64,000 nt of DNA, taken from Algoriphagus limi. Its GTDB lineage: Bacteria > Bacteroidota > Bacteroidia > Cytophagales > Cyclobacteriaceae. Below the pieces are notes generated by a model. The model did not search any database. It saw only the letters and a program-made list of their open reading frames with translations, and was not told where the DNA came from. Positions 1 to 64,000 of the stretch are shown piece after piece. Made by a program: the position numbers and the translations under genes. Each line of letters begins with the position of its first letter. Position 1 is the first letter of the stretch. Location: positions 124,001-188,000 of the forward strand of contig NZ_JANWGH010000002.1 of NCBI RefSeq assembly GCF_024919275.1, written 5' to 3'.

Positions 1-1
1 T

Positions 2-967
2 CAAGAAAATGAAAGTGGAGAATTAGTACCACTACCAGGATTGGATAATATTTTCCTCTACAATGAAAATATTCTGGCAGCTTATGGAATTCTGGGGAAT
101 AAAACCGGGAATTGGAGCTACCAAGCAGGCCTTCGAGCCGAACACACCGACGTGGAGACGATTTTAGCCGAAACCAACGAGCGGAATCCTCGGAAATACA
201 CCAATCTATTTCCAAGTGCACATTTGACATACAATATTTCGGAAGAAAATGCTTTTCAACTCAGCTATTCCCGAAGGGTAAGAAGACCTGTTTACAATGA
301 CCTTAGCCCCTATGTTACTTTTTCTGATCAGCGGAATTTTTTCAGTGGCAATCCAGATTTAGATCCTGAATTTACGGATGCATTCGAACTTGGTCACATC
401 AAATATTTCGAAAAAGGAACCCTATTTTCAACGGCATATTTTCGGAATACAGTCGACAAAATCGAACGGATACGAACTGTCAATGAAGAGGGTTTTGCTA
501 ACACCCTGCCCTACAATTTGACAGGAGAGCAATCATTCGGCTTAGAATTCAGCGCAGACTATCGACCCGTGAATTGGTGGAAACTGGATTTGAATCTGAA
601 TTTCTTCCATGCAGATATTGACGGAAGTAATATTCAAGCAGATTTTCAGGCGAAAACCACTTCTTTTCTGGCAAGGCAAACTTCCAGATTTACCCTAGAA
701 GGAGGATGGGACTTGCAGCTTAGAACCAATTATGATGCAAGACAAAAAACGGCTCAAGGCGTAAGGAAAGGCATTTTCTTTATGGATCTTTCTGCAAGCA
801 AACAAATCCTGGAAGAGCGTGGCCGATTGATCCTAACGGTAAATGATATTCTCAATTCCAGAAGAAATCGATTCATTACCGAAGGAGTAAACTTCTACAC
901 CGAAGGAGACTCCCAATTCATCCGAAGACAGATCAATTTGACTTTCTCCTTCCGAGTCAAACAATAA
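2..967 (+). CDS. Outer membrane beta-barrel receptor, C-terminal part (partial)
   Basis: The reading frame is open to the left window edge, so only the C-terminal 321 residues are present and no start can be assigned. The remaining part is built of alternating amphipathic strands rich in Tyr, Phe and Asn with charged turns. It looks like the C-terminal barrel of the 'outer membrane beta-barrel family protein' group (OMP_b-brl_3 type) that follows a carboxypeptidase-like domain and a plug in TonB-dependent receptor relatives. The stretch NPDLDPEF near residue 115 of the visible part is typical of these barrels. The chain does not end in the usual aromatic residue but in RVKQ. It is expected in the outer membrane. 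The substrate cannot be told from this fragment. The family is fairly sure, the role is not. Confidence 0.8.
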   Translation, partial: QENESGELVPLPGLDNIFLYNENILAAYGILGNKTGNWSYQAGLRAEHTDVETILAETNERNPRKYTNLFPSAHLTYNISEENAFQLSYSRRVRRPVYNDLSPYVTFSDQRNFFSGNPDLDPEFTDAFELGHIKYFEKGTLFSTAYFRNTVDKIERIRTVNEEGFANTLPYNLTGEQSFGLEFSADYRPVNWWKLDLNLNFFHADIDGSNIQADFQAKTTSFLARQTSRFTLEGGWDLQLRTNYDARQKTAQGVRKGIFFMDLSASKQILEERGRLILTVNDILNSRRNRFITEGVNFYTEGDSQFIRRQINLTFSFRVKQ

Positions 968-1021
968 TCCATTCATCCAGCCTTTGCTATAAAAGTCACA
1001 TAAATCAGCTCCCAAAAACCC

Positions 1022-1029
1022 TAATTTTG
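1022..1029 (+). promoter_or_regulatory. Candidate -7 promoter element (TAnnTTTG) of the DUF5916 gene
   Basis: TAATTTTG matches the Bacteroidota -7 consensus TAnnTTTG and lies 14 bases before the ATG at 1044, giving a very short leader. I see no good TTTG-type -33 element at the expected spacing, so this is tentative. Confidence 0.4.
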
Positions 1030-1043
1030 AGGGCTTTATCCCC

Positions 1044-3224
1044 ATGACTCGATTACACCCACTTTCCTTTCTTCTTGGCTTTTTGCTTGTTTTCTCTGCG
1101 AAAGCTCAAAAAATCAATGATGCATACCGCTTGTCTATCCAAAAAGCAAGTTCGGAAATCATTATCGATGGAGTTCTTGATGAACAAGCTTGGCTAGACG
1201 CCGAAGTGGCAACTGACTTTTTTATGATTACCCCAATGGACACGAGTTTCGCTCAGGTCAAAACTGATGTCCGAATGACTTATGACGACCAAAACTTATA
1301 CCTAATCGTAGTCAATCACCATGCAGTCGATGGCCCTTACATGGTTGAATCCTTGCGTAGAGATTTCAGTTTTGGGAAAAATGACAACTTTCTTCTTTTC
1401 ATGGACCCTTTTGATGATCAGACAAATGGGTTTTCCTTTGGGGCGAATGCAGCCGGTGCCCAATGGGACGGTATCATGTACAATGGGGGAAGCGTAGATT
1501 TAAGCTGGGATAACAAATGGACTTCCAAAGTCCGAAACTATGAGGACAAATGGATTTTTGAGGCAGCTATCCCTTTCAAGTCCATTCGATACAAAAAGGG
1601 CATTACCGAGTGGGGGGTGAACTTTTCAAGACTTGACCTCAAGACCACCGAGAAATCAGGCTGGGCTCCAGTACCTCGACAGTTCCCTTCAGCATCCTTA
1701 GCCTACACTGGAATTCTTGTTTGGGATAATCCACCTCCTGACCCGGGAGCCAATATTTCAGTCATTCCCTATTTATTGGGAGGGGTCTCCAAGGATTTTG
1801 AAAATAATGGGGAAACTTCCTATCGAAGAGAAATCGGGATGGATGCCAAAATCTCCCTGACTTCTTCCCTGAACTTGGACCTCACTGTCAATCCGGATTT
1901 TTCCCAAGTGGAAGTAGACCGACAAGTGACCAATTTAGATCGATTTGAACTCTTTTTCCCAGAAAGAAGGCAATTCTTTCTGGAAAATGGAGACCTCTTC
2001 GCCAACTTCGGCTATAGCACAATCCGGCCTTTTTTCTCCAGAAGAATAGGTCTTAATGCACCCATCCAATTTGGGGCCCGACTCAGCGGGAAAATCAACA
2101 AAGACTGGCGTATTGGAGCTATGAATATGCAGACCGGGGAAGTAAGTGAGGAAGGCCTTCCCTCTCAAAACTTTACCGTGATGGCATTACAAAGACAGGT
2201 AGGAGCTAGAAGTAATATCACAGGAATTTTCATCAATAAACAATCCCTGAATTACAATCCGGATCCAGATTCAGAAGCTCCTGTTTACTCTCAATTCAAT
2301 CGCAATGTGGGGCTGGAATATAACTTGGCTTCTTCTAACAATTTGTGGACTGGAAAAGCCATGCTTCTTCAAAGCTTCGGGCCGGATAATCTCGCAAATG
2401 GCTTTGTGCATGCCGCAAATTTAAAATATGCATCCGGTAATCTGACCTGGAATTGGCAACATGAATTGGTTTCTGAAAACTACACTGCAGAAGTTGGTTA
2501 TGTCCCCCGACGAGGCTACACCAAAATCAACCCAACCATTGGTTATCGTTGGTTTCCCGTGAGTGAAAAAATCCTCAGTCATGGACCCGATATCGGAGTA
2601 ACCTACTTCTTCAACAAGGAAGGAGTCAAAACCGATAACACCACCTATGTGGCCTATAGTATTAAATGGCGAAGCCAAAGCACCTTTCTGCTTTGGACGG
2701 CTTATGACTTCATCAAACTGCAAAGACCATTTGATCCAACCAACTTTTCAGGAGAGACACTACCAGCCGGCACAGATCATTCGTGGACTGCCTTAGGAGC
2801 AGAATACACCTCCAAGCCTCAAAGTTTATTTACCTACAGCTTCACTACTCGACTTGGTGGATATTATGCTGATGGAAAACGATATAATTTCACCACGGAC
2901 CTTGGTTATCGTTTTCAGCCCTATGTCAGTTTGGCCTTAAGTACGAATTTCAATCGAATCAATCTTCCAGAACCTTGGGGGAATACGGATTTTTGGTTGG
3001 TTGGTCCTCGCTTGGATGTGACCATGACCAATACGCTGTTCTTTACTGCATTTGTTCAATACAATGAGCAAATCAAAAACATCAACCTGAATACCCGTTT
3101 CCAATGGAGATTTAAGCCTGCATCAGACCTGTTTATTGTTTACACGGATAATTATTTACCTGCCCCATTTTATACCAAAAACAGGTCAATTGTGCTGAAA
3201 TTCACCTATTGGTGGAATATTTAA
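1044..3224 (+). CDS. DUF5916 domain protein with CBM9-like N-domain
   Basis: This 726-residue exported protein begins with a signal peptide (about residues 1-21, ending AKA-Q). The first ~230 residues fit the CBM9-like fold: IIIDGVLDEQAWLDA near residue 40 and WIFEAAIPFKSIRY near 170 are the usual anchor motifs. The rest matches DUF5916, with LFFPERRQFFLENGDLF around residue 305 and RPFFSRRIG shortly after, followed by a barrel-like strand pattern ending in a Trp-rich tail. Family members are common in Bacteroidota and are presumed outer-membrane or surface proteins. No reaction is established, and some are annotated as hydrolases only through the carbohydrate-binding-like domain. Its stop codon overlaps that of the convergent flavoprotein gene. 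The family call is strong, the function unknown. Confidence 0.88.
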   Translation: MTRLHPLSFLLGFLLVFSAKAQKINDAYRLSIQKASSEIIIDGVLDEQAWLDAEVATDFFMITPMDTSFAQVKTDVRMTYDDQNLYLIVVNHHAVDGPYMVESLRRDFSFGKNDNFLLFMDPFDDQTNGFSFGANAAGAQWDGIMYNGGSVDLSWDNKWTSKVRNYEDKWIFEAAIPFKSIRYKKGITEWGVNFSRLDLKTTEKSGWAPVPRQFPSASLAYTGILVWDNPPPDPGANISVIPYLLGGVSKDFENNGETSYRREIGMDAKISLTSSLNLDLTVNPDFSQVEVDRQVTNLDRFELFFPERRQFFLENGDLFANFGYSTIRPFFSRRIGLNAPIQFGARLSGKINKDWRIGAMNMQTGEVSEEGLPSQNFTVMALQRQVGARSNITGIFINKQSLNYNPDPDSEAPVYSQFNRNVGLEYNLASSNNLWTGKAMLLQSFGPDNLANGFVHAANLKYASGNLTWNWQHELVSENYTAEVGYVPRRGYTKINPTIGYRWFPVSEKILSHGPDIGVTYFFNKEGVKTDNTTYVAYSIKWRSQSTFLLWTAYDFIKLQRPFDPTNFSGETLPAGTDHSWTALGAEYTSKPQSLFTYSFTTRLGGYYADGKRYNFTTDLGYRFQPYVSLALSTNFNRINLPEPWGNTDFWLVGPRLDVTMTNTLFFTAFVQYNEQIKNINLNTRFQWRFKPASDLFIVYTDNYLPAPFYTKNRSIVLKFTYWWNI

Positions 3225-3787
3225 GGAACCAACCAATTTCCTTCCCATTCTTTTTTAGAGGAAAATAAAATTCTTAAATGTCCATTTCGAGACAATTGTA
3301 GGACTTCAATTTCTAAGGGGATAAATTCAAGAACTGTGAAGAAATGATTCACATCATCTAAACGTTCCCATCCTTCTTCATGGTCAGGGATAAAAGTTCC
3401 AGGCGAGTATTTGCCCAAATATTCCTTTCTTCTGCTTTCAGAAATACTAAGCCAGAACTCTTCAGAGAAATCATTTTTAAAATGAATCTTGGTATTTGCT
3501 CTTACCCTTACCTGCACCTGTTTTTTGGGATGATAAAAATGAAGGGAAGCTTTGGGATTAGTCTTTAACTCCTTCACTTTTTGTGATCGATAGTCTGTAA
3601 AAATCAAAAAATGAAAAGTATCTGTGATTTTTCGAAGCACTACCTTTCGAATTTCAGGAAAATCAGCACCATGGGTTCCCAAATTCACCCAATGAAAAGG
3701 ATGCTTAGCATCTAACGCCCCTCGATGTAGTTCATGCTTGACTACTTGCCAGATTTCTTCTAGGGAATCACTTTCCTTAAACAACAT
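3221..3787 (-). CDS. Pyridoxamine 5'-phosphate oxidase family flavin-binding protein
   Basis: The 188-residue soluble protein has the split-barrel pattern of the PNPOx-like FMN-binding family. FHLIFTDYRSQKVKELKTNP around residues 60-80 is the strand-turn-helix that holds FMN phosphate (R and K of TDYRSQKV). FYHPKKQVQVRVRA follows at about 85-98 and an RMR-like dimer-interface strand after it. It resembles the Alr4036/general-stress branch rather than true PdxH, because the substrate-loop residues of PdxH are not evident. Cofactor and redox role are therefore inferred, and the substrate is unknown. The start codon overlaps the stop of the upstream CPXCG gene by one base (TAATG), which suggests translational coupling. 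Confidence 0.8.
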   Translation of the reverse strand: MLFKESDSLEEIWQVVKHELHRGALDAKHPFHWVNLGTHGADFPEIRKVVLRKITDTFHFLIFTDYRSQKVKELKTNPKASLHFYHPKKQVQVRVRANTKIHFKNDFSEEFWLSISESRRKEYLGKYSPGTFIPDHEEGWERLDDVNHFFTVLEFIPLEIEVLQLSRNGHLRILFSSKKEWEGNWLVP

Positions 3788-3969
3788 TATTGATCGATCG
3801 AATTTACTTCAAAGTAAACCAATTCTCCTTCCTCAAACTCCACCTGAAGTTCGATGGGGTTGCAGCAAACTTCACAATCCTCGATGTATTCCTGTCTGGA
3901 TACAGAGGAATCCAAAAGCATGGAAATCTCCTGAAAGCAATGGGGACATTGGAAGAAGTGTTCTAACAT
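3787..3969 (-). CDS. CPXCG motif cysteine-rich small protein
   Basis: This is a 60-residue protein starting MLEHFFQCPHC. Two cysteine pairs are visible, CPHC near the N-terminus and CEVCCNP in the middle, followed by an acidic C-terminal half with E-F-E-E-G-E-L. This is the layout of the CPXCG (Cys-rich zinc-ribbon-like) family of short bacterial proteins of unknown role; metal binding is inferred. An upstream TTG at 3993 would add eight residues, but the ATG at 3969 puts the first cysteine pair where the family has it. It is coupled by a one-base overlap to the downstream flavin-binding protein gene. Confidence 0.75.
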   Translation of the reverse strand: MLEHFFQCPHCFQEISMLLDSSVSRQEYIEDCEVCCNPIELQVEFEEGELVYFEVNSIDQ

Positions 3970-4019
3970 GTTGTAGAAACCTGTGGTGCTCAAAAAAGTT
4001 GAGTGAACCCTTAAAAAAA

Positions 4020-4107
4020 CGTCATCGCGAGAGAAGCCAAGCCCGCCTACCGGAGGGCAGGCGATCTCTTGCTTAAATGAGATTGCTTCACTTCGTTCGC
4101 AATGACG
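4020..4107. repeat. REP/MITE-like palindromic repeat element
   Basis: The 88-base element has imperfect terminal inverted repeats: CGTCATCGCGAGAGAAGC on the left, and on the right GCTTCACTTCGTTCGCAATGACG, whose reverse complement begins CGTCATTGCGAACGAAG. A GC-rich inner hairpin (GCCCGCC...GGGCAGGC) sits inside the left half. The CGTCATTGCGA...GCAATCTC layout is that of a repeat scattered through intergenic regions of many Bacteroidota genomes. It lies between two genes both read on the minus strand. An apparent small ORF running through it on the plus strand is a by-product. Confidence 0.75.
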
Positions 4108-4133
4108 ATTGTTACCGAGATACTCTTTCCTAT

Positions 4134-7100
4134 TTAATCCTTTTTCGGAGCCAAAATCGGGATCTTCTGATCGATCATGGCTTTTTCCAAAGCTTTTGTA
4201 TCTTGTAAAGCTTGATTCACTTGGACCTTAACCTTTGAATAAACATCAAGTAGATCCTTTACTCGCTGCTTTTGTCCTTCCGTAACAGGAGGCTCTCCCT
4301 CGTTGATGGCACCGTAGATATGCAGTAAATCTGCGTCTAACTTATTCGGGAAATTAATCACGTCCTGAAAAGTCTTCTGCTTGGTTTGAATCAATTCAGA
4401 CTCAGCCTTATCGATAGTAGTAAGTACTTCTTTTGATTGATCATGCCAATCAGAATAAGTTTCTTCATCTATTCTACTTTGCAAATCCTTGATTTGATTT
4501 CGAATACTTCGAAGGTCCTCCGCCATACTTCGGGTATCAATAATGGCTTCTCTCAAGTTCAGAAGTTGGCTTTCTTGCTCCTGATACTGCGCAGCAGTTG
4601 CAGTCCATCGAGGATCAGCTTTGACTGTAAGATCCTTGGTAATTTCCTGATCACCATAACGCATCACAAGTTTATAATCACCTGGGATCACTCGCTGAGC
4701 AGAGGAACCGATTCCGGAAAACACCCCTTCCACACCTTCAAAGGCATCCAAACTCAAATCCCAGTTAAGCCTATTCATCCCAGCTTTTTTCTTGATTTTT
4801 CCGGTTTTGGCTTTGGAATCTGTAGTGAATTTTCGAAGCACTTTCCCATTCATATCCTGAAATTCAGCCTCTAAAAGGACTGAATCAACATTCTCCTTCA
4901 AATAGTATAGAATAGAAAAGCCGGGATATGGATTTTGTCCCAATTGAGGATTATTCCCCCGCATCGCATAATCCCGAATAGCTGGCTCTGGCTCATAGAC
5001 ATAGAAACCTGAGGAGGCAGCATCCTTCAATTCATACAGAGGATTCAAATCATCCATCACCCAAAACGCTCTTCCTGAAGTGGCGATGATCATGTCATTG
5101 TCCTGAATCATCAAGTCATTAATAGGAACTACAGGTAAGTTAAACTGGAATTTCTCCCACATTTGACCTCCATTGAAAGAAACATAAAGGCCAGTTTCTG
5201 TTCCTGCATACAACAAATCTTTTTGATTTGGATCTTCTCGAACTACCCGAACAAAAGCTTCATCAGGGATTCCATTAACAAGACGAGTCCAGCTAGCTCC
5301 ATAGTCCGTAGACTTGAAAATATGAGGCGTGAAATCATTGAATTTATAGCTTGTAAATGCCACATAAACCGTTGCCGGGTCATGCGGTGAAACTTCAATC
5401 TGATTGACCATTCCATCCGGTGTATTTAGGATGGTGATATTGGTCCAGCTTTTACCACCATCCTGAGTCACATGAAGCAATCCATCATCAGCTCCAGCAT
5501 ACAAGACATCTGGAGTATGAGGAGATTCGGCTAAATACATAATGGTGTGGTAGACTTCCCCTCCTGCCCCTTCATTGGTAATTGGACCTCCACCATAATC
5601 CAAATGTTCTGGATCATTCTTAGTCAAATCAGGCGAAACTTCCTCCCAACTCAAGCCTCGATTAGTGGTCTTCAATACCACATTTCCGGCATGATAAATC
5701 ACAGATGGGTCATGCTTAGAGGCGATGATAGGCGCATTCCAATTAAATCGATATTTAACCTCAGCGGGCTTGGATGCCAAACCCTGATAAGGATAAGCCA
5801 TCACGTCTTTTTCCAATTCTGTTTGGGAATTCCACTCAGTAATGATTCCTTGATAGCATCCGGAATATACGTAGATCGGATTTTCTGGATCAAAGGCTGA
5901 ATAGGCTGATTCACAACCTCCAACCGGATAAAACTCATCCCAACCAATTCCTCCACTATTTGCTCGTGAAGCAATGGAGACAGAAGAATTATCCTGTTGA
6001 CCTCCATAAATCCGATAAGGAAACTGCTTGTCTACATTCACCCGATAAAATTGAGCGGTAGGCTGATTATCCTGTCGTGACCAGGTTTTTCCTCCATCAA
6101 TAGAAACATTTCCTCCACCGTCATTAGCATTAACCATGTATTGAGGATGAGATGGGTTGATCCAAAGCTGATGATTATCTCCATGTCTAGTGCGAAGATT
6201 GACGAATGTTTTTCCTCCATCCTTCGATTCCACCAGAGGAGCATTCATGATATACACCGTTTCAGGCTCAGTAGGGTGAGCCAAAATATGCATGTAATAC
6301 CAGGATCTTGCCCGAAGTAAACGATCTCCATTTACCAAGCGCCAAGATTTTCCTGCGTCATCAGATCGATATAAACCACCGTCCTCCGCTTCAATAATTG
6401 CCCAAACTGTATTTGGATTTGCTCGGGATACAGATACGCCAATTTTACCCATCACTCCTTTTGGGAGACCTTCAGAAAGCTTTTCCCAAGTTTTTCCCAT
6501 GTCCGTGGACTTATAAATTCCACTTCCCGGGCCTCCACTTTGTACTTTCCATGGAAATCTTCGATGATCCCAATAGGCCGCGTAAACAATTCGGGGGTTT
6601 TTCATATCCATACTAAGGTCTGAAACACCTGAGTTTTCATCTACATAATGAACTTTCTCCCAAGTTTCTCCTCCATCTTCAGAGCGATAAATTCCCCGGG
6701 CATCAGTGGCTCCATAGGGACTTCCTTGACCTCCCACGATCACTAAGTCAGGATTGGAAGGATGGACAACGATCTTTGAAATTTGGCGAATCTCTGAAAG
6801 CCCCATGTTCTTCCAGGTTTTTCCTCCGTCAGTAGATTTATAGACCCCGTCTCCATGGGATGTCATCACACCTCGGACAGGCGCTTCCCCCATTCCCACA
6901 TAAACCACATTTGGGTCGGATTCGGCTACGGTAATCGCTCCAACTGAAGCCGTCCCAAAATAGCCATCAGAGACATTAAACCAGCTTTCACCGGCGTCTG
7001 TGGTTTTCCAGACTCCACCAACGGAGCCCATGTAAAAGGTCAAAGGTTCTTGTACAACCCCAGCAACTGCCGTTGCTCGGCCACCTCGAAATGGTCCAAC

Positions 7101-7250
7101 AAGGCGAAATTCCATCGCATTGTAAAGGGCAGTATCAAAAGTAGCCGTTTGAGCAGGCTCAGTTTTCTTTTTAGATTTCTGGGAAAACGCTATTTCTGGT
7201 GAAAAAAGCACAAGCAGTCCCAGCAAAATAGGAATGAATTTAAATCGCAT
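4134..7250 (-). CDS. Secreted Asp-box (BNR/VPS10-like) beta-propeller protein
   Basis: This is a 1038-residue exported protein with a signal peptide at about residues 1-23. The N-terminal ~750 residues carry about eleven Asp-box repeats of the S/T-x-D-x-G-x-T/S-W type, for example STDGGKTW, SEDGGETW, STDMGKTW and TQDGGKSW. They imply one or two beta-propellers like those of sortilin (VPS10) and sialidase-like proteins. The region from about 760 to 890 looks like a FlgD-like Ig module (KKKAGMNRLNWDLS), and the last ~140 residues form a helical, probably coiled-coil segment. Proteins of this layout are called WD40/YVTN/BNR-like repeat proteins and are abundant in Cytophagales. No catalytic residues can be named and the ligand is unknown. 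It stands alone, transcribed away from the next gene. Confidence 0.85.
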   Translation of the reverse strand: MRFKFIPILLGLLVLFSPEIAFSQKSKKKTEPAQTATFDTALYNAMEFRLVGPFRGGRATAVAGVVQEPLTFYMGSVGGVWKTTDAGESWFNVSDGYFGTASVGAITVAESDPNVVYVGMGEAPVRGVMTSHGDGVYKSTDGGKTWKNMGLSEIRQISKIVVHPSNPDLVIVGGQGSPYGATDARGIYRSEDGGETWEKVHYVDENSGVSDLSMDMKNPRIVYAAYWDHRRFPWKVQSGGPGSGIYKSTDMGKTWEKLSEGLPKGVMGKIGVSVSRANPNTVWAIIEAEDGGLYRSDDAGKSWRLVNGDRLLRARSWYYMHILAHPTEPETVYIMNAPLVESKDGGKTFVNLRTRHGDNHQLWINPSHPQYMVNANDGGGNVSIDGGKTWSRQDNQPTAQFYRVNVDKQFPYRIYGGQQDNSSVSIASRANSGGIGWDEFYPVGGCESAYSAFDPENPIYVYSGCYQGIITEWNSQTELEKDVMAYPYQGLASKPAEVKYRFNWNAPIIASKHDPSVIYHAGNVVLKTTNRGLSWEEVSPDLTKNDPEHLDYGGGPITNEGAGGEVYHTIMYLAESPHTPDVLYAGADDGLLHVTQDGGKSWTNITILNTPDGMVNQIEVSPHDPATVYVAFTSYKFNDFTPHIFKSTDYGASWTRLVNGIPDEAFVRVVREDPNQKDLLYAGTETGLYVSFNGGQMWEKFQFNLPVVPINDLMIQDNDMIIATSGRAFWVMDDLNPLYELKDAASSGFYVYEPEPAIRDYAMRGNNPQLGQNPYPGFSILYYLKENVDSVLLEAEFQDMNGKVLRKFTTDSKAKTGKIKKKAGMNRLNWDLSLDAFEGVEGVFSGIGSSAQRVIPGDYKLVMRYGDQEITKDLTVKADPRWTATAAQYQEQESQLLNLREAIIDTRSMAEDLRSIRNQIKDLQSRIDEETYSDWHDQSKEVLTTIDKAESELIQTKQKTFQDVINFPNKLDADLLHIYGAINEGEPPVTEGQKQRVKDLLDVYSKVKVQVNQALQDTKALEKAMIDQKIPILAPKKD

Positions 7251-7543
7251 GATAGATTGGTTTGGTGGTGAAAGGTAAGTTACGAAAGGAAAGGGTAATT
7301 TTTAAGAAAAAGTACTAAAGCACCTTTAATGAGAATTAGGGACTGAACTCATTTTGAATTGAATTATTATTTATCGACAAAATGGTTTTTGAAAAACTTC
7401 ATTAATTAGTAAAAACTTCATCATCATAGTCAGCCAATCCTTGTTAAGGATTAAAATTTTAGAAAATATATGTAATAGCAATTTTTAGGTTTTGAGAAAA
7501 AATTTAAATTTATAGTTAGTTTTTAGTATTGCTCAATTTCGAA
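7251..7543. other. AT-rich divergent intergenic region
   Basis: This stretch of about 290 bases separates two divergently read genes and must hold both promoters. It is AT-rich with several A/T runs. I find no exact TAnnTTTG element close to either start and no convincing hairpin or small gene. Confidence 0.6.
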
Positions 7544-8296
7544 ATGAAGGATAAAATTTATATCCCAAAACCTTGTTCTGAGAATCCAAAGAATTTCACC
7601 AAGACTCCAAACGGTGGGTTTTGCCGAAATTGCCAAAAAGAAGTAGTCGACTTTAGAGAAAAGGACAATCGAGAAATCCTTACTTTTTTATCAAAAAATC
7701 CATCCAAACAATGTGGTATTTTTTCGCCCAACCAAATACCTATACATGAAAGTCCTAACAGAAAAGTAAAATTTCAAAGTATTTGGGCTTTTGGACTTTT
7801 GGGATTATTAGGATTTTCATTACCTGCATTTGCTCAGGCACCCATTCCTCATTCATTTGAGCAATCTCCTTCTAAGGAGAATTTGATCTTAAAAACAGAT
7901 ACTAGTTCATTATACAAAAGAACAATTAAGGGTAAGGCGGTTAGCAAATACTTTAATGATATACAACCACTACCTGGGGCAACAATAAGCATCAAAAATT
8001 ATACTATAGGAACTACTACTGATCTGGATGGATACTTTGAGCTTGAGGTACCTGATTCAGTCAAAGATCAAAAAATTATTTTGATGCTTTCATTTGTTGG
8101 TTATAAGATGAGAGAAGTAATTATATATGACACTCAGTTACCCGTCCAATTAGGTGAAATTGAACTTTATGAGGACCAAACAATCCTAATGGGTGAAATT
8201 ATCTATATAAAACAAACTTTTTGGCAAAAGATTAAGCAGGTTTTCAAATCAAAAAAGCCTCAAAAGTGTGCTGATCCAAATCACCAGCATACATAA
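7544..8296 (+). CDS. Membrane protein with N-terminal Cys cluster and carboxypeptidase-regulatory-like domain
   Basis: The protein is 250 residues from the ATG at 7544 (a TTG at 7529 would add five). Residues 1-60 hold four cysteines, C11, C27, C30 and C57, in the context IPKPCSEN...GGFCRNCQKEVVDF, a module I recognise at the N-terminus of many Bacteroidota proteins and which looks like a metal site. A single hydrophobic helix follows at about 76-97 (GLLGLLGF...AFAQ). After a linker comes a CarboxypepD_reg-like beta-sandwich at about 130-215 (GATISIKNYTIGTTTDLDGYFELEVP). The order implies a cytoplasmic Cys module and a periplasmic or surface beta domain. No function is known to me. It ends just before a shared terminator. 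Confidence 0.75.
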   Translation: MKDKIYIPKPCSENPKNFTKTPNGGFCRNCQKEVVDFREKDNREILTFLSKNPSKQCGIFSPNQIPIHESPNRKVKFQSIWAFGLLGLLGFSLPAFAQAPIPHSFEQSPSKENLILKTDTSSLYKRTIKGKAVSKYFNDIQPLPGATISIKNYTIGTTTDLDGYFELEVPDSVKDQKIILMLSFVGYKMREVIIYDTQLPVQLGEIELYEDQTILMGEIIYIKQTFWQKIKQVFKSKKPQKCADPNHQHT

Positions 8297-8298
8297 AA

Positions 8299-8328
8299 AA
8301 CCCTCGAGAAGGATTTATCTCGAGGGTT
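8299..8328. terminator. Bidirectional terminator between the Cys-cluster gene and clpB
   Basis: A perfect 11-base stem AACCCTCGAGA / TCTCGAGGGTT with an 8-base loop is flanked by an A run on the left and an AT-rich tail on the right. It lies between convergent genes, so it can stop transcription both ways. Confidence 0.85.
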
Positions 8329-8349
8329 ATAAAAGAGTTGGTGCAAAAA

Positions 8350-10974
8350 TTACTCTACAACGACCGGCGTTTCAATATTTTTGAAATACACCTGCTTATC
8401 AGCATCCAAGTCAACCATTACTGCTGAATCATTCTCAATGTATCCAGCCAAGATTTCCTTGGAAAGCTCATTCAAAATCAATCGTTGCATCGTTCGCTTA
8501 AGCGGTCTGGCTCCAAACTGAGGATCAAACCCAACATCCGCCAAGTAATCCAATACCTCTGGAGTAGCCTCAATCTCAATATTGGATTCAGACAATCGCT
8601 TCTGAATTTCTCTCCATTGGATATCCACGATTTTGCGGATTATCTCTTTGTTGAGAGGCTCAAACATGATCACTTCATCAATCCGGTTGAGGAATTCAGG
8701 TCGAACAGATTTTTTGAGTAGGTCGAAAACCTCTCCCTTGGTCTTTTCCAAAACCTCTTCCTTGTTCCAGTCCTCCATCTCAGCAAATCGCTCCTGAATC
8801 AAGTGCGAACCGATGTTGGTGGTCATGATAATGATCGTATTCTTGAAGTTGGCGATTCGACCTTTATTATCAGTCAATCGTCCATCATCCAAAACCTGCA
8901 ATAGGATATTGAATACATCCGGATGGGCTTTTTCAATCTCATCCAAGAGAATAACAGAGTAAGGCTTTCTTCGAACTGCTTCGGTCAATTGTCCACCTTC
9001 ATCGTATCCCACATATCCAGGAGGTGCTCCTACCAATCGGCTGACGGCATGTCTTTCTTGGTATTCGGACATGTCGATTCGGACCATGGCATTTTCATCA
9101 TTGAAGAGATATTCAGCAAGGGCTTTCGCCAACTCAGTCTTACCCACACCGGTGGTACCCATGAAGATGAAGCTACCAATTGGACGTCTTGGATCCTGCA
9201 ATCCGGCACGGCTTCGACGAACTGCATCGGAAAGGGCGGCGATCGCTTCTTTCTGTCCAGCCACTCGTCTTCCCAATTCATCCTCCAAGTGGAGTAATTT
9301 TTCCCGCTCGGATTGAATCATTTTGCTTACCGGAATTCCAGTCCATTTGGAAACAACGGCTGCGATGTCCTCAGCATCCACTTCCTCCTTAAGGAGAGGT
9401 GAGCCAGATTGCATTTCTACCAGTTGCTTTTGGAAGGATTCCAATTTCTTTTCAGATTCTACAATCTTTCCATATCGGATTTCGGCTACTTTTCCAAAAT
9501 CCCCGGCACGCTCAGCTTGCTCGGCTTCCAGCTTAAACTTATCAATGTTCTCTTTTTCGCGCTGAATGCCCATAATCACAGCCTTTTCGCTTTCCCATTT
9601 CGCCTTTACAGACTGACGCTTTTCGGAAAGTTCTGCAATCTCCTTGCTCAAAGAAGCCTCTTTATCCTTGTTCTTTTCTCTTCGGATCGCTTCTCGCTCA
9701 ATTTCCAATTGCATGATTCGACGATTCAACTCATCCAATTCCTGAGGCAAAGAATCAATCTCCATTCTCAGTTTGGCTGCTGCTTCATCCATCAAGTCAA
9801 TGGCTTTATCAGGCAAGAATCGATCGGTGATATAACGTTGGGATAATTCCACTGCTGCAATTACCGCATCATCTTTAATCCGAACCCCATGGTGCAATTC
9901 ATATTTATCCTTGATTCCTCTGAGGATAGAAATCGCATCCGCAACATCCGGTTCATCAACAATAACAGCTTGGAATCTTCGCTCGAGGGCTTTATCCTTT
10001 TCGATATATTTCTGGTATTCTTTAAGAGTGGTCGCACCGATAGCATGCAATTCACCTCTTGCTAAAGCTGGCTTCAGTAAGTTGGCGGCATCCATGGCCC
10101 CTTCACCTCCACCGCCTGCTCCGATCAAGGTGTGAATCTCATCAATAAAAAGAATGATCTCCCCTTCCGAGTCGGTCACCTCTTTAATGACGGCTTTCAG
10201 TCGCTCTTCAAATTCACCTTTATACTTGGCACCAGCTACCAACAAACCCAAATCCAAAGAGATAAGGGTTTTTGATTTTAGGTTTTCGGGCACATCCCCA
10301 GAAACGATTCGCTGAGCCAATCCTTCTACAATCGCTGTTTTACCTACCCCAGGCTCTCCCAATAGGATAGGATTATTTTTTGTACGTCTTGCCAAGATTT
10401 GCAACACGCGCCTAATCTCTTCATCTCGGCCAATGACAGGGTCGATTTTGCCCTTTTTGGCCAACTCATTTAGGTTTTTGGAATATTTTTCCAAAGCCCT
10501 ATACTTACTTTCTGCGTTAGGGTCAGTCACTTTAGTTCCTTTTCGTAGTTCTTTAATTGCTTCAATCAAGGGCTTTTCAGCTATACCTTGATCTTTCAAG
10601 AGTTGGGCAGTGGCATCTGCACCTGCCAAAATCCCCAAGAGCAAATGCTCAATGGCGACAAATTCATCCCCAAAGGTTTTGAGATAATCCTTAGCTTTAG
10701 TCAAAGCTTGGTTGGCAGCACTTGAAAGATATGGCTGCTGATTATCTCCACTTACTTTGGGGAGTTTCCCCAATTGCTCATCAAGCTTTTGGGTAATCAA
10801 CTGCTTATTTGCACCGAGTTTTTTAAAGACAAAATCGGTGACATTTTCATCCTCAGCAAAGATCCCCTTAAGCAAATGAGCCGGCTCGATGGTAGGTTGC
10901 CCTGAACCCATCGCCAACTCAACGGCTTTTTGGATCGCCTCTTGAGACTTGATAGTAAATTGCTTGAAATCCAT
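8350..10974 (-). CDS. clpB: ATP-dependent disaggregase ClpB
   Basis: At 874 residues this is the usual length for ClpB. It has the Clp N-terminal repeat domain (residues ~1-145), AAA+ module 1 with Walker A GEPGVGKT at 206-213 and Walker [10 protein letters not shown], the long coiled-coil middle domain (~410-530) that distinguishes ClpB from ClpA/ClpC, and AAA+ module 2 with Walker A GTTGVGKT near 610 and [18 protein letters not shown]-terminal D2-small domain follows. It works in the cytoplasm with DnaK to pull proteins out of aggregates. It is monocistronic, with a terminator at 8299-8328. No CIRCE or other heat-shock operator was recognised upstream. Confidence 0.97.
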
Positions 10975-11033
10975 GTATCGCTAGTGGTTTAGTTACTTTT
11001 TGTGTTCACTAACCTATTCAGCAAATCCACCTC

Positions 11034-11041
11034 CAAAGCTA
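11034..11041 (-). promoter_or_regulatory. Candidate -7 promoter element of clpB
   Basis: On the minus strand this reads TAGCTTTG (TAnnTTTG consensus), 59 bases before the clpB start. No clear -33 element is found at the normal spacing. Tentative. Confidence 0.3.
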
Positions 11042-11198
11042 TTTTTCGGTCAGAATGGCTGGAAAATATGCTAGGAAAAACCCAATCAGGAAATTTTGAC
11101 AGAAAAATAACGTCTTCAAAAAATAAGTTTAGCCAATAATGAAAATGAAAAATCTTATGCCTCTGATTCAAATGGGGCTAAAAATTTTAAAGCGAAAA

Positions 11199-12668
11199 TC
11201 AATCCTTCTCCTCTTTCTTTTCTAAGATCATCCCATTATCTATATCTAAACTTGGATTCTCCTCTTTGATACGGTTTACGAGTTCAGAAGTAACTTTTGT
11301 GTTCCAGAGATAGACTCTTTTCAGACTTTTCATCTGTGACAAAAGAACCAAGGTAGAATCTCCAACAGAGGTATTGTAGAGGTTGACAGATTCAAGATTT
11401 TCCAATTGAGAAAGATGGGAAGTGCCTTTATCTGTGATTTCATTATTATCCAGCATCAATCTGGTCAGATTAGGGAAACCGCCTATGATTTCTAGCCAAG
11501 AATCTTCTGCCCCAGAACCACCCAAGTCTAACCAAGTGATTTGTTCCTTCGCCAAATCCAAAACTTGAATATTTTCCTTGGCAAGCTTTCCATTTCCAAC
11601 TACATCCAAAAAATTGTTTCCCCCAGAAAGTGTAGAGACCCTAAATCCTTGCTCCTGCAACTTTCTTAAATCTTCTTCAGAGAGCTGAGCCACTTGAAAT
11701 TTTTCATAATGAGCCTTCCTTCTAGTTGATAACCCATAAGTATTCTCCAAGAAAGCCTGAATTTCTTCCGGTATACTTTCATCCGTAATAGCAAGCTCAG
11801 GAGACATTCCGTTTTCTATCCAAAAATTCAAGAGCATGATTTCTCCATAAGAAAGCCCAGCACCTTTAGGAGGCATGTATTTTCGACTTTTTGGATCTAA
11901 AGTAACTCTAACAAAAAGCTCACTTGATTCGGGAGCACCGCTCTCAAAGGCAGGTCCGCTATCTCCTCCTCTTATGAGATCGTCAAGCGAAGTGACATTC
12001 AATCCTCCTTTAGGAGACTCTGCATTATGGCAATTCGCACATTTTTGTTGAATTGTGGGGCCTAGAATATGCTCAAAAAGTAAGGTAGAATCAGAATCAG
12101 CTGGAAAGGCCAAAGAATCCTGCTCATGATTTGCACTTAGAAAAAGGTCCTGGACAAATTCTGGAGCATAAGTATACAGGTAATTTTCTCCATGGGTCAA
12201 GCCTCCTCCCAAATGACCAGTAATCGAGACGCTGATCACAATAGCACCCATAAGTATCCCAAATGATGATTTTCGCTCAAGAATTGCTCTCTCCATTCGA
12301 TCAATTTTCAATCTTGAAGTGAAGGGAAGGCCTTTCTCACTTTTTTTGAAAAATCCCAACATTAACAAAACAGCACCTACCGAAAGTACCGATACTGCAA
12401 TTCCCATTATCCGGTGCCAAAAAAGATTATCAGAAGGATAACCCCCTTCTTCCGCTAAAAAGAAACCTAAAATAACAGATACCATTGCAGAAAGTGCTCC
12501 AAGAAAAAGTGTTAGTGGTAAAGCATTGAGAAGAAACCGAAATCTTTTTGAAAAGGAAAGCAAAAAAAGAATGGCTGCTAAAAGAAGAAAACCAATTGGT
12601 AAATGAACCAAAAGAGAATGAAACCGACCCAAAAAAAGTGTAGTCTCGGATTGTAAAAGGATATACAT
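11199..12668 (-). CDS. Membrane DUF2231-like / cytochrome c / leucine-rich repeat fusion protein
   Basis: This 489-residue protein has three parts. Residues ~15-160 hold four or so membrane helices with conserved histidines (RFHSLLVHLPIG, FWHRIMG, GHLGGGLTHG), as in DUF2231-type membrane domains. Residues ~195-290 are a planctomycete-type cytochrome c domain with heme motif CANCH (C210, C213, H214) and a probable Met ligand in YMPPKG (M265). Residues ~365-465 are a few leucine-rich repeats (LTRLMLDNNEITDKG, LESVNLYNTSVGDS, LKRVYLWNTKV). By family knowledge it is a membrane-anchored c-type cytochrome facing the periplasm, plausibly passing electrons between quinone and a partner. Its neighbours DUF1501 and PSD1 are the usual company of such cytochromes. 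The heme domain is sure, the partner and reaction unknown. Confidence 0.85.
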   Translation of the reverse strand: MYILLQSETTLFLGRFHSLLVHLPIGFLLLAAILFLLSFSKRFRFLLNALPLTLFLGALSAMVSVILGFFLAEEGGYPSDNLFWHRIMGIAVSVLSVGAVLLMLGFFKKSEKGLPFTSRLKIDRMERAILERKSSFGILMGAIVISVSITGHLGGGLTHGENYLYTYAPEFVQDLFLSANHEQDSLAFPADSDSTLLFEHILGPTIQQKCANCHNAESPKGGLNVTSLDDLIRGGDSGPAFESGAPESSELFVRVTLDPKSRKYMPPKGAGLSYGEIMLLNFWIENGMSPELAITDESIPEEIQAFLENTYGLSTRRKAHYEKFQVAQLSEEDLRKLQEQGFRVSTLSGGNNFLDVVGNGKLAKENIQVLDLAKEQITWLDLGGSGAEDSWLEIIGGFPNLTRLMLDNNEITDKGTSHLSQLENLESVNLYNTSVGDSTLVLLSQMKSLKRVYLWNTKVTSELVNRIKEENPSLDIDNGMILEKKEEKD

Positions 12669-12763
12669 AAGAGTAAAATTGACTTATTTAAAGATAACAA
12701 TTTTGTACCTTACCTTACTGTATTACAAAGACTTATTATTAAAGTTCAATAACATCAAGCTCA

Positions 12764-14323
12764 ATGAATTCCAAATTTTTAAGGTTTAACACTTTACTTT
12801 TCGCAATTCTCCTTTTGATTTTTTCCTGTAAAAAGGCCGATGAAAACCCTCAATCGCAAGAATCTGACATTTATCTCTGGGAAGATCAAACGGCGGTTTA
12901 TCTCCCCGAAACTGCTGAATGGACCAATCGAGTAGAAGTTGCAGATTTGAATAAAGACGGGTTGATAGATCTGATTTTTGCCAATGGAGGCAATTATTCT
13001 GAGCCGGGTGAGCTCGAGTCAAGCCGAGTGTTCTTAAATCAGGGACCGGATAAACAATTCCTTGAAATTACTGAACAGGTTTTTGGAGATGCAAAATTCT
13101 ATGCTCGGGTAATTAAAGCCCAAGATTTGAACAAGGACGGATATTTAGATCTGGTAATTGGGAACACCTTTCAATCACAAAGCGAAATTTATTTTGGAAC
13201 AGAAGAGGGTGATTTTATTCGAAAAACTTCCACACGCCTTCCCGCAATCTTAGCAAGTGTTGGTGATCTTGAATTTGGAGATGTGGATAGTGACGGGGAT
13301 CTCGACATCATTTTGGCTGATTGGGGACCTGGATCCAACATGGAAAATAAAGGAGGAAGAACCATGCTTTGGTTAAATGATGGAAACGGGAAATTTGAAG
13401 ATGTCACTTCCTCTCAAATGCCTGATATTCTAATCCAGTTTTCATGGGATTTGGAGTTTATTGATTTCGACAATGACTTCGACTTGGATATTGCTATTTC
13501 CTGCAAAAGATGTGGAACAAGCCGGCTATTCGTAAATGATGGAAACGGAAAATTCGAGGATAAACGAATGTTCCCAGCCTACACGAATAATTATGAATTC
13601 GAAGCAATGGACATCAACCAAGATGGGTTTTTGGATCTGGTAACAGTCAACGACGGGGAAATAGTAAATCAAATTTCCTGGTCAAGAAAAGAGCATGTTT
13701 TTTTGAATGACAGTGCTAAGCAATTCATTGATGCCACCGCTCTGCTTTGGGAAGACCTGGATAATATCGGTGAAGACGATAATAATGTGGCCTTCTTGGA
13801 TTTTGATTCGGATGGGGACCCTGATTTTATTTTAAGTAGTCTTACCGGAGAAGACCGGCTTTTGGTCAATGATGGAACAGGTAAATTTCAATTAAGGCAA
13901 AAAGTACTTTCCGGAGAGGACACCCCACATACCCTTTCTCTAGTATTTGCGGACATAAATAATGACCAGAAAATGGATCTAGTAATGGGACAAGGCGAAG
14001 GTGAAAAGGATATTGAAGAGCGAATATTTATAGGAAAAGGAATAAACAAGGACTCTGCAAAACCCATCATCTCCCATTTTGAACTGAAAGGCTTAAATCA
14101 GGAAAAATCTGAGATTAGAGCCAGAATCAATGACAATAAAAGCCCGAGTGATTCCGAAGATTGGGAATCTGTATTTGTAAAAGTTAATTCAGAAATAATC
14201 CCCATGTATTGGTACGGCGAATATTTATGGAGGGCTCAATTCCAAAATGGAGAAAAAGACGAAAGTATTGAAATATGCGCAACTGATGCAAGCGGAAATC
14301 AGACATGCCTGAAGATCCAATAA
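12764..14323 (+). CDS. VCBS/FG-GAP repeat lipoprotein, predicted seven-bladed calcium-binding propeller
   Basis: This is a 519-residue lipoprotein (lipobox ends at C22, IFSC). Seven repeats each carry a D-x-[D/N]-x-D-x-x-x-D calcium loop: VADLNKDGLIDL, AQDLNKDGYLDL, FGDVDSDGDLDI, FIDFDNDFDLDI, AMDINQDGFLDL, FLDFDSDGDPDF and FADINNDQKMDL. This predicts a seven-bladed integrin-like propeller. The last ~100 residues form a separate domain. It is read toward the DUF1501 gene, with only nine bases between the stops, and away from the cytochrome gene. Its place inside the c-heme locus suggests a role at the cell surface or periplasm alongside those proteins, which is inference. No enzyme motif is seen. 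Confidence 0.85.
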   Translation: MNSKFLRFNTLLFAILLLIFSCKKADENPQSQESDIYLWEDQTAVYLPETAEWTNRVEVADLNKDGLIDLIFANGGNYSEPGELESSRVFLNQGPDKQFLEITEQVFGDAKFYARVIKAQDLNKDGYLDLVIGNTFQSQSEIYFGTEEGDFIRKTSTRLPAILASVGDLEFGDVDSDGDLDIILADWGPGSNMENKGGRTMLWLNDGNGKFEDVTSSQMPDILIQFSWDLEFIDFDNDFDLDIAISCKRCGTSRLFVNDGNGKFEDKRMFPAYTNNYEFEAMDINQDGFLDLVTVNDGEIVNQISWSRKEHVFLNDSAKQFIDATALLWEDLDNIGEDDNNVAFLDFDSDGDPDFILSSLTGEDRLLVNDGTGKFQLRQKVLSGEDTPHTLSLVFADINNDQKMDLVMGQGEGEKDIEERIFIGKGINKDSAKPIISHFELKGLNQEKSEIRARINDNKSPSDSEDWESVFVKVNSEIIPMYWYGEYLWRAQFQNGEKDESIEICATDASGNQTCLKIQ

Positions 14324-14332
14324 TCAGGTTAT

Positions 14333-15745
14333 TTAGCTTAATATATCCTTTACTACCCTTCCTTCCACATCTGTTAGCCTGAATCTTCTTCCTTGGAATT
14401 TGTATGTGAGACGCTCATGATCTAACCCCATCAAATGAAGCAAAGTCGCATTCAAATCATGAACATGAACCGGATCCTCCACAACGTGGTAGCCAAACTC
14501 ATCGGTTCTCCCATAAGTTAACCCAGCTTTAACCCCTGCACCTGCCAGCAACATGGTATAGGCATCAGGGTGATGGTCTCGACCAAAATTATCCTTGGTT
14601 AATTGACCCTGTGAAAAGCATGTTCTTCCAAATTCTCCACCCCATACAACCAGGGTGTCTTCTAACAATCCACGCTGTTTCAAATCCATGATAAGTGCTG
14701 CACTTGCTTGGTCTACTTCTTTGGCTCTCTTTCCAATTTCCTTAGGCAAATCACTATGATGATCCCAACCACCATGATAAACCTGAATAAATTTCACACC
14801 ACGCTCGGCTAGCCTTCTCGCTAGAAGACAATTACTTGCAAAGGTTCCAGGCTTTTTACTATCCTCTCCATATTGTTCATAGATATAGTCAGGCTCTCCT
14901 TTTGTATCGACTACTTCAGGAACTGAGGTCTGCATTCGGAAAGCCATTTCGTATTGGGCCATCTTTGCTTTGATCGCAGGATCTTCCCAAAATTCGTAAG
15001 CTCCTTCTTGCATTTTTTTCAAATAATCTAGCTGCTCTCTCCGAGCCGATTCAGAAACTCCCGGAGGATTGGTCAAAAACAAAACCGGATCTTTTCCACC
15101 ACGAAAGCGAACCCCTTGATGTTCTGCAGGCAAAAAAGCACTCGAATACAATCCTGCAAACCCTCCCTCCAAGCCTTCAGTTTTGAGAACAATGAATGCA
15201 GGAAGGTTTTCATTATCAGACCCCAAGCCATAACTTATCCAAGAACCAAAAGATGGCCGCCCAGGAAGCTCTGATCCAGTATTTGTAAACATTTGCGCCG
15301 GTTCATGTTGAACTGATGCAGTATACATGGATTGAATCTTGCAGAGTTCATCGGTAATCTTTGACATGTGAGGCATCAAATCACTCATCCACATCCCACT
15401 TTGACCATGCTGTTTGAAATTCCAACGAGTACCAACTAACGGAAGAGAATTCTGAGCCGATACAGTCCCAGTCACTCTATCCCCTAAAACGCTACCCGGA
15501 AGATCCTGCCCATTCATTTTGACGAGCTGAGGTTTAAAATCGAACAGATCTAATTGGGAAGGAGCTCCAGCCATGTAGAGGTAAATGATTCTCTTTGCTT
15601 TTGGGACAAAATGAGGTCCGGTAGTAGAGGCAAAAAGTGTGGTTGGATTGAGCAAAGAAGCCAAAGATACCGCACCAATCCCCAGTGAAGTTCTAGTCAA
15701 AAATTCTCTCCTTGTCAAAGGCGTATGTATATGATTATGTCCCAT
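14333..15745 (-). CDS. DUF1501 protein, Tat-exported, alkaline-phosphatase-like fold
   Basis: The 470-residue protein has a twin-arginine signal (TRREFL at residues 11-16, then a hydrophobic stretch), so it is predicted to be exported folded, often with a metal. The body matches DUF1501, a branch of the sulfatase/alkaline phosphatase superfamily. Visible metal-site-like motifs are GGWDHHSD around residue 337, VVWGGEFGRT near 368 and GRDHHPDAY near 390. Members nearly always pair with DUF1549/DUF1553 (PSD1) proteins, as here: the PSD1 gene lies two bases upstream in the same direction. The substrate is unknown for the family. Operon membership and export are well supported. Confidence 0.9.
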   Translation of the reverse strand: MGHNHIHTPLTRREFLTRTSLGIGAVSLASLLNPTTLFASTTGPHFVPKAKRIIYLYMAGAPSQLDLFDFKPQLVKMNGQDLPGSVLGDRVTGTVSAQNSLPLVGTRWNFKQHGQSGMWMSDLMPHMSKITDELCKIQSMYTASVQHEPAQMFTNTGSELPGRPSFGSWISYGLGSDNENLPAFIVLKTEGLEGGFAGLYSSAFLPAEHQGVRFRGGKDPVLFLTNPPGVSESARREQLDYLKKMQEGAYEFWEDPAIKAKMAQYEMAFRMQTSVPEVVDTKGEPDYIYEQYGEDSKKPGTFASNCLLARRLAERGVKFIQVYHGGWDHHSDLPKEIGKRAKEVDQASAALIMDLKQRGLLEDTLVVWGGEFGRTCFSQGQLTKDNFGRDHHPDAYTMLLAGAGVKAGLTYGRTDEFGYHVVEDPVHVHDLNATLLHLMGLDHERLTYKFQGRRFRLTDVEGRVVKDILS

Positions 15746-15747
15746 GA

Positions 15748-18700
15748 TTACCTTTTCATGTAAGTTTCATCGAAATTATAAATGGAATTTGCCACCACTG
15801 CCAATGCAGCAGTTTGGATTTTATCCAACTTTGGGTCTCTTGGTCTTTCCCCTACAGCTAGTAATGAATCGGCTCGAGCAGGGTTTTCTTGGAAATATTT
15901 GAAAGCACTTTCATAATGCTCTTTCAAAGTATTCAAAAGCTGATCATTTGGAGTTACCCCTGTCGATAGCCTAAAACTCAGCGCAAGCCTTTCTTCCAAT
16001 GATTCCTTTTCTTTGATGACACGCTCAGACAAAAATCTCGACGCCTCCACAAATTGAGGTGCATTGAGCAAGTTCAAAGCCTGCAAAGGAGTATTGGTGT
16101 TTTCTCTTCTTGTAATACAAATTTCCCGATTTCCGGCATCAAAAGTGACCATAAATGGTGCCGGAGAAAATCTCCTTGAGAAGGTGTACAAGCTCCTTCT
16201 GTACAGATTCGCGCTAGTATCTTGTTTGTATTTGTGGAGTTTGAAAGAAAAATCTCCCAACTCTGCCCAAAGGCCTTCTGGCTGGTAAGGTTTCACACTA
16301 GGGCCTCCCACCTCTTTATTTAAAATTCCACTTGAAGCCAAAGCATTATCCCGTATAAATTCTGCTGGTAGACGGTAACTGCTAGCTCTTGCATAATACT
16401 TGTTTTCTGGATCTGTCTCGTATTTTTCTTGATTAGCAAAGGAGGACTGCTGATAAGTGGCTGACATTACCATTAGCTTCAGCATTTTTCTCAAATCCCA
16501 ATCGTTCTCCATGAACTCATAAGCCAACCAATCCAAAAGTTCAGGATGAGTTGGTAAATCACCTTGGATTCCAAAATCCTCCGAAGTTTTGACAATCCCT
16601 TTTCCAAAAATCATCTGCCAATAGCGATTGATAATTACGCGAGAAGTGAGCGGGTTTTCTGAATTGACAAGCCATTTAGCAAGCCCTAATCGATTTCGGG
16701 GATAATCTTCAGGAAAAGGTAAAATATATTCTGGGGTACTAGGCTGAACTTCTTCAAGATATTGATTGTAAATCCCTCGACTCAAAATATAAGTCGGCCG
16801 AGGTTTTGGCATATCTTCCATTACCATTACTTCCCGCACAGACCCCAACAAATCTGTCTTCTTTTTTCGCAAGACTCTAATTTCATTTCGAAGATCAATT
16901 GCTGATTTCTCTTTTGAAATTAGATGTTCTAGTGCTAAAAACTTTGAAAAAGAACTTTCTTCCAAACCGCCTAAAGTGGCCATTTCAATTGGGGATAATT
17001 CCCTATCATACAACTTCACTTCATCCATTGCTCCCCTGTAAATACCAGGGTCAAACGAAAAGAGTCTGTAACTTTTCCCAAGTCTAACCGGAAGCGTATC
17101 CAACTTGGATGTGTATTCATGAATTGGAAGAATACTTCGGCTTAACTTATCGGATAAAATGGATAGTTCTTGCTTTCCTCCATCGATAAAGATTGAAATT
17201 CCTGAAGCCATTCCTGTCCCATCATAGGTAAATCCAACTTGAGACCAGCGATCAAATTCTACCTGACTCTTTGTAGTCACTTCAATGTAATCATCCGGAA
17301 GCCGGTGAATTAGGCGTAGGTTTAGATGATTCATCGAATCGAGAAACATTTCCCATCCCCGATAAAAACTGGCGAAATTTCCGGTATTCCCTATAATATT
17401 TTGGATATGCTTTGTTTCTTCTTTTTTTGGATTGATCCAAAGGCTCACACTGAATGGATCATAGAGATCATAAAATCCTGACTTATTTAGACTGACATAA
17501 TCATAGTCATCATCGAAAGAAACTGCTTTCCCTATTTTCCCTTCAACTAATTCAACCCCCAAAGTTGCCTCAGATATTTTATTCTTATCCAGAATTAATA
17601 CTTCCTCAAATTCGACTTTCTTTTTCTTTGCCTTTTTGATTGAGTCAATCTTAGCCTTTTCCTTTGGTGACTTTTTCTTATACTCTTCAGCTTCTTCCTC
17701 CGCAAATGGATTCATCCGCTTTTCGGGCCGTTTTATTTTTTCGAAAGACTCAAATGAAAAAGCCCCAACTTCATTTTCTATCTTTTTTATTTGGCCGATT
17801 TCAGCAACATAATCCTTGATTTCGGAGGCTTGAATCCTCTTTAACTCATTTTCCTTTTCCAGAATTAATTGATCCAGAGAATCCAAGGAATTTTTTTGGG
17901 AATCTTCAAAAAGTAGAAGTGTAGGAGGTCGATTGAGATCTGTAGGGCCCAAGCCATATTCATCGATGCTATTGAAAAATGCAGAAAGCTGAAAGAAATT
18001 CTTTTGGCTAATAGGATCAAATTTATGATCGTGGCATCTGGCACAACCCATGGTCAAACCCAAAAATGCTGTCCCGGTAGTAGAAGTTCTCTCAGCCACA
18101 TATTCTACCCGATATTCTTCCGAAACCGAACCTGCAGAAGCCTCCATAGGATTCAATCTGTAAAATGCTGTGGCTAGTCTGTCATCTCTTGAAGCGTTGG
18201 GCAATAAATCTCCTGCAACCTGTTTCGTGATGAAATCCCTATGAGACATGTTACTTTTGAAAGCTTCTATCACCCAATCACGGTAAGGCCACATCTCTCG
18301 ATACCCGTCAAAAGAAACACCATGAGAATCTGAATACCGGGCCACATCCAACCATTCCATAGCCAGACGCTCCGCATGTGCTTGAGAAGCTAAAAGTTTA
18401 TCGACTACTTTTTCATAAGCATCGGGGGTTTCATCATTTAAAAAATCATCCATTTCTTGGATAGTTGGGGGAAGTCCCGTCAAATCCATGGTGACTCTTC
18501 GCAAGAGTCTTTCTTTATCTGCAATTGGATTAGGGGTGAGATTTTGCTGCTGCAGTTCTTTTTGAATAAAATGGTCGATTGGATTATTTCTTTCCCAATC
18601 CGAATCCACACTTGGTACTTCAGGAGATTCCACCGGAATAAAAGACCAATGATCTTTCCATTCGGCCCCTTGCTGAACCCATTTAGCGATTGTTGCAATT

Positions 18701-19095
18701 TCTTTTGGACTTAAAGAAAGATTGGATTCAGGCGGTGGCATAATCGTCTCTGGATCCATGCTAATCATCCGATGAAAGACTTCACTAGAATTTAGATTTC
18801 CTTTGACAAAGGCTTTTTTACCCGATGCCAATTTCAAAAAAGCCTCTTCTTCAATATCCAATCTCAATCCGGCTTTTCGAGAACCTTCATCAGGCCCATG
18901 ACAAGCATAGCATCTATCCGCTAATATGGGTTTGACATGAAAATTGTAATCGATTTGATCTGGAAGATCAGCGTAAGCTATTTCGACTTCTTCTGGAAGT
19001 GAAGGTTGACAAGCGACTGTAAAAAGGAGTCCAAAGAGTATTAAAGTGGAAATACAAGCAGTAGACCAATTAAGTGGGTTATAGTTAAAGTTCAT
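15748..19095 (-). CDS. PSD1-type lipoprotein: planctomycete cytochrome c + DUF1549 + LamG-like + DUF1553
   Basis: This 1115-residue lipoprotein has its lipobox ending at C29. A PSCyt1 heme domain carries CYACH (C62, C65, H66) and a likely Met ligand in IMPPPES (M119). DUF1549 follows (~170-380: [32 protein letters not shown]) and contains a second CXXCH, [11 protein letters not shown] (C351, C354, H355). A Lys/Glu-rich linker leads into a concanavalin/LamG-like insert (~515-700, FSVSLWINP...[16 protein letters not shown]). DUF1553 follows (~800-1080: [26 protein letters not shown]). The family is widespread in Planctomycetes and Verrucomicrobia and patchy in Bacteroidota; its reaction is not established. 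The companion DUF1501 follows by two bases. A diheme redox role is inferred from the motifs. Confidence 0.9.
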   Translation of the reverse strand: [1115 protein letters not shown]

Positions 19096-19208
19096 AAAAA
19101 AATATTTATACTAAATATAGGGATTTATATGTAAAGTGCTGATTTTAAGCCAAATACTTTCCTTCAAAAAATACAATTTTTTATTGCTCCCAATCTCCGA
19201 AAAACAAA

Positions 19209-19236
19209 AAATCCAGACTTCAAAAAGTCTGGATTT
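19209..19236 (-). terminator. Intrinsic terminator of the dipeptidase gene
   Basis: A 12-base perfect stem AAATCCAGACTT / AAGTCTGGATTT with a 4-base loop, followed on the minus strand by a T-rich tract, lies 26 bases past the dipeptidase stop. Confidence 0.85.
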
Positions 19237-19261
19237 CTTTCATTCCTTTAGAATAAAAATT

Positions 19262-20512
19262 CTAATTGGCGTTGGCAGCAAAATCCTCCACTGCCTTCCA
19301 AACTCGGAAAATGTTTTTGTAACATATTTTCTCAATATCCTCCCGAGAATATCCACGCTTTAAAAGCTCAGCGATCAAATTCGGGAACATGGACACATCC
19401 TTTAAGCCTGTGGGTAATGAATCCCCTACTCCATCAAAATCAGATCCAAAGCCCACGTGATCAATTCCAACTATACTAACCACATGGTCAATATGATCGG
19501 CAACTTTTTGTACAGTTGGAAATGGATTATTTGCTGCTGCATATTCAGCTATATAAGCTTGAGCAGCTGAGTCTCTTCGGCTCAGATTATTTTCTGCAAG
19601 CCAATTCACAATATGCTCTCGAACTTTTGCTTGACCTGCAGCATAGGTAGAATCGATAAAACTTCCTCCGAAGTTAATCATCATTACTCCCCCATTTTCA
19701 GCCATAGCTTTGATCAGTTCATCGCTCATATTTCGCTCAAAACCAGGGGTGAATTTTCTAGCTGAAGAGTGAGAAGCAATAACCGGTACCTGGGTGATAG
19801 CCAATGCATCTTTAAAAGTTTCATCAGAAACATGGCTTAAATCAACCATAATCCCTACCCGATTCATTTCCTTCACCACTTGCTCCCCGTACTCACTCAA
19901 TCCTCCATATGGCCTCAATGAATCATAACTACTGTCTCCGATCAGATTAGCTTTTCCATGTGTAAGTGTTATGTATCGGATACCTCGTTGATGAAAGTAT
20001 TCCACATTCTTGATATCATCCTCGAGACCAGCTCCATTTTCCATTCCCATTGGAAGAGAAATCAATCCTTTGGCAAAGTTCGCCTCGATATCTGCCGGGC
20101 TGTAGGCCATAGCAAACTTATCAGGGAATGTATTTGCCAATCGTTCAGTCATCATAATCAAGGAATCAGCAAGCGCTTTTGAGGCACCGGGAATTTGCTG
20201 ATTGCCAGCAGGAATATAAATGGACATAAAAGGCGCATCCAATCCACCTTCTTTCGATCTTGGATAATCGAAGTTTCCATCAGGCGTACGGACTGATACA
20301 TCCAAAATTTCTCGTTGAAGGGTAAACCCTCCAACCTTCATTCGATAAGGAAGGTCAACGTGACCATCCACCATAATAGTTTGATGAGCGATTTCTTTTG
20401 CTGCTGCCAAGCGCTCTTCATCACTCATTTGAGTGTAATCAATAGCCTCTTCAGGGGAATTACAGGCGATTAGTAATCCTAGAAAAAGACCTGGAATCAA
20501 AAATTTTTTCAT
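19262..20512 (-). CDS. Membrane (renal-type) dipeptidase, peptidase family M19, lipoprotein
   Basis: The protein has 416 residues with lipobox Cys at 17 (LLIAC). It matches M19 dipeptidases: VDGHVDLP at about residue 48 supplies the first zinc ligands (H-x-D). GMENGAGLEDD near 157 includes the bridging Glu, YITLTHGKAN follows, then DLSHVSDETFKDA and VIASHSSARKF, and DHVGFGSDFDG near the end. The enzyme cleaves dipeptides with a binuclear zinc centre, here on the periplasmic side or cell surface. The gene is monocistronic with its own terminator. The next gene is divergent, so the ~225-base gap upstream holds both promoters. Confidence 0.93.
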   Translation of the reverse strand: MKKFLIPGLFLGLLIACNSPEEAIDYTQMSDEERLAAAKEIAHQTIMVDGHVDLPYRMKVGGFTLQREILDVSVRTPDGNFDYPRSKEGGLDAPFMSIYIPAGNQQIPGASKALADSLIMMTERLANTFPDKFAMAYSPADIEANFAKGLISLPMGMENGAGLEDDIKNVEYFHQRGIRYITLTHGKANLIGDSSYDSLRPYGGLSEYGEQVVKEMNRVGIMVDLSHVSDETFKDALAITQVPVIASHSSARKFTPGFERNMSDELIKAMAENGGVMMINFGGSFIDSTYAAGQAKVREHIVNWLAENNLSRRDSAAQAYIAEYAAANNPFPTVQKVADHIDHVVSIVGIDHVGFGSDFDGVGDSLPTGLKDVSMFPNLIAELLKRGYSREDIEKICYKNIFRVWKAVEDFAANAN

Positions 20513-20738
20513 AGATGCGGATAATTATCGTCTTGAATATAACAGCTTTAGCGCACACAAGAATTAGAAATCCACAAACGGTAATAACTTAAAATATAGA
20601 TTCCGAACATTTCCCGTAGCTGTCTTTTTTCACTTTTAAAAAATTTGGATAGAACTTAAACAAAACACTAGAAACAGGATTTTATTTGGTGAAAGATATT
20701 TACGAACTTTGAAAGAAAGTTTGAAAAATCTAAACCTC

Positions 20739-21629
20739 ATGAATATGAAAACTGGAATAAAATTTAGCCTTTTGGGATTAGCTGCTGGAGTAGTTTTTGC
20801 TCAATGTACTCCTCAAAAATCTACTGAAACAGAGGAATCGGTCATCGTAGAAGAAATTAAAACTCCCAGCCTAACCTTGGTTTGGGAAACACCTGCTACT
20901 TTGGAAACTGTGGAGTCAGTATTATTTGACGAATCCACTGGGAAAATCTACACTTCCAATATCATCGGTCAAGATCCTTTGGAAAAGGATGGAAAGGGTT
21001 CTATTTCTATCATCGGAACTGATGGAAGTATCATCGAGCAAGACTGGGTAACTGGCTTAAATGCTCCTAAAGGGATGGCCATTTCAAATGGTCATTTGTA
21101 TGTGACTGATATTGATGAATTGGTCGAGATCAACCTTGAATCAGGCGAAATCACGAACAAATGGGCGGTGGAAGGAGCTCAATTCCTAAATGATGTAGCA
21201 GCTCATGATGGAGTGGTTTATTTCACAGACATGAATACCGGAAAGGTCCATAGCTACCAAAATGGAAGCATTTCCACTGTTTCTGAAGGTCATACTTCTA
21301 TCAATGGAATCGCTGTTGCGAATGATGGCACCATCTATGGTTTGGATGAAAGCGGCTTGAAGAAATGGAATGCTGACGGAAGCACTACGATTGTAAATGA
21401 TGAAGTAACTGGAGGAGACGGATTGGTGATTTTGGGAAATGACAATTTTGTGGCTTCCAGATGGGCTGGTGAAATCTGGTTTGTATCACCTGATGGCGCT
21501 ACTAAGATGCTCGACACCAAAGAAGCTGAATCCAACACAGCTGATATCGGATTCAATCCTTCTGAAAACATCGTTTACGTTCCAACCTTCTTTAAAAACA
21601 AGGTAGCTGCGTATAAATTAGACTATTAA
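20739..21629 (+). CDS. SMP-30/NHL-like beta-propeller lipoprotein
   Basis: The protein is 296 residues from the ATG at 20739 (another ATG at 20745; a TTG at 20709 extends it implausibly before the signal). A lipoprotein signal ends at FAQC (C23). The body consists of repeated propeller blades (SVLFDESTGKIYTSNI, NAPKGMAISNGHLYVTD, INGIAVANDGTIYGLD, ADIGFNPSENIVYVPTF) of the SMP-30/gluconolactonase-like six-bladed type. The last blade ends FFKNKVAAYKLDY. Some relatives are calcium-dependent lactonases, but I cannot point to a conserved metal set here, so an enzyme role is open. A strong terminator follows. Confidence 0.78.
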   Translation: MNMKTGIKFSLLGLAAGVVFAQCTPQKSTETEESVIVEEIKTPSLTLVWETPATLETVESVLFDESTGKIYTSNIIGQDPLEKDGKGSISIIGTDGSIIEQDWVTGLNAPKGMAISNGHLYVTDIDELVEINLESGEITNKWAVEGAQFLNDVAAHDGVVYFTDMNTGKVHSYQNGSISTVSEGHTSINGIAVANDGTIYGLDESGLKKWNADGSTTIVNDEVTGGDGLVILGNDNFVASRWAGEIWFVSPDGATKMLDTKEAESNTADIGFNPSENIVYVPTFFKNKVAAYKLDY

Positions 21630-21651
21630 TCAGTCAAAGAATTTAGCTTCA

Positions 21652-21679
21652 AAGCCTGCAATTATTGCAGGCTTTTTTT
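21652..21679 (+). terminator. Intrinsic terminator of the SMP-30-like gene
   Basis: A perfect 10-base stem AAGCCTGCAA / TTGCAGGCTT with a 3-base loop is followed directly by a run of seven T, 22 bases after the stop. Confidence 0.92.
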
Positions 21680-21803
21680 ATATCACCAAAAACATCCTTT
21701 GGTGGAAGCAAAAGTGTGATTTAGCTTTTTTAATACTATTTCTGCCTATTAGTGCTTAACTTGTAGGAATAATAATTTCTCAAACCAGCATTAACGCTAT
21801 TTT

Positions 21804-22805
21804 ATGAGTACATCAAAGCCAATCAATCACGAACTGGAGAAAAATATGGAAGTAATCTCCCAGTTGGATGACATCGTCGGTGAAGCGGTAGATACCATTC
21901 TTGTTGATCCCGATGACTGTTGGCAACCTTCAGATTTTCTTCCAGATTTTCAAAACCCAGAAGTTTTCGAAGAAGTAAAATTACTTCAAAAAAGAGCAGA
22001 AGGAATCCCTGACACGGTTTTGACTTCCCTAATCGGAAATATGATCACGGAAGAAGCACTTCCTTCCTATCAGACTTACTTCAACCTTTTGGAAGGCATC
22101 AATGATGAAAGATCATTGCTCAATCCTTCAGGCTGGGTGCGTTGGTCAAAATCATGGACTGCTGAAGAAAACAGACATGGGGATTTGCTGAACAAATACC
22201 TATACCTCACAGGCCGGGTGGATATGAACGCTGTAGAACGCACTATCCACCGATTGATCACGAATGGTTTTGATCCGAAATCAGAATCAGATCCATATCA
22301 GGCCATGATTTATACAAGTTTTCAGGAAAGAGCCACCAAGATTTCCCATGTGAATACGGGGAAATTGGCTGATAAAGCTGGAGATCATGTACTTTCAAAA
22401 ATCTGTAAAACCATTGCAGGCGACGAAGCAAGACATGAAAAAGCCTATAAAACTTTCATGTCAAAGATTTTCGAAATCGACCCTAGTGGTGCTATTCTAG
22501 CTTTTGAAAAAATGATGCGAAAGCAAATCGTAATGCCAGCCGTTTTGATGGGCCAAGGTGGAAGTAACCCTTCTCTTTTCGAACAATTCTCTGCTATTAC
22601 CCAAAAGGTTGGGATTTATACAGGTTGGGATTATGCAAGAATTATCCAACACTTGGTTGACCATTGGAAAATCGAAGCATTGACAGGACTTAATGATGTG
22701 GCCGCAAAAGCCCAGGATTATTTATCCAACCTAGCTGACCGCTACATGCGCTTGGCTGACAGGATGAAAGCTCCTGATGAAGTCCAACTTGCTTGGTTAA
22801 AATAA
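21804..22805 (+). CDS. Acyl-ACP desaturase (stearoyl-ACP 9-desaturase family)
   Basis: This 333-residue soluble protein of the FA_desaturase_2 family carries the two E-E-x-x-H/D-E-x-x-H di-iron motifs: EENRHG (E121, E122, H125) and DEARHE (D207, E208, H211). Motif SWTAEENRHGDLLNKYLYLTGRVD is family-typical. It introduces a cis double bond into an acyl chain on ACP, using O2 and ferredoxin, and so adjusts membrane fluidity. No redox partner is adjacent. The gene is monocistronic, with a terminator seven bases after the stop. The upstream ~120 bases are AT-rich with no clear operator. Length and motifs leave little doubt, although the exact chain length and double-bond position cannot be read. 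Confidence 0.93.
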   Translation: MSTSKPINHELEKNMEVISQLDDIVGEAVDTILVDPDDCWQPSDFLPDFQNPEVFEEVKLLQKRAEGIPDTVLTSLIGNMITEEALPSYQTYFNLLEGINDERSLLNPSGWVRWSKSWTAEENRHGDLLNKYLYLTGRVDMNAVERTIHRLITNGFDPKSESDPYQAMIYTSFQERATKISHVNTGKLADKAGDHVLSKICKTIAGDEARHEKAYKTFMSKIFEIDPSGAILAFEKMMRKQIVMPAVLMGQGGSNPSLFEQFSAITQKVGIYTGWDYARIIQHLVDHWKIEALTGLNDVAAKAQDYLSNLADRYMRLADRMKAPDEVQLAWLK

Positions 22806-22811
22806 ACCACG

Positions 22812-22839
22812 GTCCTTCCTTTTAGGGAAGGACTTTTTT
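22812..22839 (+). terminator. Intrinsic terminator of the desaturase gene
   Basis: An 8-base stem GTCCTTCC / GGAAGGAC with a short loop is followed by six T, directly after the desaturase stop. Confidence 0.9.
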
Positions 22840-22858
22840 ATTCCAAATTATCCTTCTT

Positions 22859-24154
22859 ATGAAAAAATTATTAATCCTAGGATTTACTTTTTCCTTACTC
22901 ATTTCATTTCAATCAATTGCTCAGCAATTAAAAGTCAACGCTGATAGACTTCATGAAAGCTTGATGACGCTATCCACCTTTGGCAAAAATGCACAAGGAG
23001 GTTCTGATCGGGTAGCTTTCTCAGAATTTGATATTCAAGGACGGGAATACGTCATGGGCTTGATGAAGGAAGCAGGGCTAGATATTTCTATTGATTTTGC
23101 AGGAAATATTATTGGAAAAAGAGCTGGTCAGAACCCAAATCTCAAGCCAATCGCCTTTGGTTCTCATATTGATGAGGTGCCTAACGGGGGTGACTACGAC
23201 GGCCCCGTTGGATCATTGAGTGCGATTGAAGTGATCAAAACATTACAAGAAAACTCCATCACAACCCAGCATCCCTTGGAAGTGATCATCTTCACCAATG
23301 AGGAAGGCGGTGTAATCGGAAGCAGAGCTTTGGTTGGTTCACTAAGCGAGGAAGCTCTTCAAGTAGTAAGTAATGCAGGGATCACCCAATATGAAGGAAT
23401 CAAAAAACTAGGAGGAGATCCAGATCGAATTCAAGAAGTAGCCCGGAAAGCCGGTGATCTTGCAGTATTTTTGGAGCTACATATTGAACAAGGAGCCAAT
23501 CTATACAATGAAAAGCTTGATATTGGCGTAGTCGAAGGAATTGTTGCCATCGAATGGTGGGAATTCACTTTTAAAGGATTTGCCAACCATGCGGGAACTA
23601 CCCCCATGAATCTACGGCAAGACCCCATGCTTCCTGCAGCCAAATTCATTCTTGCCGTGAATGAAACCATCCGAGCCATTGAAGGTCGCCAAGTAGGAAC
23701 AGTTGGAAAAATTGAAGCATTCCCCGGAGCAGGAAATGTGATTCCTGCAGAGGTAAAATTGAATCTGGAAATGCGGGATTTGTCATCTGAAAAGATTTGG
23801 GACATTTATCGGAGTCTTGAAAAGCAAGCCTTCCAATTCGCTGAAGAATACAATGTGGAGCTAGATATCCGTCACATTGATGTAGCATCCACACCAGCTT
23901 TGGCAGATCCAGAAGTTCGGAAAGTCATTCAATCTAGCGCTGAGTCTTTAGGCTTATCAACTCTCAGTCTTCCAAGTGGAGCAGGACATGATGCTCAAGA
24001 AATAGCTCGAATCGCCCCGATGGGAATGATTTTTATTCCAAGCAAAGATGGCATAAGCCATTCTCCTCAGGAGTTTTCTACCAAAGAAGATATTGCCAAT
24101 GGCGCCAATGTCCTTTTGAATACCATTTTGACACTAGACCAAAAATTTCCCTGA
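22859..24154 (+). CDS. Exported Zn-dependent amidase, M20 hydantoinase/carbamoylase family
   Basis: The 431-residue protein has a signal peptide (residues ~1-21, SIAQ). It matches M20 amidases of the N-carbamoyl-L-amino-acid hydrolase / allantoate amidohydrolase branch. GSHIDEVPNGGDYDGPVG near residue 100 holds the first His and the bridging Asp. TNEEGG near 143 gives the catalytic Glu pair, ELHIEQG near 204 another metal His, and GAGHDAQEIA near 378. The reaction is hydrolysis of a linear amide or carbamoyl group, releasing an amino acid. Export to the periplasm is unusual for classical carbamoylases and suggests a scavenging role; this is inferred. No hydantoinase gene is adjacent, so the substrate is open. 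Confidence 0.88.
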   Translation: MKKLLILGFTFSLLISFQSIAQQLKVNADRLHESLMTLSTFGKNAQGGSDRVAFSEFDIQGREYVMGLMKEAGLDISIDFAGNIIGKRAGQNPNLKPIAFGSHIDEVPNGGDYDGPVGSLSAIEVIKTLQENSITTQHPLEVIIFTNEEGGVIGSRALVGSLSEEALQVVSNAGITQYEGIKKLGGDPDRIQEVARKAGDLAVFLELHIEQGANLYNEKLDIGVVEGIVAIEWWEFTFKGFANHAGTTPMNLRQDPMLPAAKFILAVNETIRAIEGRQVGTVGKIEAFPGAGNVIPAEVKLNLEMRDLSSEKIWDIYRSLEKQAFQFAEEYNVELDIRHIDVASTPALADPEVRKVIQSSAESLGLSTLSLPSGAGHDAQEIARIAPMGMIFIPSKDGISHSPQEFSTKEDIANGANVLLNTILTLDQKFP

Positions 24155-24225
24155 ATTTTCTGTCACAAAAGCTGAACTTTCTATGATATTTCAGGATTAC
24201 ATGTCTATACACGAATTAAGATCTA

Positions 24226-25092
24226 ATGCTTATGACTCTTCGATCCATAAAAAAAATACATGGCGCAGAATATCGCCCAATAGCTGATTTGATCACTTAC
24301 AGCCCGATGCCTACCCGGAGCTTAGATATGATCGATCCTTTTCTATTTCTGAATCATCATGGGTTCCAAACCTATCCTGCTAATAATAGAGGCTTACCTT
24401 TTGGCCCCCATCCTCATCGAGGAATGGAAACCGTCACTTTCATTTTAGAGGGAGACATTATGCATAAAGATTCTTCTGGTCATGAATCTGTGATCGAGGC
24501 AGGAGGAGTTCAATACATGACAGCTGGAAAAGGTCTCATCCATGCAGAAGTTTCTAGCTCAGAATTCAAAAAGAAGGGAGGAGATCTTGAAATTTTGCAG
24601 CTTTGGTTGAATTTGCCAGCAGCTAAGAAAATGGTTGCTCCCCACTATTTGGGTTTGCAAAAAGAAGAAATTCCAACATTGGAACTGGATGAAGGTAAAG
24701 TAAAAATTCAGCACCTATTTGGAGAATGGAATGGAGTTTCTGGAGCATTTGAAGGAAATTTCCCTGTTAGCTTAAGTACTATCTATCTCGATGAGGGAGG
24801 AAAATTCGAAAAGGAAATCCCTGCGGCTGAGAATATCTTCTTTTACATTGTCCGAGGAAAAATAAATGTGAATGGACAAAGCGTTCCTTTCCGAAACTTG
24901 GTTGAATTCTCAAATGAAGGTTCAACGTTGAAAGTGAAAGCAGAGGAAGATTCTGTGGTGATTCTAGGTCATGCACTACCATTCAATGAGCCTGTAGTTG
25001 CTCAAGGACCATTTGTCATGAATACCGAGCAGCAGATTTATGAAGCTTACCAAGACTATCAAACCGGGAAATTCGGTTCGTGGAATGGTTAA
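24226..25092 (+). CDS. Pirin family bicupin protein
   Basis: This 288-residue cytoplasmic protein has the pirin N-terminal cupin: DPFLFLNHHGF near residue 35, then FGPHPHRGMETVTFILEGDI (metal histidines) and MTAGKGLIHAEVSS (third His and Glu). A C-terminal cupin follows, with NIFFYIVRGKINVNG. Some pirins oxidise quercetin, others regulate metabolic enzymes. The sequence does not settle this. An ATG two codons downstream is an equal start candidate. The stop overlaps the stop of the convergent DUF2520 gene by two bases. Confidence 0.92.
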   Translation: MLMTLRSIKKIHGAEYRPIADLITYSPMPTRSLDMIDPFLFLNHHGFQTYPANNRGLPFGPHPHRGMETVTFILEGDIMHKDSSGHESVIEAGGVQYMTAGKGLIHAEVSSSEFKKKGGDLEILQLWLNLPAAKKMVAPHYLGLQKEEIPTLELDEGKVKIQHLFGEWNGVSGAFEGNFPVSLSTIYLDEGGKFEKEIPAAENIFFYIVRGKINVNGQSVPFRNLVEFSNEGSTLKVKAEEDSVVILGHALPFNEPVVAQGPFVMNTEQQIYEAYQDYQTGKFGSWNG

Positions 25093-25862
25093 GAATCGAT
25101 AATATCCTGAGAAATCTGCCTATAAATTTCGGCAAGCTGTTCATTATAATTTAGAAAACGGTGATGCTCTTCCAAGGTCTCGTAATCTTCTCGGATTGCG
25201 GGACCTGTTTGAGCTTTTTTCGCTCCAATCTGCAAACTTTTTGAAATTGTTTCCACGATCAGGGGTTTCAACATTTCGAAGTCCAAACCTTGCCTTTGCA
25301 TCAATTCCTCAGCAATTCGAATCATATGATTCGTAAAATTGCTTGCAAAAACGGCTGCGATATGCACTGCCTTTCTGTCTTTGGATCGAACAGTATAAAT
25401 ATGATGAGAAAGGCTTTTGGCTAATTTTTTAAGGATTTTCAAGATTTCCTGATCATCAGATTCCAATAAAAAAGACACTTCCGAAATATCCATTTTTTGC
25501 CCTGCAGTAAAAGATTGGAGGGGATAAAAAATGCCTGTATAAGTAGCCGAGCTATAGTTCAAAATATCCAAAGGAAGAGATCCGGATGTATGCACCAAAA
25601 TACTCTCATCAGGTAATATTACCGCATCAGCAACCTCTGGAATCGCATCATCTTTAACAGCTAATATGAAAATCTGAGCTTCGCTTTCAGAAAAATCTAA
25701 ATCATCCTTGGGGTTGGCTGTATAAAGTCGCTCCGTCACCCTTTTTGCATGATCTATATTGCGAGAATAGACCTCTGTGATTTGATGTCCGGCATTCTCC
25801 AAAGCAGGAGCCAAATGCCATGCGACATTACCAGCTCCCAAAAATGCTATCTTATAAGTCAT
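25089..25862 (-). CDS. Rossmann-like and DUF2520 domain protein
   Basis: The 257-residue protein has a Rossmann N-domain (IAFLGAGNVAWHLAPAL at residues 5-21, a GxGxxx nucleotide loop; ILAVKDDAIPEVA near 72; LVHTSGSLPLDIL near 90) and a helical DUF2520 C-domain (DRKAVHIAAVFASNFTNHM near 162). The layout resembles ProC-like and beta-hydroxyacid dehydrogenases, so an NAD(P)-dependent oxidoreductase role is likely, but the substrate is not known for this family. It follows lpd on the same strand, but a terminator-like hairpin at 25896-25925 separates them. Confidence 0.88.
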   Translation of the reverse strand: MTYKIAFLGAGNVAWHLAPALENAGHQITEVYSRNIDHAKRVTERLYTANPKDDLDFSESEAQIFILAVKDDAIPEVADAVILPDESILVHTSGSLPLDILNYSSATYTGIFYPLQSFTAGQKMDISEVSFLLESDDQEILKILKKLAKSLSHHIYTVRSKDRKAVHIAAVFASNFTNHMIRIAEELMQRQGLDFEMLKPLIVETISKSLQIGAKKAQTGPAIREDYETLEEHHRFLNYNEQLAEIYRQISQDIIDS

Positions 25863-25895
25863 GAATGAATTAAATCATTTTTGGTAGAAAATAAA

Positions 25896-25925
25896 AAAGC
25901 CAAATCCGGTAATGGAAATGGCTTT
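25896..25925 (-). terminator. Terminator after lpd
   Basis: The stem AAAGCCA / TGGCTTT has an inner TCC/GGA helix and is followed on the minus strand by a T tract, 22 bases beyond the lpd stop. Confidence 0.75.
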
Positions 25926-25946
25926 CAATTTATAGAAAACATCAAT

Positions 25947-27344
25947 TTAAATATGCAGGGCTCGATTTTCTGTCGCAGCCAAACAAGCTTCTTTAAATGC
26001 TTCTGTATAGGTTGGATGGGCGTGAGACATGCGAGCGATATCTTCTGCTGATGCACGATACTCCATAGCTACGACCGCTTCCGCAATCATATCAGCTGTT
26101 CTTGGACCAATCATGTGCACACCTAGAATTTCATCAGTTTCTGCATCTGCCAGCACCTTCACCAATCCATCGGTATCCATAGATGCTCTAGCACGACCAG
26201 ATGCCATGAATGGGAATTTACCAACTTTATATTTTCGACCACTTTCTTTTAACTGCTCTTCGGTATATCCGACTGATGCTACTTCTGGCCAAGTGTAAAC
26301 TACTCCAGGAATAAGGAGATAATTGATATGAGGCTTTTGACCTGCGATAGTTTCAGCTACAAATACGCCTTCCTCTTCAGCTTTATGAGCCAACATAGCC
26401 CCCTTAATCACATCTCCAATCGCATAGATATGTGGGACAGAAGTCTGAAGATGGTCATTAACTTCTACCTGGCCTCTTTCATTGATTTTTACTCCTGCTG
26501 CTTCAGCATTCAATCCATCTGTATAAGGTCTGCGACCGATGGAAACCAAAACATAATCCCCTTTCAATTCAACATTCTCACCTTTACTATTTTCAGCAGT
26601 GACAACTACCTCCTTGCCTTTATTTTCAACCGCAGTGACTTTGTGCTTGAGATAAAAATCAAAACCAAGTTTCTTAAGTGACTTTTGCAATTCCTTACCC
26701 ATGGTTTTATCCATAGAAGGGATCAAGGAATCCAAATATTCTACCACTGAAACCTTAGCTCCCATTCGGCCATAAACAGAACCCAATTCCATTCCAATTA
26801 CTCCCCCACCGATCACGATCAAATGCTTAGGAATCTCTTTCAGCTTTAATGCTTCAGTAGAGGTAATAATTCGTTCCTTATCGATTTTAATAAAAGGTAA
26901 TGAAGCAGGTTTCGAACCAGTAGCAATGATGATATTCTTTCCTTGGATTTGCTCCTCGCTACCATCTGCTTTAGTCACCTTAATGGTATTCGCATCGACA
27001 AATGAACCAACTCCTTGATGAACATCAATTTTATTCTTCTTCATCAAATATTGAATCCCATCCACATTTTGCTTAACCACATCCTCCTTTCGAGCGATCA
27101 TTTGCTTCAAATCAACTTTGAGGTTTGAAAGATTGATACCGTGGGTTTTAAATGTATGCAGGGCATTGTGGTAATGCTCGGAAGAATCCAATAGAGCCTT
27201 AGAAGGAATACAGCCCACATTTAGACAAGTACCTCCAAGGGTTGGATATTTTTCAATAATGGCAGTTTTCATCCCCAACTGAGCACCTCTGATAGCCGCT
27301 ACATATCCACCGGGTCCTGAGCCAATTACTATTAAGTCGTACAT
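25947..27344 (-). CDS. lpdA: Dihydrolipoyl dehydrogenase (E3)
   Basis: This 465-residue flavoprotein has the FAD-binding VIGSGPGGYVAA at residues 6-17, the redox disulfide GGTCLNVGC (C40, C45), the NAD-binding IGGGVIGMELGSVYGRMG near 180, the second FAD motif IYAIGDV near 310, and the dimer-interface catalytic pair in HAHPTYTEAFKEA near residue 443. It reoxidises the lipoyl groups of the 2-oxo acid dehydrogenase E2 with NAD+. It lies downstream of sucA and sucB on the same strand, which fits an E3 serving 2-oxoglutarate dehydrogenase and possibly other complexes. The 107-base gap after sucB contains a short repeat. Confidence 0.96.
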   Translation of the reverse strand: MYDLIVIGSGPGGYVAAIRGAQLGMKTAIIEKYPTLGGTCLNVGCIPSKALLDSSEHYHNALHTFKTHGINLSNLKVDLKQMIARKEDVVKQNVDGIQYLMKKNKIDVHQGVGSFVDANTIKVTKADGSEEQIQGKNIIIATGSKPASLPFIKIDKERIITSTEALKLKEIPKHLIVIGGGVIGMELGSVYGRMGAKVSVVEYLDSLIPSMDKTMGKELQKSLKKLGFDFYLKHKVTAVENKGKEVVVTAENSKGENVELKGDYVLVSIGRRPYTDGLNAEAAGVKINERGQVEVNDHLQTSVPHIYAIGDVIKGAMLAHKAEEEGVFVAETIAGQKPHINYLLIPGVVYTWPEVASVGYTEEQLKESGRKYKVGKFPFMASGRARASMDTDGLVKVLADAETDEILGVHMIGPRTADMIAEAVVAMEYRASAEDIARMSHAHPTYTEAFKEACLAATENRALHI

Positions 27345-27418
27345 TTTTTATAGATTTAAGACACTAGAAACAAGATCTGGCTTCCAGCTAAATAAATGGG
27401 CTTGATATTTTTTTACCC

Positions 27419-27443
27419 TCGTATTTCGTAATTCGTCAATCGT
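27419..27443. repeat. Degenerate 7-base tandem repeat between sucB and lpd
   Basis: TCGT recurs with an exact 7-base period at 27419, 27426, 27433 and 27440 (ACGA plus an AT-rich trinucleotide on the other strand). It lies just past the sucB stop in a 107-base gap with no gene. Confidence 0.6.
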
Positions 27444-27451
27444 ATTTCTTC

Positions 27452-28984
27452 TTACACTCCAAAAAGAAGCCGCTCAGGCTCTTCAAGAAGCTGCTTCACT
27501 CGTACCAAGAAGCTCACGGATTCTCTTCCATCAATGATGCGGTGATCATAAGATAAAGCCACATACATCATCGGTAGAATTTTCACTTCTCCATTTACAG
27601 CCATAGGACGCTGTACAATATTGTGCATACCCAAAATCGCAGACTGAGGAGCATTAATGATCGGAGTAGACATCATAGAACCGAATACACCTCCGTTTGT
27701 AATCGTGAAGGTTCCACCTGTCATTTCCTCGATGGACAATTTATTGTCACGGGCTTTAGTCGCAAGCCTAACCACTTCCTTCTCGATTTGGTCGAAACTC
27801 AATCCTTCTGCATTGCGAATTACAGGAACAACCAATCCTTTTGGAGCAGATACTGCAATAGAAATATCACAGTAATCGTGATAAACAATCTCGTTACCGT
27901 CAATTTTCGCATTTACTGCTGGCCATTCCTGCAAGGCTACGCAAACAGCCTTGGTAAAGAATGACATAAAGCCCAGTCCGACACCGTGCTTTTCCTTAAA
28001 TAGCTCCTTGTATTTAGATCGAAGATCCATGATCGGCTTCATGTTAACTTCGTTGAAAGTAGTCAACATAGCCGTTTCATTTTTCACAGCAACCAAACGT
28101 CGGGAAACTGTTCGGCGAAGTGAAGACATCTTCTCACGCTTTTCATCTCGTGAGCCAGCTACTCGAATAGCTGATTGAGCTGCAGGCTCCTCTTTTTTCT
28201 CTTGTTTTGCAACAGCTGGAGCTTGTTTTTGAGCAGCTTGAGCATCTTCTTTTGTGATACGACCGTCTTTTCCACTTCCCTTCACTTCCTCTGGATTGAT
28301 TCCTTTTTCCGCCAAAATCTTAGAAGCAGCTGGTGAAGCATGGCCTGTGGCGTAAGATTCCATAGAAGAAGTTGAAGCAGCAGCCGGAGTGGTAGATGGA
28401 GCTTCAGAGCTAGTAGCTGCTGGCTTTCCTTCCATCACCTCAATTTTACAAATCAATCCACCAATCTCGAGAGTCTCACCCTCTTGAGCTACATGTCTCA
28501 AAATTCCGGTTGCTTCTGCAGGCAATTCAAATGTTGCTTTGTCAGAATCAACCTCAGCAATGATATCATCCAATTCCACAAAGTCTCCATCTGCCTTTAG
28601 CCAGTTGGCCAAGGTCACTTCAGTTATGGATTCTCCAACTGTAGGAACTACCATTTCTTTCACCTCTCCTGTAGCTTTTGGAGCAGCAGATCCAGAACCT
28701 GCTTCTGATGGAGCAGCAGCACTTGGCTTTTCAGTAGCAACACCACTAGTAGACTCCTCGATGACACAAATCACCGCACCAATTTCCAGTGCATCACCTT
28801 CCTCAGCCTTAATTCGGAGTGTTCCCGCGGCTTCCGCCGGTAGTTCAAATGTTGCTTTATCAGATTCTAATTCACACAGCACTTCGTCCATTTCGACTTG
28901 GTCACCGTCCTTTTTAAACCATTGACCCACTGTCACTTCTGTGATGGATTCTCCAACGGCCGGAACTTTGATTTCTTTGCTCAT
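27452..28984 (-). CDS. sucB: Dihydrolipoyl succinyltransferase, E2 of 2-oxoglutarate dehydrogenase, with two lipoyl domains
   Basis: This 510-residue E2 begins with two lipoyl domains, each with a lipoylated lysine in [12 protein letters not shown] (K43 and K149), joined by Ala/Pro/Ser-rich linkers. A peripheral subunit-binding domain follows ([18 protein letters not shown], ~216-250), then the catalytic domain with the active-site HRIIDG near residue 483. [18 protein letters not shown] is typical of the SucB branch. It transfers the succinyl group from E1 to CoA. It lies 62 bases downstream of sucA. E. coli SucB has a single lipoyl domain, so the duplication is a point of difference. Confidence 0.95.
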
Positions 28985-29046
28985 GAGATTTTTGTTTAAG
29001 CTTTTACCTTTCGGTCAAAGCATCACTATGATTATTCTGGATTGAT

Positions 29047-31839
29047 TTAAAATTTAAGTGCTCGGGATACAATATTTTTTTGTTCCTCCACATGGACTTT
29101 ATTGTAACCTGTAGCTGGAGAGGCAGAAACTTTTCTAGCAATTAACTCCAAGTTCAACTCCTTGTAAAGTAAGCGAAGTAGGTAAGTCCAATAGCCCATA
29201 TTTTCAGGTTCTTCCTGTACCCAAACCAATTCTGCGTTCTTGTAAGGCTTCAAAGCCTCCATGATTTGCTTCTTAGGAAGTGGATAAATTTGCTCGATCC
29301 GGATGATGGCTACATTATCGATTTTCTCCTTTTCTCTTACCTCTTCAAGATCATAGTAAATCTTACCTGTACACAGGATAACACGCTTAACCTTCTTCGG
29401 ATCGGCGGAAGAATCGGTAATGATTTCTCTGAAGTTTCCTGAAGTAAATTCCTCAATTGGAGACATAACCTTAGGATGACGCAAGAGAGATTTTGGAGAC
29501 ATGACAACACATGGCTTTCTAAATTCCCAAGTCAACTGTCTTCTCAACAAGTGGAAGAAGTTGGATGGGGTCGTAATATTTGCTACCACCATGTTGTATT
29601 CAGCAGAAAGTTGTAAGAAACGCTCTGGTCTTGCATTGGAGTGCTCAGGACCCTGTCCTTCATATCCATGAGGAAGAAGCATGACGATACCGTTTTGCTT
29701 TCTCCATTTTGATTCGCCGGAAGAAATAAACTGGTCAATCATGGTTTGGGCACCATTTGCGAAGTCTCCGAACTGTGCTTCCCAAATAGTTAAGGAATTT
29801 GGATTTGCCATGGCATATCCATATTCAAATCCTAGAACAGCATATTCTGAAAGCAAGGAATTATAAATGTAGAATTGCCCTTTTCGCTCTGGCATTTCAC
29901 GAAGCGAATTGTAAGGCTGATTCGTATTCGCATCATGGATGACAGCATGTCGGTGAGAGAAAGTACCTCTTTGTACATCTTGTCCGGTCAATCGAACTGT
30001 TTTTCCTTCCAAAAGAAGTGACCCATAAGCCAAAAGTTCTGCAGCGGCCCAGTTCAAGCTCTTTGACTCAAAGAACATTTCTTTGCGTTGCTTCATCTGA
30101 ACCTCGATCTGCTTGATCGCTTTGAAGCCTTTTGGTATGGTAGTCAAGGCCTGCGCAACAGTATCGATTGCCTCAGTAGAAATGCCTGTTTCAGGAGATT
30201 TTTCAAAATCCTCCGGATTAGAGTGACGGAGATTTCCCCATTCTCTTTCAAATTTTGTCAAGTGGTAAGGAAGTGGTTTTTCCTTCACCATATTCAAGCG
30301 ATCCTGAAGGAGCTTTCTAAACTCCTTATCCATTTGCTTCGCAATCTTAGCGTCAATATCCCCACGCTCGGTCAACTTCTTAATGTAAACCTCTCTTGGG
30401 TTTGGATGCTTCGAAATAATATTATAAAGTTCCGGTTGCGTGAATTTCGGTTCGTCAGATTCATTATGTCCATGACGACGATAACAAACCATATCAACGA
30501 AAATATCCCTCCCGAATTTTTGTCTAAATTCAGCAGCCAATTTCGCGGCAAACACTACAGCTTCAGCATCATCCCCATTTACGTGGATTACCGGGGCATC
30601 AATGATTTTAGCTACGTCTGTACAATAAATTGAAGATCGGGCATCATCAAAATCAGTAGTAAAACCAACCTGATTATTGATGACAAAATGAATGGTTCCA
30701 CCGGTATTGTAGCCTTTCAAACCTGCCATCTGAGTGACCTCATAGACTATTCCTTGGCCTGCAACAGCTGCATCACCATGAATCAAAATAGGAAGCGCTT
30801 TCTTAGCATCTCCTTGATGCTCAGAATCAATTTTGGCTCGAATGAATCCTTCTACTACCGGGTTAACAGCTTCTAAGTGAGATGGGTTTGGAGCTAATTT
30901 CAGGTGAATTTTATTGTCATCAGGAGTAACAATATCAGAGGAATATCCCATATGATATTTTACGTCTCCGTCACCCATTGTTAGATCAGGCTTCGCCGTC
31001 CCTTCAAATTCAGAGAAAATTTGTTCGTAGGTTTTACCCATGATATTGGCCAGGACATTCAATCGTCCTCGGTGAGCCATACCAATCATAACTTCCTCTG
31101 CTCCCAAATTTGCAGCGGCATTAATAACAGCATCCAAGAATGGAATAGTACTTTCTCCCCCTTCTAGTGAAAAACGCTTTTGTCCCAAGTATTTGGTATG
31201 CAAGAAGTTTTCGAAAACAACGGCCTGATTTAATTTGAAAAGAATCCGCTTTTTCTCTTCTGGAGAAGGATTAAATGCCAAGGCTTCTTTCTCTACCTTG
31301 GTTTTAAACCAATCCAACATTTCCGGGTCCCGAATATTGAGATATTCAAATCCCATAGATCCCTCATAAATAGTTTTGAGGGCAGCAATAATATCTGAAA
31401 GTTTTGCTGGACCAATTCCTATTTCCTTACCTGCTTGAAATTCAGTGGACATATCCTCCGGTCCTAATCCGAAATCCTGCGGATCAATTAAGGCTTTTCT
31501 ATCTCTTCTTTCCCGAACAGGGTTGGTTTTAGAGCGTAAATGTGCTCTAGATCGATGAGCATGAATCAAAGCTCTAACTTTAATCTCCTTCGGCAATTGC
31601 TCCATGTCCATGATGGTTCCAGGAGTTGCCAAAGCGCCATTCTTGGAAGGAGATGGAGCAGAAACAGCTACCGCTGAAGGCCCGTCTTCGCTTTCCCCAT
31701 ATTGGGTTAAAGCAAAATCGAAACCCTCAAAAAACTCTTTCCAACTTTGGTCAATAGATTCAGGATCAGATTTATAGGATGCGTACAACTCATCGATGTA
31801 TGATAAGTGAGCGTTTGCAATGAAGGAAAATTTATCCAT
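29047..31839 (-). CDS. sucA: 2-oxoglutarate dehydrogenase E1 component
   Basis: The protein is 930 residues from the ATG at 31839 (MDKFSFIANAHLSYIDELY). The open frame reaches 31947, but that extension runs through the Sus operon terminator and lacks homology, so it is not coding. An N-terminal E1/E2-binding segment is followed by the ThDP domain (GMAHRGRLNVLANI; HIKLAPNPSHLEAVNPVVEG-like stretch; ILIHGDAAVAGQGIVYE) and the transketolase-like C-half (RGTFSHRHAVIHD; YGYAMANPNSLTIWEAQFGDF; LLPHGYEGQGPEHSNARPER). It decarboxylates 2-oxoglutarate with ThDP and passes succinyl to SucB. It heads a likely sucA-sucB-lpd transcription unit. Confidence 0.96.
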   Translation of the reverse strand: MDKFSFIANAHLSYIDELYASYKSDPESIDQSWKEFFEGFDFALTQYGESEDGPSAVAVSAPSPSKNGALATPGTIMDMEQLPKEIKVRALIHAHRSRAHLRSKTNPVRERRDRKALIDPQDFGLGPEDMSTEFQAGKEIGIGPAKLSDIIAALKTIYEGSMGFEYLNIRDPEMLDWFKTKVEKEALAFNPSPEEKKRILFKLNQAVVFENFLHTKYLGQKRFSLEGGESTIPFLDAVINAAANLGAEEVMIGMAHRGRLNVLANIMGKTYEQIFSEFEGTAKPDLTMGDGDVKYHMGYSSDIVTPDDNKIHLKLAPNPSHLEAVNPVVEGFIRAKIDSEHQGDAKKALPILIHGDAAVAGQGIVYEVTQMAGLKGYNTGGTIHFVINNQVGFTTDFDDARSSIYCTDVAKIIDAPVIHVNGDDAEAVVFAAKLAAEFRQKFGRDIFVDMVCYRRHGHNESDEPKFTQPELYNIISKHPNPREVYIKKLTERGDIDAKIAKQMDKEFRKLLQDRLNMVKEKPLPYHLTKFEREWGNLRHSNPEDFEKSPETGISTEAIDTVAQALTTIPKGFKAIKQIEVQMKQRKEMFFESKSLNWAAAELLAYGSLLLEGKTVRLTGQDVQRGTFSHRHAVIHDANTNQPYNSLREMPERKGQFYIYNSLLSEYAVLGFEYGYAMANPNSLTIWEAQFGDFANGAQTMIDQFISSGESKWRKQNGIVMLLPHGYEGQGPEHSNARPERFLQLSAEYNMVVANITTPSNFFHLLRRQLTWEFRKPCVVMSPKSLLRHPKVMSPIEEFTSGNFREIITDSSADPKKVKRVILCTGKIYYDLEEVREKEKIDNVAIIRIEQIYPLPKKQIMEALKPYKNAELVWVQEEPENMGYWTYLLRLLYKELNLELIARKVSASPATGYNKVHVEEQKNIVSRALKF

Positions 31840-31860
31840 GGTTATTTTGTCTATGCACAA

Positions 31861-31868
31861 CAAAACTA
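31861..31868 (-). promoter_or_regulatory. Candidate -7 promoter element of sucA
   Basis: On the minus strand this reads TAGTTTTG (TAnnTTTG), 21 bases before the sucA ATG. An inverted repeat TTGGATA / TATCCAA at 31893-31912 lies just upstream and could be an operator or chance. Confidence 0.4.
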
Positions 31869-31926
31869 ACCTGAATATATTGTTAAAAAAAATTGGATAT
31901 TTGCTTATCCAAATATTAGCATAAAA

Positions 31927-31957
31927 AATAATAGCGGTGTTGAACACCGCTATTATT
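31927..31957 (-). terminator. Intrinsic terminator of the SusC/SusD operon
   Basis: A near-perfect stem AATAATAGCGGTG / CACCGCTATTATT with a 5-base loop is followed on the minus strand by a T run, 17 bases beyond the last gene of the Sus operon. Confidence 0.9.
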
Positions 31958-31974
31958 CAAATAATTATAGATGA

Positions 31975-32925
31975 TTATCTCAAACCTGCAGGCCAAGGCT
32001 TTCCAGCATTTGATTTCACAGTTACCAAACCTGTTTCACCATCAGTATTCAACCACTGGAATACTAAATTGTCTGCATCAGCACTTACTACAGTCATAGA
32101 GTAAGAAGCGCCGTACTTATCAGAACCTGACATGCTCAACTTACCACAGGCATCACTAATACGAGCATTTCCATTGCCCCAAGAATCACCATAGCAATCC
32201 CAGAACCCGAAAGTACCATCAGAAACTGTATAAGCACCAGGAGTACTAGCTACAGCAGTCCAAGTAGTTGTACCAGTAATAGTGCCTGCACAAGAACCAT
32301 AAATAGATTCCATATTGGATTGTTCGAAGTCATATGTTCCAGCCAAATCAGATGGACAGATCACACTAACATTGTACTGGAATGGAGATGCATAGAATGG
32401 TGCACCTGCAACGTTGTTGTTAACAGATGTGTTGGTGAAAGAACGACCGAAGCGATCATTCAATACCAAGCGGAATTCAAATACATCTGCGCCTTCAACA
32501 TCAGCTGGAGTTAATCCCACCGCCTGAATCGCATCAAGAGCAGAAATCTCGAAAGAAGTTCGAAGAAATCTAGACTCTGAGTTTGGAGCGAAATCAGACT
32601 TCTGAAGAGTCTTAACCAAATTATCGCCTGAAGATGGAGTAAACTCCAACCCTACACCTGGGATCAATCGTCTGTGACGAACATAAATCTCAACCGTTTC
32701 TACGGTATTTCCGTCTTCAGCATCAACAGCTTCCAAAGTCAACGCTAACTTGGAATTAGCCAAATCGAAGAAATTGAAGGTTGTACTAGTCCGCGCGATC
32801 GTTCTCAAATATGCCCCTGTATCGAAATCGGTATAAGGGATATTCGGCTCAACGAAGTCTCTACAAGAGCTGAACAAAATCAGCACACTCGCTAGCAAAC
32901 CGAAACTATATTTTAACATTTTCAT
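31975..32925 (-). CDS. Third gene of the Sus operon: lipoprotein of unknown function with Cys-rich C-domain
   Basis: The 316-residue lipoprotein has lipobox Cys at 21 (LFSSC). The N-terminal ~180 residues look like beta-sandwich (Ig-like) sequence. The C-terminal part starts CPSDLAGTYDF at residue 190 and holds four cysteines (C190, C212, C244, C260), with Trp/Tyr/Gly-rich strands between. I recall the same CPxDLAGTY...CG pattern in other lipoproteins encoded next to SusD genes, but know no assigned function. It follows the SusD-like gene by 19 bases and is followed by the operon terminator, so it is probably a surface lipoprotein that helps the SusCD complex. Ligand unknown. Confidence 0.75.
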   Translation of the reverse strand: MKMLKYSFGLLASVLILFSSCRDFVEPNIPYTDFDTGAYLRTIARTSTTFNFFDLANSKLALTLEAVDAEDGNTVETVEIYVRHRRLIPGVGLEFTPSSGDNLVKTLQKSDFAPNSESRFLRTSFEISALDAIQAVGLTPADVEGADVFEFRLVLNDRFGRSFTNTSVNNNVAGAPFYASPFQYNVSVICPSDLAGTYDFEQSNMESIYGSCAGTITGTTTWTAVASTPGAYTVSDGTFGFWDCYGDSWGNGNARISDACGKLSMSGSDKYGASYSMTVVSADADNLVFQWLNTDGETGLVTVKSNAGKPWPAGLR

Positions 32926-32944
32926 ATTTTTCTAGAATTTTTGG

Positions 32945-34594
32945 TTAATAAACCCAAGCGTTACCAGCAGGATTTGTATCCCAGAACACCTGTACGGATT
33001 GATCTGCTTTCTGAACAGCCTTGTTGTTAGTAACCATGTAGTTGTTTGGATAGAAGAATGACCGAGGGAAAGTACCTGGGTTTGGCTCCAATCCTGGCTG
33101 CATATTATCAGGCTTACCAGTTCTTCTGTACAAGTTGAATGCCTCAATACCGCTACCGAATAGAGACAACCAGTACTCACGACCAATGATGTCCATACGA
33201 TCATCAGCAGAAGCAGCTGCATCGTACTCATCTCCTACGTAGGCAAGGTAATTATCAATTTCATCATCCAGATCGATACCTTCATCACCTAGGAAAGAAG
33301 AAATTGCACCAGCCTGGGAAGTACCCAAACTCCAATCGAACACGAAATTCATATGCTTTTCAATACCTGAAAGCATGTAGTCTTTCGCATTTCCAGAAGT
33401 ACCCAAAGTCAAGGCGGCTTCAGCCAACATAAAGTCCACATAAGAAGCCAACATGATTGGGTGGATACCAGCTCCTTGAGCACCCAAAGACGGGTTGTTC
33501 ACAGGAGAGGCAGAGTCATCATCAAATCTACCACCTGCAGGATATACACCCCATGCAGTTCTCTTCAATCCATCTGGTGGAATACCATCTGGATCAAGGT
33601 GATCTCGACCCCAGTATCCACGCTCACCCGGTAGACAGTAAATGAAACCACCTACAAGGTACTGAGGAGGAGGAAGCTGTGTAATACACTCAATTTCATC
33701 CGGATTGGTAGAGTTAACCAAAACCTGACGATAGAAGTAGAATCTAGCTCTTGGATCATCGAATCCCTTTGCTTCAGTCAAGTGCCACATGTAGTAAGTG
33801 GACTGATAGTCACCACCGCCTGAAGTGTACTGACCAGCAAATCTTGGATGACGAGAATCAGGGTCAGCAGCAGTTGTTCCAAATTGGAAAACAAAGTCAT
33901 CTCCTTCCTTCAACATATTGTCTTCGGCGATCAATGCGTTAATTCCGGAAGTAGAGCCAGAAGGATCAACCAACTTTCTATTCAAGAAATAACGAAGCTT
34001 CAATGTATTCACTAAGCGAATCCACTTAGTATAGCTACCTCCATAGTAATAGTCATTCGGTGCACCAGAAGAAGGAGCCGTAAAATGAGCGGCAGCTTCA
34101 TTCAATGCGGCAAACGCAGCATCGTATACTGATTCTCCTGAATCTACCGCAGGATTAAACTCACTTGGATCCAAAGCCTGAGAATAAGGCACATCTCCAT
34201 AAGAATCCACTAGGTGGAAAAGAACCAATGCTTTGATGGTCTTTGCAATTCCTAGGTGTCTTTGGAAATCAGCTTCTTCTGCCAAAGGCTCCAAAAACTG
34301 AATATCTGCTAAGATATTAGCATATGCATTACTCCAATAACCATTAGTAGTAACAGGAGTATATGCACCTTCGTACTGAGCTGATCCCTGATTGATAATT
34401 CGGGTCAATCTCATTCCGTCATCCCCTATTGTATTGAATAGGTTTCGATAATCCAACTGAATTCTGTTTAACAGAAAGCTGGCATCTGCTGTGTCAGCAT
34501 TTACAGCATTTGGGTTTTCCAATAGATCAAGATCACAGGAAACCGCAAACAAAGTACTCGCAGCCAACAATAAACTATATATTCTCTTTTTCAT
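32945..34594 (-). CDS. SusD/RagB-like nutrient-binding outer membrane lipoprotein
   Basis: The 549-residue lipoprotein has its lipobox ending at C20 (FAVSC). The sequence fits the SusD-like_2 type: an N-terminal helical TPR-like region (NAYANILADIQFLEPLAEE, IAKTIKALVLFHLVDSYGDVPYSQAL near residue 140) with inserted loops, and a C-terminal segment ending REYWLSLFGSGIEAFNLYRRTG. SusD proteins sit over the SusC channel and capture the substrate at the cell surface. It lies 18 bases downstream of the SusC gene. No glycosidase, peptidase or regulator is adjacent, so the nutrient cannot be inferred. Confidence 0.93.
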   Translation of the reverse strand: MKKRIYSLLLAASTLFAVSCDLDLLENPNAVNADTADASFLLNRIQLDYRNLFNTIGDDGMRLTRIINQGSAQYEGAYTPVTTNGYWSNAYANILADIQFLEPLAEEADFQRHLGIAKTIKALVLFHLVDSYGDVPYSQALDPSEFNPAVDSGESVYDAAFAALNEAAAHFTAPSSGAPNDYYYGGSYTKWIRLVNTLKLRYFLNRKLVDPSGSTSGINALIAEDNMLKEGDDFVFQFGTTAADPDSRHPRFAGQYTSGGGDYQSTYYMWHLTEAKGFDDPRARFYFYRQVLVNSTNPDEIECITQLPPPQYLVGGFIYCLPGERGYWGRDHLDPDGIPPDGLKRTAWGVYPAGGRFDDDSASPVNNPSLGAQGAGIHPIMLASYVDFMLAEAALTLGTSGNAKDYMLSGIEKHMNFVFDWSLGTSQAGAISSFLGDEGIDLDDEIDNYLAYVGDEYDAAASADDRMDIIGREYWLSLFGSGIEAFNLYRRTGKPDNMQPGLEPNPGTFPRSFFYPNNYMVTNNKAVQKADQSVQVFWDTNPAGNAWVY

Positions 34595-34612
34595 AATTGA
34601 TTCTGTTTGGGA

Positions 34613-37600
34613 TTAGAATGTAAGGGTTACAGTTCCACCGAATCTTCGAGAGCTAGGACCTGTTACAAAGTCAAAGCCCAAACCGTTACCTACACCTGTA
34701 CCCAACACGTCAACATCGTAATTCATGTTTGGTGGGAAGTTCAAGGCAAGGAACCAAAGGTTAGTACCACTCAAGGCAATAGAAGCTCTTTTGAATGGAG
34801 TCTTAGCCATCAAAGTAGAAGGCAACTCATATCCCAAGGATACTTCTCTCAATCGGATCATAGAACCATCAAATACGTTAGGCTCATCTGTTGCACCCTG
34901 ATATCCAGAGAAGAAGTAATCAGAAGCGGTAATCATAATATCGTTTGGAGTTCCGTCTTCTTTAACACCTGGCATGATGAAAGCAAATTCACGATCAACA
35001 ACCGGATCTTTGGTCACACCACGAGCAAGAGTCGCAGTTACTGTATTCGAGAATACAGCACCTTTGTGACGATACTCAAGCATTGCGTTCAAAGTGAATC
35101 CTTTGAATGTAAAGCTGTTGATCCAAGAACCATTCCATCGTGGGTTAGGATCACCCAAGATTTGAAGATCGGCAGCAGGCTTATAGATACCATTAGAAAG
35201 TACAATAGGCTGACCAGTTTGCTCATCTCTTTCAAAGCCTACACCCTTGATAATATTGAATGGCTCTCCCGGAATAGCGAAGTTACCCAAAGTAGTAAAT
35301 CCAGCTACAACGATTTCATCAAGACCTGCACCCAACTCAACAGTTACAGATCGATACAATCCCCAGTTGATAGTTGAGTTCCACTCAAATCCGGAAGCAG
35401 TAGAAACTGGAGTTACGGTTGCTTGGAATTCAATACCACGAGTTCTGATCTTACCAATGTTAATAGCTGTTGAAGTAAATCCAGTAGATGGGTCAATTGG
35501 AGACTGAGTGATCAAGTCTCTGGTGTTCTTTTGATACAAAGAAAGATCGAATCTCAATTTGTTGTTGAACATCACACCTTCAACACCGAATTCAATTTCT
35601 TCGTGAAGCTCAGGCTTCAAGTTAGGGTTACCCAAGGTATTGGATACAGAGTGAGTCTGAGTTACAGATCCGTCTCTGTCAAATGCACGTGCACTTTGAA
35701 CCAATACGTTTCGAGTTCTATAAGGTGCAGGGAAACCTGCAGAAGTACCATAACCTAAACGAAGTTTCAAGTCATTAACTGTGCTGCTGTTCCAGTTGAA
35801 AGCAGTACTTGGAATGAAGGACACGGAAGCACCTGGATATAGAATTCTTCTATTTTCAGGCTCTACAGTAGAAGTCCAGTCATTACGAGCAGAAAGGTTG
35901 AAGTATAAGTAATTGGAATAATCCAAAGTTACGTTAGCGTAAACACCCATTCTTCTTTCTTCCTGAGTGAAGTTCAAGTTACCTCCGCTGTAAGCATCAT
36001 TAGAAGATGAGTTGGTGAAGTTGGAGTGACGGAACAATCCGAAAGCCAACTGACCTTGAGAAGCAACACCATTCTGAGCATAAGAGTCATAACGGGAGTT
36101 ACCACCGATCAAAGCACTCATTCCAAACTTATCAGAGAATTGCTTCTTCCAGTTGATGATCAAATCTTGGTTCCAGATTGTGTTCTGTACGTTTACTGAT
36201 CTGTAGTAACCGGAAGTAGTTGCCAAAGAAGCAGATGGTCCACCTCTGTTGTATCTCAATTCTTGCAATTCAGTATAAGTATCTAAACCGATACGATAAG
36301 TAACAGAGAAATCGTCATTGATATCATAAATCAAGGAAGTAGAGTTGAAGAAACGCTGAACATCAGAAGTATTCTGATAATATTTCACCAACCAGTTCGG
36401 GTTTACGATGTCATTACCGCCTCGGTAGTATACAGAGCTTCTGTCAATTGGATTTTCAAATGGAAGACCACCCAAATCCACAGAACGAGGAGTATACAAT
36501 ACGTGAGCAAATACGGAAGGGATACCTCCAGAAGGACCAGAACCGAATGCTGCGTTAACTGGAGGAGACTCCAAGTCGGTGATAGCGAAAGTGAAAGAAG
36601 ACTTCACAGAAAGCTTATCATTTACAGCAGAGTTGATACCCAAACCGAAGTTATATTTCTTCAAGTTGTTACCAGGAGTAAAACCTTCTTCGTCAGTGTA
36701 ACCGAAGCTAGCATTGAATCCAGTACGATCAGAACCACCCGCAATTTGTACGGAAGTATTAGAGATCAAACCAGTCTGGAAGAAGATTTCAGAAGGATCT
36801 GCATATGCTTTGTACTCATAATCAACAGGAGTACCACCTACAATACCATCCACCCAAAATTCAGGGAATGCTTCCCTAACTTTCTGAACAGAAGATCTTG
36901 CATAAGGGTGTTGTACAACTATTCCCGCATCAAGTCTTGGACCGAAGTTAGAGAAAAAGAATCCTGGGGCTTGCTGGAAACCATTACCATAAGTAGTACC
37001 ATAAGTTGGCAAAGAAGCCGCCTCATTAGTAAATACGGACTGATTGATAGTTACTTCAGCAGCTTTACGCTTAGAAGCTCCAGATTTGGTTGTAATCAAG
37101 ATTACACCATTTCGTCCCTGATCACCGTAAAGTACGGTTGCAGAAAGACCTTTCAACACGGAAATAGACTCGATGTTGTTAGGGTCGATATCCAAGAATC
37201 TGGAAGAAGTGGTTGCACCACCAGTAGTAAATCCGTTTTGGTTGTTAGTGCTGGTGTTGAAAGGAACACCATCTACTACGAACAATGGCTGGTTAGAACC
37301 AGTCGCAGAAGAATAACCACGGATTACCATGTTGGTACCAGAACCTGACATACCGTTGGTGGAAGTAATGTTCACACCCGGTACTTTACCTTGCAAAACG
37401 CGGGCAACGTCTTGCTCAGGACGGTTTTCGAGTTGCTCGTTACCTACGGAGGTAACTGCATAACCCAAGGCTTTTTTCTCCCTTTCGATACCGATTGCAG
37501 TAACTACCACCTCGGATAGCTGGGCTGCGTCAGTCGTCAGGGTCACGTTGATCACGGTCCGGTTGCCGATGACTTCCTCTTTGGTCTCAAGACCTACAAA

Positions 37601-37828
37601 AGAGAAAATCAGGATCTCACCGCCCTCTGGTACACTAATAGAGTAATTACCATCCAAATCGGTGGTAGTACCTACAGTTGTACCCTTCACGAGAACGGTA
37701 GCACCTGGCAAGCCAAGGCCATCTTCGTCGGAAATTACCTGTCCGGTAATTACCCGCTGTTGCGCCGATACTTCATAACTGAGCATCATGGTGAAAAGCG
37801 CAACAACAAAGAGTAAAGCTTTTCTCAT
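34613..37828 (-). CDS. SusC/RagA-family TonB-linked outer membrane transporter
   Basis: This 1071-residue protein has a signal peptide (~1-22) and a CarboxypepD_reg-like domain (~25-105, GATVLVKGTTVGTTTDLDGNYSI). The TonB plug follows, with SusC/RagA signatures VVVTAIGIEREKKALGYAV near 107 and VLQGKVPGVNITS near 143, then a ~850-residue barrel whose last residues are GTVTLTF with a terminal Phe as expected for Bam-mediated insertion. It is the active transporter of the SusCD pair, powered by TonB. It is the first gene of a three-gene unit. Antisense open frames over it are an artefact of its codon bias. Confidence 0.96.
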   Translation of the reverse strand: MRKALLFVVALFTMMLSYEVSAQQRVITGQVISDEDGLGLPGATVLVKGTTVGTTTDLDGNYSISVPEGGEILIFSFVGLETKEEVIGNRTVINVTLTTDAAQLSEVVVTAIGIEREKKALGYAVTSVGNEQLENRPEQDVARVLQGKVPGVNITSTNGMSGSGTNMVIRGYSSATGSNQPLFVVDGVPFNTSTNNQNGFTTGGATTSSRFLDIDPNNIESISVLKGLSATVLYGDQGRNGVILITTKSGASKRKAAEVTINQSVFTNEAASLPTYGTTYGNGFQQAPGFFFSNFGPRLDAGIVVQHPYARSSVQKVREAFPEFWVDGIVGGTPVDYEYKAYADPSEIFFQTGLISNTSVQIAGGSDRTGFNASFGYTDEEGFTPGNNLKKYNFGLGINSAVNDKLSVKSSFTFAITDLESPPVNAAFGSGPSGGIPSVFAHVLYTPRSVDLGGLPFENPIDRSSVYYRGGNDIVNPNWLVKYYQNTSDVQRFFNSTSLIYDINDDFSVTYRIGLDTYTELQELRYNRGGPSASLATTSGYYRSVNVQNTIWNQDLIINWKKQFSDKFGMSALIGGNSRYDSYAQNGVASQGQLAFGLFRHSNFTNSSSNDAYSGGNLNFTQEERRMGVYANVTLDYSNYLYFNLSARNDWTSTVEPENRRILYPGASVSFIPSTAFNWNSSTVNDLKLRLGYGTSAGFPAPYRTRNVLVQSARAFDRDGSVTQTHSVSNTLGNPNLKPELHEEIEFGVEGVMFNNKLRFDLSLYQKNTRDLITQSPIDPSTGFTSTAINIGKIRTRGIEFQATVTPVSTASGFEWNSTINWGLYRSVTVELGAGLDEIVVAGFTTLGNFAIPGEPFNIIKGVGFERDEQTGQPIVLSNGIYKPAADLQILGDPNPRWNGSWINSFTFKGFTLNAMLEYRHKGAVFSNTVTATLARGVTKDPVVDREFAFIMPGVKEDGTPNDIMITASDYFFSGYQGATDEPNVFDGSMIRLREVSLGYELPSTLMAKTPFKRASIALSGTNLWFLALNFPPNMNYDVDVLGTGVGNGLGFDFVTGPSSRRFGGTVTLTF

Positions 37829-38404
37829 AAGGTATTTTAGTTTAGTTGATGCGTAAAGAAAATTCCTTTCTGTGGAAAATCAAAATACGGAAAGCCTGAT
37901 TTTAATATTTATATAATTATACTTAAAAAGTAAAAAATATAATTTTTCTATATTTTCATTCATTTTTTAAATGAATTCTTTGAATAGGTAAATTTTAACA
38001 GAAATTTTGAAAATAAACGGTGAAAATTTTGTTTGAACGGCTAGAAAAAATGATTATTTGGCTAGTAGCCCTCATTTAAGAAATATTAACTGTTCGATTG
38101 AGATATTTTGACTTTAACAAAACAAAATTTGGCCTATCTCTCAGGGGTAATAAAAATTGAAAAAATTTTTTGTGGAAAATCATGAAAAAAATCACCTTGA
38201 CTTTTGTCAAAATCGATTCTCTAAAAATTAATAATTCTCTTTGGGTGTATTTTTGAAATAAAATTTTGAAGACCAATAATCGTAGAAATATTTTTTTCCA
38301 AAAATTAATTTTTTTTGACTTGAGGGTTCAAAAAGACAGCTTTGAATAGATTTTTTTGAAAAATCCTTAAAAGTGGGTTCTGTTTTTTATAGATATCAGA
38401 AATT
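37829..38404. other. 576-base AT-rich intergenic region upstream of the SusC gene
   Basis: This is the longest gene-free stretch in the window. It is strongly AT-rich with many A and T tracts. It contains an inverted repeat ATTCATTT / AAATGAAT at 37958-37976, a palindrome GGCTA-g-TAGCC at 38060-38070, and TTGAC-N4-GTCAA at 38197-38210. A 66-codon minus-strand open frame at 38076-38276 is low-complexity and has no family look. It probably holds the SusC promoter and leader. No exact TAnnTTTG match is found in the right orientation. Confidence 0.6.
38197..38210. promoter_or_regulatory. TTGAC-N4-GTCAA palindrome, candidate CRP/FNR-type operator
   Basis: A perfect 5-base inverted repeat with a 4-base spacer has the geometry of FNR/CRP-family boxes (TTGAT-N4-ATCAA). 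It lies ~370 bases before the SusC start in the non-coding region. Function is inferred. Confidence 0.35.
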
Positions 38405-38890
38405 TTAAAATGAATATCTCAAAGTAAAGGCTGCTTCGTCCTCCCAGAGTTTAGTAAACTCTTCAAAGTTGTAAGCCGGCTTCCAATAGAGCCCAATGTA
38501 GAAATTGCTGTGGTTGATATTGTACTCTAAACCTACAATCGCATCTACTCCAAAAACATTGTAGTCCTGATCAATTTTATAGACCCAAGGAGGCTCACCT
38601 TTTCCGTCTTTCCAGATTCCGTAATGAGCTCCAGCCCCTACATACCATTCCAAACCATCAAACTCCCGGATATCCCAGTGATGCTCATATAACAATGCTC
38701 CTACCCAACCTCTCCAGCGATTGTACACGAGTAAATCAACAGCACCGGTTTCAGAAATAAACTGCTTTACTGTCCCACCGACATTCGTGCCCCCTGTTAC
38801 ACCCACCATGGTATTATAGGCGCCTACTTGTGCATTTGCTGCAAAAACAAATAGTCCCAAAAAGAAAAAAAGTAATATGGCTTTTTTCAT
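38405..38890 (-). CDS. Small outer-membrane beta-barrel-like protein, unknown function
   Basis: The 161-residue protein has a signal peptide (~1-20, FAANAQ). The mature part alternates glycine-rich turns with aromatic strands (RGWVGALLYEHHW, EWYVGAGAHYGIW, VFGVDAIVGLEYNI, NFYIGLYWKPAYNF) and ends LRYSF with a terminal Phe, as in outer-membrane barrels of six to eight strands. I do not recognise a specific family. It follows the 5-formyltetrahydrofolate cyclo-ligase gene by 16 bases and could be cotranscribed, though no functional link is evident. Confidence 0.65.
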   Translation of the reverse strand: MKKAILLFFFLGLFVFAANAQVGAYNTMVGVTGGTNVGGTVKQFISETGAVDLLVYNRWRGWVGALLYEHHWDIREFDGLEWYVGAGAHYGIWKDGKGEPPWVYKIDQDYNVFGVDAIVGLEYNINHSNFYIGLYWKPAYNFEEFTKLWEDEAAFTLRYSF

Positions 38891-38906
38891 GACTAAATAA
38901 TTTGAC

Positions 38907-39479
38907 TCAAAATCTAATGACTTTTTCCGGTGTAATGCAAAAATCTAACGGAATATCATGCGGCTCATGTTCCAGCTTTTCTTCTGGCTCAAAAAAACTC
39001 AATCCTACTTTCACGGGATTAAAATCCAGGCTCGAAAGAAATTGATCATAGTAACCCTTCCCAAATCCAATTCTCCAGCCTTCCAAATCGTAGGCAAGCA
39101 AAGGCACCAAAATCAAATCAAACTTTTCACCACTTGCTCTTTCAACACCTTGAGGAATTGGGATTCCCCAAGAATCCTCGAAAAAGTGGGTGTTTGGAGG
39201 AATCCGGACAGAAACCATTGTCCCTGTTTCTTCATCGATTATAGATCCAAAAACTCGCCAATCATTTTCCCAAAACCAATGTAGCATGGGAAAGGTATTT
39301 ACCTCCCCTTGCCTTTTGATCGGAAAATAAAGGTGGACTGACTTCGATGAAGACCAATTTCCCAACCAAGCTAACAGTTCTGTAAAAATAGCACCGGACC
39401 TTCTCTCCTTTTCATCCTCAGAGAGAGCAGCCCTTTTCCGCTTGTACTCTTTTCTTATCGCGGCCTTTATGGAAATCAT
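38907..39479 (-). CDS. 5-formyltetrahydrofolate cyclo-ligase
   Basis: The protein has 190 residues, the usual length. The N-terminal KAAIRKEYKRKRAALSEDEK is the family's basic start, VHLYFPIKRQGEVNT near residue 48 forms the substrate region, and GFGKGYYDQFL near 140 is the ATP/substrate-binding signature, preceded by DLILVPLLAYDLEGWRI. It converts 5-formyl-THF to 5,10-methenyl-THF with ATP in the cytoplasm. Its start overlaps the bshC stop by four bases (ATGA), so the two are cotranscribed and probably coupled. Confidence 0.93.
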   Translation of the reverse strand: MISIKAAIRKEYKRKRAALSEDEKERRSGAIFTELLAWLGNWSSSKSVHLYFPIKRQGEVNTFPMLHWFWENDWRVFGSIIDEETGTMVSVRIPPNTHFFEDSWGIPIPQGVERASGEKFDLILVPLLAYDLEGWRIGFGKGYYDQFLSSLDFNPVKVGLSFFEPEEKLEHEPHDIPLDFCITPEKVIRF

Positions 39480-41035
39480 GCCTCAATGACATTCATACAA
39501 AAATCAAGTGGATCAAATACAGGATACAGCTTTTCGATGAACTCTGGATCAGCTAAGAGAAACTGCATTACATTCACCACTCGCTCCTGTGGGCTACCAC
39601 CCGGCTTTATATAATCAAAAATATCCTCAGCCCGCTTGATCTGCACTTCCAATCTCCGCTCTTCAGCCTTTCGGACTTTCTTCCCCATATGATCCAAGAT
39701 TTTTAAAGCTCGAACTTTTGCCGCCTCGAAAGACTCACCAAGACTTTTTTCTAGCCTCTCAGCTTCTTGTCCTTTTTTGTCAAAAATATCAGAAAGACAC
39801 TCCTTCTCCTCCTTCAATTCAAAATTCACAGATGCCTGAGAAGCCACAAACTCTTTTTTCCAAGCATCAAAATCCTGAAATAAATCTTTTTCAGACCAAC
39901 CTAATTGCTCCATTTTCTGAACTATCAAAGGTTCTAGCACCAAAGCGAAATTTCTTGGAAGTAAAACAGGAAAATGAACAGAAAAGTGATCAAATACACC
40001 TTTAAGCTGCAACCAATAAACAACCTCAGCAGGTCCGCCCAAATATGCTAAGTTTGGAAGAATAGTCTCTTGGTATAAAGGTCTCAAAACGACATTTGGA
40101 CTGAATCGCTCGGGATGAGCCTCGATTAATTCTTCTATCTCAGATTTTGAAAATCGAAGTTCAGAATTTAATACCACAAACTCATCTCCATGCTGCTCGA
40201 TTCTCTCCCGGATCCCGTGATCCATGTAGAAGAAATTGATTTCTCTTGGAAATATCTGGCCGGAGTAGCCCAAGGATTCTAAAGATTCAGTCTTCAGGAC
40301 TGCTTCCTTATGCGGTGTATGCGAAAAAATATCCTCGAACATTACTTGACGGAACAAACCTTTTAAAGCTGGCACTTGTGCATCCACAACCAACAGACCC
40401 TTTTTCCCAAATAACTCATGGACATAATTCAAGACTGCTTCTTTTAAGGTTTTAGCATTCCTATATACCTCCTTGAAAACATCAGCTGCAAAAGGAACAG
40501 TTTTTTCAAACTCCCTGAAACTCTTGTCTAGCTCAAAATTTCCAACCGCCCCAGTTTGATCCGAATGCCATTGGTATTTTTTGCCATCCAGTTTGAAATA
40601 GTTGATTTCATCAAAGTCGTGATCCTCGGTAGCCATCCAATAAATTGGCACAAAATCATAATCCGGATAGGCTTTTTTCAACTCTTCTGCTAAGCGAATC
40701 GTGGACACAATCTTATATATGAAATATAATGGTCCGGAATATAGATTCAGCTGATGACCAGTTGTCACCGTGAATGTATTTGAGAATGCGAGTTTTTGAA
40801 TTTGTGCTTCTTCCTCTTCAAACAGGGAAATATCGGCGTATTGGTTTTGAAGACTCTCTACCAAGACTTGCCGATGAGCTTCAGAAAACCGTTTTTCCTT
40901 AATAGCATTATGAAAGCTTTCGATTTTTGGGGCATGATTGTAAAATGGTCGCAAATCAGCTTTCCCATCAAGGTAATCCAGAAAAAAATTCGAGAATTGT
41001 CCAGTTTTTTTCAGCTCAATACAATGATGCTTCAT
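39476..41035 (-). CDS. bshC: Putative cysteine ligase BshC (bacillithiol biosynthesis)
   Basis: This 519-residue protein matches BshC in length and in motifs: FTVTTGHQLNLYSGPLYFIYK near residue 92, FVPIYWMATEDHDFDEINYF near 125, GLLVVDAQVPALK near 215, and YLGGPAEVVYWLQLKGVFDHF near 330, with a coiled-coil C-terminal part. BshC adds cysteine to glucosamine-malate to finish bacillithiol, the low-molecular-weight thiol made by many Firmicutes and Bacteroidota. The other bsh genes are not in the window. It leads a unit with the formyltetrahydrofolate enzyme (4-base overlap). Confidence 0.92.
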   Translation of the reverse strand: MKHHCIELKKTGQFSNFFLDYLDGKADLRPFYNHAPKIESFHNAIKEKRFSEAHRQVLVESLQNQYADISLFEEEEAQIQKLAFSNTFTVTTGHQLNLYSGPLYFIYKIVSTIRLAEELKKAYPDYDFVPIYWMATEDHDFDEINYFKLDGKKYQWHSDQTGAVGNFELDKSFREFEKTVPFAADVFKEVYRNAKTLKEAVLNYVHELFGKKGLLVVDAQVPALKGLFRQVMFEDIFSHTPHKEAVLKTESLESLGYSGQIFPREINFFYMDHGIRERIEQHGDEFVVLNSELRFSKSEIEELIEAHPERFSPNVVLRPLYQETILPNLAYLGGPAEVVYWLQLKGVFDHFSVHFPVLLPRNFALVLEPLIVQKMEQLGWSEKDLFQDFDAWKKEFVASQASVNFELKEEKECLSDIFDKKGQEAERLEKSLGESFEAAKVRALKILDHMGKKVRKAEERRLEVQIKRAEDIFDYIKPGGSPQERVVNVMQFLLADPEFIEKLYPVFDPLDFCMNVIEA

Positions 41036-41214
41036 GGGTCAAAGGATGGTAGGTTTTCGAAGGCAAACTACTGATGTTTATCCAAAGTTCGGCTTTTTTG
41101 GGAAAATCACCAGACTCTTACATGGACGGACGCTATCATTCATCAATTGATTTGTAGAACTATTTGTCTAAAATTGGTTTTACCCATAGAAGTGGTCAAA
41201 CTCAAAAAAGTGTA

Positions 41215-41222
41215 GCTTTGCC
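41215..41222 (+). promoter_or_regulatory. Candidate -7 promoter element directly upstream of the M16 peptidase
   Basis: TAGCTTTG ends five bases before the ATG at 41228. With normal TSS placement the transcript would start at or near the ATG, giving a leaderless or nearly leaderless mRNA. Confidence 0.45.
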
Positions 41223-41227
41223 TCCCG

Positions 41228-42472
41228 ATGAAATTCCCCTACGAAAGACATTTCCTGGACAATGGGCTTGAGGTGATTATCCATCCTGATCCTCATTCCA
41301 AAATTGCTGTTTTCAACTTACTCTATAAGGTAGGGTCTAGAAATGAAAAGCCCGGAAAAACGGGTTTGGCTCATTTCTTTGAACATCTGATGTTTGGCAG
41401 CTCTCAAAATGTACCTGTCTTCGATCGGGCCTTGGAGCGAGTAGGAGGAAATTGCAATGCTTTCACTAGCCCAGACATCACCAACTATTACATGACTCTT
41501 CCGGTCAGTAATTTAGAAACAGCTTTTTGGTTGGAATCGGACCGGATGCTGCATGTTTCTTTGGTAGAAAAAACCATTGAAACCCAGCGGAAAGTTGTCC
41601 TAGAGGAATTCAAACAGCGCTACCTCAACCAACCTTATGGTGATATTTGGCATTTACTCCGCCCTTTGGCGTTTGAGGTTCATCCATATCGCTGGCCCAC
41701 TATTGGAGCTACGACAGAGGATATCGTCAACTATACTGAGGAAGATGTTTGGGATTTTTATAAAAAGAATTACGCTCCCAACCATGCCATATTGGTAGTA
41801 GGTGGAGATGTGAAACCAAGCGAAATCATAAAGTTGGCTGATAAATGGTTTGGCGATATACCACCTGCCTCACAGCCACAAGAAAAGACCTTTCAAGAGC
41901 CAGAGCAAAAAGAAAATCGAGAAAAGATTCATACAGCAGCTGTTCCTACAGACCTGCTTATTAAAACGTTTAAAATGCCCGGAAAAGGGGAACCAGGATA
42001 TCTAGAAGCAGATTTGATTACAGATATTTTAGGCTTTGGAAAATCCTCTCCAATAGAGCAAGAATTAGTCCGAGGAGGAAAAGAATTCGCTTCTGGAGGA
42101 GCCTATATTTTGGGGAGCTTAGATCCGGGATTATTGGTTTTTTCAGGGAAAATGGAAGCAGGAATTAGCAGTCAAGATGCCGAAGCCAAATTGGATAAAT
42201 TCATAGAAGATTTTCTTCAAAAAGGGGTGGATGAACAAACACTCCAAAAGGTCAAGAATCAAGGTGAAGCCATGAAAACCTATGAGTCTATCCAATTGAT
42301 CAATCGCGTAATGAATCTGGCATTTAATGCCAATTTGGGGCATCCGGATATGTATTGGGATGAATTCGAGCGAAAATCGGCTATCACTCCTAACCAGGTC
42401 ATGGACTGGGCCCATGCTTTGATTAGACCCGAAAAGTCCACAGTTTTACACTATCAATCGACTAAAAAATGA
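41228..42472 (+). CDS. M16 family zinc metallopeptidase (insulinase/processing peptidase type)
   Basis: The 414-residue protein contains the inverted zinc motif HFFEH (H49, E52, H53) with the downstream Glu ligand in LEEFKQR (E126/127), then the M16 C-terminal half with ALVVGGDVKPSEI-like strand VVGGDVKPSEII near 193. The length is that of single-pair M16B peptidases, which often work as two-subunit or homodimeric enzymes. There is no signal peptide, so it is probably cytoplasmic. It is the first gene of a unit with ispF and mnmD, each joined by 4-base overlaps. The substrate is unknown. Confidence 0.92.
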   Translation: MKFPYERHFLDNGLEVIIHPDPHSKIAVFNLLYKVGSRNEKPGKTGLAHFFEHLMFGSSQNVPVFDRALERVGGNCNAFTSPDITNYYMTLPVSNLETAFWLESDRMLHVSLVEKTIETQRKVVLEEFKQRYLNQPYGDIWHLLRPLAFEVHPYRWPTIGATTEDIVNYTEEDVWDFYKKNYAPNHAILVVGGDVKPSEIIKLADKWFGDIPPASQPQEKTFQEPEQKENREKIHTAAVPTDLLIKTFKMPGKGEPGYLEADLITDILGFGKSSPIEQELVRGGKEFASGGAYILGSLDPGLLVFSGKMEAGISSQDAEAKLDKFIEDFLQKGVDEQTLQKVKNQGEAMKTYESIQLINRVMNLAFNANLGHPDMYWDEFERKSAITPNQVMDWAHALIRPEKSTVLHYQSTKK

Positions 42473-42951
42473 GCAAGTTTCGAATAGGATTTGGCTATGA
42501 CGTCCATCAATTAAAAGAAGGACAAGATTTTTGGTTGGGAGGAATAAAAATCCCTCATACCAAAGGCGCGGTGGGACACTCAGACGCAGATGTTTTGATT
42601 CATGTCATTTGTGATGCTTTGCTTGGCGCAGCCAATTTGCGAGATATTGGATACCATTTTTCAGACAAAGACCCTAAATACAAAGGTATTGACAGCAAAA
42701 TCTTGCTTAAGGAAGTTTTAAAACTCCTTCGGGAAGCTGGATATGAGATTGGTAACTTGGATATGACGATTTGTCTTCAAAACCCTAAAATCAACCCACA
42801 TATTCCAGCTATGAAAACCTGCCTTTCCGAAGTGATGGCTGTGGATGAGGGAGATATTTCCATCAAAGCTACCACCACTGAATGGCTAGGCTTTGTCGGA
42901 AGAGAAGAAGGAGTTTCAGCTTATTGTGTGGCTTTGATTTATGAAGTATGA
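42469..42951 (+). CDS. ispF: 2-C-methyl-D-erythritol 2,4-cyclodiphosphate synthase
   Basis: This 160-residue enzyme of the MEP isoprenoid pathway has zinc ligands D11 and H13 (GYDVHQL) and H45 (DVLIHVICDALLGAA), with HSDADV just before. The CDP-binding stretch KATTTEWLGFVGREEGV near the end is typical. It cyclises CDP-methylerythritol phosphate to the cyclodiphosphate, releasing CMP, and works as a trimer. It overlaps both neighbours by four bases (ATGA), which indicates one polycistronic message. Confidence 0.97.
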   Translation: MSKFRIGFGYDVHQLKEGQDFWLGGIKIPHTKGAVGHSDADVLIHVICDALLGAANLRDIGYHFSDKDPKYKGIDSKILLKEVLKLLREAGYEIGNLDMTICLQNPKINPHIPAMKTCLSEVMAVDEGDISIKATTTEWLGFVGREEGVSAYCVALIYEV

Positions 42952-43637
42952 GTGAAAAAATAAAAATCATTACAACAGAAGATGGTTCTCATTCGCTCTA
43001 TCATGAAGAACTCAAAGAAACCTACCACAGCTTTCATGGGGCTTACCGGGAATCTTTGCATGTTTTCATGATTTATGGATTGGATTCTTGGGTTGCCATG
43101 AATCCCAAAAAATACCCGATTCGTATTTTCGAAGTGGGTTTTGGAACCGGATTAAATGCTTGGTTGACTTTGGTTTGGGCAGAACAATACCAAATACCGG
43201 TTCTTTATCATACAGTTGAGCCTTATCCTCTTGAAAAAGAAATTTACTCCCAACTGAACTTCATTCATCAGAATGATGCCATCTGGCATTATCACAAATA
43301 TTTTGAAGCACTTCATGACGCCCCATGGAATGAGGGAGGCCCTATTTCAGAGTATTTTAATTTCAAAAAAGATAAAGTGAGTTTGCAAGAAGCTCAACTT
43401 TACCCCACAGATGTGGTATTTTTTGATGCTTTTGCTCCTAGCAAGCAACCGGAACTTTGGGAAAAAGAAATGCTTGAAAAAGTAATAAATAGCATGCGTC
43501 CCGGAGCGGTATTTACAACATACAGTGCAAAAGGACAATTGAAGCGGGACTTAAAGGAATTGGGATTAGAAGTAGAGACTCCTCCAGGACCTCCAGGAAA
43601 AAAAGAAATGACCAGAGCATGGAAAAAGGCAGAGTAA
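42948..43637 (+). CDS. mnmD: tRNA (5-methylaminomethyl-2-thiouridine)(34)-methyltransferase MnmD
   Basis: The 229-residue SAM-dependent methyltransferase of the Methyltransf_30 (DUF752) family is a stand-alone version of the N-terminal half of MnmC. RIFEVGFGTGLNAWLTL near residue 64 is the SAM loop, VVFFDAFAPSKQPELW near 155 the post-II motif, and FTTYSAKGQLKRDLKELG near 187 follows. The C-terminal GPPGKKEMTRA is family-typical. It methylates the wobble uridine of tRNAs. The FAD-dependent MnmC partner half is absent here, as is common outside Proteobacteria. It ends in a hairpin that overlaps its stop codon. Confidence 0.93.
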   Translation: MSEKIKIITTEDGSHSLYHEELKETYHSFHGAYRESLHVFMIYGLDSWVAMNPKKYPIRIFEVGFGTGLNAWLTLVWAEQYQIPVLYHTVEPYPLEKEIYSQLNFIHQNDAIWHYHKYFEALHDAPWNEGGPISEYFNFKKDKVSLQEAQLYPTDVVFFDAFAPSKQPELWEKEMLEKVINSMRPGAVFTTYSAKGQLKRDLKELGLEVETPPGPPGKKEMTRAWKKAE

Positions 43638-43652
43638 ACTCTACCTTTTTTT
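43623..43652. terminator. Bidirectional terminator overlapping the mnmD stop
   Basis: AAAAAGGcAGAG...CTCTaCCTTTTT forms a hairpin with A and T runs, located between convergent mnmD and psd and including the mnmD stop codon. Confidence 0.75.
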
Positions 43653-44313
43653 ATGATTTAAGTCTAGCGATCGGTGTTCTTCCTCCTTTGGTTTTTTGCT
43701 CCAAAGAAACCAAAATTTCTGTACCAAGAGGCAAAAACACATCCACTCGAGATCCAAACTTTATAAATCCAAATTCTCCGCATTGAGGAAGCGTATCACC
43801 TTCCTTTATATACCATTTGATGCGTCTTGCTAGGGCTCCGGCAATTTGTCGAACCAAGATTTTTGTACCAGATTCTGCACGAACCACCATTGTTGTTCGC
43901 TCATTTTCAGTACTGGATTTTGGATGCCAAGCCACCAAATATTTCCCTGGATGATATTTAAAAAATTCCACCACTCCTTTGATCGGAGATCGGTTTATAT
44001 GAACATTCAAAGGAGACATGAAAATGGAAACCTGAATTCGTTTTTCCTTTAAATATTCTGTCTCTTCGGTTTCTTCAATCACCACGACCTTGCCATCAGC
44101 TGGAGCAAATACAACACCTTCTTCTTGAGGAAGCGTAAAGATTGGATTTCGGAAAAACTGCAAAATCAACAAGTACAGTATTAAGCTCCCCAATATGCTG
44201 ACGTTTAACCAAAAACGGGCATCAGGATAGAAATAATACAGAAGGTAATTGCCGGCAACCAAAATGATCAACAGCCAAAACAAGAGTACGCGTCCTTCTC
44301 GGTGTATGGTCAT
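43651..44313 (-). CDS. psd: Phosphatidylserine decarboxylase family protein
   Basis: This 220-residue protein is the short, membrane-associated class. Two hydrophobic helices at ~10-30 and 35-53 precede the catalytic part: FAPADGKVVVIEE near 69, VSIFMSPLNVHINRSPIKG near 95, HPKSSTENERT near 130, and the self-cleavage site FGS with G187-S188 that gives the pyruvoyl cofactor. It makes phosphatidylethanolamine from phosphatidylserine at the inner membrane. It belongs functionally with cdsA, but gdhA and a terminator lie between them here. No close promoter motif is certain. Confidence 0.93.
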   Translation of the reverse strand: MTIHREGRVLLFWLLIILVAGNYLLYYFYPDARFWLNVSILGSLILYLLILQFFRNPIFTLPQEEGVVFAPADGKVVVIEETEETEYLKEKRIQVSIFMSPLNVHINRSPIKGVVEFFKYHPGKYLVAWHPKSSTENERTTMVVRAESGTKILVRQIAGALARRIKWYIKEGDTLPQCGEFGFIKFGSRVDVFLPLGTEILVSLEQKTKGGRTPIARLKS

Positions 44314-44330
44314 ATTTTTTCAAAATAAAA

Positions 44331-44350
44331 GGCGCAGGAAGTCCTGCGCC
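44331..44350 (-). terminator. Terminator of gdhA
   Basis: A GC-rich stem GGCGCAGG / CCTGCGCC with a 4-base loop is followed on the minus strand by a T-rich tract, 35 bases past the gdhA stop and before psd. Confidence 0.85.
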
Positions 44351-44385
44351 GTAAAGATACATCATTCTGAAGATAGTTGGAATCT

Positions 44386-45663
44386 TTAAAATCCTCCTCG
44401 GAATGTATATGTCTTTGCTACCTTATCGATTGCCACAATGTAAGCTGCAATCCGCATAGGAACATCATATTTTTTTGAAGCTTCATATACATGTTCAAAC
44501 GCATCCTTCATAATCCGATCAGAACGTCTGTTTACACGGTCAGCAGTCCATTTATATCCTAGACGGTTTTGAACCCATTCGAAGTAAGAAACCGTAACTC
44601 CACCGGCATTCGCCAAAATATCAGGTACAGCCATGATTCCTTTTTCATTAATAATCGCATCCGCCTTAGCAGAAGTAGGTCCGTTAGCACCTTCAACAAT
44701 CAATTTTGCCTTGATTTGATCCACGTTTTTCGCAGTAATCACATCCTCCACAGCAGCTGGAACCAACACATCTACATCCAAGGTCAAAAGATCCATTGGA
44801 TCTTCCAGTTTATCTCCACCTTTGAATCCTTCTAAATGACCTCCATTTGAATCACGGAATTCAATCGCTTTCACGATATCAATCCCCTTTTCATCATAAA
44901 ATGCGCCAGTATGATCAGATATAGCTACTACCTTCAAGCCTCTCTCTTCCAATAATCGAGCAGCCCAAGAACCTACGTTTCCGAATCCCTGAACGGCACA
45001 AGTAGCCTGGAAAGGATTGATTTTCAATTTTTGCATGGCTGCCAAAGCCGACACCATTACACCACGTCCAGTCGCTTCAGTTCGACCCAATGAACCTCCC
45101 AAAACAAGAGGCTTACCTGTTACTACAGAGTTTACGGTCATACCGTGAGCCTTGGAGTATTCGTCCATCAACCAGGCCATTTCTCTTGGCCCTGTACCCA
45201 TATCTGGAGCAGGAATATCCTTATCCGGACCAAAAACATCAATCATGGCCATGGTATAGGCACGCATTAAGCGTTCAATTTCTCCTTTTGACATTTCTCG
45301 AGGATTGCAGCGAACCCCTCCTTTACCACCTCCATAAGGAATATCCACTACCGCACACTTCCAGGTCATCCAGGCAGCAAGTGCTTTTACTTCATCCAGA
45401 TGTACATCCGGAGCAAAGCGGATTCCCCCTTTTGCAGGTCCCAGGATATTGGAGTGAACCACACGCATTCCTTCGAAAACCTGAATTTTCCCATTATCCA
45501 TAGTGATGGGAAGGGAAACAATTACCTGTCGGGCGGGATTTTTTAAGACATTGTAAACTTCATCGGAAAGACCAAGCTTTTCAGCAGCGATGTTGAATCT
45601 TTCCATCATTGACTCCAAAGGATTCTCTCTATCCTTAATTGGAGCCGGTTCAATGTAAGCCAT
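44386..45663 (-). CDS. gdhA: Glutamate dehydrogenase (Glu/Leu/Phe/Val family)
   Basis: The 425-residue enzyme has the substrate/catalytic loop GPAKGGIRFAPDVHLDEVKALAAWMTWK-type region around residue 78 and the catalytic lysine in PYGGGKGGVRCNP near 112. The NAD(P) Rossmann motif VQGFGNVGSWAARLL lies near 220 and PAAVEDVIT near 305. The length and ANGPTSAKAD fit hexameric glutamate dehydrogenases of the NAD-type small class; coenzyme choice cannot be read with certainty. It links 2-oxoglutarate and glutamate. It has its own terminator and sits between cdsA and psd, with which it shares no pathway. Confidence 0.93.
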   Translation of the reverse strand: MAYIEPAPIKDRENPLESMMERFNIAAEKLGLSDEVYNVLKNPARQVIVSLPITMDNGKIQVFEGMRVVHSNILGPAKGGIRFAPDVHLDEVKALAAWMTWKCAVVDIPYGGGKGGVRCNPREMSKGEIERLMRAYTMAMIDVFGPDKDIPAPDMGTGPREMAWLMDEYSKAHGMTVNSVVTGKPLVLGGSLGRTEATGRGVMVSALAAMQKLKINPFQATCAVQGFGNVGSWAARLLEERGLKVVAISDHTGAFYDEKGIDIVKAIEFRDSNGGHLEGFKGGDKLEDPMDLLTLDVDVLVPAAVEDVITAKNVDQIKAKLIVEGANGPTSAKADAIINEKGIMAVPDILANAGGVTVSYFEWVQNRLGYKWTADRVNRRSDRIMKDAFEHVYEASKKYDVPMRIAAYIVAIDKVAKTYTFRGGF

Positions 45664-45735
45664 ATTGGGTTTAAATTAGAGTAGTGAAATGCAATACAAT
45701 ATTACGTAGTTTTTCAGATTAGCCCTTCCGAACGA

Positions 45736-46575
45736 TCAGAAGATTTTCAAAAAAGCAGTAATAAAAGGGGCTGACAAAAGCAAACCGTCAAACCGATCCA
45801 TAAAACCACCATGTCCAGGTAAACCATGACCTGAATCCTTGATTTCAATTGAACGCTTGAAAAGAGATTCAATCAAATCTCCATACGTACCAGCAATGAT
45901 GATAATTCCTGAAATCACCAACCATTTCCAGTCCTGAATTGACTGAAAATATCGGGCCAATAAAAATGCGACGGCAATAGCCGAGAATGCACCTCCAAGA
46001 AATCCTTCCCAAGACTTTTTGGGAGATACTCGCTCAAACAACTTCGTTTTCCCGAATTTGGTCCCCGCAAAATAGGCTCCCGTATCACTAGCCCAAAGGA
46101 TTAGCAAACAGCCTAGAATAATTTCAAAGTGATAGACTTTATCCACCGAAAACACCGCCAAATTCAATAATGAAAAGGGCACTGCAACATAAAAAATACC
46201 CAAATAAGTAAATGCTACGCCTGTAAACGGTTTTTTGTCAGTCTTTTTATAAAGCTTGATAAAGAAAGTCAAAGAGATGATCGGGAAAATGAGATAGAGG
46301 TATTCATTGGGTAATTGCTCTTTCTCAATCATGAAAGTGAGTGTGAATATCATCAGCCCCAAAAAAGTCCCAAAACTTTTCAAAGGTAACATCCCGTCCA
46401 GTCCACACAACTTATAGAACTCCATTTGTGAAAAGCCCAGAATGAAAGCAAACACTAAAAAATAGGTCCAATCTGAATAGATAATCGAAGAAATGACAAT
46501 CGCAGCTCCCACAACGGCTGTAATGGCTCGCTGGCCAAGATTGCTGTAATTGTTAATATTAAAACGAGATCTCAT
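45736..46575 (-). CDS. cdsA: Phosphatidate cytidylyltransferase
   Basis: This 279-residue integral membrane protein has about eight hydrophobic helices and the CDS signature near the C-terminus: SLFKRSIEIKDSGHGLPGHG followed by GFMDRFDGL. ASDTGAYFAGTKFGKTKL near 162 and SPKKSWEGFLGG near 185 are also family hallmarks. It makes CDP-diacylglycerol from phosphatidate and CTP at the inner membrane, the branch point to all phospholipids. Its start overlaps the end of the upstream DUF2007 gene by 17 bases, so they are cotranscribed. Confidence 0.95.
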   Translation of the reverse strand: MRSRFNINNYSNLGQRAITAVVGAAIVISSIIYSDWTYFLVFAFILGFSQMEFYKLCGLDGMLPLKSFGTFLGLMIFTLTFMIEKEQLPNEYLYLIFPIISLTFFIKLYKKTDKKPFTGVAFTYLGIFYVAVPFSLLNLAVFSVDKVYHFEIILGCLLILWASDTGAYFAGTKFGKTKLFERVSPKKSWEGFLGGAFSAIAVAFLLARYFQSIQDWKWLVISGIIIIAGTYGDLIESLFKRSIEIKDSGHGLPGHGGFMDRFDGLLLSAPFITAFLKIF

Positions 46576-46765
46576 TATTGATCAGGGTAGTGGCTCTCAA
46601 AGCATCGGTACGGTTGACATGAACCTCATATAGACCAAACACTTGATAAACCGTTTCTTTTTTATTCAAGACCACCGCGGGAATATCATTTTCTTCCAAA
46701 ACACCTTTGACGATTTCAGCTCGGATTTGCTGTGGAGTTTCAAATACTTTGATCCATTCCTTCAT
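46559..46765 (-). CDS. DUF2007 domain small protein
   Basis: The protein is 68 residues from the ATG at 46765 (MKEWIKVFETPQQIRAEIVK). A longer frame runs to 46876, but that extension lies inside the CPBP gene and has no family look. The pattern VFETPQQIRAEIVKGVLEENDIPAVVLNKKE and the C-terminal LYEVHVNRTDALRATTLI fit the DUF2007 (putative signal-transducing, ferredoxin-like fold) family, possibly a small ligand-binding or interaction module. It overlaps the CPBP gene by 26 bases and cdsA by 17, a tight unit. The role is unknown. Confidence 0.82.
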   Translation of the reverse strand: MKEWIKVFETPQQIRAEIVKGVLEENDIPAVVLNKKETVYQVFGLYEVHVNRTDALRATTLINNEISF

Positions 46766-47693
46766 ATTCGGAGGGCTTCGTTTTTTTAAAGTAATAGAAT
46801 CCTGCCGAAAGAACCAATAATCCAAGTATGGCAGCCGGATAAGATACGGTATCTGTAGACTCCAAATCAAACTCAATCAATCCCTGACTGGAAGCATAAA
46901 CCAGCAATACCGTGAAGGAATTATTGAAAATATGAGCTAAAATTGGATAAACTAAGCTTCCTGAATAAACATACAGGTAACCAAACAGAGCCCCTAAAAA
47001 CAAGCGAGGAAGGAATCCATAAAATTGCATATGGATAGCTGAAAAAATTGCTGCTGTCAACCAAATCCCCCAATGATAAGAACCAGTATATAAATGCATT
47101 TTTGGCTGAAGTACTCCTCTGAAGAACAGTTCCTCACCCAAACCCGCAAAGACTCCGATTACCAGAATTCCCATCAATAACTCTGAAATATTTTGGAAAT
47201 CGGTCAGGAACATGGTCATTTCCATCAAGTCTTTTTCCATTTCCTTCATCCAGCTTTCAAGCCCTGAAAGAGCGGAAGGAAGTTCCATTTGAGCATTTAA
47301 ATAAACCAAAAGGGCATTGAACAGCATGGCTCCAAATGTCAAGAAAACTGTGATCAGAACTTTTTTTCCTTGTGTTCTACTCAGCTGAATATCCCACCTC
47401 AAATTAGCTTTATCAATCCAATTTGAGATAATGTAACCAGCTACCATAAAACCAATTCCAGAACCTAAACCCTGAACAAAATACAAGGCCATTCGACCAT
47501 TCGGAACTGAAAAATCACCAGATAAAAGGGCAACAATATCCTCTAAACCGATCCCAAAAAGAAAAGGAACCAATCCTAATGCAATGCCCTGAAGTACAAT
47601 CAGCACCCCAAATGACACTAAAACAATGACTACCAAGGACAAAAGCCAGCTTTTGCGCTGTGCTATTTCTCGCTGAGTTTCGTAAATCTCCAT
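46740..47693 (-). CDS. CPBP family intramembrane glutamic/metalloprotease
   Basis: The protein is 317 residues from the ATG at 47693 (MEIYETQREIAQRKSWLLS). An open frame continues to 47825, but it would overlap the divergent dusB promoter and start. Six to eight membrane helices are visible. The Abi/CPBP motifs are present: GEELFFRGVL near 190 (EExxxR), FSAIHMQFYGFLPR near 225 (FxxxH) and LAHIFNNS near 265 (HxxxN/B). This is the fold of Rce1 CAAX proteases and bacteriocin-immunity-like proteins; the substrate is not known. It heads the DUF2007-cdsA unit. Confidence 0.9.
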   Translation of the reverse strand: MEIYETQREIAQRKSWLLSLVVIVLVSFGVLIVLQGIALGLVPFLFGIGLEDIVALLSGDFSVPNGRMALYFVQGLGSGIGFMVAGYIISNWIDKANLRWDIQLSRTQGKKVLITVFLTFGAMLFNALLVYLNAQMELPSALSGLESWMKEMEKDLMEMTMFLTDFQNISELLMGILVIGVFAGLGEELFFRGVLQPKMHLYTGSYHWGIWLTAAIFSAIHMQFYGFLPRLFLGALFGYLYVYSGSLVYPILAHIFNNSFTVLLVYASSQGLIEFDLESTDTVSYPAAILGLLVLSAGFYYFKKTKPSEYEGMDQSI

Positions 47694-47695
47694 AA

Positions 47696-47721
47696 TTGGC
47701 CGTAAATTTACGCCAAATTTA
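47696..47721. promoter_or_regulatory. Divergent CPBP/dusB promoter region: near-palindrome plus -7 element
   Basis: TTGGC-c-GTAAATTTAC-GCCAA (47696-47716) is a near-perfect palindrome with one extra base. The adjoining 47714-47721 reads TAAATTTG on the minus strand, matching TAnnTTTG, 20 bases before the CPBP start. An operator or a leader hairpin is possible. Confidence 0.35.
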
Positions 47722-47730
47722 GAATAAGCA

Positions 47731-48720
47731 GTGGTAAAGATAGGAAAGTTAGAGCTGGGAGAATTCCCTTTGTTACTGGCACCCATGGAAGATGTCAGCG
47801 ATCCCCCATTCCGTGCGGTTTGCAAGGAAAACGGCGCTGATTTGATGTATACTGAATTTATCAGTTCGGAAGGACTTATCCGTGATGCCGCGAAAAGCGT
47901 CCAAAAGCTGGATATTTTTGAATATGAGCGTCCTATCGGAATTCAGATTTTCGGAAATGAAATTGAGTCCATGAGGGAAGCTGCAGAGATTGCGGAGGCC
48001 GCAGGACCTGATATTTTGGATATCAATTACGGCTGTCCGGTACACAAAGTAGCCTGTAAAGGTGCGGGGGCGGGAATTCTTCTAGACATCGACAAAATGG
48101 TATCCATGACAGCCGAAATCGTAAAAGCTGTCAAAATTCCTGTAACTGTAAAAACACGACTAGGCTGGAACCATGAAACCATCCGTATCGTCGAAGTGGC
48201 AGAACGGCTTCAAGATGTAGGAATCCAAGCTATTTCAATTCATGCCCGCACCCGTCAGCAAATGTACAAGGGAGAGGCAGATTGGTCCTATTTGAACCTA
48301 GTAAAGGACAATCCTCGTCTGAGCATTCCGGTTTTTGGAAATGGCGATATTGATTCTCCGGAGAAGGCAGCTGAATACAAGGCCAAATACAATGTGGATG
48401 GCATGATGATTGGCCGTGCTTCCATAGGATATCCTTGGGTTTTTAACGAAATCAAGCACTACCTGCAAACCGGTGAAAAACTCCCACAGCCAGATTTAGC
48501 AGAGCGCCTTAATGTGGCCAAAAAACATCTGGATTTCTCTGTTAAATGGAAAGGTGAAAAACTTGGAATCCTTGAAATGCGAAGACATTACACCAATTAT
48601 TTCCGAGGTATGCCCAACTTCAAAAGCTATCGAACTGAGATGGTAACTGCTGAATCCTATGAGGAAGTTTGTGAGATTCTAGATAAGGTTGGTGAAGTTT
48701 ACGCTGATTACGTTTTCTAG
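47731..48720 (+). CDS. dusB: tRNA-dihydrouridine synthase (DusB-type)
   Basis: This 329-residue FMN enzyme starts at a GTG. A stop codon lies two codons upstream in frame and the next ATG falls inside the conserved PMEDVSDPPFR, so the GTG is effectively forced. Motifs are LLLAPMEDVSDPPFR at 14-28, DINYGCPVHKVACKGAGAG with catalytic C102, VTVKTRLGWN near 145, ISIHARTRQQMYKGEADW near 172 and GMMIGRASIGYPW near 227. It reduces uridine in the tRNA D-loop. It is divergent from the CPBP gene, with 37 bases between the starts. Confidence 0.94.
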   Translation: MVKIGKLELGEFPLLLAPMEDVSDPPFRAVCKENGADLMYTEFISSEGLIRDAAKSVQKLDIFEYERPIGIQIFGNEIESMREAAEIAEAAGPDILDINYGCPVHKVACKGAGAGILLDIDKMVSMTAEIVKAVKIPVTVKTRLGWNHETIRIVEVAERLQDVGIQAISIHARTRQQMYKGEADWSYLNLVKDNPRLSIPVFGNGDIDSPEKAAEYKAKYNVDGMMIGRASIGYPWVFNEIKHYLQTGEKLPQPDLAERLNVAKKHLDFSVKWKGEKLGILEMRRHYTNYFRGMPNFKSYRTEMVTAESYEEVCEILDKVGEVYADYVF

Positions 48721-48813
48721 GAATTTCCAATCTATTTTGTCCAATCTTGTAATTTTCTCAAACAATTCCTGAATGGAATTGCTTCTTTTCCGGTAGAATA
48801 GTTCATCCTTTCC

Positions 48814-49731
48814 ATGTCCGATCACTCTTCTGAAAACACGTTAACAAACTGGGGATTCCTCATCGTATTGGCTTTGGTCTGGGGAAGCTCTTTTATTTTG
48901 ATCAAAAGAGGGCTGGAAATTTTCTCTCCGGGAGAATTAGGCGCTTTTCGTATAGTAGCTGCCGCTAGTTTTTTATTACCGATTTCGCTGCCGGGAGTGC
49001 GTCGTTTGAATAGCACTCAGATTCAGAATTTGATTCTGGTTGGGCTAGTAGGGAGTTTTATTCCAGCTTTTCTTTTTGCAAAAGCCCAAACTCAACTGAG
49101 CAGTTCTTTGACTGGGGTTTTGAATGCCTTGACTCCTTTGTTTGTTGTTTTGGTTGGTGCTATTTTTTTCAAATCCAAAATTACCCGACAAAATGCCCTT
49201 GGTTTAGCAATCGCCTTTATTGGAGTTACCGTTTTGGTTTTGGTTAAAGAAGGAAGCGGATTTGGAGCCTTCAGCGAAATAAATGCATATGCTTTTTTTG
49301 TGATCCTGGCCTGTACTTGTTATGGGTTTAACCTCAATTTGATCAAATATCGATTCGTCACCCTTCGGCCTGTAGAAATTACAGCCATTTCACTTTTGCT
49401 GGTATTACCTGTTGCCCTGATTTATTTAATGGCTGGAACCCAATTCGCCTACAAACTCTCCTCTGTTGATGGAGCATGGCGGGCACTCGGTTACGTGGCT
49501 ATTTTGGGGATTGTAGGCACTGCCCTAGCATTGATAATTTTCAATATGATGGTCAAAACCGCTAGTCCTGTTTTTGCCAGTTCGGTAACTTATCTAATTC
49601 CTATAGTGGCCATACTTTGGGGAGTTTGGGATGGAGAAGTTTTGCTTTTAGGACACTATTTAGGATTTGCAGCCGTGATTTTGGGAGTATGGATTGGGAA
49701 TCGTAAAAAGGTCAATCGACCGAGTAATTAA
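48814..49731 (+). CDS. DMT-superfamily EamA transporter
   Basis: The 305-residue inner-membrane protein has ten hydrophobic helices in two EamA repeats. The first includes FLIVLALVWGSSFILIKRGL and the family-typical TGVLNALTPLFVVLVGAIFF near 95. The second includes TASPVFASSVTYLIPIVAIL near 250 and ends GFAAVILGVWIGNR. Such proteins export or import small metabolites such as amino acids or nucleotide sugars, and the substrate cannot be told. The stop overlaps that of the convergent DUF3810 gene by two bases. Confidence 0.92.
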   Translation: MSDHSSENTLTNWGFLIVLALVWGSSFILIKRGLEIFSPGELGAFRIVAAASFLLPISLPGVRRLNSTQIQNLILVGLVGSFIPAFLFAKAQTQLSSSLTGVLNALTPLFVVLVGAIFFKSKITRQNALGLAIAFIGVTVLVLVKEGSGFGAFSEINAYAFFVILACTCYGFNLNLIKYRFVTLRPVEITAISLLLVLPVALIYLMAGTQFAYKLSSVDGAWRALGYVAILGIVGTALALIIFNMMVKTASPVFASSVTYLIPIVAILWGVWDGEVLLLGHYLGFAAVILGVWIGNRKKVNRPSN

Positions 49732-50798
49732 TTACCGGCTTTTTGTTTCCAGGCGTATACCAACATAGGCAACTGCTGATAGCTCAAAACCCCCGCTTTT
49801 ACACCCTGAGATTTTAAGAATAAATCATTTGTTTTTCGGCTCAATTCGATGGAAAAAGGAGGGTATTGCGCATTTCTGTCTTGAATAGAGCGAATATCCT
49901 GAAGTACCCCTCGATCTAATTTTTCTAACCAAACTCTATATCCATCAGGGTCCATCCGATAATAATCCCGAGCCTGATACAAGAACAATCGCAAATAAGC
50001 AGTGTACTTTAGTAAAGGATCCGAAGAACGCGTACCAACAACCCAAGCCACAAAATTCGCCTCTCCTTCATCTGTGACCCCAAAACTATGAGCCATTTCA
50101 TGAGCAATTGTAAAAGGTTGCTCTAGGGGGTGCAAAGTCGGATCGATGTAGCTCTCACCTGTGTAAGGAAAATAGATTCCTAGAATTCCCATTTTCCGCA
50201 TAAAGCCTGGGGGTGGGAACATCCGAGTTCGGGGATTCCCGAAATATTCAAGCTTCACCAATTCTAAATTTTGAGAAAGGTTTTTCCTTACTTGACTTTC
50301 CAAACTTCTATAATCGACGATTTCTTCTATCGCCGAAGTATCAGCTTTTATTTTCTTTCGCAAGCTGACTAATTGATGATGGCTCTCCTCAATTTCATGT
50401 TCCAGTTGCTCCAAATTCAAAGGCTTTACTTCAATCCCTAATTGCTGAATGATGAATGTTCGCTGATAATTAAAACCCCAGAGAATCAAAAAAAAGAAAA
50501 TCAATGCACCCGAAAAATTGAGAAGCGATCGAAGACTAAAAATCCATCTCGGCTTTCCCTTTGGGATTTGGACCAATTTTCTAAGAAACCATAGAAATAG
50601 AAATCCAATCAGAAGGATAAATAAAAAGACGCTGGGAAAAGGCAAATTCCCCAGCGTCTTATCAAATGCTTGTCGAATAAATAAAAATAATCCTCGAGAA
50701 TAATAGTGCTCAGTCCATTCAGGAGAATTAGACGCAACCCAACGAAAACCAAGGGAAGCTACTCCTAACAGTGCCCAAGCCCATTTTTTTATTCCCAT
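49728..50798 (-). CDS. DUF3810 membrane protein with HExxH-like zinc motif
   Basis: The 356-residue protein has three N-terminal hydrophobic helices (up to about residue 110) and a large soluble C-terminal part. TIAHEMAHSFGVTDEGEANF near residue 233 is a gluzincin-like HExxH...E site, so a zinc peptidase activity is likely though unproven for the family. LGIYFPYTGESYIDPTL just before is family-typical. It follows the NifU-type gene by nine bases on the same strand and probably shares its transcript. The catalytic part should face the periplasm, but topology is inferred. Confidence 0.88.
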   Translation of the reverse strand: MGIKKWAWALLGVASLGFRWVASNSPEWTEHYYSRGLFLFIRQAFDKTLGNLPFPSVFLFILLIGFLFLWFLRKLVQIPKGKPRWIFSLRSLLNFSGALIFFFLILWGFNYQRTFIIQQLGIEVKPLNLEQLEHEIEESHHQLVSLRKKIKADTSAIEEIVDYRSLESQVRKNLSQNLELVKLEYFGNPRTRMFPPPGFMRKMGILGIYFPYTGESYIDPTLHPLEQPFTIAHEMAHSFGVTDEGEANFVAWVVGTRSSDPLLKYTAYLRLFLYQARDYYRMDPDGYRVWLEKLDRGVLQDIRSIQDRNAQYPPFSIELSRKTNDLFLKSQGVKAGVLSYQQLPMLVYAWKQKAGN

Positions 50799-50807
50799 TT
50801 AATAAAA

Positions 50808-51422
50808 TTAGATACCTTCTGCCTCTACTTCCTTCACTTCAGGAAGCATACGGGTCAGAAGATTTTGAATTCCCGCCTTTAGTGTGATAGTACTGGAAGG
50901 GCAACCTGAACAAGAACCTTGAAGCAATACCTTCACTACTCCATCTTGAAATGAGTGAAATACAATCGCTCCGCCGTCTTGTTCTACAGCAGGACGAATA
51001 TATTCATCGAGAATACCCTTGATTTTTTTGACGATTTCAGAGTCATTTTCATCAAACAACGGATCTTTATCGAATTCTGCCTGAACAGGTTTTTTACCAG
51101 CTTCTAGATAGGATTTAATATGATCCCGAATGATCGTTTGAATTTCAGGCCATTCTACAGATTCTGATTTAGTCACTGTCACAAAATTGGAGGCGATAAA
51201 AACCCGCTCAACAGCAGCAAAATTGAACAATTCCTGAGCAAGCGGACTGTTAGTTACCTGTTCTGCGGATGGATAATCAAAACTCAAGCCGTCATCCACC
51301 AACATGAAATTGGCCACAAACTTTAAAGAATTTGGATTTGGATTTGCCTCCATATACAGATGGACAGGCCTTGACTGGGCTTTTAGCATAGGATTCTGAT
51401 TTTTTTGTAAAGTTAAACCCAT
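50808..51422 (-). CDS. NifU-family iron-sulfur scaffold/carrier protein (Nfu type)
   Basis: The protein is 204 residues from the ATG at 51422. An ATG at 51389 gives 193 residues and may be the true start, because family members begin close to the RPVHLYMEANPNPNSLKF segment. The N-terminal part is the Nfu N-domain (~15-110). The C-terminal NifU domain has the 4Fe-4S-binding CSGCPSSTITLK near residue 172. It carries Fe-S clusters to apoproteins in the cytoplasm. DUF3810 follows by nine bases, with no obvious functional link. Confidence 0.93.
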   Translation of the reverse strand: MGLTLQKNQNPMLKAQSRPVHLYMEANPNPNSLKFVANFMLVDDGLSFDYPSAEQVTNSPLAQELFNFAAVERVFIASNFVTVTKSESVEWPEIQTIIRDHIKSYLEAGKKPVQAEFDKDPLFDENDSEIVKKIKGILDEYIRPAVEQDGGAIVFHSFQDGVVKVLLQGSCSGCPSSTITLKAGIQNLLTRMLPEVKEVEAEGI

Positions 51423-51457
51423 TCTATGGGGATAAGTTCCAAAATCTTTGATTCTAT

Positions 51458-52192
51458 TTATTTAAAAGGCTCTCCAGTCGCAGCATACCAAATTCCTCCA
51501 TACAAATGCTTCAAGAAATCAGGATCTTCATAAGCAGACTCCACATGTCCTAATGCTGTGTAGAACACTCTTCCTCCATCAAATTCATGATACCAAGCCA
51601 TAGGATGCTTTTCACCCATTGGCTTTGCAGGTGAATAGGTGGATTCGTCAGCATTGACCAGGACTTTAATGTTTGGATTGATATCTCTGAATTCATACAA
51701 TTCATCTGTCCAAAGCCAGTTTTTAGGGAGATGCCAAGTTGATGGATGATCTGAATCTACTACTTCCAATCGAAGGGTTTGCTGCCTTGGATGGGCCAAG
51801 AAATAAGCTCCCATCATTTGATTATACCATGGCCACTGGTACTCCGTATCTGTAGCGGCGTGGACACCAACCACCCCTTTTCCACTTCGGACAAATCGCT
51901 GAAAAGCGGCTTTTTGTTCATCATTGAAAATCGTTCCTGTGGTGCTCAGCAGGATGATCACATCAAACTTCTCTAAATTCTCATCGGTGAAATAGGCAGC
52001 GTCTTCCGTTGCGTGAACAGAAAAAACATTGGATCGCCCAAGGTTTTGAATCGCCACAACCCCAACCGGAACAGATTGGTGGCGAAATCCAGCAGTTTTG
52101 CTGAAAACCAAAGCTCGGAATTGTTGGGCTTCAGCAAATGAAAATCCAATAAGGAAAATTAAAATGGCAAGGATTGAAAATCTGATTTTCAT
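51458..52192 (-). CDS. ThuA-like protein, exported
   Basis: The protein is 244 residues from the ATG at 52192, where a clean signal peptide begins (MKIRFSILAILIFLIGFSFAEAQ). Nine extra in-frame codons upstream would spoil it. The body is ThuA (class I glutamine amidotransferase-like fold): RALVFSKTAGFRHQSVPVG near residue 27, VIILLSTTGTIFNDEQKAAF near 75, GVVGVHAATDTEYQWPWYNQMMG-type region near 105, and GGRVFYTALGHVESAYEDP near 212. ThuA proteins are tied to trehalose/sugar use in rhizobia and are common in Bacteroidota secretomes. The reaction here is unknown. It is monocistronic. Confidence 0.9.
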   Translation of the reverse strand: MKIRFSILAILIFLIGFSFAEAQQFRALVFSKTAGFRHQSVPVGVVAIQNLGRSNVFSVHATEDAAYFTDENLEKFDVIILLSTTGTIFNDEQKAAFQRFVRSGKGVVGVHAATDTEYQWPWYNQMMGAYFLAHPRQQTLRLEVVDSDHPSTWHLPKNWLWTDELYEFRDINPNIKVLVNADESTYSPAKPMGEKHPMAWYHEFDGGRVFYTALGHVESAYEDPDFLKHLYGGIWYAATGEPFK

Positions 52193-52274
52193 AGGTTTTT
52201 TGGGTTTGATTTTTCCCAAAATACAAAATCAACAATTCAATTCAGCGAAATTTTGACAATTGGCAAAAAGGCAA

Positions 52275-53369
52275 TTATTGGTCAAACCACCAATGCGGAG
52301 TTTGTGAAGTGCTGTTCGGAAATTCACTGCATCGAAGGCAGGTTCGAGGATATTTATCCAATGGCCTGGCAGGATCATAAGTGCAGACTTCCGGAATAAA
52401 AAACGGAACATCAGCCCGTGTAGTGTAAATCCGTTTTTGTGAAACACGAACCACCTCAAAGTATCCAAGAACGACCTCATCTGGATTTGAAGCATTATAT
52501 ACATTCCCTCGAACCGGTGCAGGTGGAGTGTCAAATACGGATCCAGAATTATTCACCAATTCTCGAATTCTTCTCCAATAATCATGGGAACCACGGCTAG
52601 TGCTAACTTGGCGTACATTGAAATAATGCCTGCTTAAGAATGATTCATCAACGATCCGTTCAGCGACAATCTGAGAACCTCCTTGTCCTGAAGCAGGAGC
52701 ATTTTCTCCGTTGAATAGCGTAATTCTCTCAGGATCCGGAAAACCAAAAACATAGCAATCCGGTGGTGCCTTGTTGAAAGGGTTGGGGAAAAAGGTCAAA
52801 TTCCAATAATAAGCCTCATCTACATCCCAACGAAGAAAATACGGAAAGTCGACAGCCGGCAATTGTACATCCGAAACTATGGAAATAAAGGCGGTCTCTG
52901 GAGCTCCTTTAAAATTGCCTCTTGAGAAGGTATATCCCAACTCATCTTCTCCTACAACTTGAGGCATTTGTTCGGGTTCGGATCGATATACCCTCCCCTC
53001 TATAAAAATTTCCACAAAATAGGGGACATCTTCTCTGATCTCTACATTCCTTGGAAGCATATACTTCCCGGGTTCAATTTGATTTAGAGAAAAGCGCTGA
53101 TTATCTGAATTGACTACAAAAACCTGTGCAGTAGTAACAGGTCTAGGCAGGTCATTCAAGACCAAATATTGCCCAGCAAATAAGGGCTCCCGATCCGCTG
53201 AGGTGGTTTCTGAAAGAAAGACAAACTTATCTTCATTCAGATTGCTCAATTGACCATAGACAATCAGTTTTTCCACACCTCGATCCAGAGGGAAACTGAT
53301 TTGATCCACACAGGAGTTGAATACTAGAAAAATCAAAGCCAGAATCGAAAAACGTCTCCAATTATTCAT
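52275..53369 (-). CDS. DUF4249 lipoprotein, partner of the TonB-dependent receptor
   Basis: The protein is 364 residues from the ATG at 53369, beginning a lipoprotein signal with lipobox Cys at 20 (LVFNSC). Eight upstream in-frame codons are ignored because a perfect Shine-Dalgarno sits before this ATG. The sequence fits DUF4249: KLIVYGQLSN, TTAQVFVVNSDNQRFSL and a central WDVDEAYYWN region, with a Cys-containing C-terminal part (DCYVFG, EVCTYDPARPLDKYPRTCLRC). DUF4249 lipoproteins are usually encoded next to a TonB receptor, as here, and are thought to act with it at the cell surface. The ligand is unknown. It overlaps the receptor gene by eight bases. Confidence 0.85.
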   Translation of the reverse strand: MNNWRRFSILALIFLVFNSCVDQISFPLDRGVEKLIVYGQLSNLNEDKFVFLSETTSADREPLFAGQYLVLNDLPRPVTTAQVFVVNSDNQRFSLNQIEPGKYMLPRNVEIREDVPYFVEIFIEGRVYRSEPEQMPQVVGEDELGYTFSRGNFKGAPETAFISIVSDVQLPAVDFPYFLRWDVDEAYYWNLTFFPNPFNKAPPDCYVFGFPDPERITLFNGENAPASGQGGSQIVAERIVDESFLSRHYFNVRQVSTSRGSHDYWRRIRELVNNSGSVFDTPPAPVRGNVYNASNPDEVVLGYFEVVRVSQKRIYTTRADVPFFIPEVCTYDPARPLDKYPRTCLRCSEFPNSTSQTPHWWFDQ

Positions 53370-55779
53370 CTTCACCTCCTCCGAATTGAACACTATAGGT
53401 AATAGAAGGAAAAATCGATCCCAATACCGCCAAGCGATATGGCCTCAATTGACGACTGTCTCCATCTTTTTGCCAAAAAACAGAATAGGCATTTCTCCTC
53501 CCTAGTAAATTGTAAATACTAAAATTCAAGCTATCTCCTTTTTTCGAAAAGACTTTTTCCAGAGTATAGGAAACATCTACTCGGAAATAATCTGGTATTC
53601 GATATTGATTCCTATCGCTGTACTCAGGGATTATCAATGAATTAATTACATAGCTGGCGTTCACAGCACTTACAGGCCGTCCTGTAGCATAATTGATACT
53701 GAGATTAAACAAACCTCTGGGATACATCTTTCGGCTAAAAATAAAATTCACCTCATGAGGCTTGTCATAATTACTCGGAAACCATTCTCCCCGGTTAATT
53801 TGGGTTTCTTCAAACTGCCCAGAACTTCTAAAAAACGAGCGAGAATAGGTATAAGCCACCCATCCGGTCACGATTCCTAGATTTTTTTTAATTAAAAACT
53901 CCATCCCGAATGCTTTCCCTTCTCCCAATACAATCTCTGTCTCTAAATGAGGGTTCAGGAAAATCTGAGCAAAATCTCGGTATTCGACTTGATTTTGGGT
54001 AGTTCTATAAAAGCCATCGACTGAAAACTCCCATTTGTTGTCTTTGCTGTTTCTGAAAATTCCCAAGGAAAAATTGTCTGACTGCTGAGGAGGAATGTAG
54101 CGCGTACTGAGTTGCCAAAGATCAATCGGAGACGGCCCAAAAGTATTACTCACCGACTGAATGTATTGGTATAATCGAGCATAACTTCCCTTTACCGATG
54201 TATTTTCAGCCAAATTATGCCTAATGGACAATCGAGGTTCGAAACCTGAATAGCTTTGAATAACCCCCTTTCCAAACACTTCTTCACCCGTTATTCTATC
54301 TTCCGATATCGGACCAATTTCATTGTATTGGTACACGGTGTCGGGTCCCAATTGATTGTAGAAGGAATATCTCAATCCGGCGACGAGACCTGTTTTTTCA
54401 CTTATATCCAATTCCAAACTTGAAAAAGCACCCAACTCAAGTCCTTGTTCTTTTCCTACTTTTTCAGGGCTGATATTGGATTCTGAGGAAAATGGGTTCA
54501 GTTCTTCGTCCTTACTGGAATAGGCGACACCTTCCAATCCTGTACTGATCGCTAATTTTTCATTTGCCCAAGTCAAAGTCACTTTGCCTTGCTGATAGCG
54601 CATTCCATTCCGAACCTCGGCAGCATCAAGTCCTTCCGGATCAAAAAACGCATTAGAAAAATCTCCGTCTGCTAAAAGGGCTCGAATGGATAGATTTTCA
54701 CCCAAAACCCCTCGATAATTAATACTGCTTACCCGATTGGACCAATCATAGCCAAATTCATTGGAAAACTTAAAGTAATCCCCAGTTAGCAAGGTCTTGG
54801 CTTCAATATCATGTCCGGGTGAAATATTCCAAGACAGACCAAGATATCCGTCGTAGAAATTCAGTTTGGAATTTTGAATATCAAAATCGCGAGCTTGTCC
54901 AAGCAACCAATTGGCATTCGAAATCCGCCCACCAAAAATCAGACTTGCCTTATCTTTTTTGAGAGGGCCTTCGAGAACCAATTTCCCGTTTGAAGTGCCT
55001 AACCCTACTTGCCCTTGCCAGTTTTCATCTGATCCAGGCCTCATTTGAATATTCAAAGCGGAGCCTGCACGACCTCCAAAAGTTGCAGGCAAATTTCCCT
55101 TGTAAAGCGTGAAAGTCTCTGTCACATCCGTATTAAAGGCCGAAAGGAAACCAAGTGCATGATTGGAACTTAAAACAATTGCTTCGTCCATTAAAAGTAA
55201 GTTTTGATCGGTTTTTGCACCTCTGACATTGATTCCTGAAGTTCCCTCCCCTACCGAACTAACTCCGGGTAATAGTTGTAAACCTTTAAAAATATCAGCC
55301 TCTCCCAAAAAGGCCGGGATGGCTTGCAATTCACGGGTAGTGAGTTTAGTAATTCCAGTTATCGGATTCCGAACATTCCTATCCGGTTCATCCGATAATA
55401 CCACAACACCTTCCAGTTCATAGTTTTTGTCTACCATTTGAAGGTTTACTACTCCATTTTCAAACAAGGTGACTTCCGTAAAAACAGGAACCTTAGACAA
55501 ATGTCTAAAAGTCACCCGGTGAAGACCTGGAGTCAAATTGACTAAATAAGTCCCGAATCGATCGGTATTCGTTCCGGTGTAAAATCCATCGATATGTAAA
55601 CCCACACCCTCTATAGGCTCTCCTGAATCTTGATCTAGAATTTTACCCGTCAAAATATAAGTAGCCGCATGTGGCCCTTTGGAGTCACCAAAATTAAACC
55701 TCAAAGAATCGGGAATAGCTTGGGCAAAGGATAAAGAGGATAGCAGAAAAAAAAGAATGAAAAATAAAGGAAATCTCAT
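53362..55779 (-). CDS. TonB-dependent receptor with carboxypeptidase-like N-domain
   Basis: This 805-residue outer-membrane protein has a signal peptide (~1-19). A CarboxypepD_reg-like domain lies at ~40-120 (TGKILDQDSGEPIEGVGLHI), and the plug at ~135-250 (LQLLPGVSSVGEGTSGINVRGAKTD-type region, FGGRAGSALNIQMRPG). The barrel has strands ending ...ITYSVQF followed by a GGGEDE tail. The length is typical of the short receptors paired with DUF4249 proteins, which belong to a non-SusC branch. It imports an unidentified ligand using TonB. The last codons double as the ribosome-binding site of the DUF4249 gene. The divergent neighbour is a small lipoprotein gene. Confidence 0.93.
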   Translation of the reverse strand: MRFPLFFILFFLLSSLSFAQAIPDSLRFNFGDSKGPHAATYILTGKILDQDSGEPIEGVGLHIDGFYTGTNTDRFGTYLVNLTPGLHRVTFRHLSKVPVFTEVTLFENGVVNLQMVDKNYELEGVVVLSDEPDRNVRNPITGITKLTTRELQAIPAFLGEADIFKGLQLLPGVSSVGEGTSGINVRGAKTDQNLLLMDEAIVLSSNHALGFLSAFNTDVTETFTLYKGNLPATFGGRAGSALNIQMRPGSDENWQGQVGLGTSNGKLVLEGPLKKDKASLIFGGRISNANWLLGQARDFDIQNSKLNFYDGYLGLSWNISPGHDIEAKTLLTGDYFKFSNEFGYDWSNRVSSINYRGVLGENLSIRALLADGDFSNAFFDPEGLDAAEVRNGMRYQQGKVTLTWANEKLAISTGLEGVAYSSKDEELNPFSSESNISPEKVGKEQGLELGAFSSLELDISEKTGLVAGLRYSFYNQLGPDTVYQYNEIGPISEDRITGEEVFGKGVIQSYSGFEPRLSIRHNLAENTSVKGSYARLYQYIQSVSNTFGPSPIDLWQLSTRYIPPQQSDNFSLGIFRNSKDNKWEFSVDGFYRTTQNQVEYRDFAQIFLNPHLETEIVLGEGKAFGMEFLIKKNLGIVTGWVAYTYSRSFFRSSGQFEETQINRGEWFPSNYDKPHEVNFIFSRKMYPRGLFNLSINYATGRPVSAVNASYVINSLIIPEYSDRNQYRIPDYFRVDVSYTLEKVFSKKGDSLNFSIYNLLGRRNAYSVFWQKDGDSRQLRPYRLAVLGSIFPSITYSVQFGGGEDE
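53370..53382 (-). promoter_or_regulatory. Strong Shine-Dalgarno of the DUF4249 gene, inside the receptor's last codons
   Basis: The minus strand reads GGAGGAGGTGAAG then ATG: AGGAGG with a 5-base spacer. Good SD sites are rare in this window, and this one is written in the codons for the GGGE part of the receptor's C-terminal tail. It fixes the DUF4249 start and implies coupled translation. Confidence 0.85.
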
Positions 55780-55872
55780 GAGTCAAAACTTAGTTTTGAA
55801 AATTATATACTTTCTAATTTGAAAAACTTGTCTCAATTTCACTACGTAAAACTCCATAAAAAAGTCATTACT

Positions 55873-56343
55873 ATGAACCGAATTTATGTTTATGGTCTGA
55901 TGATTTTACTTCTCTTCGCTGGTTGTAAGCAAGAAGACGAAGAGCCTCAAAAGGACGCATTCATTTTTGGTTGGTGGTCTGCAATATGTACAGGTAACTG
56001 CATTAAGATCTACAAACTAGAAAATGGGAAGCTCTATGTAGACAATTTGAATAGTTTTCGAGAGGCTGCTCTTATTACCTATCGCTCCCAACCGCTAGAT
56101 GCTCAATGGGTCCCAATTGCTGAAAACTTAGAAGCCAATTTCCCTCAATATTTATTGGATAATCAATTTGCGGTAGTTGGATGCCCCGATTGCTATGATC
56201 AAGGAGCAATTTATCTTGCTTTTGAAAATGCATCAGGAGCACTTTACTGGCAGATTGATACAGATCCAGCCACCTGGCCTGAGGGTATAAAATCATATAT
56301 GGAATCTGTCCTTCAGGCAATAGATCAACTTCCGCAGGACTAA
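55873..56343 (+). CDS. Small Cys-motif lipoprotein, unknown function
   Basis: The protein is 156 residues from the ATG at 55873. A TTG at 55819 adds 18 residues ahead of an otherwise good lipoprotein signal. The lipobox ends at C18 (LFAGC). Two cysteine pairs are visible in the mature part: C39-T-G-N-C43 near the N-terminus and C104-P-D-C107 with DQGAIYLAFEN after it. The pattern FGWWSAICTGNCIKIYKLENGKLYVD resembles a group of Bacteroidota lipoproteins of unknown role that I recognise only by look. Metal binding or disulfides are possible. It is convergent with and overlaps the purine nucleoside phosphorylase gene by four bases at the stops. Confidence 0.72.
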   Translation: MNRIYVYGLMILLLFAGCKQEDEEPQKDAFIFGWWSAICTGNCIKIYKLENGKLYVDNLNSFREAALITYRSQPLDAQWVPIAENLEANFPQYLLDNQFAVVGCPDCYDQGAIYLAFENASGALYWQIDTDPATWPEGIKSYMESVLQAIDQLPQD

Positions 56344-57158
56344 AGCCGCTCCACCAAATGGTAAATTATCTTACTCAAAACGGGTTCAGCCTTTGATGCT
56401 GCGTTCACCACGTCCTGAAGGGTGATTTTGTGGATTTTCCCGGGAACTCCTAAATCCGTAATTGCAGAAATACCAAAGACCTCCATTCCAGATTGACGGG
56501 CAACCAAAACCTCTGGCACCGTACTCATCCCTACCGCATCTGCTCCAATAATCCGTAGGTATTTATACTCTGAAGGTGTTTCCAAATTTGGACCAGCCAC
56601 TCCTGCATATACTCCTGTATGAACTGTCATACCATTTTCTTTGGCGATTTCCAGAGCTAATTTTACCAAGCGCTCGGAATACGCATCACTCATATCAGGA
56701 AATCTCGGCCCAAATTCAGCAGGATTCTCTCCTCTAAGTGGATTATCCGGAAAAAGATCAATATGGTCTGTCAAAATCATCACATCACCTACTTCCTGCT
56801 CAGGGTTTAAGCCGCCCGAAGCATTAGAAACCAACAATCGCTTCACTCCCAAATGCTTGAGAACCCGCACTGGAAACGTCACTTGTTTCATGGAGTATCC
56901 CTCATAGTAATGAAAGCGTCCTTTCATAGCCAAAACCTTTTTTCCTGCCAAGGTTCCCATCACTAATTTCCCAGAATGAGTCTCGACAGTAGAAACCGGA
57001 AAATGAGGAATATCCGCATAATCCACCTCCAAGATCGGATCAATATCCTCTCCCAACTTGCCAAGACCAGTCCCTAAAATGATCAAATTTTCAACAGGTT
57101 CGGGACAAAGGTTTTTCAAAAATTGAGCTGCTTCGTGAATTTGAGATAGATTGTTCAT
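56340..57158 (-). CDS. punA: Purine-nucleoside phosphorylase (PNP, trimeric type)
   Basis: The protein is 272 residues from the ATG at 57158. The open frame up to 57197 contains the likely promoter and is not used. Motifs of the trimeric PNP/MTAP family are present: IILGTGLGKLGEDID near residue 28, VETHSGKLVMGTLAGKKVLAMKGRFHYYEGY near 60-90 (phosphate site and H in RFHYYEGY), LLVSNASGGLNPEQEVGDVMI near 110-130, and EVLVARQSGMEVFGISAITD near 210-230 with GMSTVPE before it. It splits purine nucleosides with phosphate for salvage in the cytoplasm. Confidence 0.95.
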   Translation of the reverse strand: MNNLSQIHEAAQFLKNLCPEPVENLIILGTGLGKLGEDIDPILEVDYADIPHFPVSTVETHSGKLVMGTLAGKKVLAMKGRFHYYEGYSMKQVTFPVRVLKHLGVKRLLVSNASGGLNPEQEVGDVMILTDHIDLFPDNPLRGENPAEFGPRFPDMSDAYSERLVKLALEIAKENGMTVHTGVYAGVAGPNLETPSEYKYLRIIGADAVGMSTVPEVLVARQSGMEVFGISAITDLGVPGKIHKITLQDVVNAASKAEPVLSKIIYHLVERL

Positions 57159-57175
57159 AAAGGAAAATTTTAGCT

Positions 57176-57183
57176 CAAAGATA
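57176..57183 (-). promoter_or_regulatory. Candidate -7 promoter element of punA
   Basis: The minus strand reads TATCTTTG (TAnnTTTG), 17 bases before the ATG at 57158, which also argues against the longer start at 57197. Confidence 0.45.
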
Positions 57184-57251
57184 GGAATCTCCACCATTCC
57201 TCGAACTTTTGAGGGCCTAAGCTTGTATTGCTATCATATTTGATTCTTGCT

Positions 57252-57776
57252 ATGATAAAAATCATCCTAGGCACAAACCGAAAAAACTCTGTTTCTAAGC
57301 TGATTGCCTTGCAATACCAGCAGATATTAAAGGAAAAGGGAGCTGATTCTGAGATCTTGGAATTGGAAGATTTACCAGCTGATTTTATAGAATCAGCACT
57401 CTATGAGAATAATGGCAAAAACGAGGAGTTCAATCAATTCCATCAGCGTGTTTCACAAGGTAAAAAGTTTGTCTTTATCGTTCCGGAATACAATGGCTCC
57501 TTCCCTGGAGTCCTAAAAACATTCATTGATGGGATGACTTATCCCAATAATTTTAGAAACAAAAAGGCCGCACTGGTCGGCCTTTCTTCTGGAATAGGAG
57601 GAGGTGGCATCGCATTGAGCCACCTCACTGATATATTTCACTACTTGGGAATGCATGTCCTTGCTCTAAAACCAAAACTGGCGAAAATAGAGCAGAATAT
57701 GTCAGATAACTTGCTCACCAACAAGCTTTATTTGGAACTACTACATACCCAAGCGGAAATGCTTTTGGAATTTTAG
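57252..57776 (+). CDS. NAD(P)H-dependent FMN reductase family protein
   Basis: The protein is 174 residues from the ATG at 57252 (MIKIILGTNRKNS). A TTG 24 bases earlier is less likely. It has the flavodoxin-like fold of the FMN_red family: GTNRKNSVSKLIALQY near residue 7 (FMN phosphate loop), FIVPEYNGSFPGVLKTFIDG near 76-95 (isoalloxazine-binding loop) and ALVGLSSGIGGGGIALSHL near 110. It probably reduces FMN, quinones or azo compounds with NAD(P)H; the physiological substrate is unknown. The stop lies two bases from that of convergent ftsZ. Confidence 0.9.
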   Translation: MIKIILGTNRKNSVSKLIALQYQQILKEKGADSEILELEDLPADFIESALYENNGKNEEFNQFHQRVSQGKKFVFIVPEYNGSFPGVLKTFIDGMTYPNNFRNKKAALVGLSSGIGGGGIALSHLTDIFHYLGMHVLALKPKLAKIEQNMSDNLLTNKLYLELLHTQAEMLLEF

Positions 57777-57778
57777 GA

Positions 57779-59431
57779 TTAATCCACGTTGTCGTGAAGG
57801 AATCTATTATTTCCTAAAATTTCATTCTCATCATTGATATTGAACTTGCTGATAGAGTTTTCAGAACTGTGCTCAGGTTCGTTCAATGTCACATTCTTTC
57901 GAAGGTAAGCCGGAACTTCCAACTTCTCTTTCAGCTCTTCTGGACTTGGATTCAAGGAACGGCTTCCCTTCAACTTTTCAAATCGCTCATGCGCTCTTTG
58001 GATAGCCTTCTGCTTCATTTGCTCATAATAATCATTGGCAAATACAGGCTTAGCTGGCTCGGATGAAGCTTCTTCAGTAGGATTTTCCTTCTTCGGATTT
58101 TCTTCTTCCTCCTCATAAAGATCATGCACGATTTTCTCAGGCTCAGGAGTAGGTTTTACCTCGGCTGTTTTCTCTTTAGCTGATGGAAAATCAAATTTGA
58201 AACTTTCCTGCTTTGGTTCCTCTTTTACCGGACCTTCAGTACTTTGAATAGGAGTCTTTGGTGTTGAAAACACAAAGGTGCTTCCATTAGAAATAGGCTC
58301 TTCCTTTACTTTTTCAGACTTCCCGCTTTCCAAATTAATGACGGTCTTCACATCCTCATCCTGAACTTCAGGAGTGGCTGTTGGAGTAGAAACGGCTGGA
58401 GCAGGCTGAACTTTTGCTGCTACGGTTGAGGAAGAACTTTTATCCAGTTTATCCATTTCAAAGCCCGTTGCAATCACGGTCACTCGAATAGCTTTACCTA
58501 ATTCTGGATCAATCCCTTGACCGAAGATCACTTCTGCATTATCACCGGCTTTTTCCTGAATGTATTCGGTAATCTCGCTCAATTCATCCATAGAAAGTTC
58601 CTCTTCCTCTCCAGACATGATGGAAAGAAGGATTTTCTGCGCTCCTTTGATATCGACATTGTTCAAAAGTGGAGAAGAAATTGCAGCACCTGCAGCCCGA
58701 ATAGCTCGACCCTCTCCTTCTTCAGTTGATGACCCCATTACTGCAGCACCAGCTTCTTTCATTACAGTCTTCACATCCTCGAAGTCCACGTTGACATCCT
58801 GATGGACAGTAATTATTTCTGCAATAGACTTGGCAGCAGTAGTCAAAATATCATCTGCTTTGCCAAAAGCGGTACGAATAGCCAAGTTTCCATAAATCTC
58901 ACGAAGCTTATCATTCAAGATTACCAAAACAGTGTCGCAATTTTCGCGAAGAGCTTCGATACCTGCTTGAGCAACAGCCATTTTCTTGCGACCTTCAAAC
59001 ATAAATGGAGCGGTCACAATACCTACCGTCAGAATATTTAATTCCTTGGCAATTTTAGCAAGAATTGGAGCTGCACCAGTACCTGTTCCACCACCCATTC
59101 CGGCAGTGATAAAGACCATCTTGGTATTGTCCGCAAGCAACTCACGGATTTCCTCCTGTGATTCAAGAGCAGCATTTCGGCCTTGCTCAGGATTGGCACC
59201 CGCACCGAGACCTTCGGTTAGGTTGGCGCCTAATTGAAGCCTCAAAGGAACCGGGCTAGACTTCAAAGCTTGTGCGTCGGTATTGACTACCACAAACTCC
59301 ACGTCTTTAATTCCTTGATTGTACATGTGGTTGACGGCATTCGAACCGCCACCTCCGACACCGATTACTTTGATAATCGATTTTTGATTCTTTGGAAGAT
59401 CAAATCTGTAATCTTTCATGTTATCTGACAT
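57779..59431 (-). CDS. ftsZ: Cell division protein FtsZ
   Basis: The protein has 550 residues, longer than the ~380 of E. coli. The tubulin-like GTPase part (~15-330) has GVGGGGSNAVNHM, the signature GGGTGTG at 113-119, and the T7 loop region with NVDFEDVKTVM near 207. A long, acidic, Pro/Glu/Lys-rich linker (~335-500) follows. A C-terminal-peptide-like VPAYLRKN begins at residue 506, but a further ~37 residues ending LHDNVD lie beyond it; I recall this tail in other Bacteroidota FtsZ proteins. It polymerises into the Z-ring. It lies downstream of ftsA, with a hairpin between them. Confidence 0.97.
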   Translation of the reverse strand: MSDNMKDYRFDLPKNQKSIIKVIGVGGGGSNAVNHMYNQGIKDVEFVVVNTDAQALKSSPVPLRLQLGANLTEGLGAGANPEQGRNAALESQEEIRELLADNTKMVFITAGMGGGTGTGAAPILAKIAKELNILTVGIVTAPFMFEGRKKMAVAQAGIEALRENCDTVLVILNDKLREIYGNLAIRTAFGKADDILTTAAKSIAEIITVHQDVNVDFEDVKTVMKEAGAAVMGSSTEEGEGRAIRAAGAAISSPLLNNVDIKGAQKILLSIMSGEEEELSMDELSEITEYIQEKAGDNAEVIFGQGIDPELGKAIRVTVIATGFEMDKLDKSSSSTVAAKVQPAPAVSTPTATPEVQDEDVKTVINLESGKSEKVKEEPISNGSTFVFSTPKTPIQSTEGPVKEEPKQESFKFDFPSAKEKTAEVKPTPEPEKIVHDLYEEEEENPKKENPTEEASSEPAKPVFANDYYEQMKQKAIQRAHERFEKLKGSRSLNPSPEELKEKLEVPAYLRKNVTLNEPEHSSENSISKFNINDENEILGNNRFLHDNVD

Positions 59432-59483
59432 ATTTATTGAATTGGTGAACTAGTTATTTTCTTTTGTTTTTTGAGGTTAAATC

Positions 59484-59516
59484 GGGGAAATCAAGGACAG
59501 AATCCTTGATCTCCCC
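59484..59516 (-). terminator. Strong hairpin between ftsA and ftsZ (attenuator or processing site)
   Basis: GGGGA-a-ATCAAGGA / TCCTTGAT-c-TCCCC forms a 13-pair stem with one mismatch and a 5-base loop. On the minus strand it is followed by CGATTTAACC rather than a clean T run, so it may be a weak or partial terminator, or an RNA-processing or stability element. Confidence 0.6.
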
Positions 59517-59529
59517 CCAATCATAAGCC

Positions 59530-60840
59530 CTAGTAATTACTGTCGTCTCCGATGTCATCGTGAATGATGCTTTTCAGCTTTTCACCGATGTTTCGGAAAA
59601 TATCTTTTGCATTAAATTCTCTTTTGATGGCTTTGGTCGTCCCACCAGCATTTGCAATCCGCTGATTGTAGAGTTCCTCCCGATCATCCAAGGATTTGAA
59701 CCCGGCCAATACCAAGCCTACTGAAGTCGCGTACATAGGACTCTTGACTTCTTCAATGGCTGTCTTACCCAAATGCTCATTTGGATGACCAATCCGGGTA
59801 TCCAAACCGGTCATGTATTCAAATAGCTGCGCTACAAATTGAAGCTGGGATCCACCACCTGTGATGACAATTCCTCCAGCTAACTTTTTGTAGTATCCGC
59901 TTTGCATAATTTCATTTTGGACGATCTCGATGATCTCTTCCATTCTAGCTTGGATAATAGAGGCAAGATTTCGAATCGAAATTTCCTTTGGAGGCCGATT
60001 TCTGAGACCCGGTATGGAAACGATCTCATTTGGGTTAGCCTCCTCAGCGATTGCTTTTCCAAATCGAGTTTTCAGCAACTCAGCTTGGTTTTGCATAACC
60101 ATGCAACCTTCTTTAATGTCCTTGGTGATGATATTACCTCCCAAAGGAATCACGGCTGTATGGCGAATGATATTTTCATAAAAAATGGCAACATCTGTGG
60201 TTCCCCCACCAATGTCCACCAAGCAAACGCCTGCTTCTTTTTCCTCATCACTGAGTACTGCAAGCGAGCTCGCCAAAGGTTCCAAAATCAATTGCTTGGA
60301 AGAAAGATTAGCTCTGCGAACACATCGGTTGATATTGTTGATAGCCGTAGTCTGGGCAGTGATGATATGGAAATCCGCTTCAAGGCGAGTTCCTGACATA
60401 CCCACTGGATCCTTAATCCCACCTTCATAGTCCACGGTATAATCCTGTGGCATGACGTGGATGATTTTATTCCCCGGCGGTACAAGTATATTTTCCATTT
60501 CGGATGAAAGTCGACGTACATCCTCTACAGTAATTTCATCCTCAGTAGGCTGACGCATGATGCTGCCACTTTGAATTTTACTTTGGATGTGTTGGCCAGC
60601 AATCCCGACGATTACTTCGCCAATCTCCACCTCAGCCATATCGGATGCTTCCTCTACGGCCTTTTCGATGGCATGAACAGTCTTGTCAATATTGGTGACA
60701 ACACCTCGCTCTACTCCATCAGAGACAGCTTTGCCCATTCCGAGCACTTCGAGCTTTCCATACTCATTTTTGCGACCGACGATGGCACAAATTTTTGTGG
60801 TACCGATATCCAGTCCGACGATTAATTTTTCATTTTCCAT
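59530..60840 (-). CDS. ftsA: Cell division protein FtsA
   Basis: The protein is 436 residues from the ATG at 60840 (MENEKLIVGLDIGTTK). A GTG at 60858 would overlap the ftsQ stop. It is an actin-fold ATPase: phosphate-1 loop VGLDIGTTKICAIVG at 8-22, SHS2 region ~80-160 with VIVGIAGQHIQS, phosphate-2 GVCLVDIGGGTTDVAIF near 200, and adenosine motif GGIVITGGGSQL near 335. The C-terminal amphipathic helix that tethers FtsA to the membrane is plausible in NIGEKLKSIIHDDI. It anchors FtsZ filaments to the inner membrane. It follows ftsQ by ten bases. Confidence 0.96.
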   Translation of the reverse strand: MENEKLIVGLDIGTTKICAIVGRKNEYGKLEVLGMGKAVSDGVERGVVTNIDKTVHAIEKAVEEASDMAEVEIGEVIVGIAGQHIQSKIQSGSIMRQPTEDEITVEDVRRLSSEMENILVPPGNKIIHVMPQDYTVDYEGGIKDPVGMSGTRLEADFHIITAQTTAINNINRCVRRANLSSKQLILEPLASSLAVLSDEEKEAGVCLVDIGGGTTDVAIFYENIIRHTAVIPLGGNIITKDIKEGCMVMQNQAELLKTRFGKAIAEEANPNEIVSIPGLRNRPPKEISIRNLASIIQARMEEIIEIVQNEIMQSGYYKKLAGGIVITGGGSQLQFVAQLFEYMTGLDTRIGHPNEHLGKTAIEEVKSPMYATSVGLVLAGFKSLDDREELYNQRIANAGGTTKAIKREFNAKDIFRNIGEKLKSIIHDDIGDDSNY

Positions 60841-60850
60841 ACCCAAGCTA

Positions 60851-61609
60851 TTATTCACAGACTATTTGTTCTTTAAATTTCACACTGACTCTCTCGTAGG
60901 CATCCCAACCTTTTCTGGGTAAAATTTCACTGTAGAAAATCTGGATCCGCTCAAACTTATCGTCCAGATTACCAGCATCTCCCAGTTCAATCACCTGTCT
61001 ACCCACCTGCTGATAAAGGCGGATATCCGTTTTGCTATTCACTTCTACTTCGGTAATCTGAGCTTTCCAAAACTCATCCCCATTAATGAATGTGATCAAA
61101 TCCATCAATTCAGGCATTTCGGTCATGACTTCTCCCTGATCTAACAGCTTCTCCAGTTGTGGTCCATAAAGGATCAGCACCCGACTGGTATAACTTGGAG
61201 AGGTTGGGATAATTTTTCCTTCTGTAGTGATATAAGCATCTGCAGCAAGAGGTCTTGCAATTCTCGCGATGGGTTGATGTTGCTCAATCCAAAGCTGAAG
61301 AATCCCTTTTTGACCCAGACTTGCATCCGCATTTTTCACGAAAGGATGTCCTTTCAGTCTATCTTCGATTTCTTTCAGAGGCACTTCTTCCAGCATCATT
61401 CCTGCCTTCAGATTCGGAAAGCCTTCCTGAATCAGGGGTACGATTTCTTTCGAATCCACGAAGTAAAGGCCACTGACTCCTTCAATCTGAACCTCCAATC
61501 CTTGATAAGTCTTGTATTGACTTTGCTTCTCAACAAAGCCGATAAACCCAAGCAAAATCACGCTCAGAATCAAGAAGCCGATAAACTTTCGAATCCGCAT
61601 CTTTTTCAT
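60851..61609 (-). CDS. ftsQ: Cell division protein FtsQ/DivIB
   Basis: This 252-residue bitopic membrane protein has a short basic N-terminus (KKMRIRK), one membrane helix at ~8-26, and a periplasmic part starting with a POTRA-like domain (~38-110: VQIEGVSGLYFVDSKEI, LKGHPFVKNADASLGQKG) followed by the beta domain (ITEVEVNSKTDIRLYQQVGRQVIELG). Sequence conservation of FtsQ is low, so position between murC and ftsA is a strong part of the evidence. It links the early and late divisome. Its start overlaps the murC stop by four bases (ATGA). Confidence 0.93.
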   Translation of the reverse strand: MKKMRIRKFIGFLILSVILLGFIGFVEKQSQYKTYQGLEVQIEGVSGLYFVDSKEIVPLIQEGFPNLKAGMMLEEVPLKEIEDRLKGHPFVKNADASLGQKGILQLWIEQHQPIARIARPLAADAYITTEGKIIPTSPSYTSRVLILYGPQLEKLLDQGEVMTEMPELMDLITFINGDEFWKAQITEVEVNSKTDIRLYQQVGRQVIELGDAGNLDDKFERIQIFYSEILPRKGWDAYERVSVKFKEQIVCE

Positions 61610-63015
61610 AGCAACTCAGGTTTTAATCGTGAACGCATCCAATCCTGTACTTTAGGAACCAGCCTATCGATATCTCCAGCACCCATGGTCACCAAGAGTT
61701 CAGGATCCCATTTTTCCAGCACTTCAAATAGCTGTTCCTTGGAAACAATCATCTTATCCGAAGTATGGATGTCCTCAAACAGCATCTCCGAACTAACTCC
61801 CGGTATTGGTAATTCTCGAGCAGGATAGATATCCAACAAGAGTACCTGATCGGCGAGTGAAAGGCTTTCTGAAAAGCCTTCAGCAAAATCCCTTGTTCTT
61901 GAGAAAAGGTGCGGCTGAAATACCACCGTCAATTTCTTTCCCGGATACATAGCACGTACCGAACTTAAGCATGCTCTAATCTCTTCAGGGTGATGAGCGT
62001 AATCATCGATATACACCTTTCCACCTTCCTGAACCAATATTTCAAATCGTCTTTTCACACCTCGGAATGAGGCTAGTCCAGCCTTGATTTCAACAGGTGA
62101 AAGACCATGATCCAAGGCTACAGCAATAGCTGAAAGCGCATTTTCAACATTATGGAAGCCAGGAATGAACAATTCCAAATTCTTGATTTGAACCTTTCCA
62201 TCTTCATAATCGAAGACAAAAGAACCTGGTCTAGCCTGCACATTTTCTGCATGAATACCAGAGGCAGATCGCAGTCCATAAATCTTTACACCTTTTTGTG
62301 GAAGGTTTTCCGTTCCGATTTTAGTAGCAGCTTTATCCTGAATCAGGAGTTTTCCTTTTTTCTGCAAAAGCTTGATAAACTCCCTGAAACCTTCCAAAAT
62401 AGTTTCCTCATCACCATAGATATCCAAATGGTCAGGGTCAGCGCTAGTGACCACCTCTACATCCGGATGTAGTCTTAAGAAGGACCGATCAAACTCATCA
62501 GCCTCCACCACCATGATAGTGGCATCTTTTGTTGTATTTAAAATCAGATTGCTCTGGTAGTTTTGGGTAATCCCTCCCAAAAATGCAGTAACAGGCTTCC
62601 CAGCTGACTTGAGCAAATGGGCAATGAGTGAAGAAGTAGTTGTCTTTCCATGCGTGCCTGCTACAGCAATCGTGTAATGATCTGCTGTAATCATTCCCAA
62701 AACCTCAGACCTTTTCTTCATCGCAAATCCCCCTGAAGTAAAGAACTGATACAAGACAGAGTCTTTTGGAATAGCTGGAGTCCAAACAACCAGCATATCT
62801 TCTTTATCCTGCATGAAATTTTCCGGGATAGCAGAAGTTTGATCTTCAAAACTTATGGCAATTCCCTCATCGAATAATTGATCGGTCAAAGGAGAAGGCG
62901 TGCGGTCATATCCGGCTACAGCATAGCCAGCCTGATGGAACCAGCGGGCAAGGGCACTCATGCCAATACCACCGATTCCTAGGAAATAGACGCTATGTAT
63001 GCCTTCCAATTTCAC
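61606..63015 (-). CDS. murC: UDP-N-acetylmuramate-L-alanine ligase
   Basis: The 469-residue Mur ligase has an N-terminal UDP-binding Rossmann motif, HSVYFLGIGGIGMSALARWF at 7-26, the ATP loop VAGTHGKTTTSSL near 117, the central VVEADEFDRSFLRLHP near 170 and ADPDHLDIYG near 190, and a C-domain with YIDDYAHHPEEIRACL near 335. It adds L-Ala to UDP-MurNAc, the first peptide step of peptidoglycan synthesis, in the cytoplasm. It overlaps murG upstream and ftsQ downstream by four bases each. Confidence 0.97.
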   Translation of the reverse strand: MKLEGIHSVYFLGIGGIGMSALARWFHQAGYAVAGYDRTPSPLTDQLFDEGIAISFEDQTSAIPENFMQDKEDMLVVWTPAIPKDSVLYQFFTSGGFAMKKRSEVLGMITADHYTIAVAGTHGKTTTSSLIAHLLKSAGKPVTAFLGGITQNYQSNLILNTTKDATIMVVEADEFDRSFLRLHPDVEVVTSADPDHLDIYGDEETILEGFREFIKLLQKKGKLLIQDKAATKIGTENLPQKGVKIYGLRSASGIHAENVQARPGSFVFDYEDGKVQIKNLELFIPGFHNVENALSAIAVALDHGLSPVEIKAGLASFRGVKRRFEILVQEGGKVYIDDYAHHPEEIRACLSSVRAMYPGKKLTVVFQPHLFSRTRDFAEGFSESLSLADQVLLLDIYPARELPIPGVSSEMLFEDIHTSDKMIVSKEQLFEVLEKWDPELLVTMGAGDIDRLVPKVQDWMRSRLKPELL

Positions 63016-64000
63016 GCTACCAGTTTTTCGATTTCATTTACTATTGTTTCTGTGGCATGTGGTTTTGCCAATTTTTTTATGTTTTCACCTAGACTTTCTA
63101 CCAAGTCAGGATTATTCAAAATCTGATCAATCTCCTTCTTCATATTCCCAATAGCTTCACCATCTTTTAATAAAACCGCTGCATGATGCGTCACATAAGC
63201 CATCGCATTTTTGGTTTGATGGTCTTCAGCCACATTGGGTGATGGAATAAAAATCACTGGCTTCCCAACCAATGAAAGTTCGGATACTGACAAAGCACCA
63301 GCTCGTGAAACAATCACATCAGCAGCAGCATATGCCAAATCCATTTCTCGGATAAATTCCCGTACATGAATATGCTTCAACCCGGACTGCTCGGTTAGCT
63401 CCGCCATCTCTTTGAAATAAAACTTACCGCACTGCCAAAGGACTTGGTATCCATCTTTTTCAAACTGCTCCATATCCTTCAACACCCCTTGATTTAGGGT
63501 TCGAGCTCCTAAGGATCCCCCAAGAACCAAAACAGTTTTGCGATTGCTATCCAGTCCGAAGTGATCCAAAGCCTTTTCTCGCTTTCCTTCTAGATTTAGT
63601 AAATCCTTTCTCACTGGATTTCCAGTATTGACAATTCTGTCAGCTGGAAAAAACTTTTCCATACCCGGATAGGCCACACAGATTTTTCTCGCTTTTTTGG
63701 ATAAAATCTTATTGGTCAATCCTGCATAAGAATTCTGTTCCTGAATCAGCGTTGGTATTTTTTTGCCTTGAGCGGCATAGAGTACCGGACCGCTTGCATA
63801 GCCTCCCACTCCTACTACTACCTGAGGATCAAATTCCTTCACGATTCGCTTAGCTTGAGTTAAGCTTTTCAACAATTTGATCGGGAAACTGAGGTTAGCC
63901 AAAGTCAATTTTCGCTGAAGACCGGCTACTGGAAGTCCAATGATTTTGTAGCCAGCTTCCGGTACTTTTTGCATTTCCATTTTCCCCAAAGCACCCACAA
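63012..64000 (-). CDS. murG: UDP-GlcNAc:lipid II GlcNAc transferase MurG, N-terminus cut off by window end
   Basis: About 329 residues are present and the frame is open to the window edge. The visible start VGALGKMEMQKVPEAGY corresponds to roughly residue 35-40 of MurG, so the glycine-rich N-terminal loop lies outside. Motifs seen are VVGVGGYASGPVLYAA, QEQNSYAGLTNKILSKKA, VLVLGGSLGARTLNQ, VIVSRAGALSVSELSLVGKP and IFIPSPNVAEDHQTKNA, all of the GT28 MurG family. It adds GlcNAc to lipid I to make lipid II at the inner membrane. It is the first visible gene of the dcw segment and overlaps murC by four bases. Confidence 0.95.
   Translation of the reverse strand, partial: VGALGKMEMQKVPEAGYKIIGLPVAGLQRKLTLANLSFPIKLLKSLTQAKRIVKEFDPQVVVGVGGYASGPVLYAAQGKKIPTLIQEQNSYAGLTNKILSKKARKICVAYPGMEKFFPADRIVNTGNPVRKDLLNLEGKREKALDHFGLDSNRKTVLVLGGSLGARTLNQGVLKDMEQFEKDGYQVLWQCGKFYFKEMAELTEQSGLKHIHVREFIREMDLAYAAADVIVSRAGALSVSELSLVGKPVIFIPSPNVAEDHQTKNAMAYVTHHAAVLLKDGEAIGNMKKEIDQILNNPDLVESLGENIKKLAKPHATETIVNEIEKLVA

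Follow-up and report, generated by a model that had tools for sequence, protein, structure and literature searches.

Can the end of a membrane receptor be maintained for the RNA signal that its codons spell, rather than for the peptide? A gene pair on the minus strand of the window, the 64,000-nucleotide stretch of the Algoriphagus limi genome analyzed here, raises this question. In this pair, the codons that follow the barrel end of a TonB-dependent receptor resemble a Shine-Dalgarno site placed just before the start of the next gene, which encodes a DUF4249 lipoprotein.

The receptor tail and the start of the DUF4249 gene

The features of the locus are collected in Table 1. A preliminary description had reported a GGGEDE tail after SVQF and a site before the overlapping DUF4249 ATG, and direct reading of the minus strand bore this out. 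The receptor codons AGT GTT CAA TTC run straight into the tail codons, giving SVQFGGGEDE*, and the DUF4249 start ATGAATAATTGG begins within the codons GAT GAA TAA. The distance of five bases given there between site and ATG is right for AGGAGG, but the longer AGGAGGTGA, which occurs exactly once in the 64 kb window, ends 2 bases before the ATG.

Table 1. Features of the receptor/DUF4249 junction (positions within the window).
Feature	Positions	Strand	Details	Basis
TonB-dependent receptor gene	53362..55779	-	805 aa; barrel end ITYSVQF, then GGGEDE	ORF and Pfam
Receptor tail codons	53362..53382	-	GGA GGA GGT GAA GAT GAA TAA, encoding GGGEDE*	Direct reading
Site AGGAGGTGA	53372..53380	-	AGGAGG at 53375-53380, ending 5 nt before the ATG; AGGAGGTG complementary to the genus-mate 16S tail	
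Stop/start overlap ATGAATAA	53362..53369	-	8 nt; receptor TAA within the DUF4249 start	
DUF4249 lipoprotein gene	52275..53369	-	364 aa; lipobox Cys is residue 20	ORF and Pfam

Pfam placed the downstream protein in DUF4249 (PF14054; 70.2 bits against a cut-off of 28.5). In the receptor it matched the Plug domain PF07715 (27.8 bits, cut-off 23.9), the barrel domain PF00593 (TonB_dep_Rec_b-barrel; 73.9 bits, cut-off 27) and CarbopepD_reg_2. The DUF4249 protein of A. kandeliae is 95% identical to that of the window. PDB sequences contained no match to either protein, with limits of E up to 1 for DUF4249 and 0.001 for the receptor. The structure model of the receptor was unusable (mean pLDDT 49.1; below 50 for residues 699-805), and the moderate DUF4249 model (mean pLDDT 74.8) gave only weak, antibody-like matches in Foldseek (TM ~0.2). 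A receptor and its DUF4249 neighbor have been proposed to work together (PMC11003636).

To evaluate pairing we used a 16S tail from relatives; no 16S gene was found in the assembly itself. The 3' tail reads ...GGAACACCTCCTTTCT in one genus mate (1/9 genomes searched by pattern) and is the same in an order mate. AGGAGGTG is complementary to the genus-mate tail over eight bases, with the last A of the site unpaired. With this tail, RNA duplexfold, a different program from that of PMC9976891, predicted a pairing of -16.4 kcal/mol at the DUF4249 start, with AGGAGG 5 nt from the ATG. For rpsU of the same genome, fetched separately, the predicted value was -20.8. The ribosome may pair with the site.

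Conservation of the tail codons and of their distance from the start

Among 72 genomes of the genus, 38 carry an orthologue of the DUF4249 gene (48-100% identity), and genome G006 (locus L136) was added through a receptor search, in which the 39 orthologous receptors were the top rows among the matches listed. L136 was left out of the energy and spacing counts, which therefore have n=38. A second set of 17 loci (L006-L022, from Algoriphagus or other Cyclobacteriaceae) partly duplicates these genomes and was kept apart from the 39.

The tail and the overlap were kept in 17/17 loci of the second set. Likewise, all 39 orthologous receptors end in a tail of four to six residues and are followed by an overlapping DUF4249 gene, co-oriented, with an overlap of 8 nt in 37 and 4 nt in two. 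GGAGG is present in 37 of the 39 (36/38 plus L136), and the predicted pairing is -9 kcal/mol or stronger in 37/38 (median -15.1), lying at or below -13 in 27 and being weaker than -13 in 11. Tail length varies (six residues in 19, five in 17 and four in two of 38 receptors), and the spacing between GGAGG and the ATG is exactly 5 nt in 32/38, across tails of 4, 5 or 6 residues. The two members with the 4-nt overlap, L116 and L119, are nested among 8-nt members on the tree and retain GGAGG, at 6 nt; therefore, the register changed while the site stayed. As judged from these sequences, in-frame gain and loss of codons has left the distance from site to start nearly fixed. The site is not indispensable, since it was lost in L106 (tail GHADE, pairing -3.7, tail and overlap retained) and is weaker in L103, L109 and L113 (-9.3 to -9.6), the last of which has GGGGGAGATGG in place of GGAGG (-9.3).

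The preliminary description had also linked the Gly-Gly tail to an overlapping partner, a link that would be broken by the same tail without an overlapping downstream gene. We looked for such a case in the 39 orthologous receptors only, and found none. The link is complete within this orthogroup (39/39), but it does not run both ways, as sister and distant pairs overlap without the tail (see below). The 39 orthologues go back to one ancestor, and the tail with its partner counts as one evolutionary event.

Next, we compared third bases at fourfold degenerate positions (Gly, Ala, Pro, Thr, Val). In an alignment of 18 receptors (the window and the 17 loci), one third base was kept at >=90% in five of 167 fourfold columns and at >=94% in three. 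These three columns are the three tail glycines, whose third bases are thus better conserved than those of any other fourfold column. In the more diverse set of 39, GGA encodes the first tail glycine in 36 (0.92), compared with 0.69 for the next best of 80 columns and a mean of 0.45. The second is unexceptional there (GGA 23, GGT 11, GGG 3, GGC 1), because tails of five and six residues share that column. Such conservation at synonymous positions indicates selection on the nucleotides. The earlier suggestion that the tail carries an apparent translation signal is therefore upheld and extended: the conserved third bases and the near-fixed spacing point to selection beyond the peptide. In these terms, the site is encoded by GGA GGA GGT or GGA GGT, and the start with its overlapping stop by NAT GA[AGCT] TA[AG].

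These data bear on three other readings of the tail. One is that selection acts on the protein, so that a Gly-Gly acidic tail serves the receptor, for example in barrel assembly or in contact with the lipoprotein, and the likeness to a Shine-Dalgarno site is accidental. Gly-Gly is indeed invariant in 18/18 receptors and kept in 38/39, and the last tail residues are mostly D, N or E. We nevertheless consider this reading unlikely: among fourfold sites, the tail glycines rank first in third-base conservation in the 18 receptors, as does the first glycine in the 39, the later residues are variable (A, D, E, G, H, K, N, Q, S, V), and NAT GAN is dictated by the start/stop overlap. A second reading, that GGAGGAGGT slows ribosomes at the receptor end as an aid to secretion or assembly and lies near a start codon incidentally, fits the position of GGAGGAGGT inside the receptor frame; the fixed distance to the ATG despite changing tail length, together with sister receptors that have no GGAGGAGGT site, makes it very improbable. 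Third, the site could be a relic of a single origin, inherited ever since with no function today. Its restriction to one orthogroup, with one loss (L106) and one weakened branch (L103, L109, L113), is what such a relic might leave, but other synonymous sites are far more variable (mean top-base share 0.45) and the site has survived in-frame indels and a shift of register, so that we give this reading hardly any weight.

We also considered a conserved structure that would sequester the site. It received no support in the 39 receptors, where the pairing probability of the Shine-Dalgarno core was 0.69, against 0.75 in synonymous controls, and was above the control in 14/39.

The position of the DUF4249 start was assessed from the lipobox. 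In 34/39 orthologues, its Cys is 18-22 residues away from the overlapping ATG. The other five have an insert of ~14-45 residues between the two, in frame and open, and offer an ATG, GTG or TTG 17-26 residues before the Cys, all of them lacking a strong site (pairing -2.2 to -7.5). In these five, the codon nearer the lipobox could be the start instead of the overlapping ATG. An earlier start is excluded in L011, L012 and L021, where the frame is closed by a stop codon no more than 9 nt upstream.

Starts without the site, within and beyond the genome

We then asked how this start compares with others in its own genome, using a sample made up of the window and 40 further stretches of 20 kb (864 kb in all), with 645 script-predicted, and thus approximate, starts. 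The DUF4249 start has the second strongest pairing of the 645 with the Bacteroidota 16S tail and the strongest with an E. coli-like tail (-18.0 kcal/mol). Sites of at least moderate strength (-6 or stronger) are fewer at starts (56) than in a mock window (115). Strong sites (-13 or stronger), however, number five in each, and the Shine-Dalgarno window contains GGAGG at 6/645 starts, compared with 5/645 for the mock window. Because the mock window equals the starts for strong sites, the rank within the genome is weak proof and leaves chance possible. It is the comparison between species, and not the rank, that speaks against chance and, on the sequences compared, excludes it.

The five starts at -13 or stronger are those of the DUF4249 gene, a GTPase gene (L056, -16.7), a PorP/SprF-like gene (-16.2, with the site far from the start), rplE (-15.8, with an 8-nt overlap with the preceding gene) and a YceD-like gene (-13.0, with a GTG start). 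Some of these five may be start errors. Among overlapping starts of the sample, GGAGG was present in the window of 3/75, compared with 0/75 in the mock window; with just three cases, we rejected the site as a common trait of overlapping genes in this genome.

The site is absent from most other DUF4249 genes sampled. By eye, the three others of this genome start at TGATG, immediately behind an upstream frame whose last residue is Phe, and lack a site. Within the genus, 11 sister receptors have F or FGK as their last residues, and their junctions show either an ATGA overlap or a gap of 2 nt. Seven sister DUF4249 starts have pairings of -4.9 to -5.3. From other genera we collected 55 loci, one of which (L170) has no start and several of which have no receptor directly upstream. 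With automatic start choice, which is sometimes doubtful, 0/54 starts reach -9 (median -2.8). The site as a general trait of DUF4249 genes is rejected on this count, with L145 as a possible exception. Read by hand, this locus, from a family represented by one genome, has a receptor tail LGGYEE and, with the start at -11, a pairing of -11.1 kcal/mol at a spacing of only 2 nt; it may be an independent case of the site. The most similar homologue outside the genus, L067 (39%), has the tail NGKKDEKKDQ, a longer overlap and an A-rich stretch with no site, and on its sequence is a tail produced by overlap without GGAGG.

In sister and distant receptor/DUF4249 pairs, an overlap of 1 or 4 nt is present without the tail. 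Therefore, the overlap is older and the site was added later. Among the receptors sampled, the Gly-Gly tail and the site seem to have been gained in one lineage, whereas the overlap is widespread.

Proposed coupling and comparison with known systems

We consider it probable that the conserved intragenic Shine-Dalgarno site raises translation of the overlapping DUF4249 gene, most likely by termination-reinitiation, and that the receptor tail is a by-product. A ribosome ending at the receptor TAA would stand 5 nt past the DUF4249 ATG. Pairing of the 16S tail with GGAGG would hold the post-termination ribosome, or its 30S subunit, allowing it to step back and restart at the ATG. The receptor tail would then follow from the codons that spell the site, the start and the overlapping stop; an RNA signal seems to have determined how the receptor protein ends. 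According to the review PMC12548453, several studies found coupling to be raised by a Shine-Dalgarno site, and subunits of the same complex are over-represented among the products of overlapping gene pairs (PMC10666635). We infer that coupling here would serve to match the amounts of receptor and surface lipoprotein.

The preliminary description had proposed that expression of the two genes is tied together. This is plausible, and we put it no higher because the anti-Shine-Dalgarno sequence is normally sequestered in Bacteroidota, where the 16S tail is hidden in a pocket of bS21, bS18 and bS6 (PMC9976891). The bS21 of this genome keeps Tyr54 (numbering counted by hand), which is among the residues mutated in PMC9976891. 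Access might come from a post-termination ribosome whose tail is free, from a fraction poor in bS21, or from a long pairing that pulls the tail out.

This leads to another reading, in which the DUF4249 start, like that of rpsU, is best read by ribosomes lacking bS21, so that lipoprotein is made in proportion to this subpopulation. Its appeal lies in the pairing energies, with -16.4 here next to -20.8 for rpsU and 27/38 orthologues at or below the -13 kcal/mol described for rpsU, although these come from duplexfold and not from the program of PMC9976891. In that paper, an AGGAGGU reporter also gave >2-fold more protein in a strain with a C-terminal deletion of bS21. We still find the reading doubtful, as 11/38 orthologues are weaker than -13, there is no known reason to link a DUF4249 lipoprotein to bS21, and all orthologues retain the receptor overlap, a sign of coupling. 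The spread of predicted strengths, from -16.4 to -9.3 in 37/38, is mild evidence against strict control of the rpsU type. A bolder version, with a non-ribosomal cell-surface gene under a site of the rpsU class, a lipoprotein supply that responds to ribosomes lacking bS21, and a receptor lengthened as the carrier, seems improbable to us; if true, specialized ribosomes would gain a target outside the ribosome.

Bacteroidota keep the anti-Shine-Dalgarno sequence yet reportedly hardly use it beyond a few ribosomal genes (PMC9976891), and a non-ribosomal site under nucleotide selection suggests that some of their ribosomes read such sites, perhaps on restart. The junction, with natural mutants such as L106, is a natural reporter for the availability of the hidden 16S tail. 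It is also a warning that a conserved protein C-terminus can owe its conservation to its RNA. In the open-access literature we found no description of a site in a receptor tail, and no paper joining Algoriphagus with Shine-Dalgarno; DUF4249 appeared in a single paper there.

Three known systems resemble this one in part. The first is the TonB-dependent receptor/DUF4249 operon, such as BT2172-BT2173, with the same gene order and families, an association reported in dozens of genera (PMC11003636); compared with the other pairs sampled, the Gly-Gly tail with the site is found in one orthogroup of the genus, with L145 as the possible exception. The second comprises the strong Shine-Dalgarno genes of Bacteroidota, namely rpsU and rpsR together with some further ribosomal genes, rplE among them (McNutt et al. 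2023, PMC9976891), which likewise combine extended pairing to the 16S tail with a site-poor genome; the rplE of this genome even has the same 8-nt overlap as DUF4249. In contrast to the rpsU type, the DUF4249 gene encodes a lipoprotein, and autoregulation by bS21/bS18 is inapplicable. The third consists of intragenic Shine-Dalgarno sites at overlapping pairs (Huber et al. 2019, PMC6728339; reviewed in PMC12548453), which share the site at the 3' end of the upstream gene, the short stop/start overlap, the co-oriented pair and products that probably act together. The receptor/DUF4249 case differs from them in its strong predicted pairing, in the extension of the upstream protein that carries the site, and in its occurrence in Bacteroidota, which PMC6728339 reports as seemingly not using the motif even for reinitiation. 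It is, as far as these sources go, a known kind of arrangement in a phylum said to seem not to use such sites.

Receptor ends with and without the site

Among the 39 orthologous receptor/DUF4249 pairs, the receptor at L106 (genome G190) ends in GHADE, with TTTGGACATGCAGATG; here the site has been lost naturally and the overlap retained, which makes this junction a ready natural test case. Two more distant receptors were also examined. The receptor at L145 (G234) ends in LGGYEE with GGGAGGTTATGAGGAG, at a spacing of just 2 nt, and this site possibly represents an independent gain. In the receptor at L067 (G041), from another genus, the tail is ten residues long (NGKKDEKKDQ) and the overlap is longer; an A-rich stretch takes the place of GGAGG upstream of the start.

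Inserts at the DUF4249 N-terminus

An in-frame insert separates the overlapping ATG, the putative start, from the lipoprotein signal in 5 of the 39 DUF4249 orthologues (L104, L105, L107, L108 and L111). The inserts of L105 and L108 are repeat-like (e.g. SSWQFADSSLQ).

Strong sites elsewhere in the genome

Features in the window and at other loci of the same genome (pairing with the 16S 3' tail is predicted)
Feature	Location	Strand	Remarks
ThuA-domain (PF06283) gene	window 51458-52219	-	directly downstream of DUF4249 gene
rplE	L058:10797-11357	+	start overlaps preceding gene by 8 nt; GGGGAGGTGATCAATG
GTPase gene	L056:6570-7220	+	GGAGGGTGGTGTCTATG; -16.7 kcal/mol, strongest predicted site in sample
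rpsU	L005:1492-1686	+	AAAGGGGGTGTACACATATG; -20.8 kcal/mol

The rplE start is another strong intragenic site, laid out as at the receptor/DUF4249 junction; the preceding gene is, judging by its position, presumably rplX. The rpsU site fits the rpsU autoregulation class as reported.
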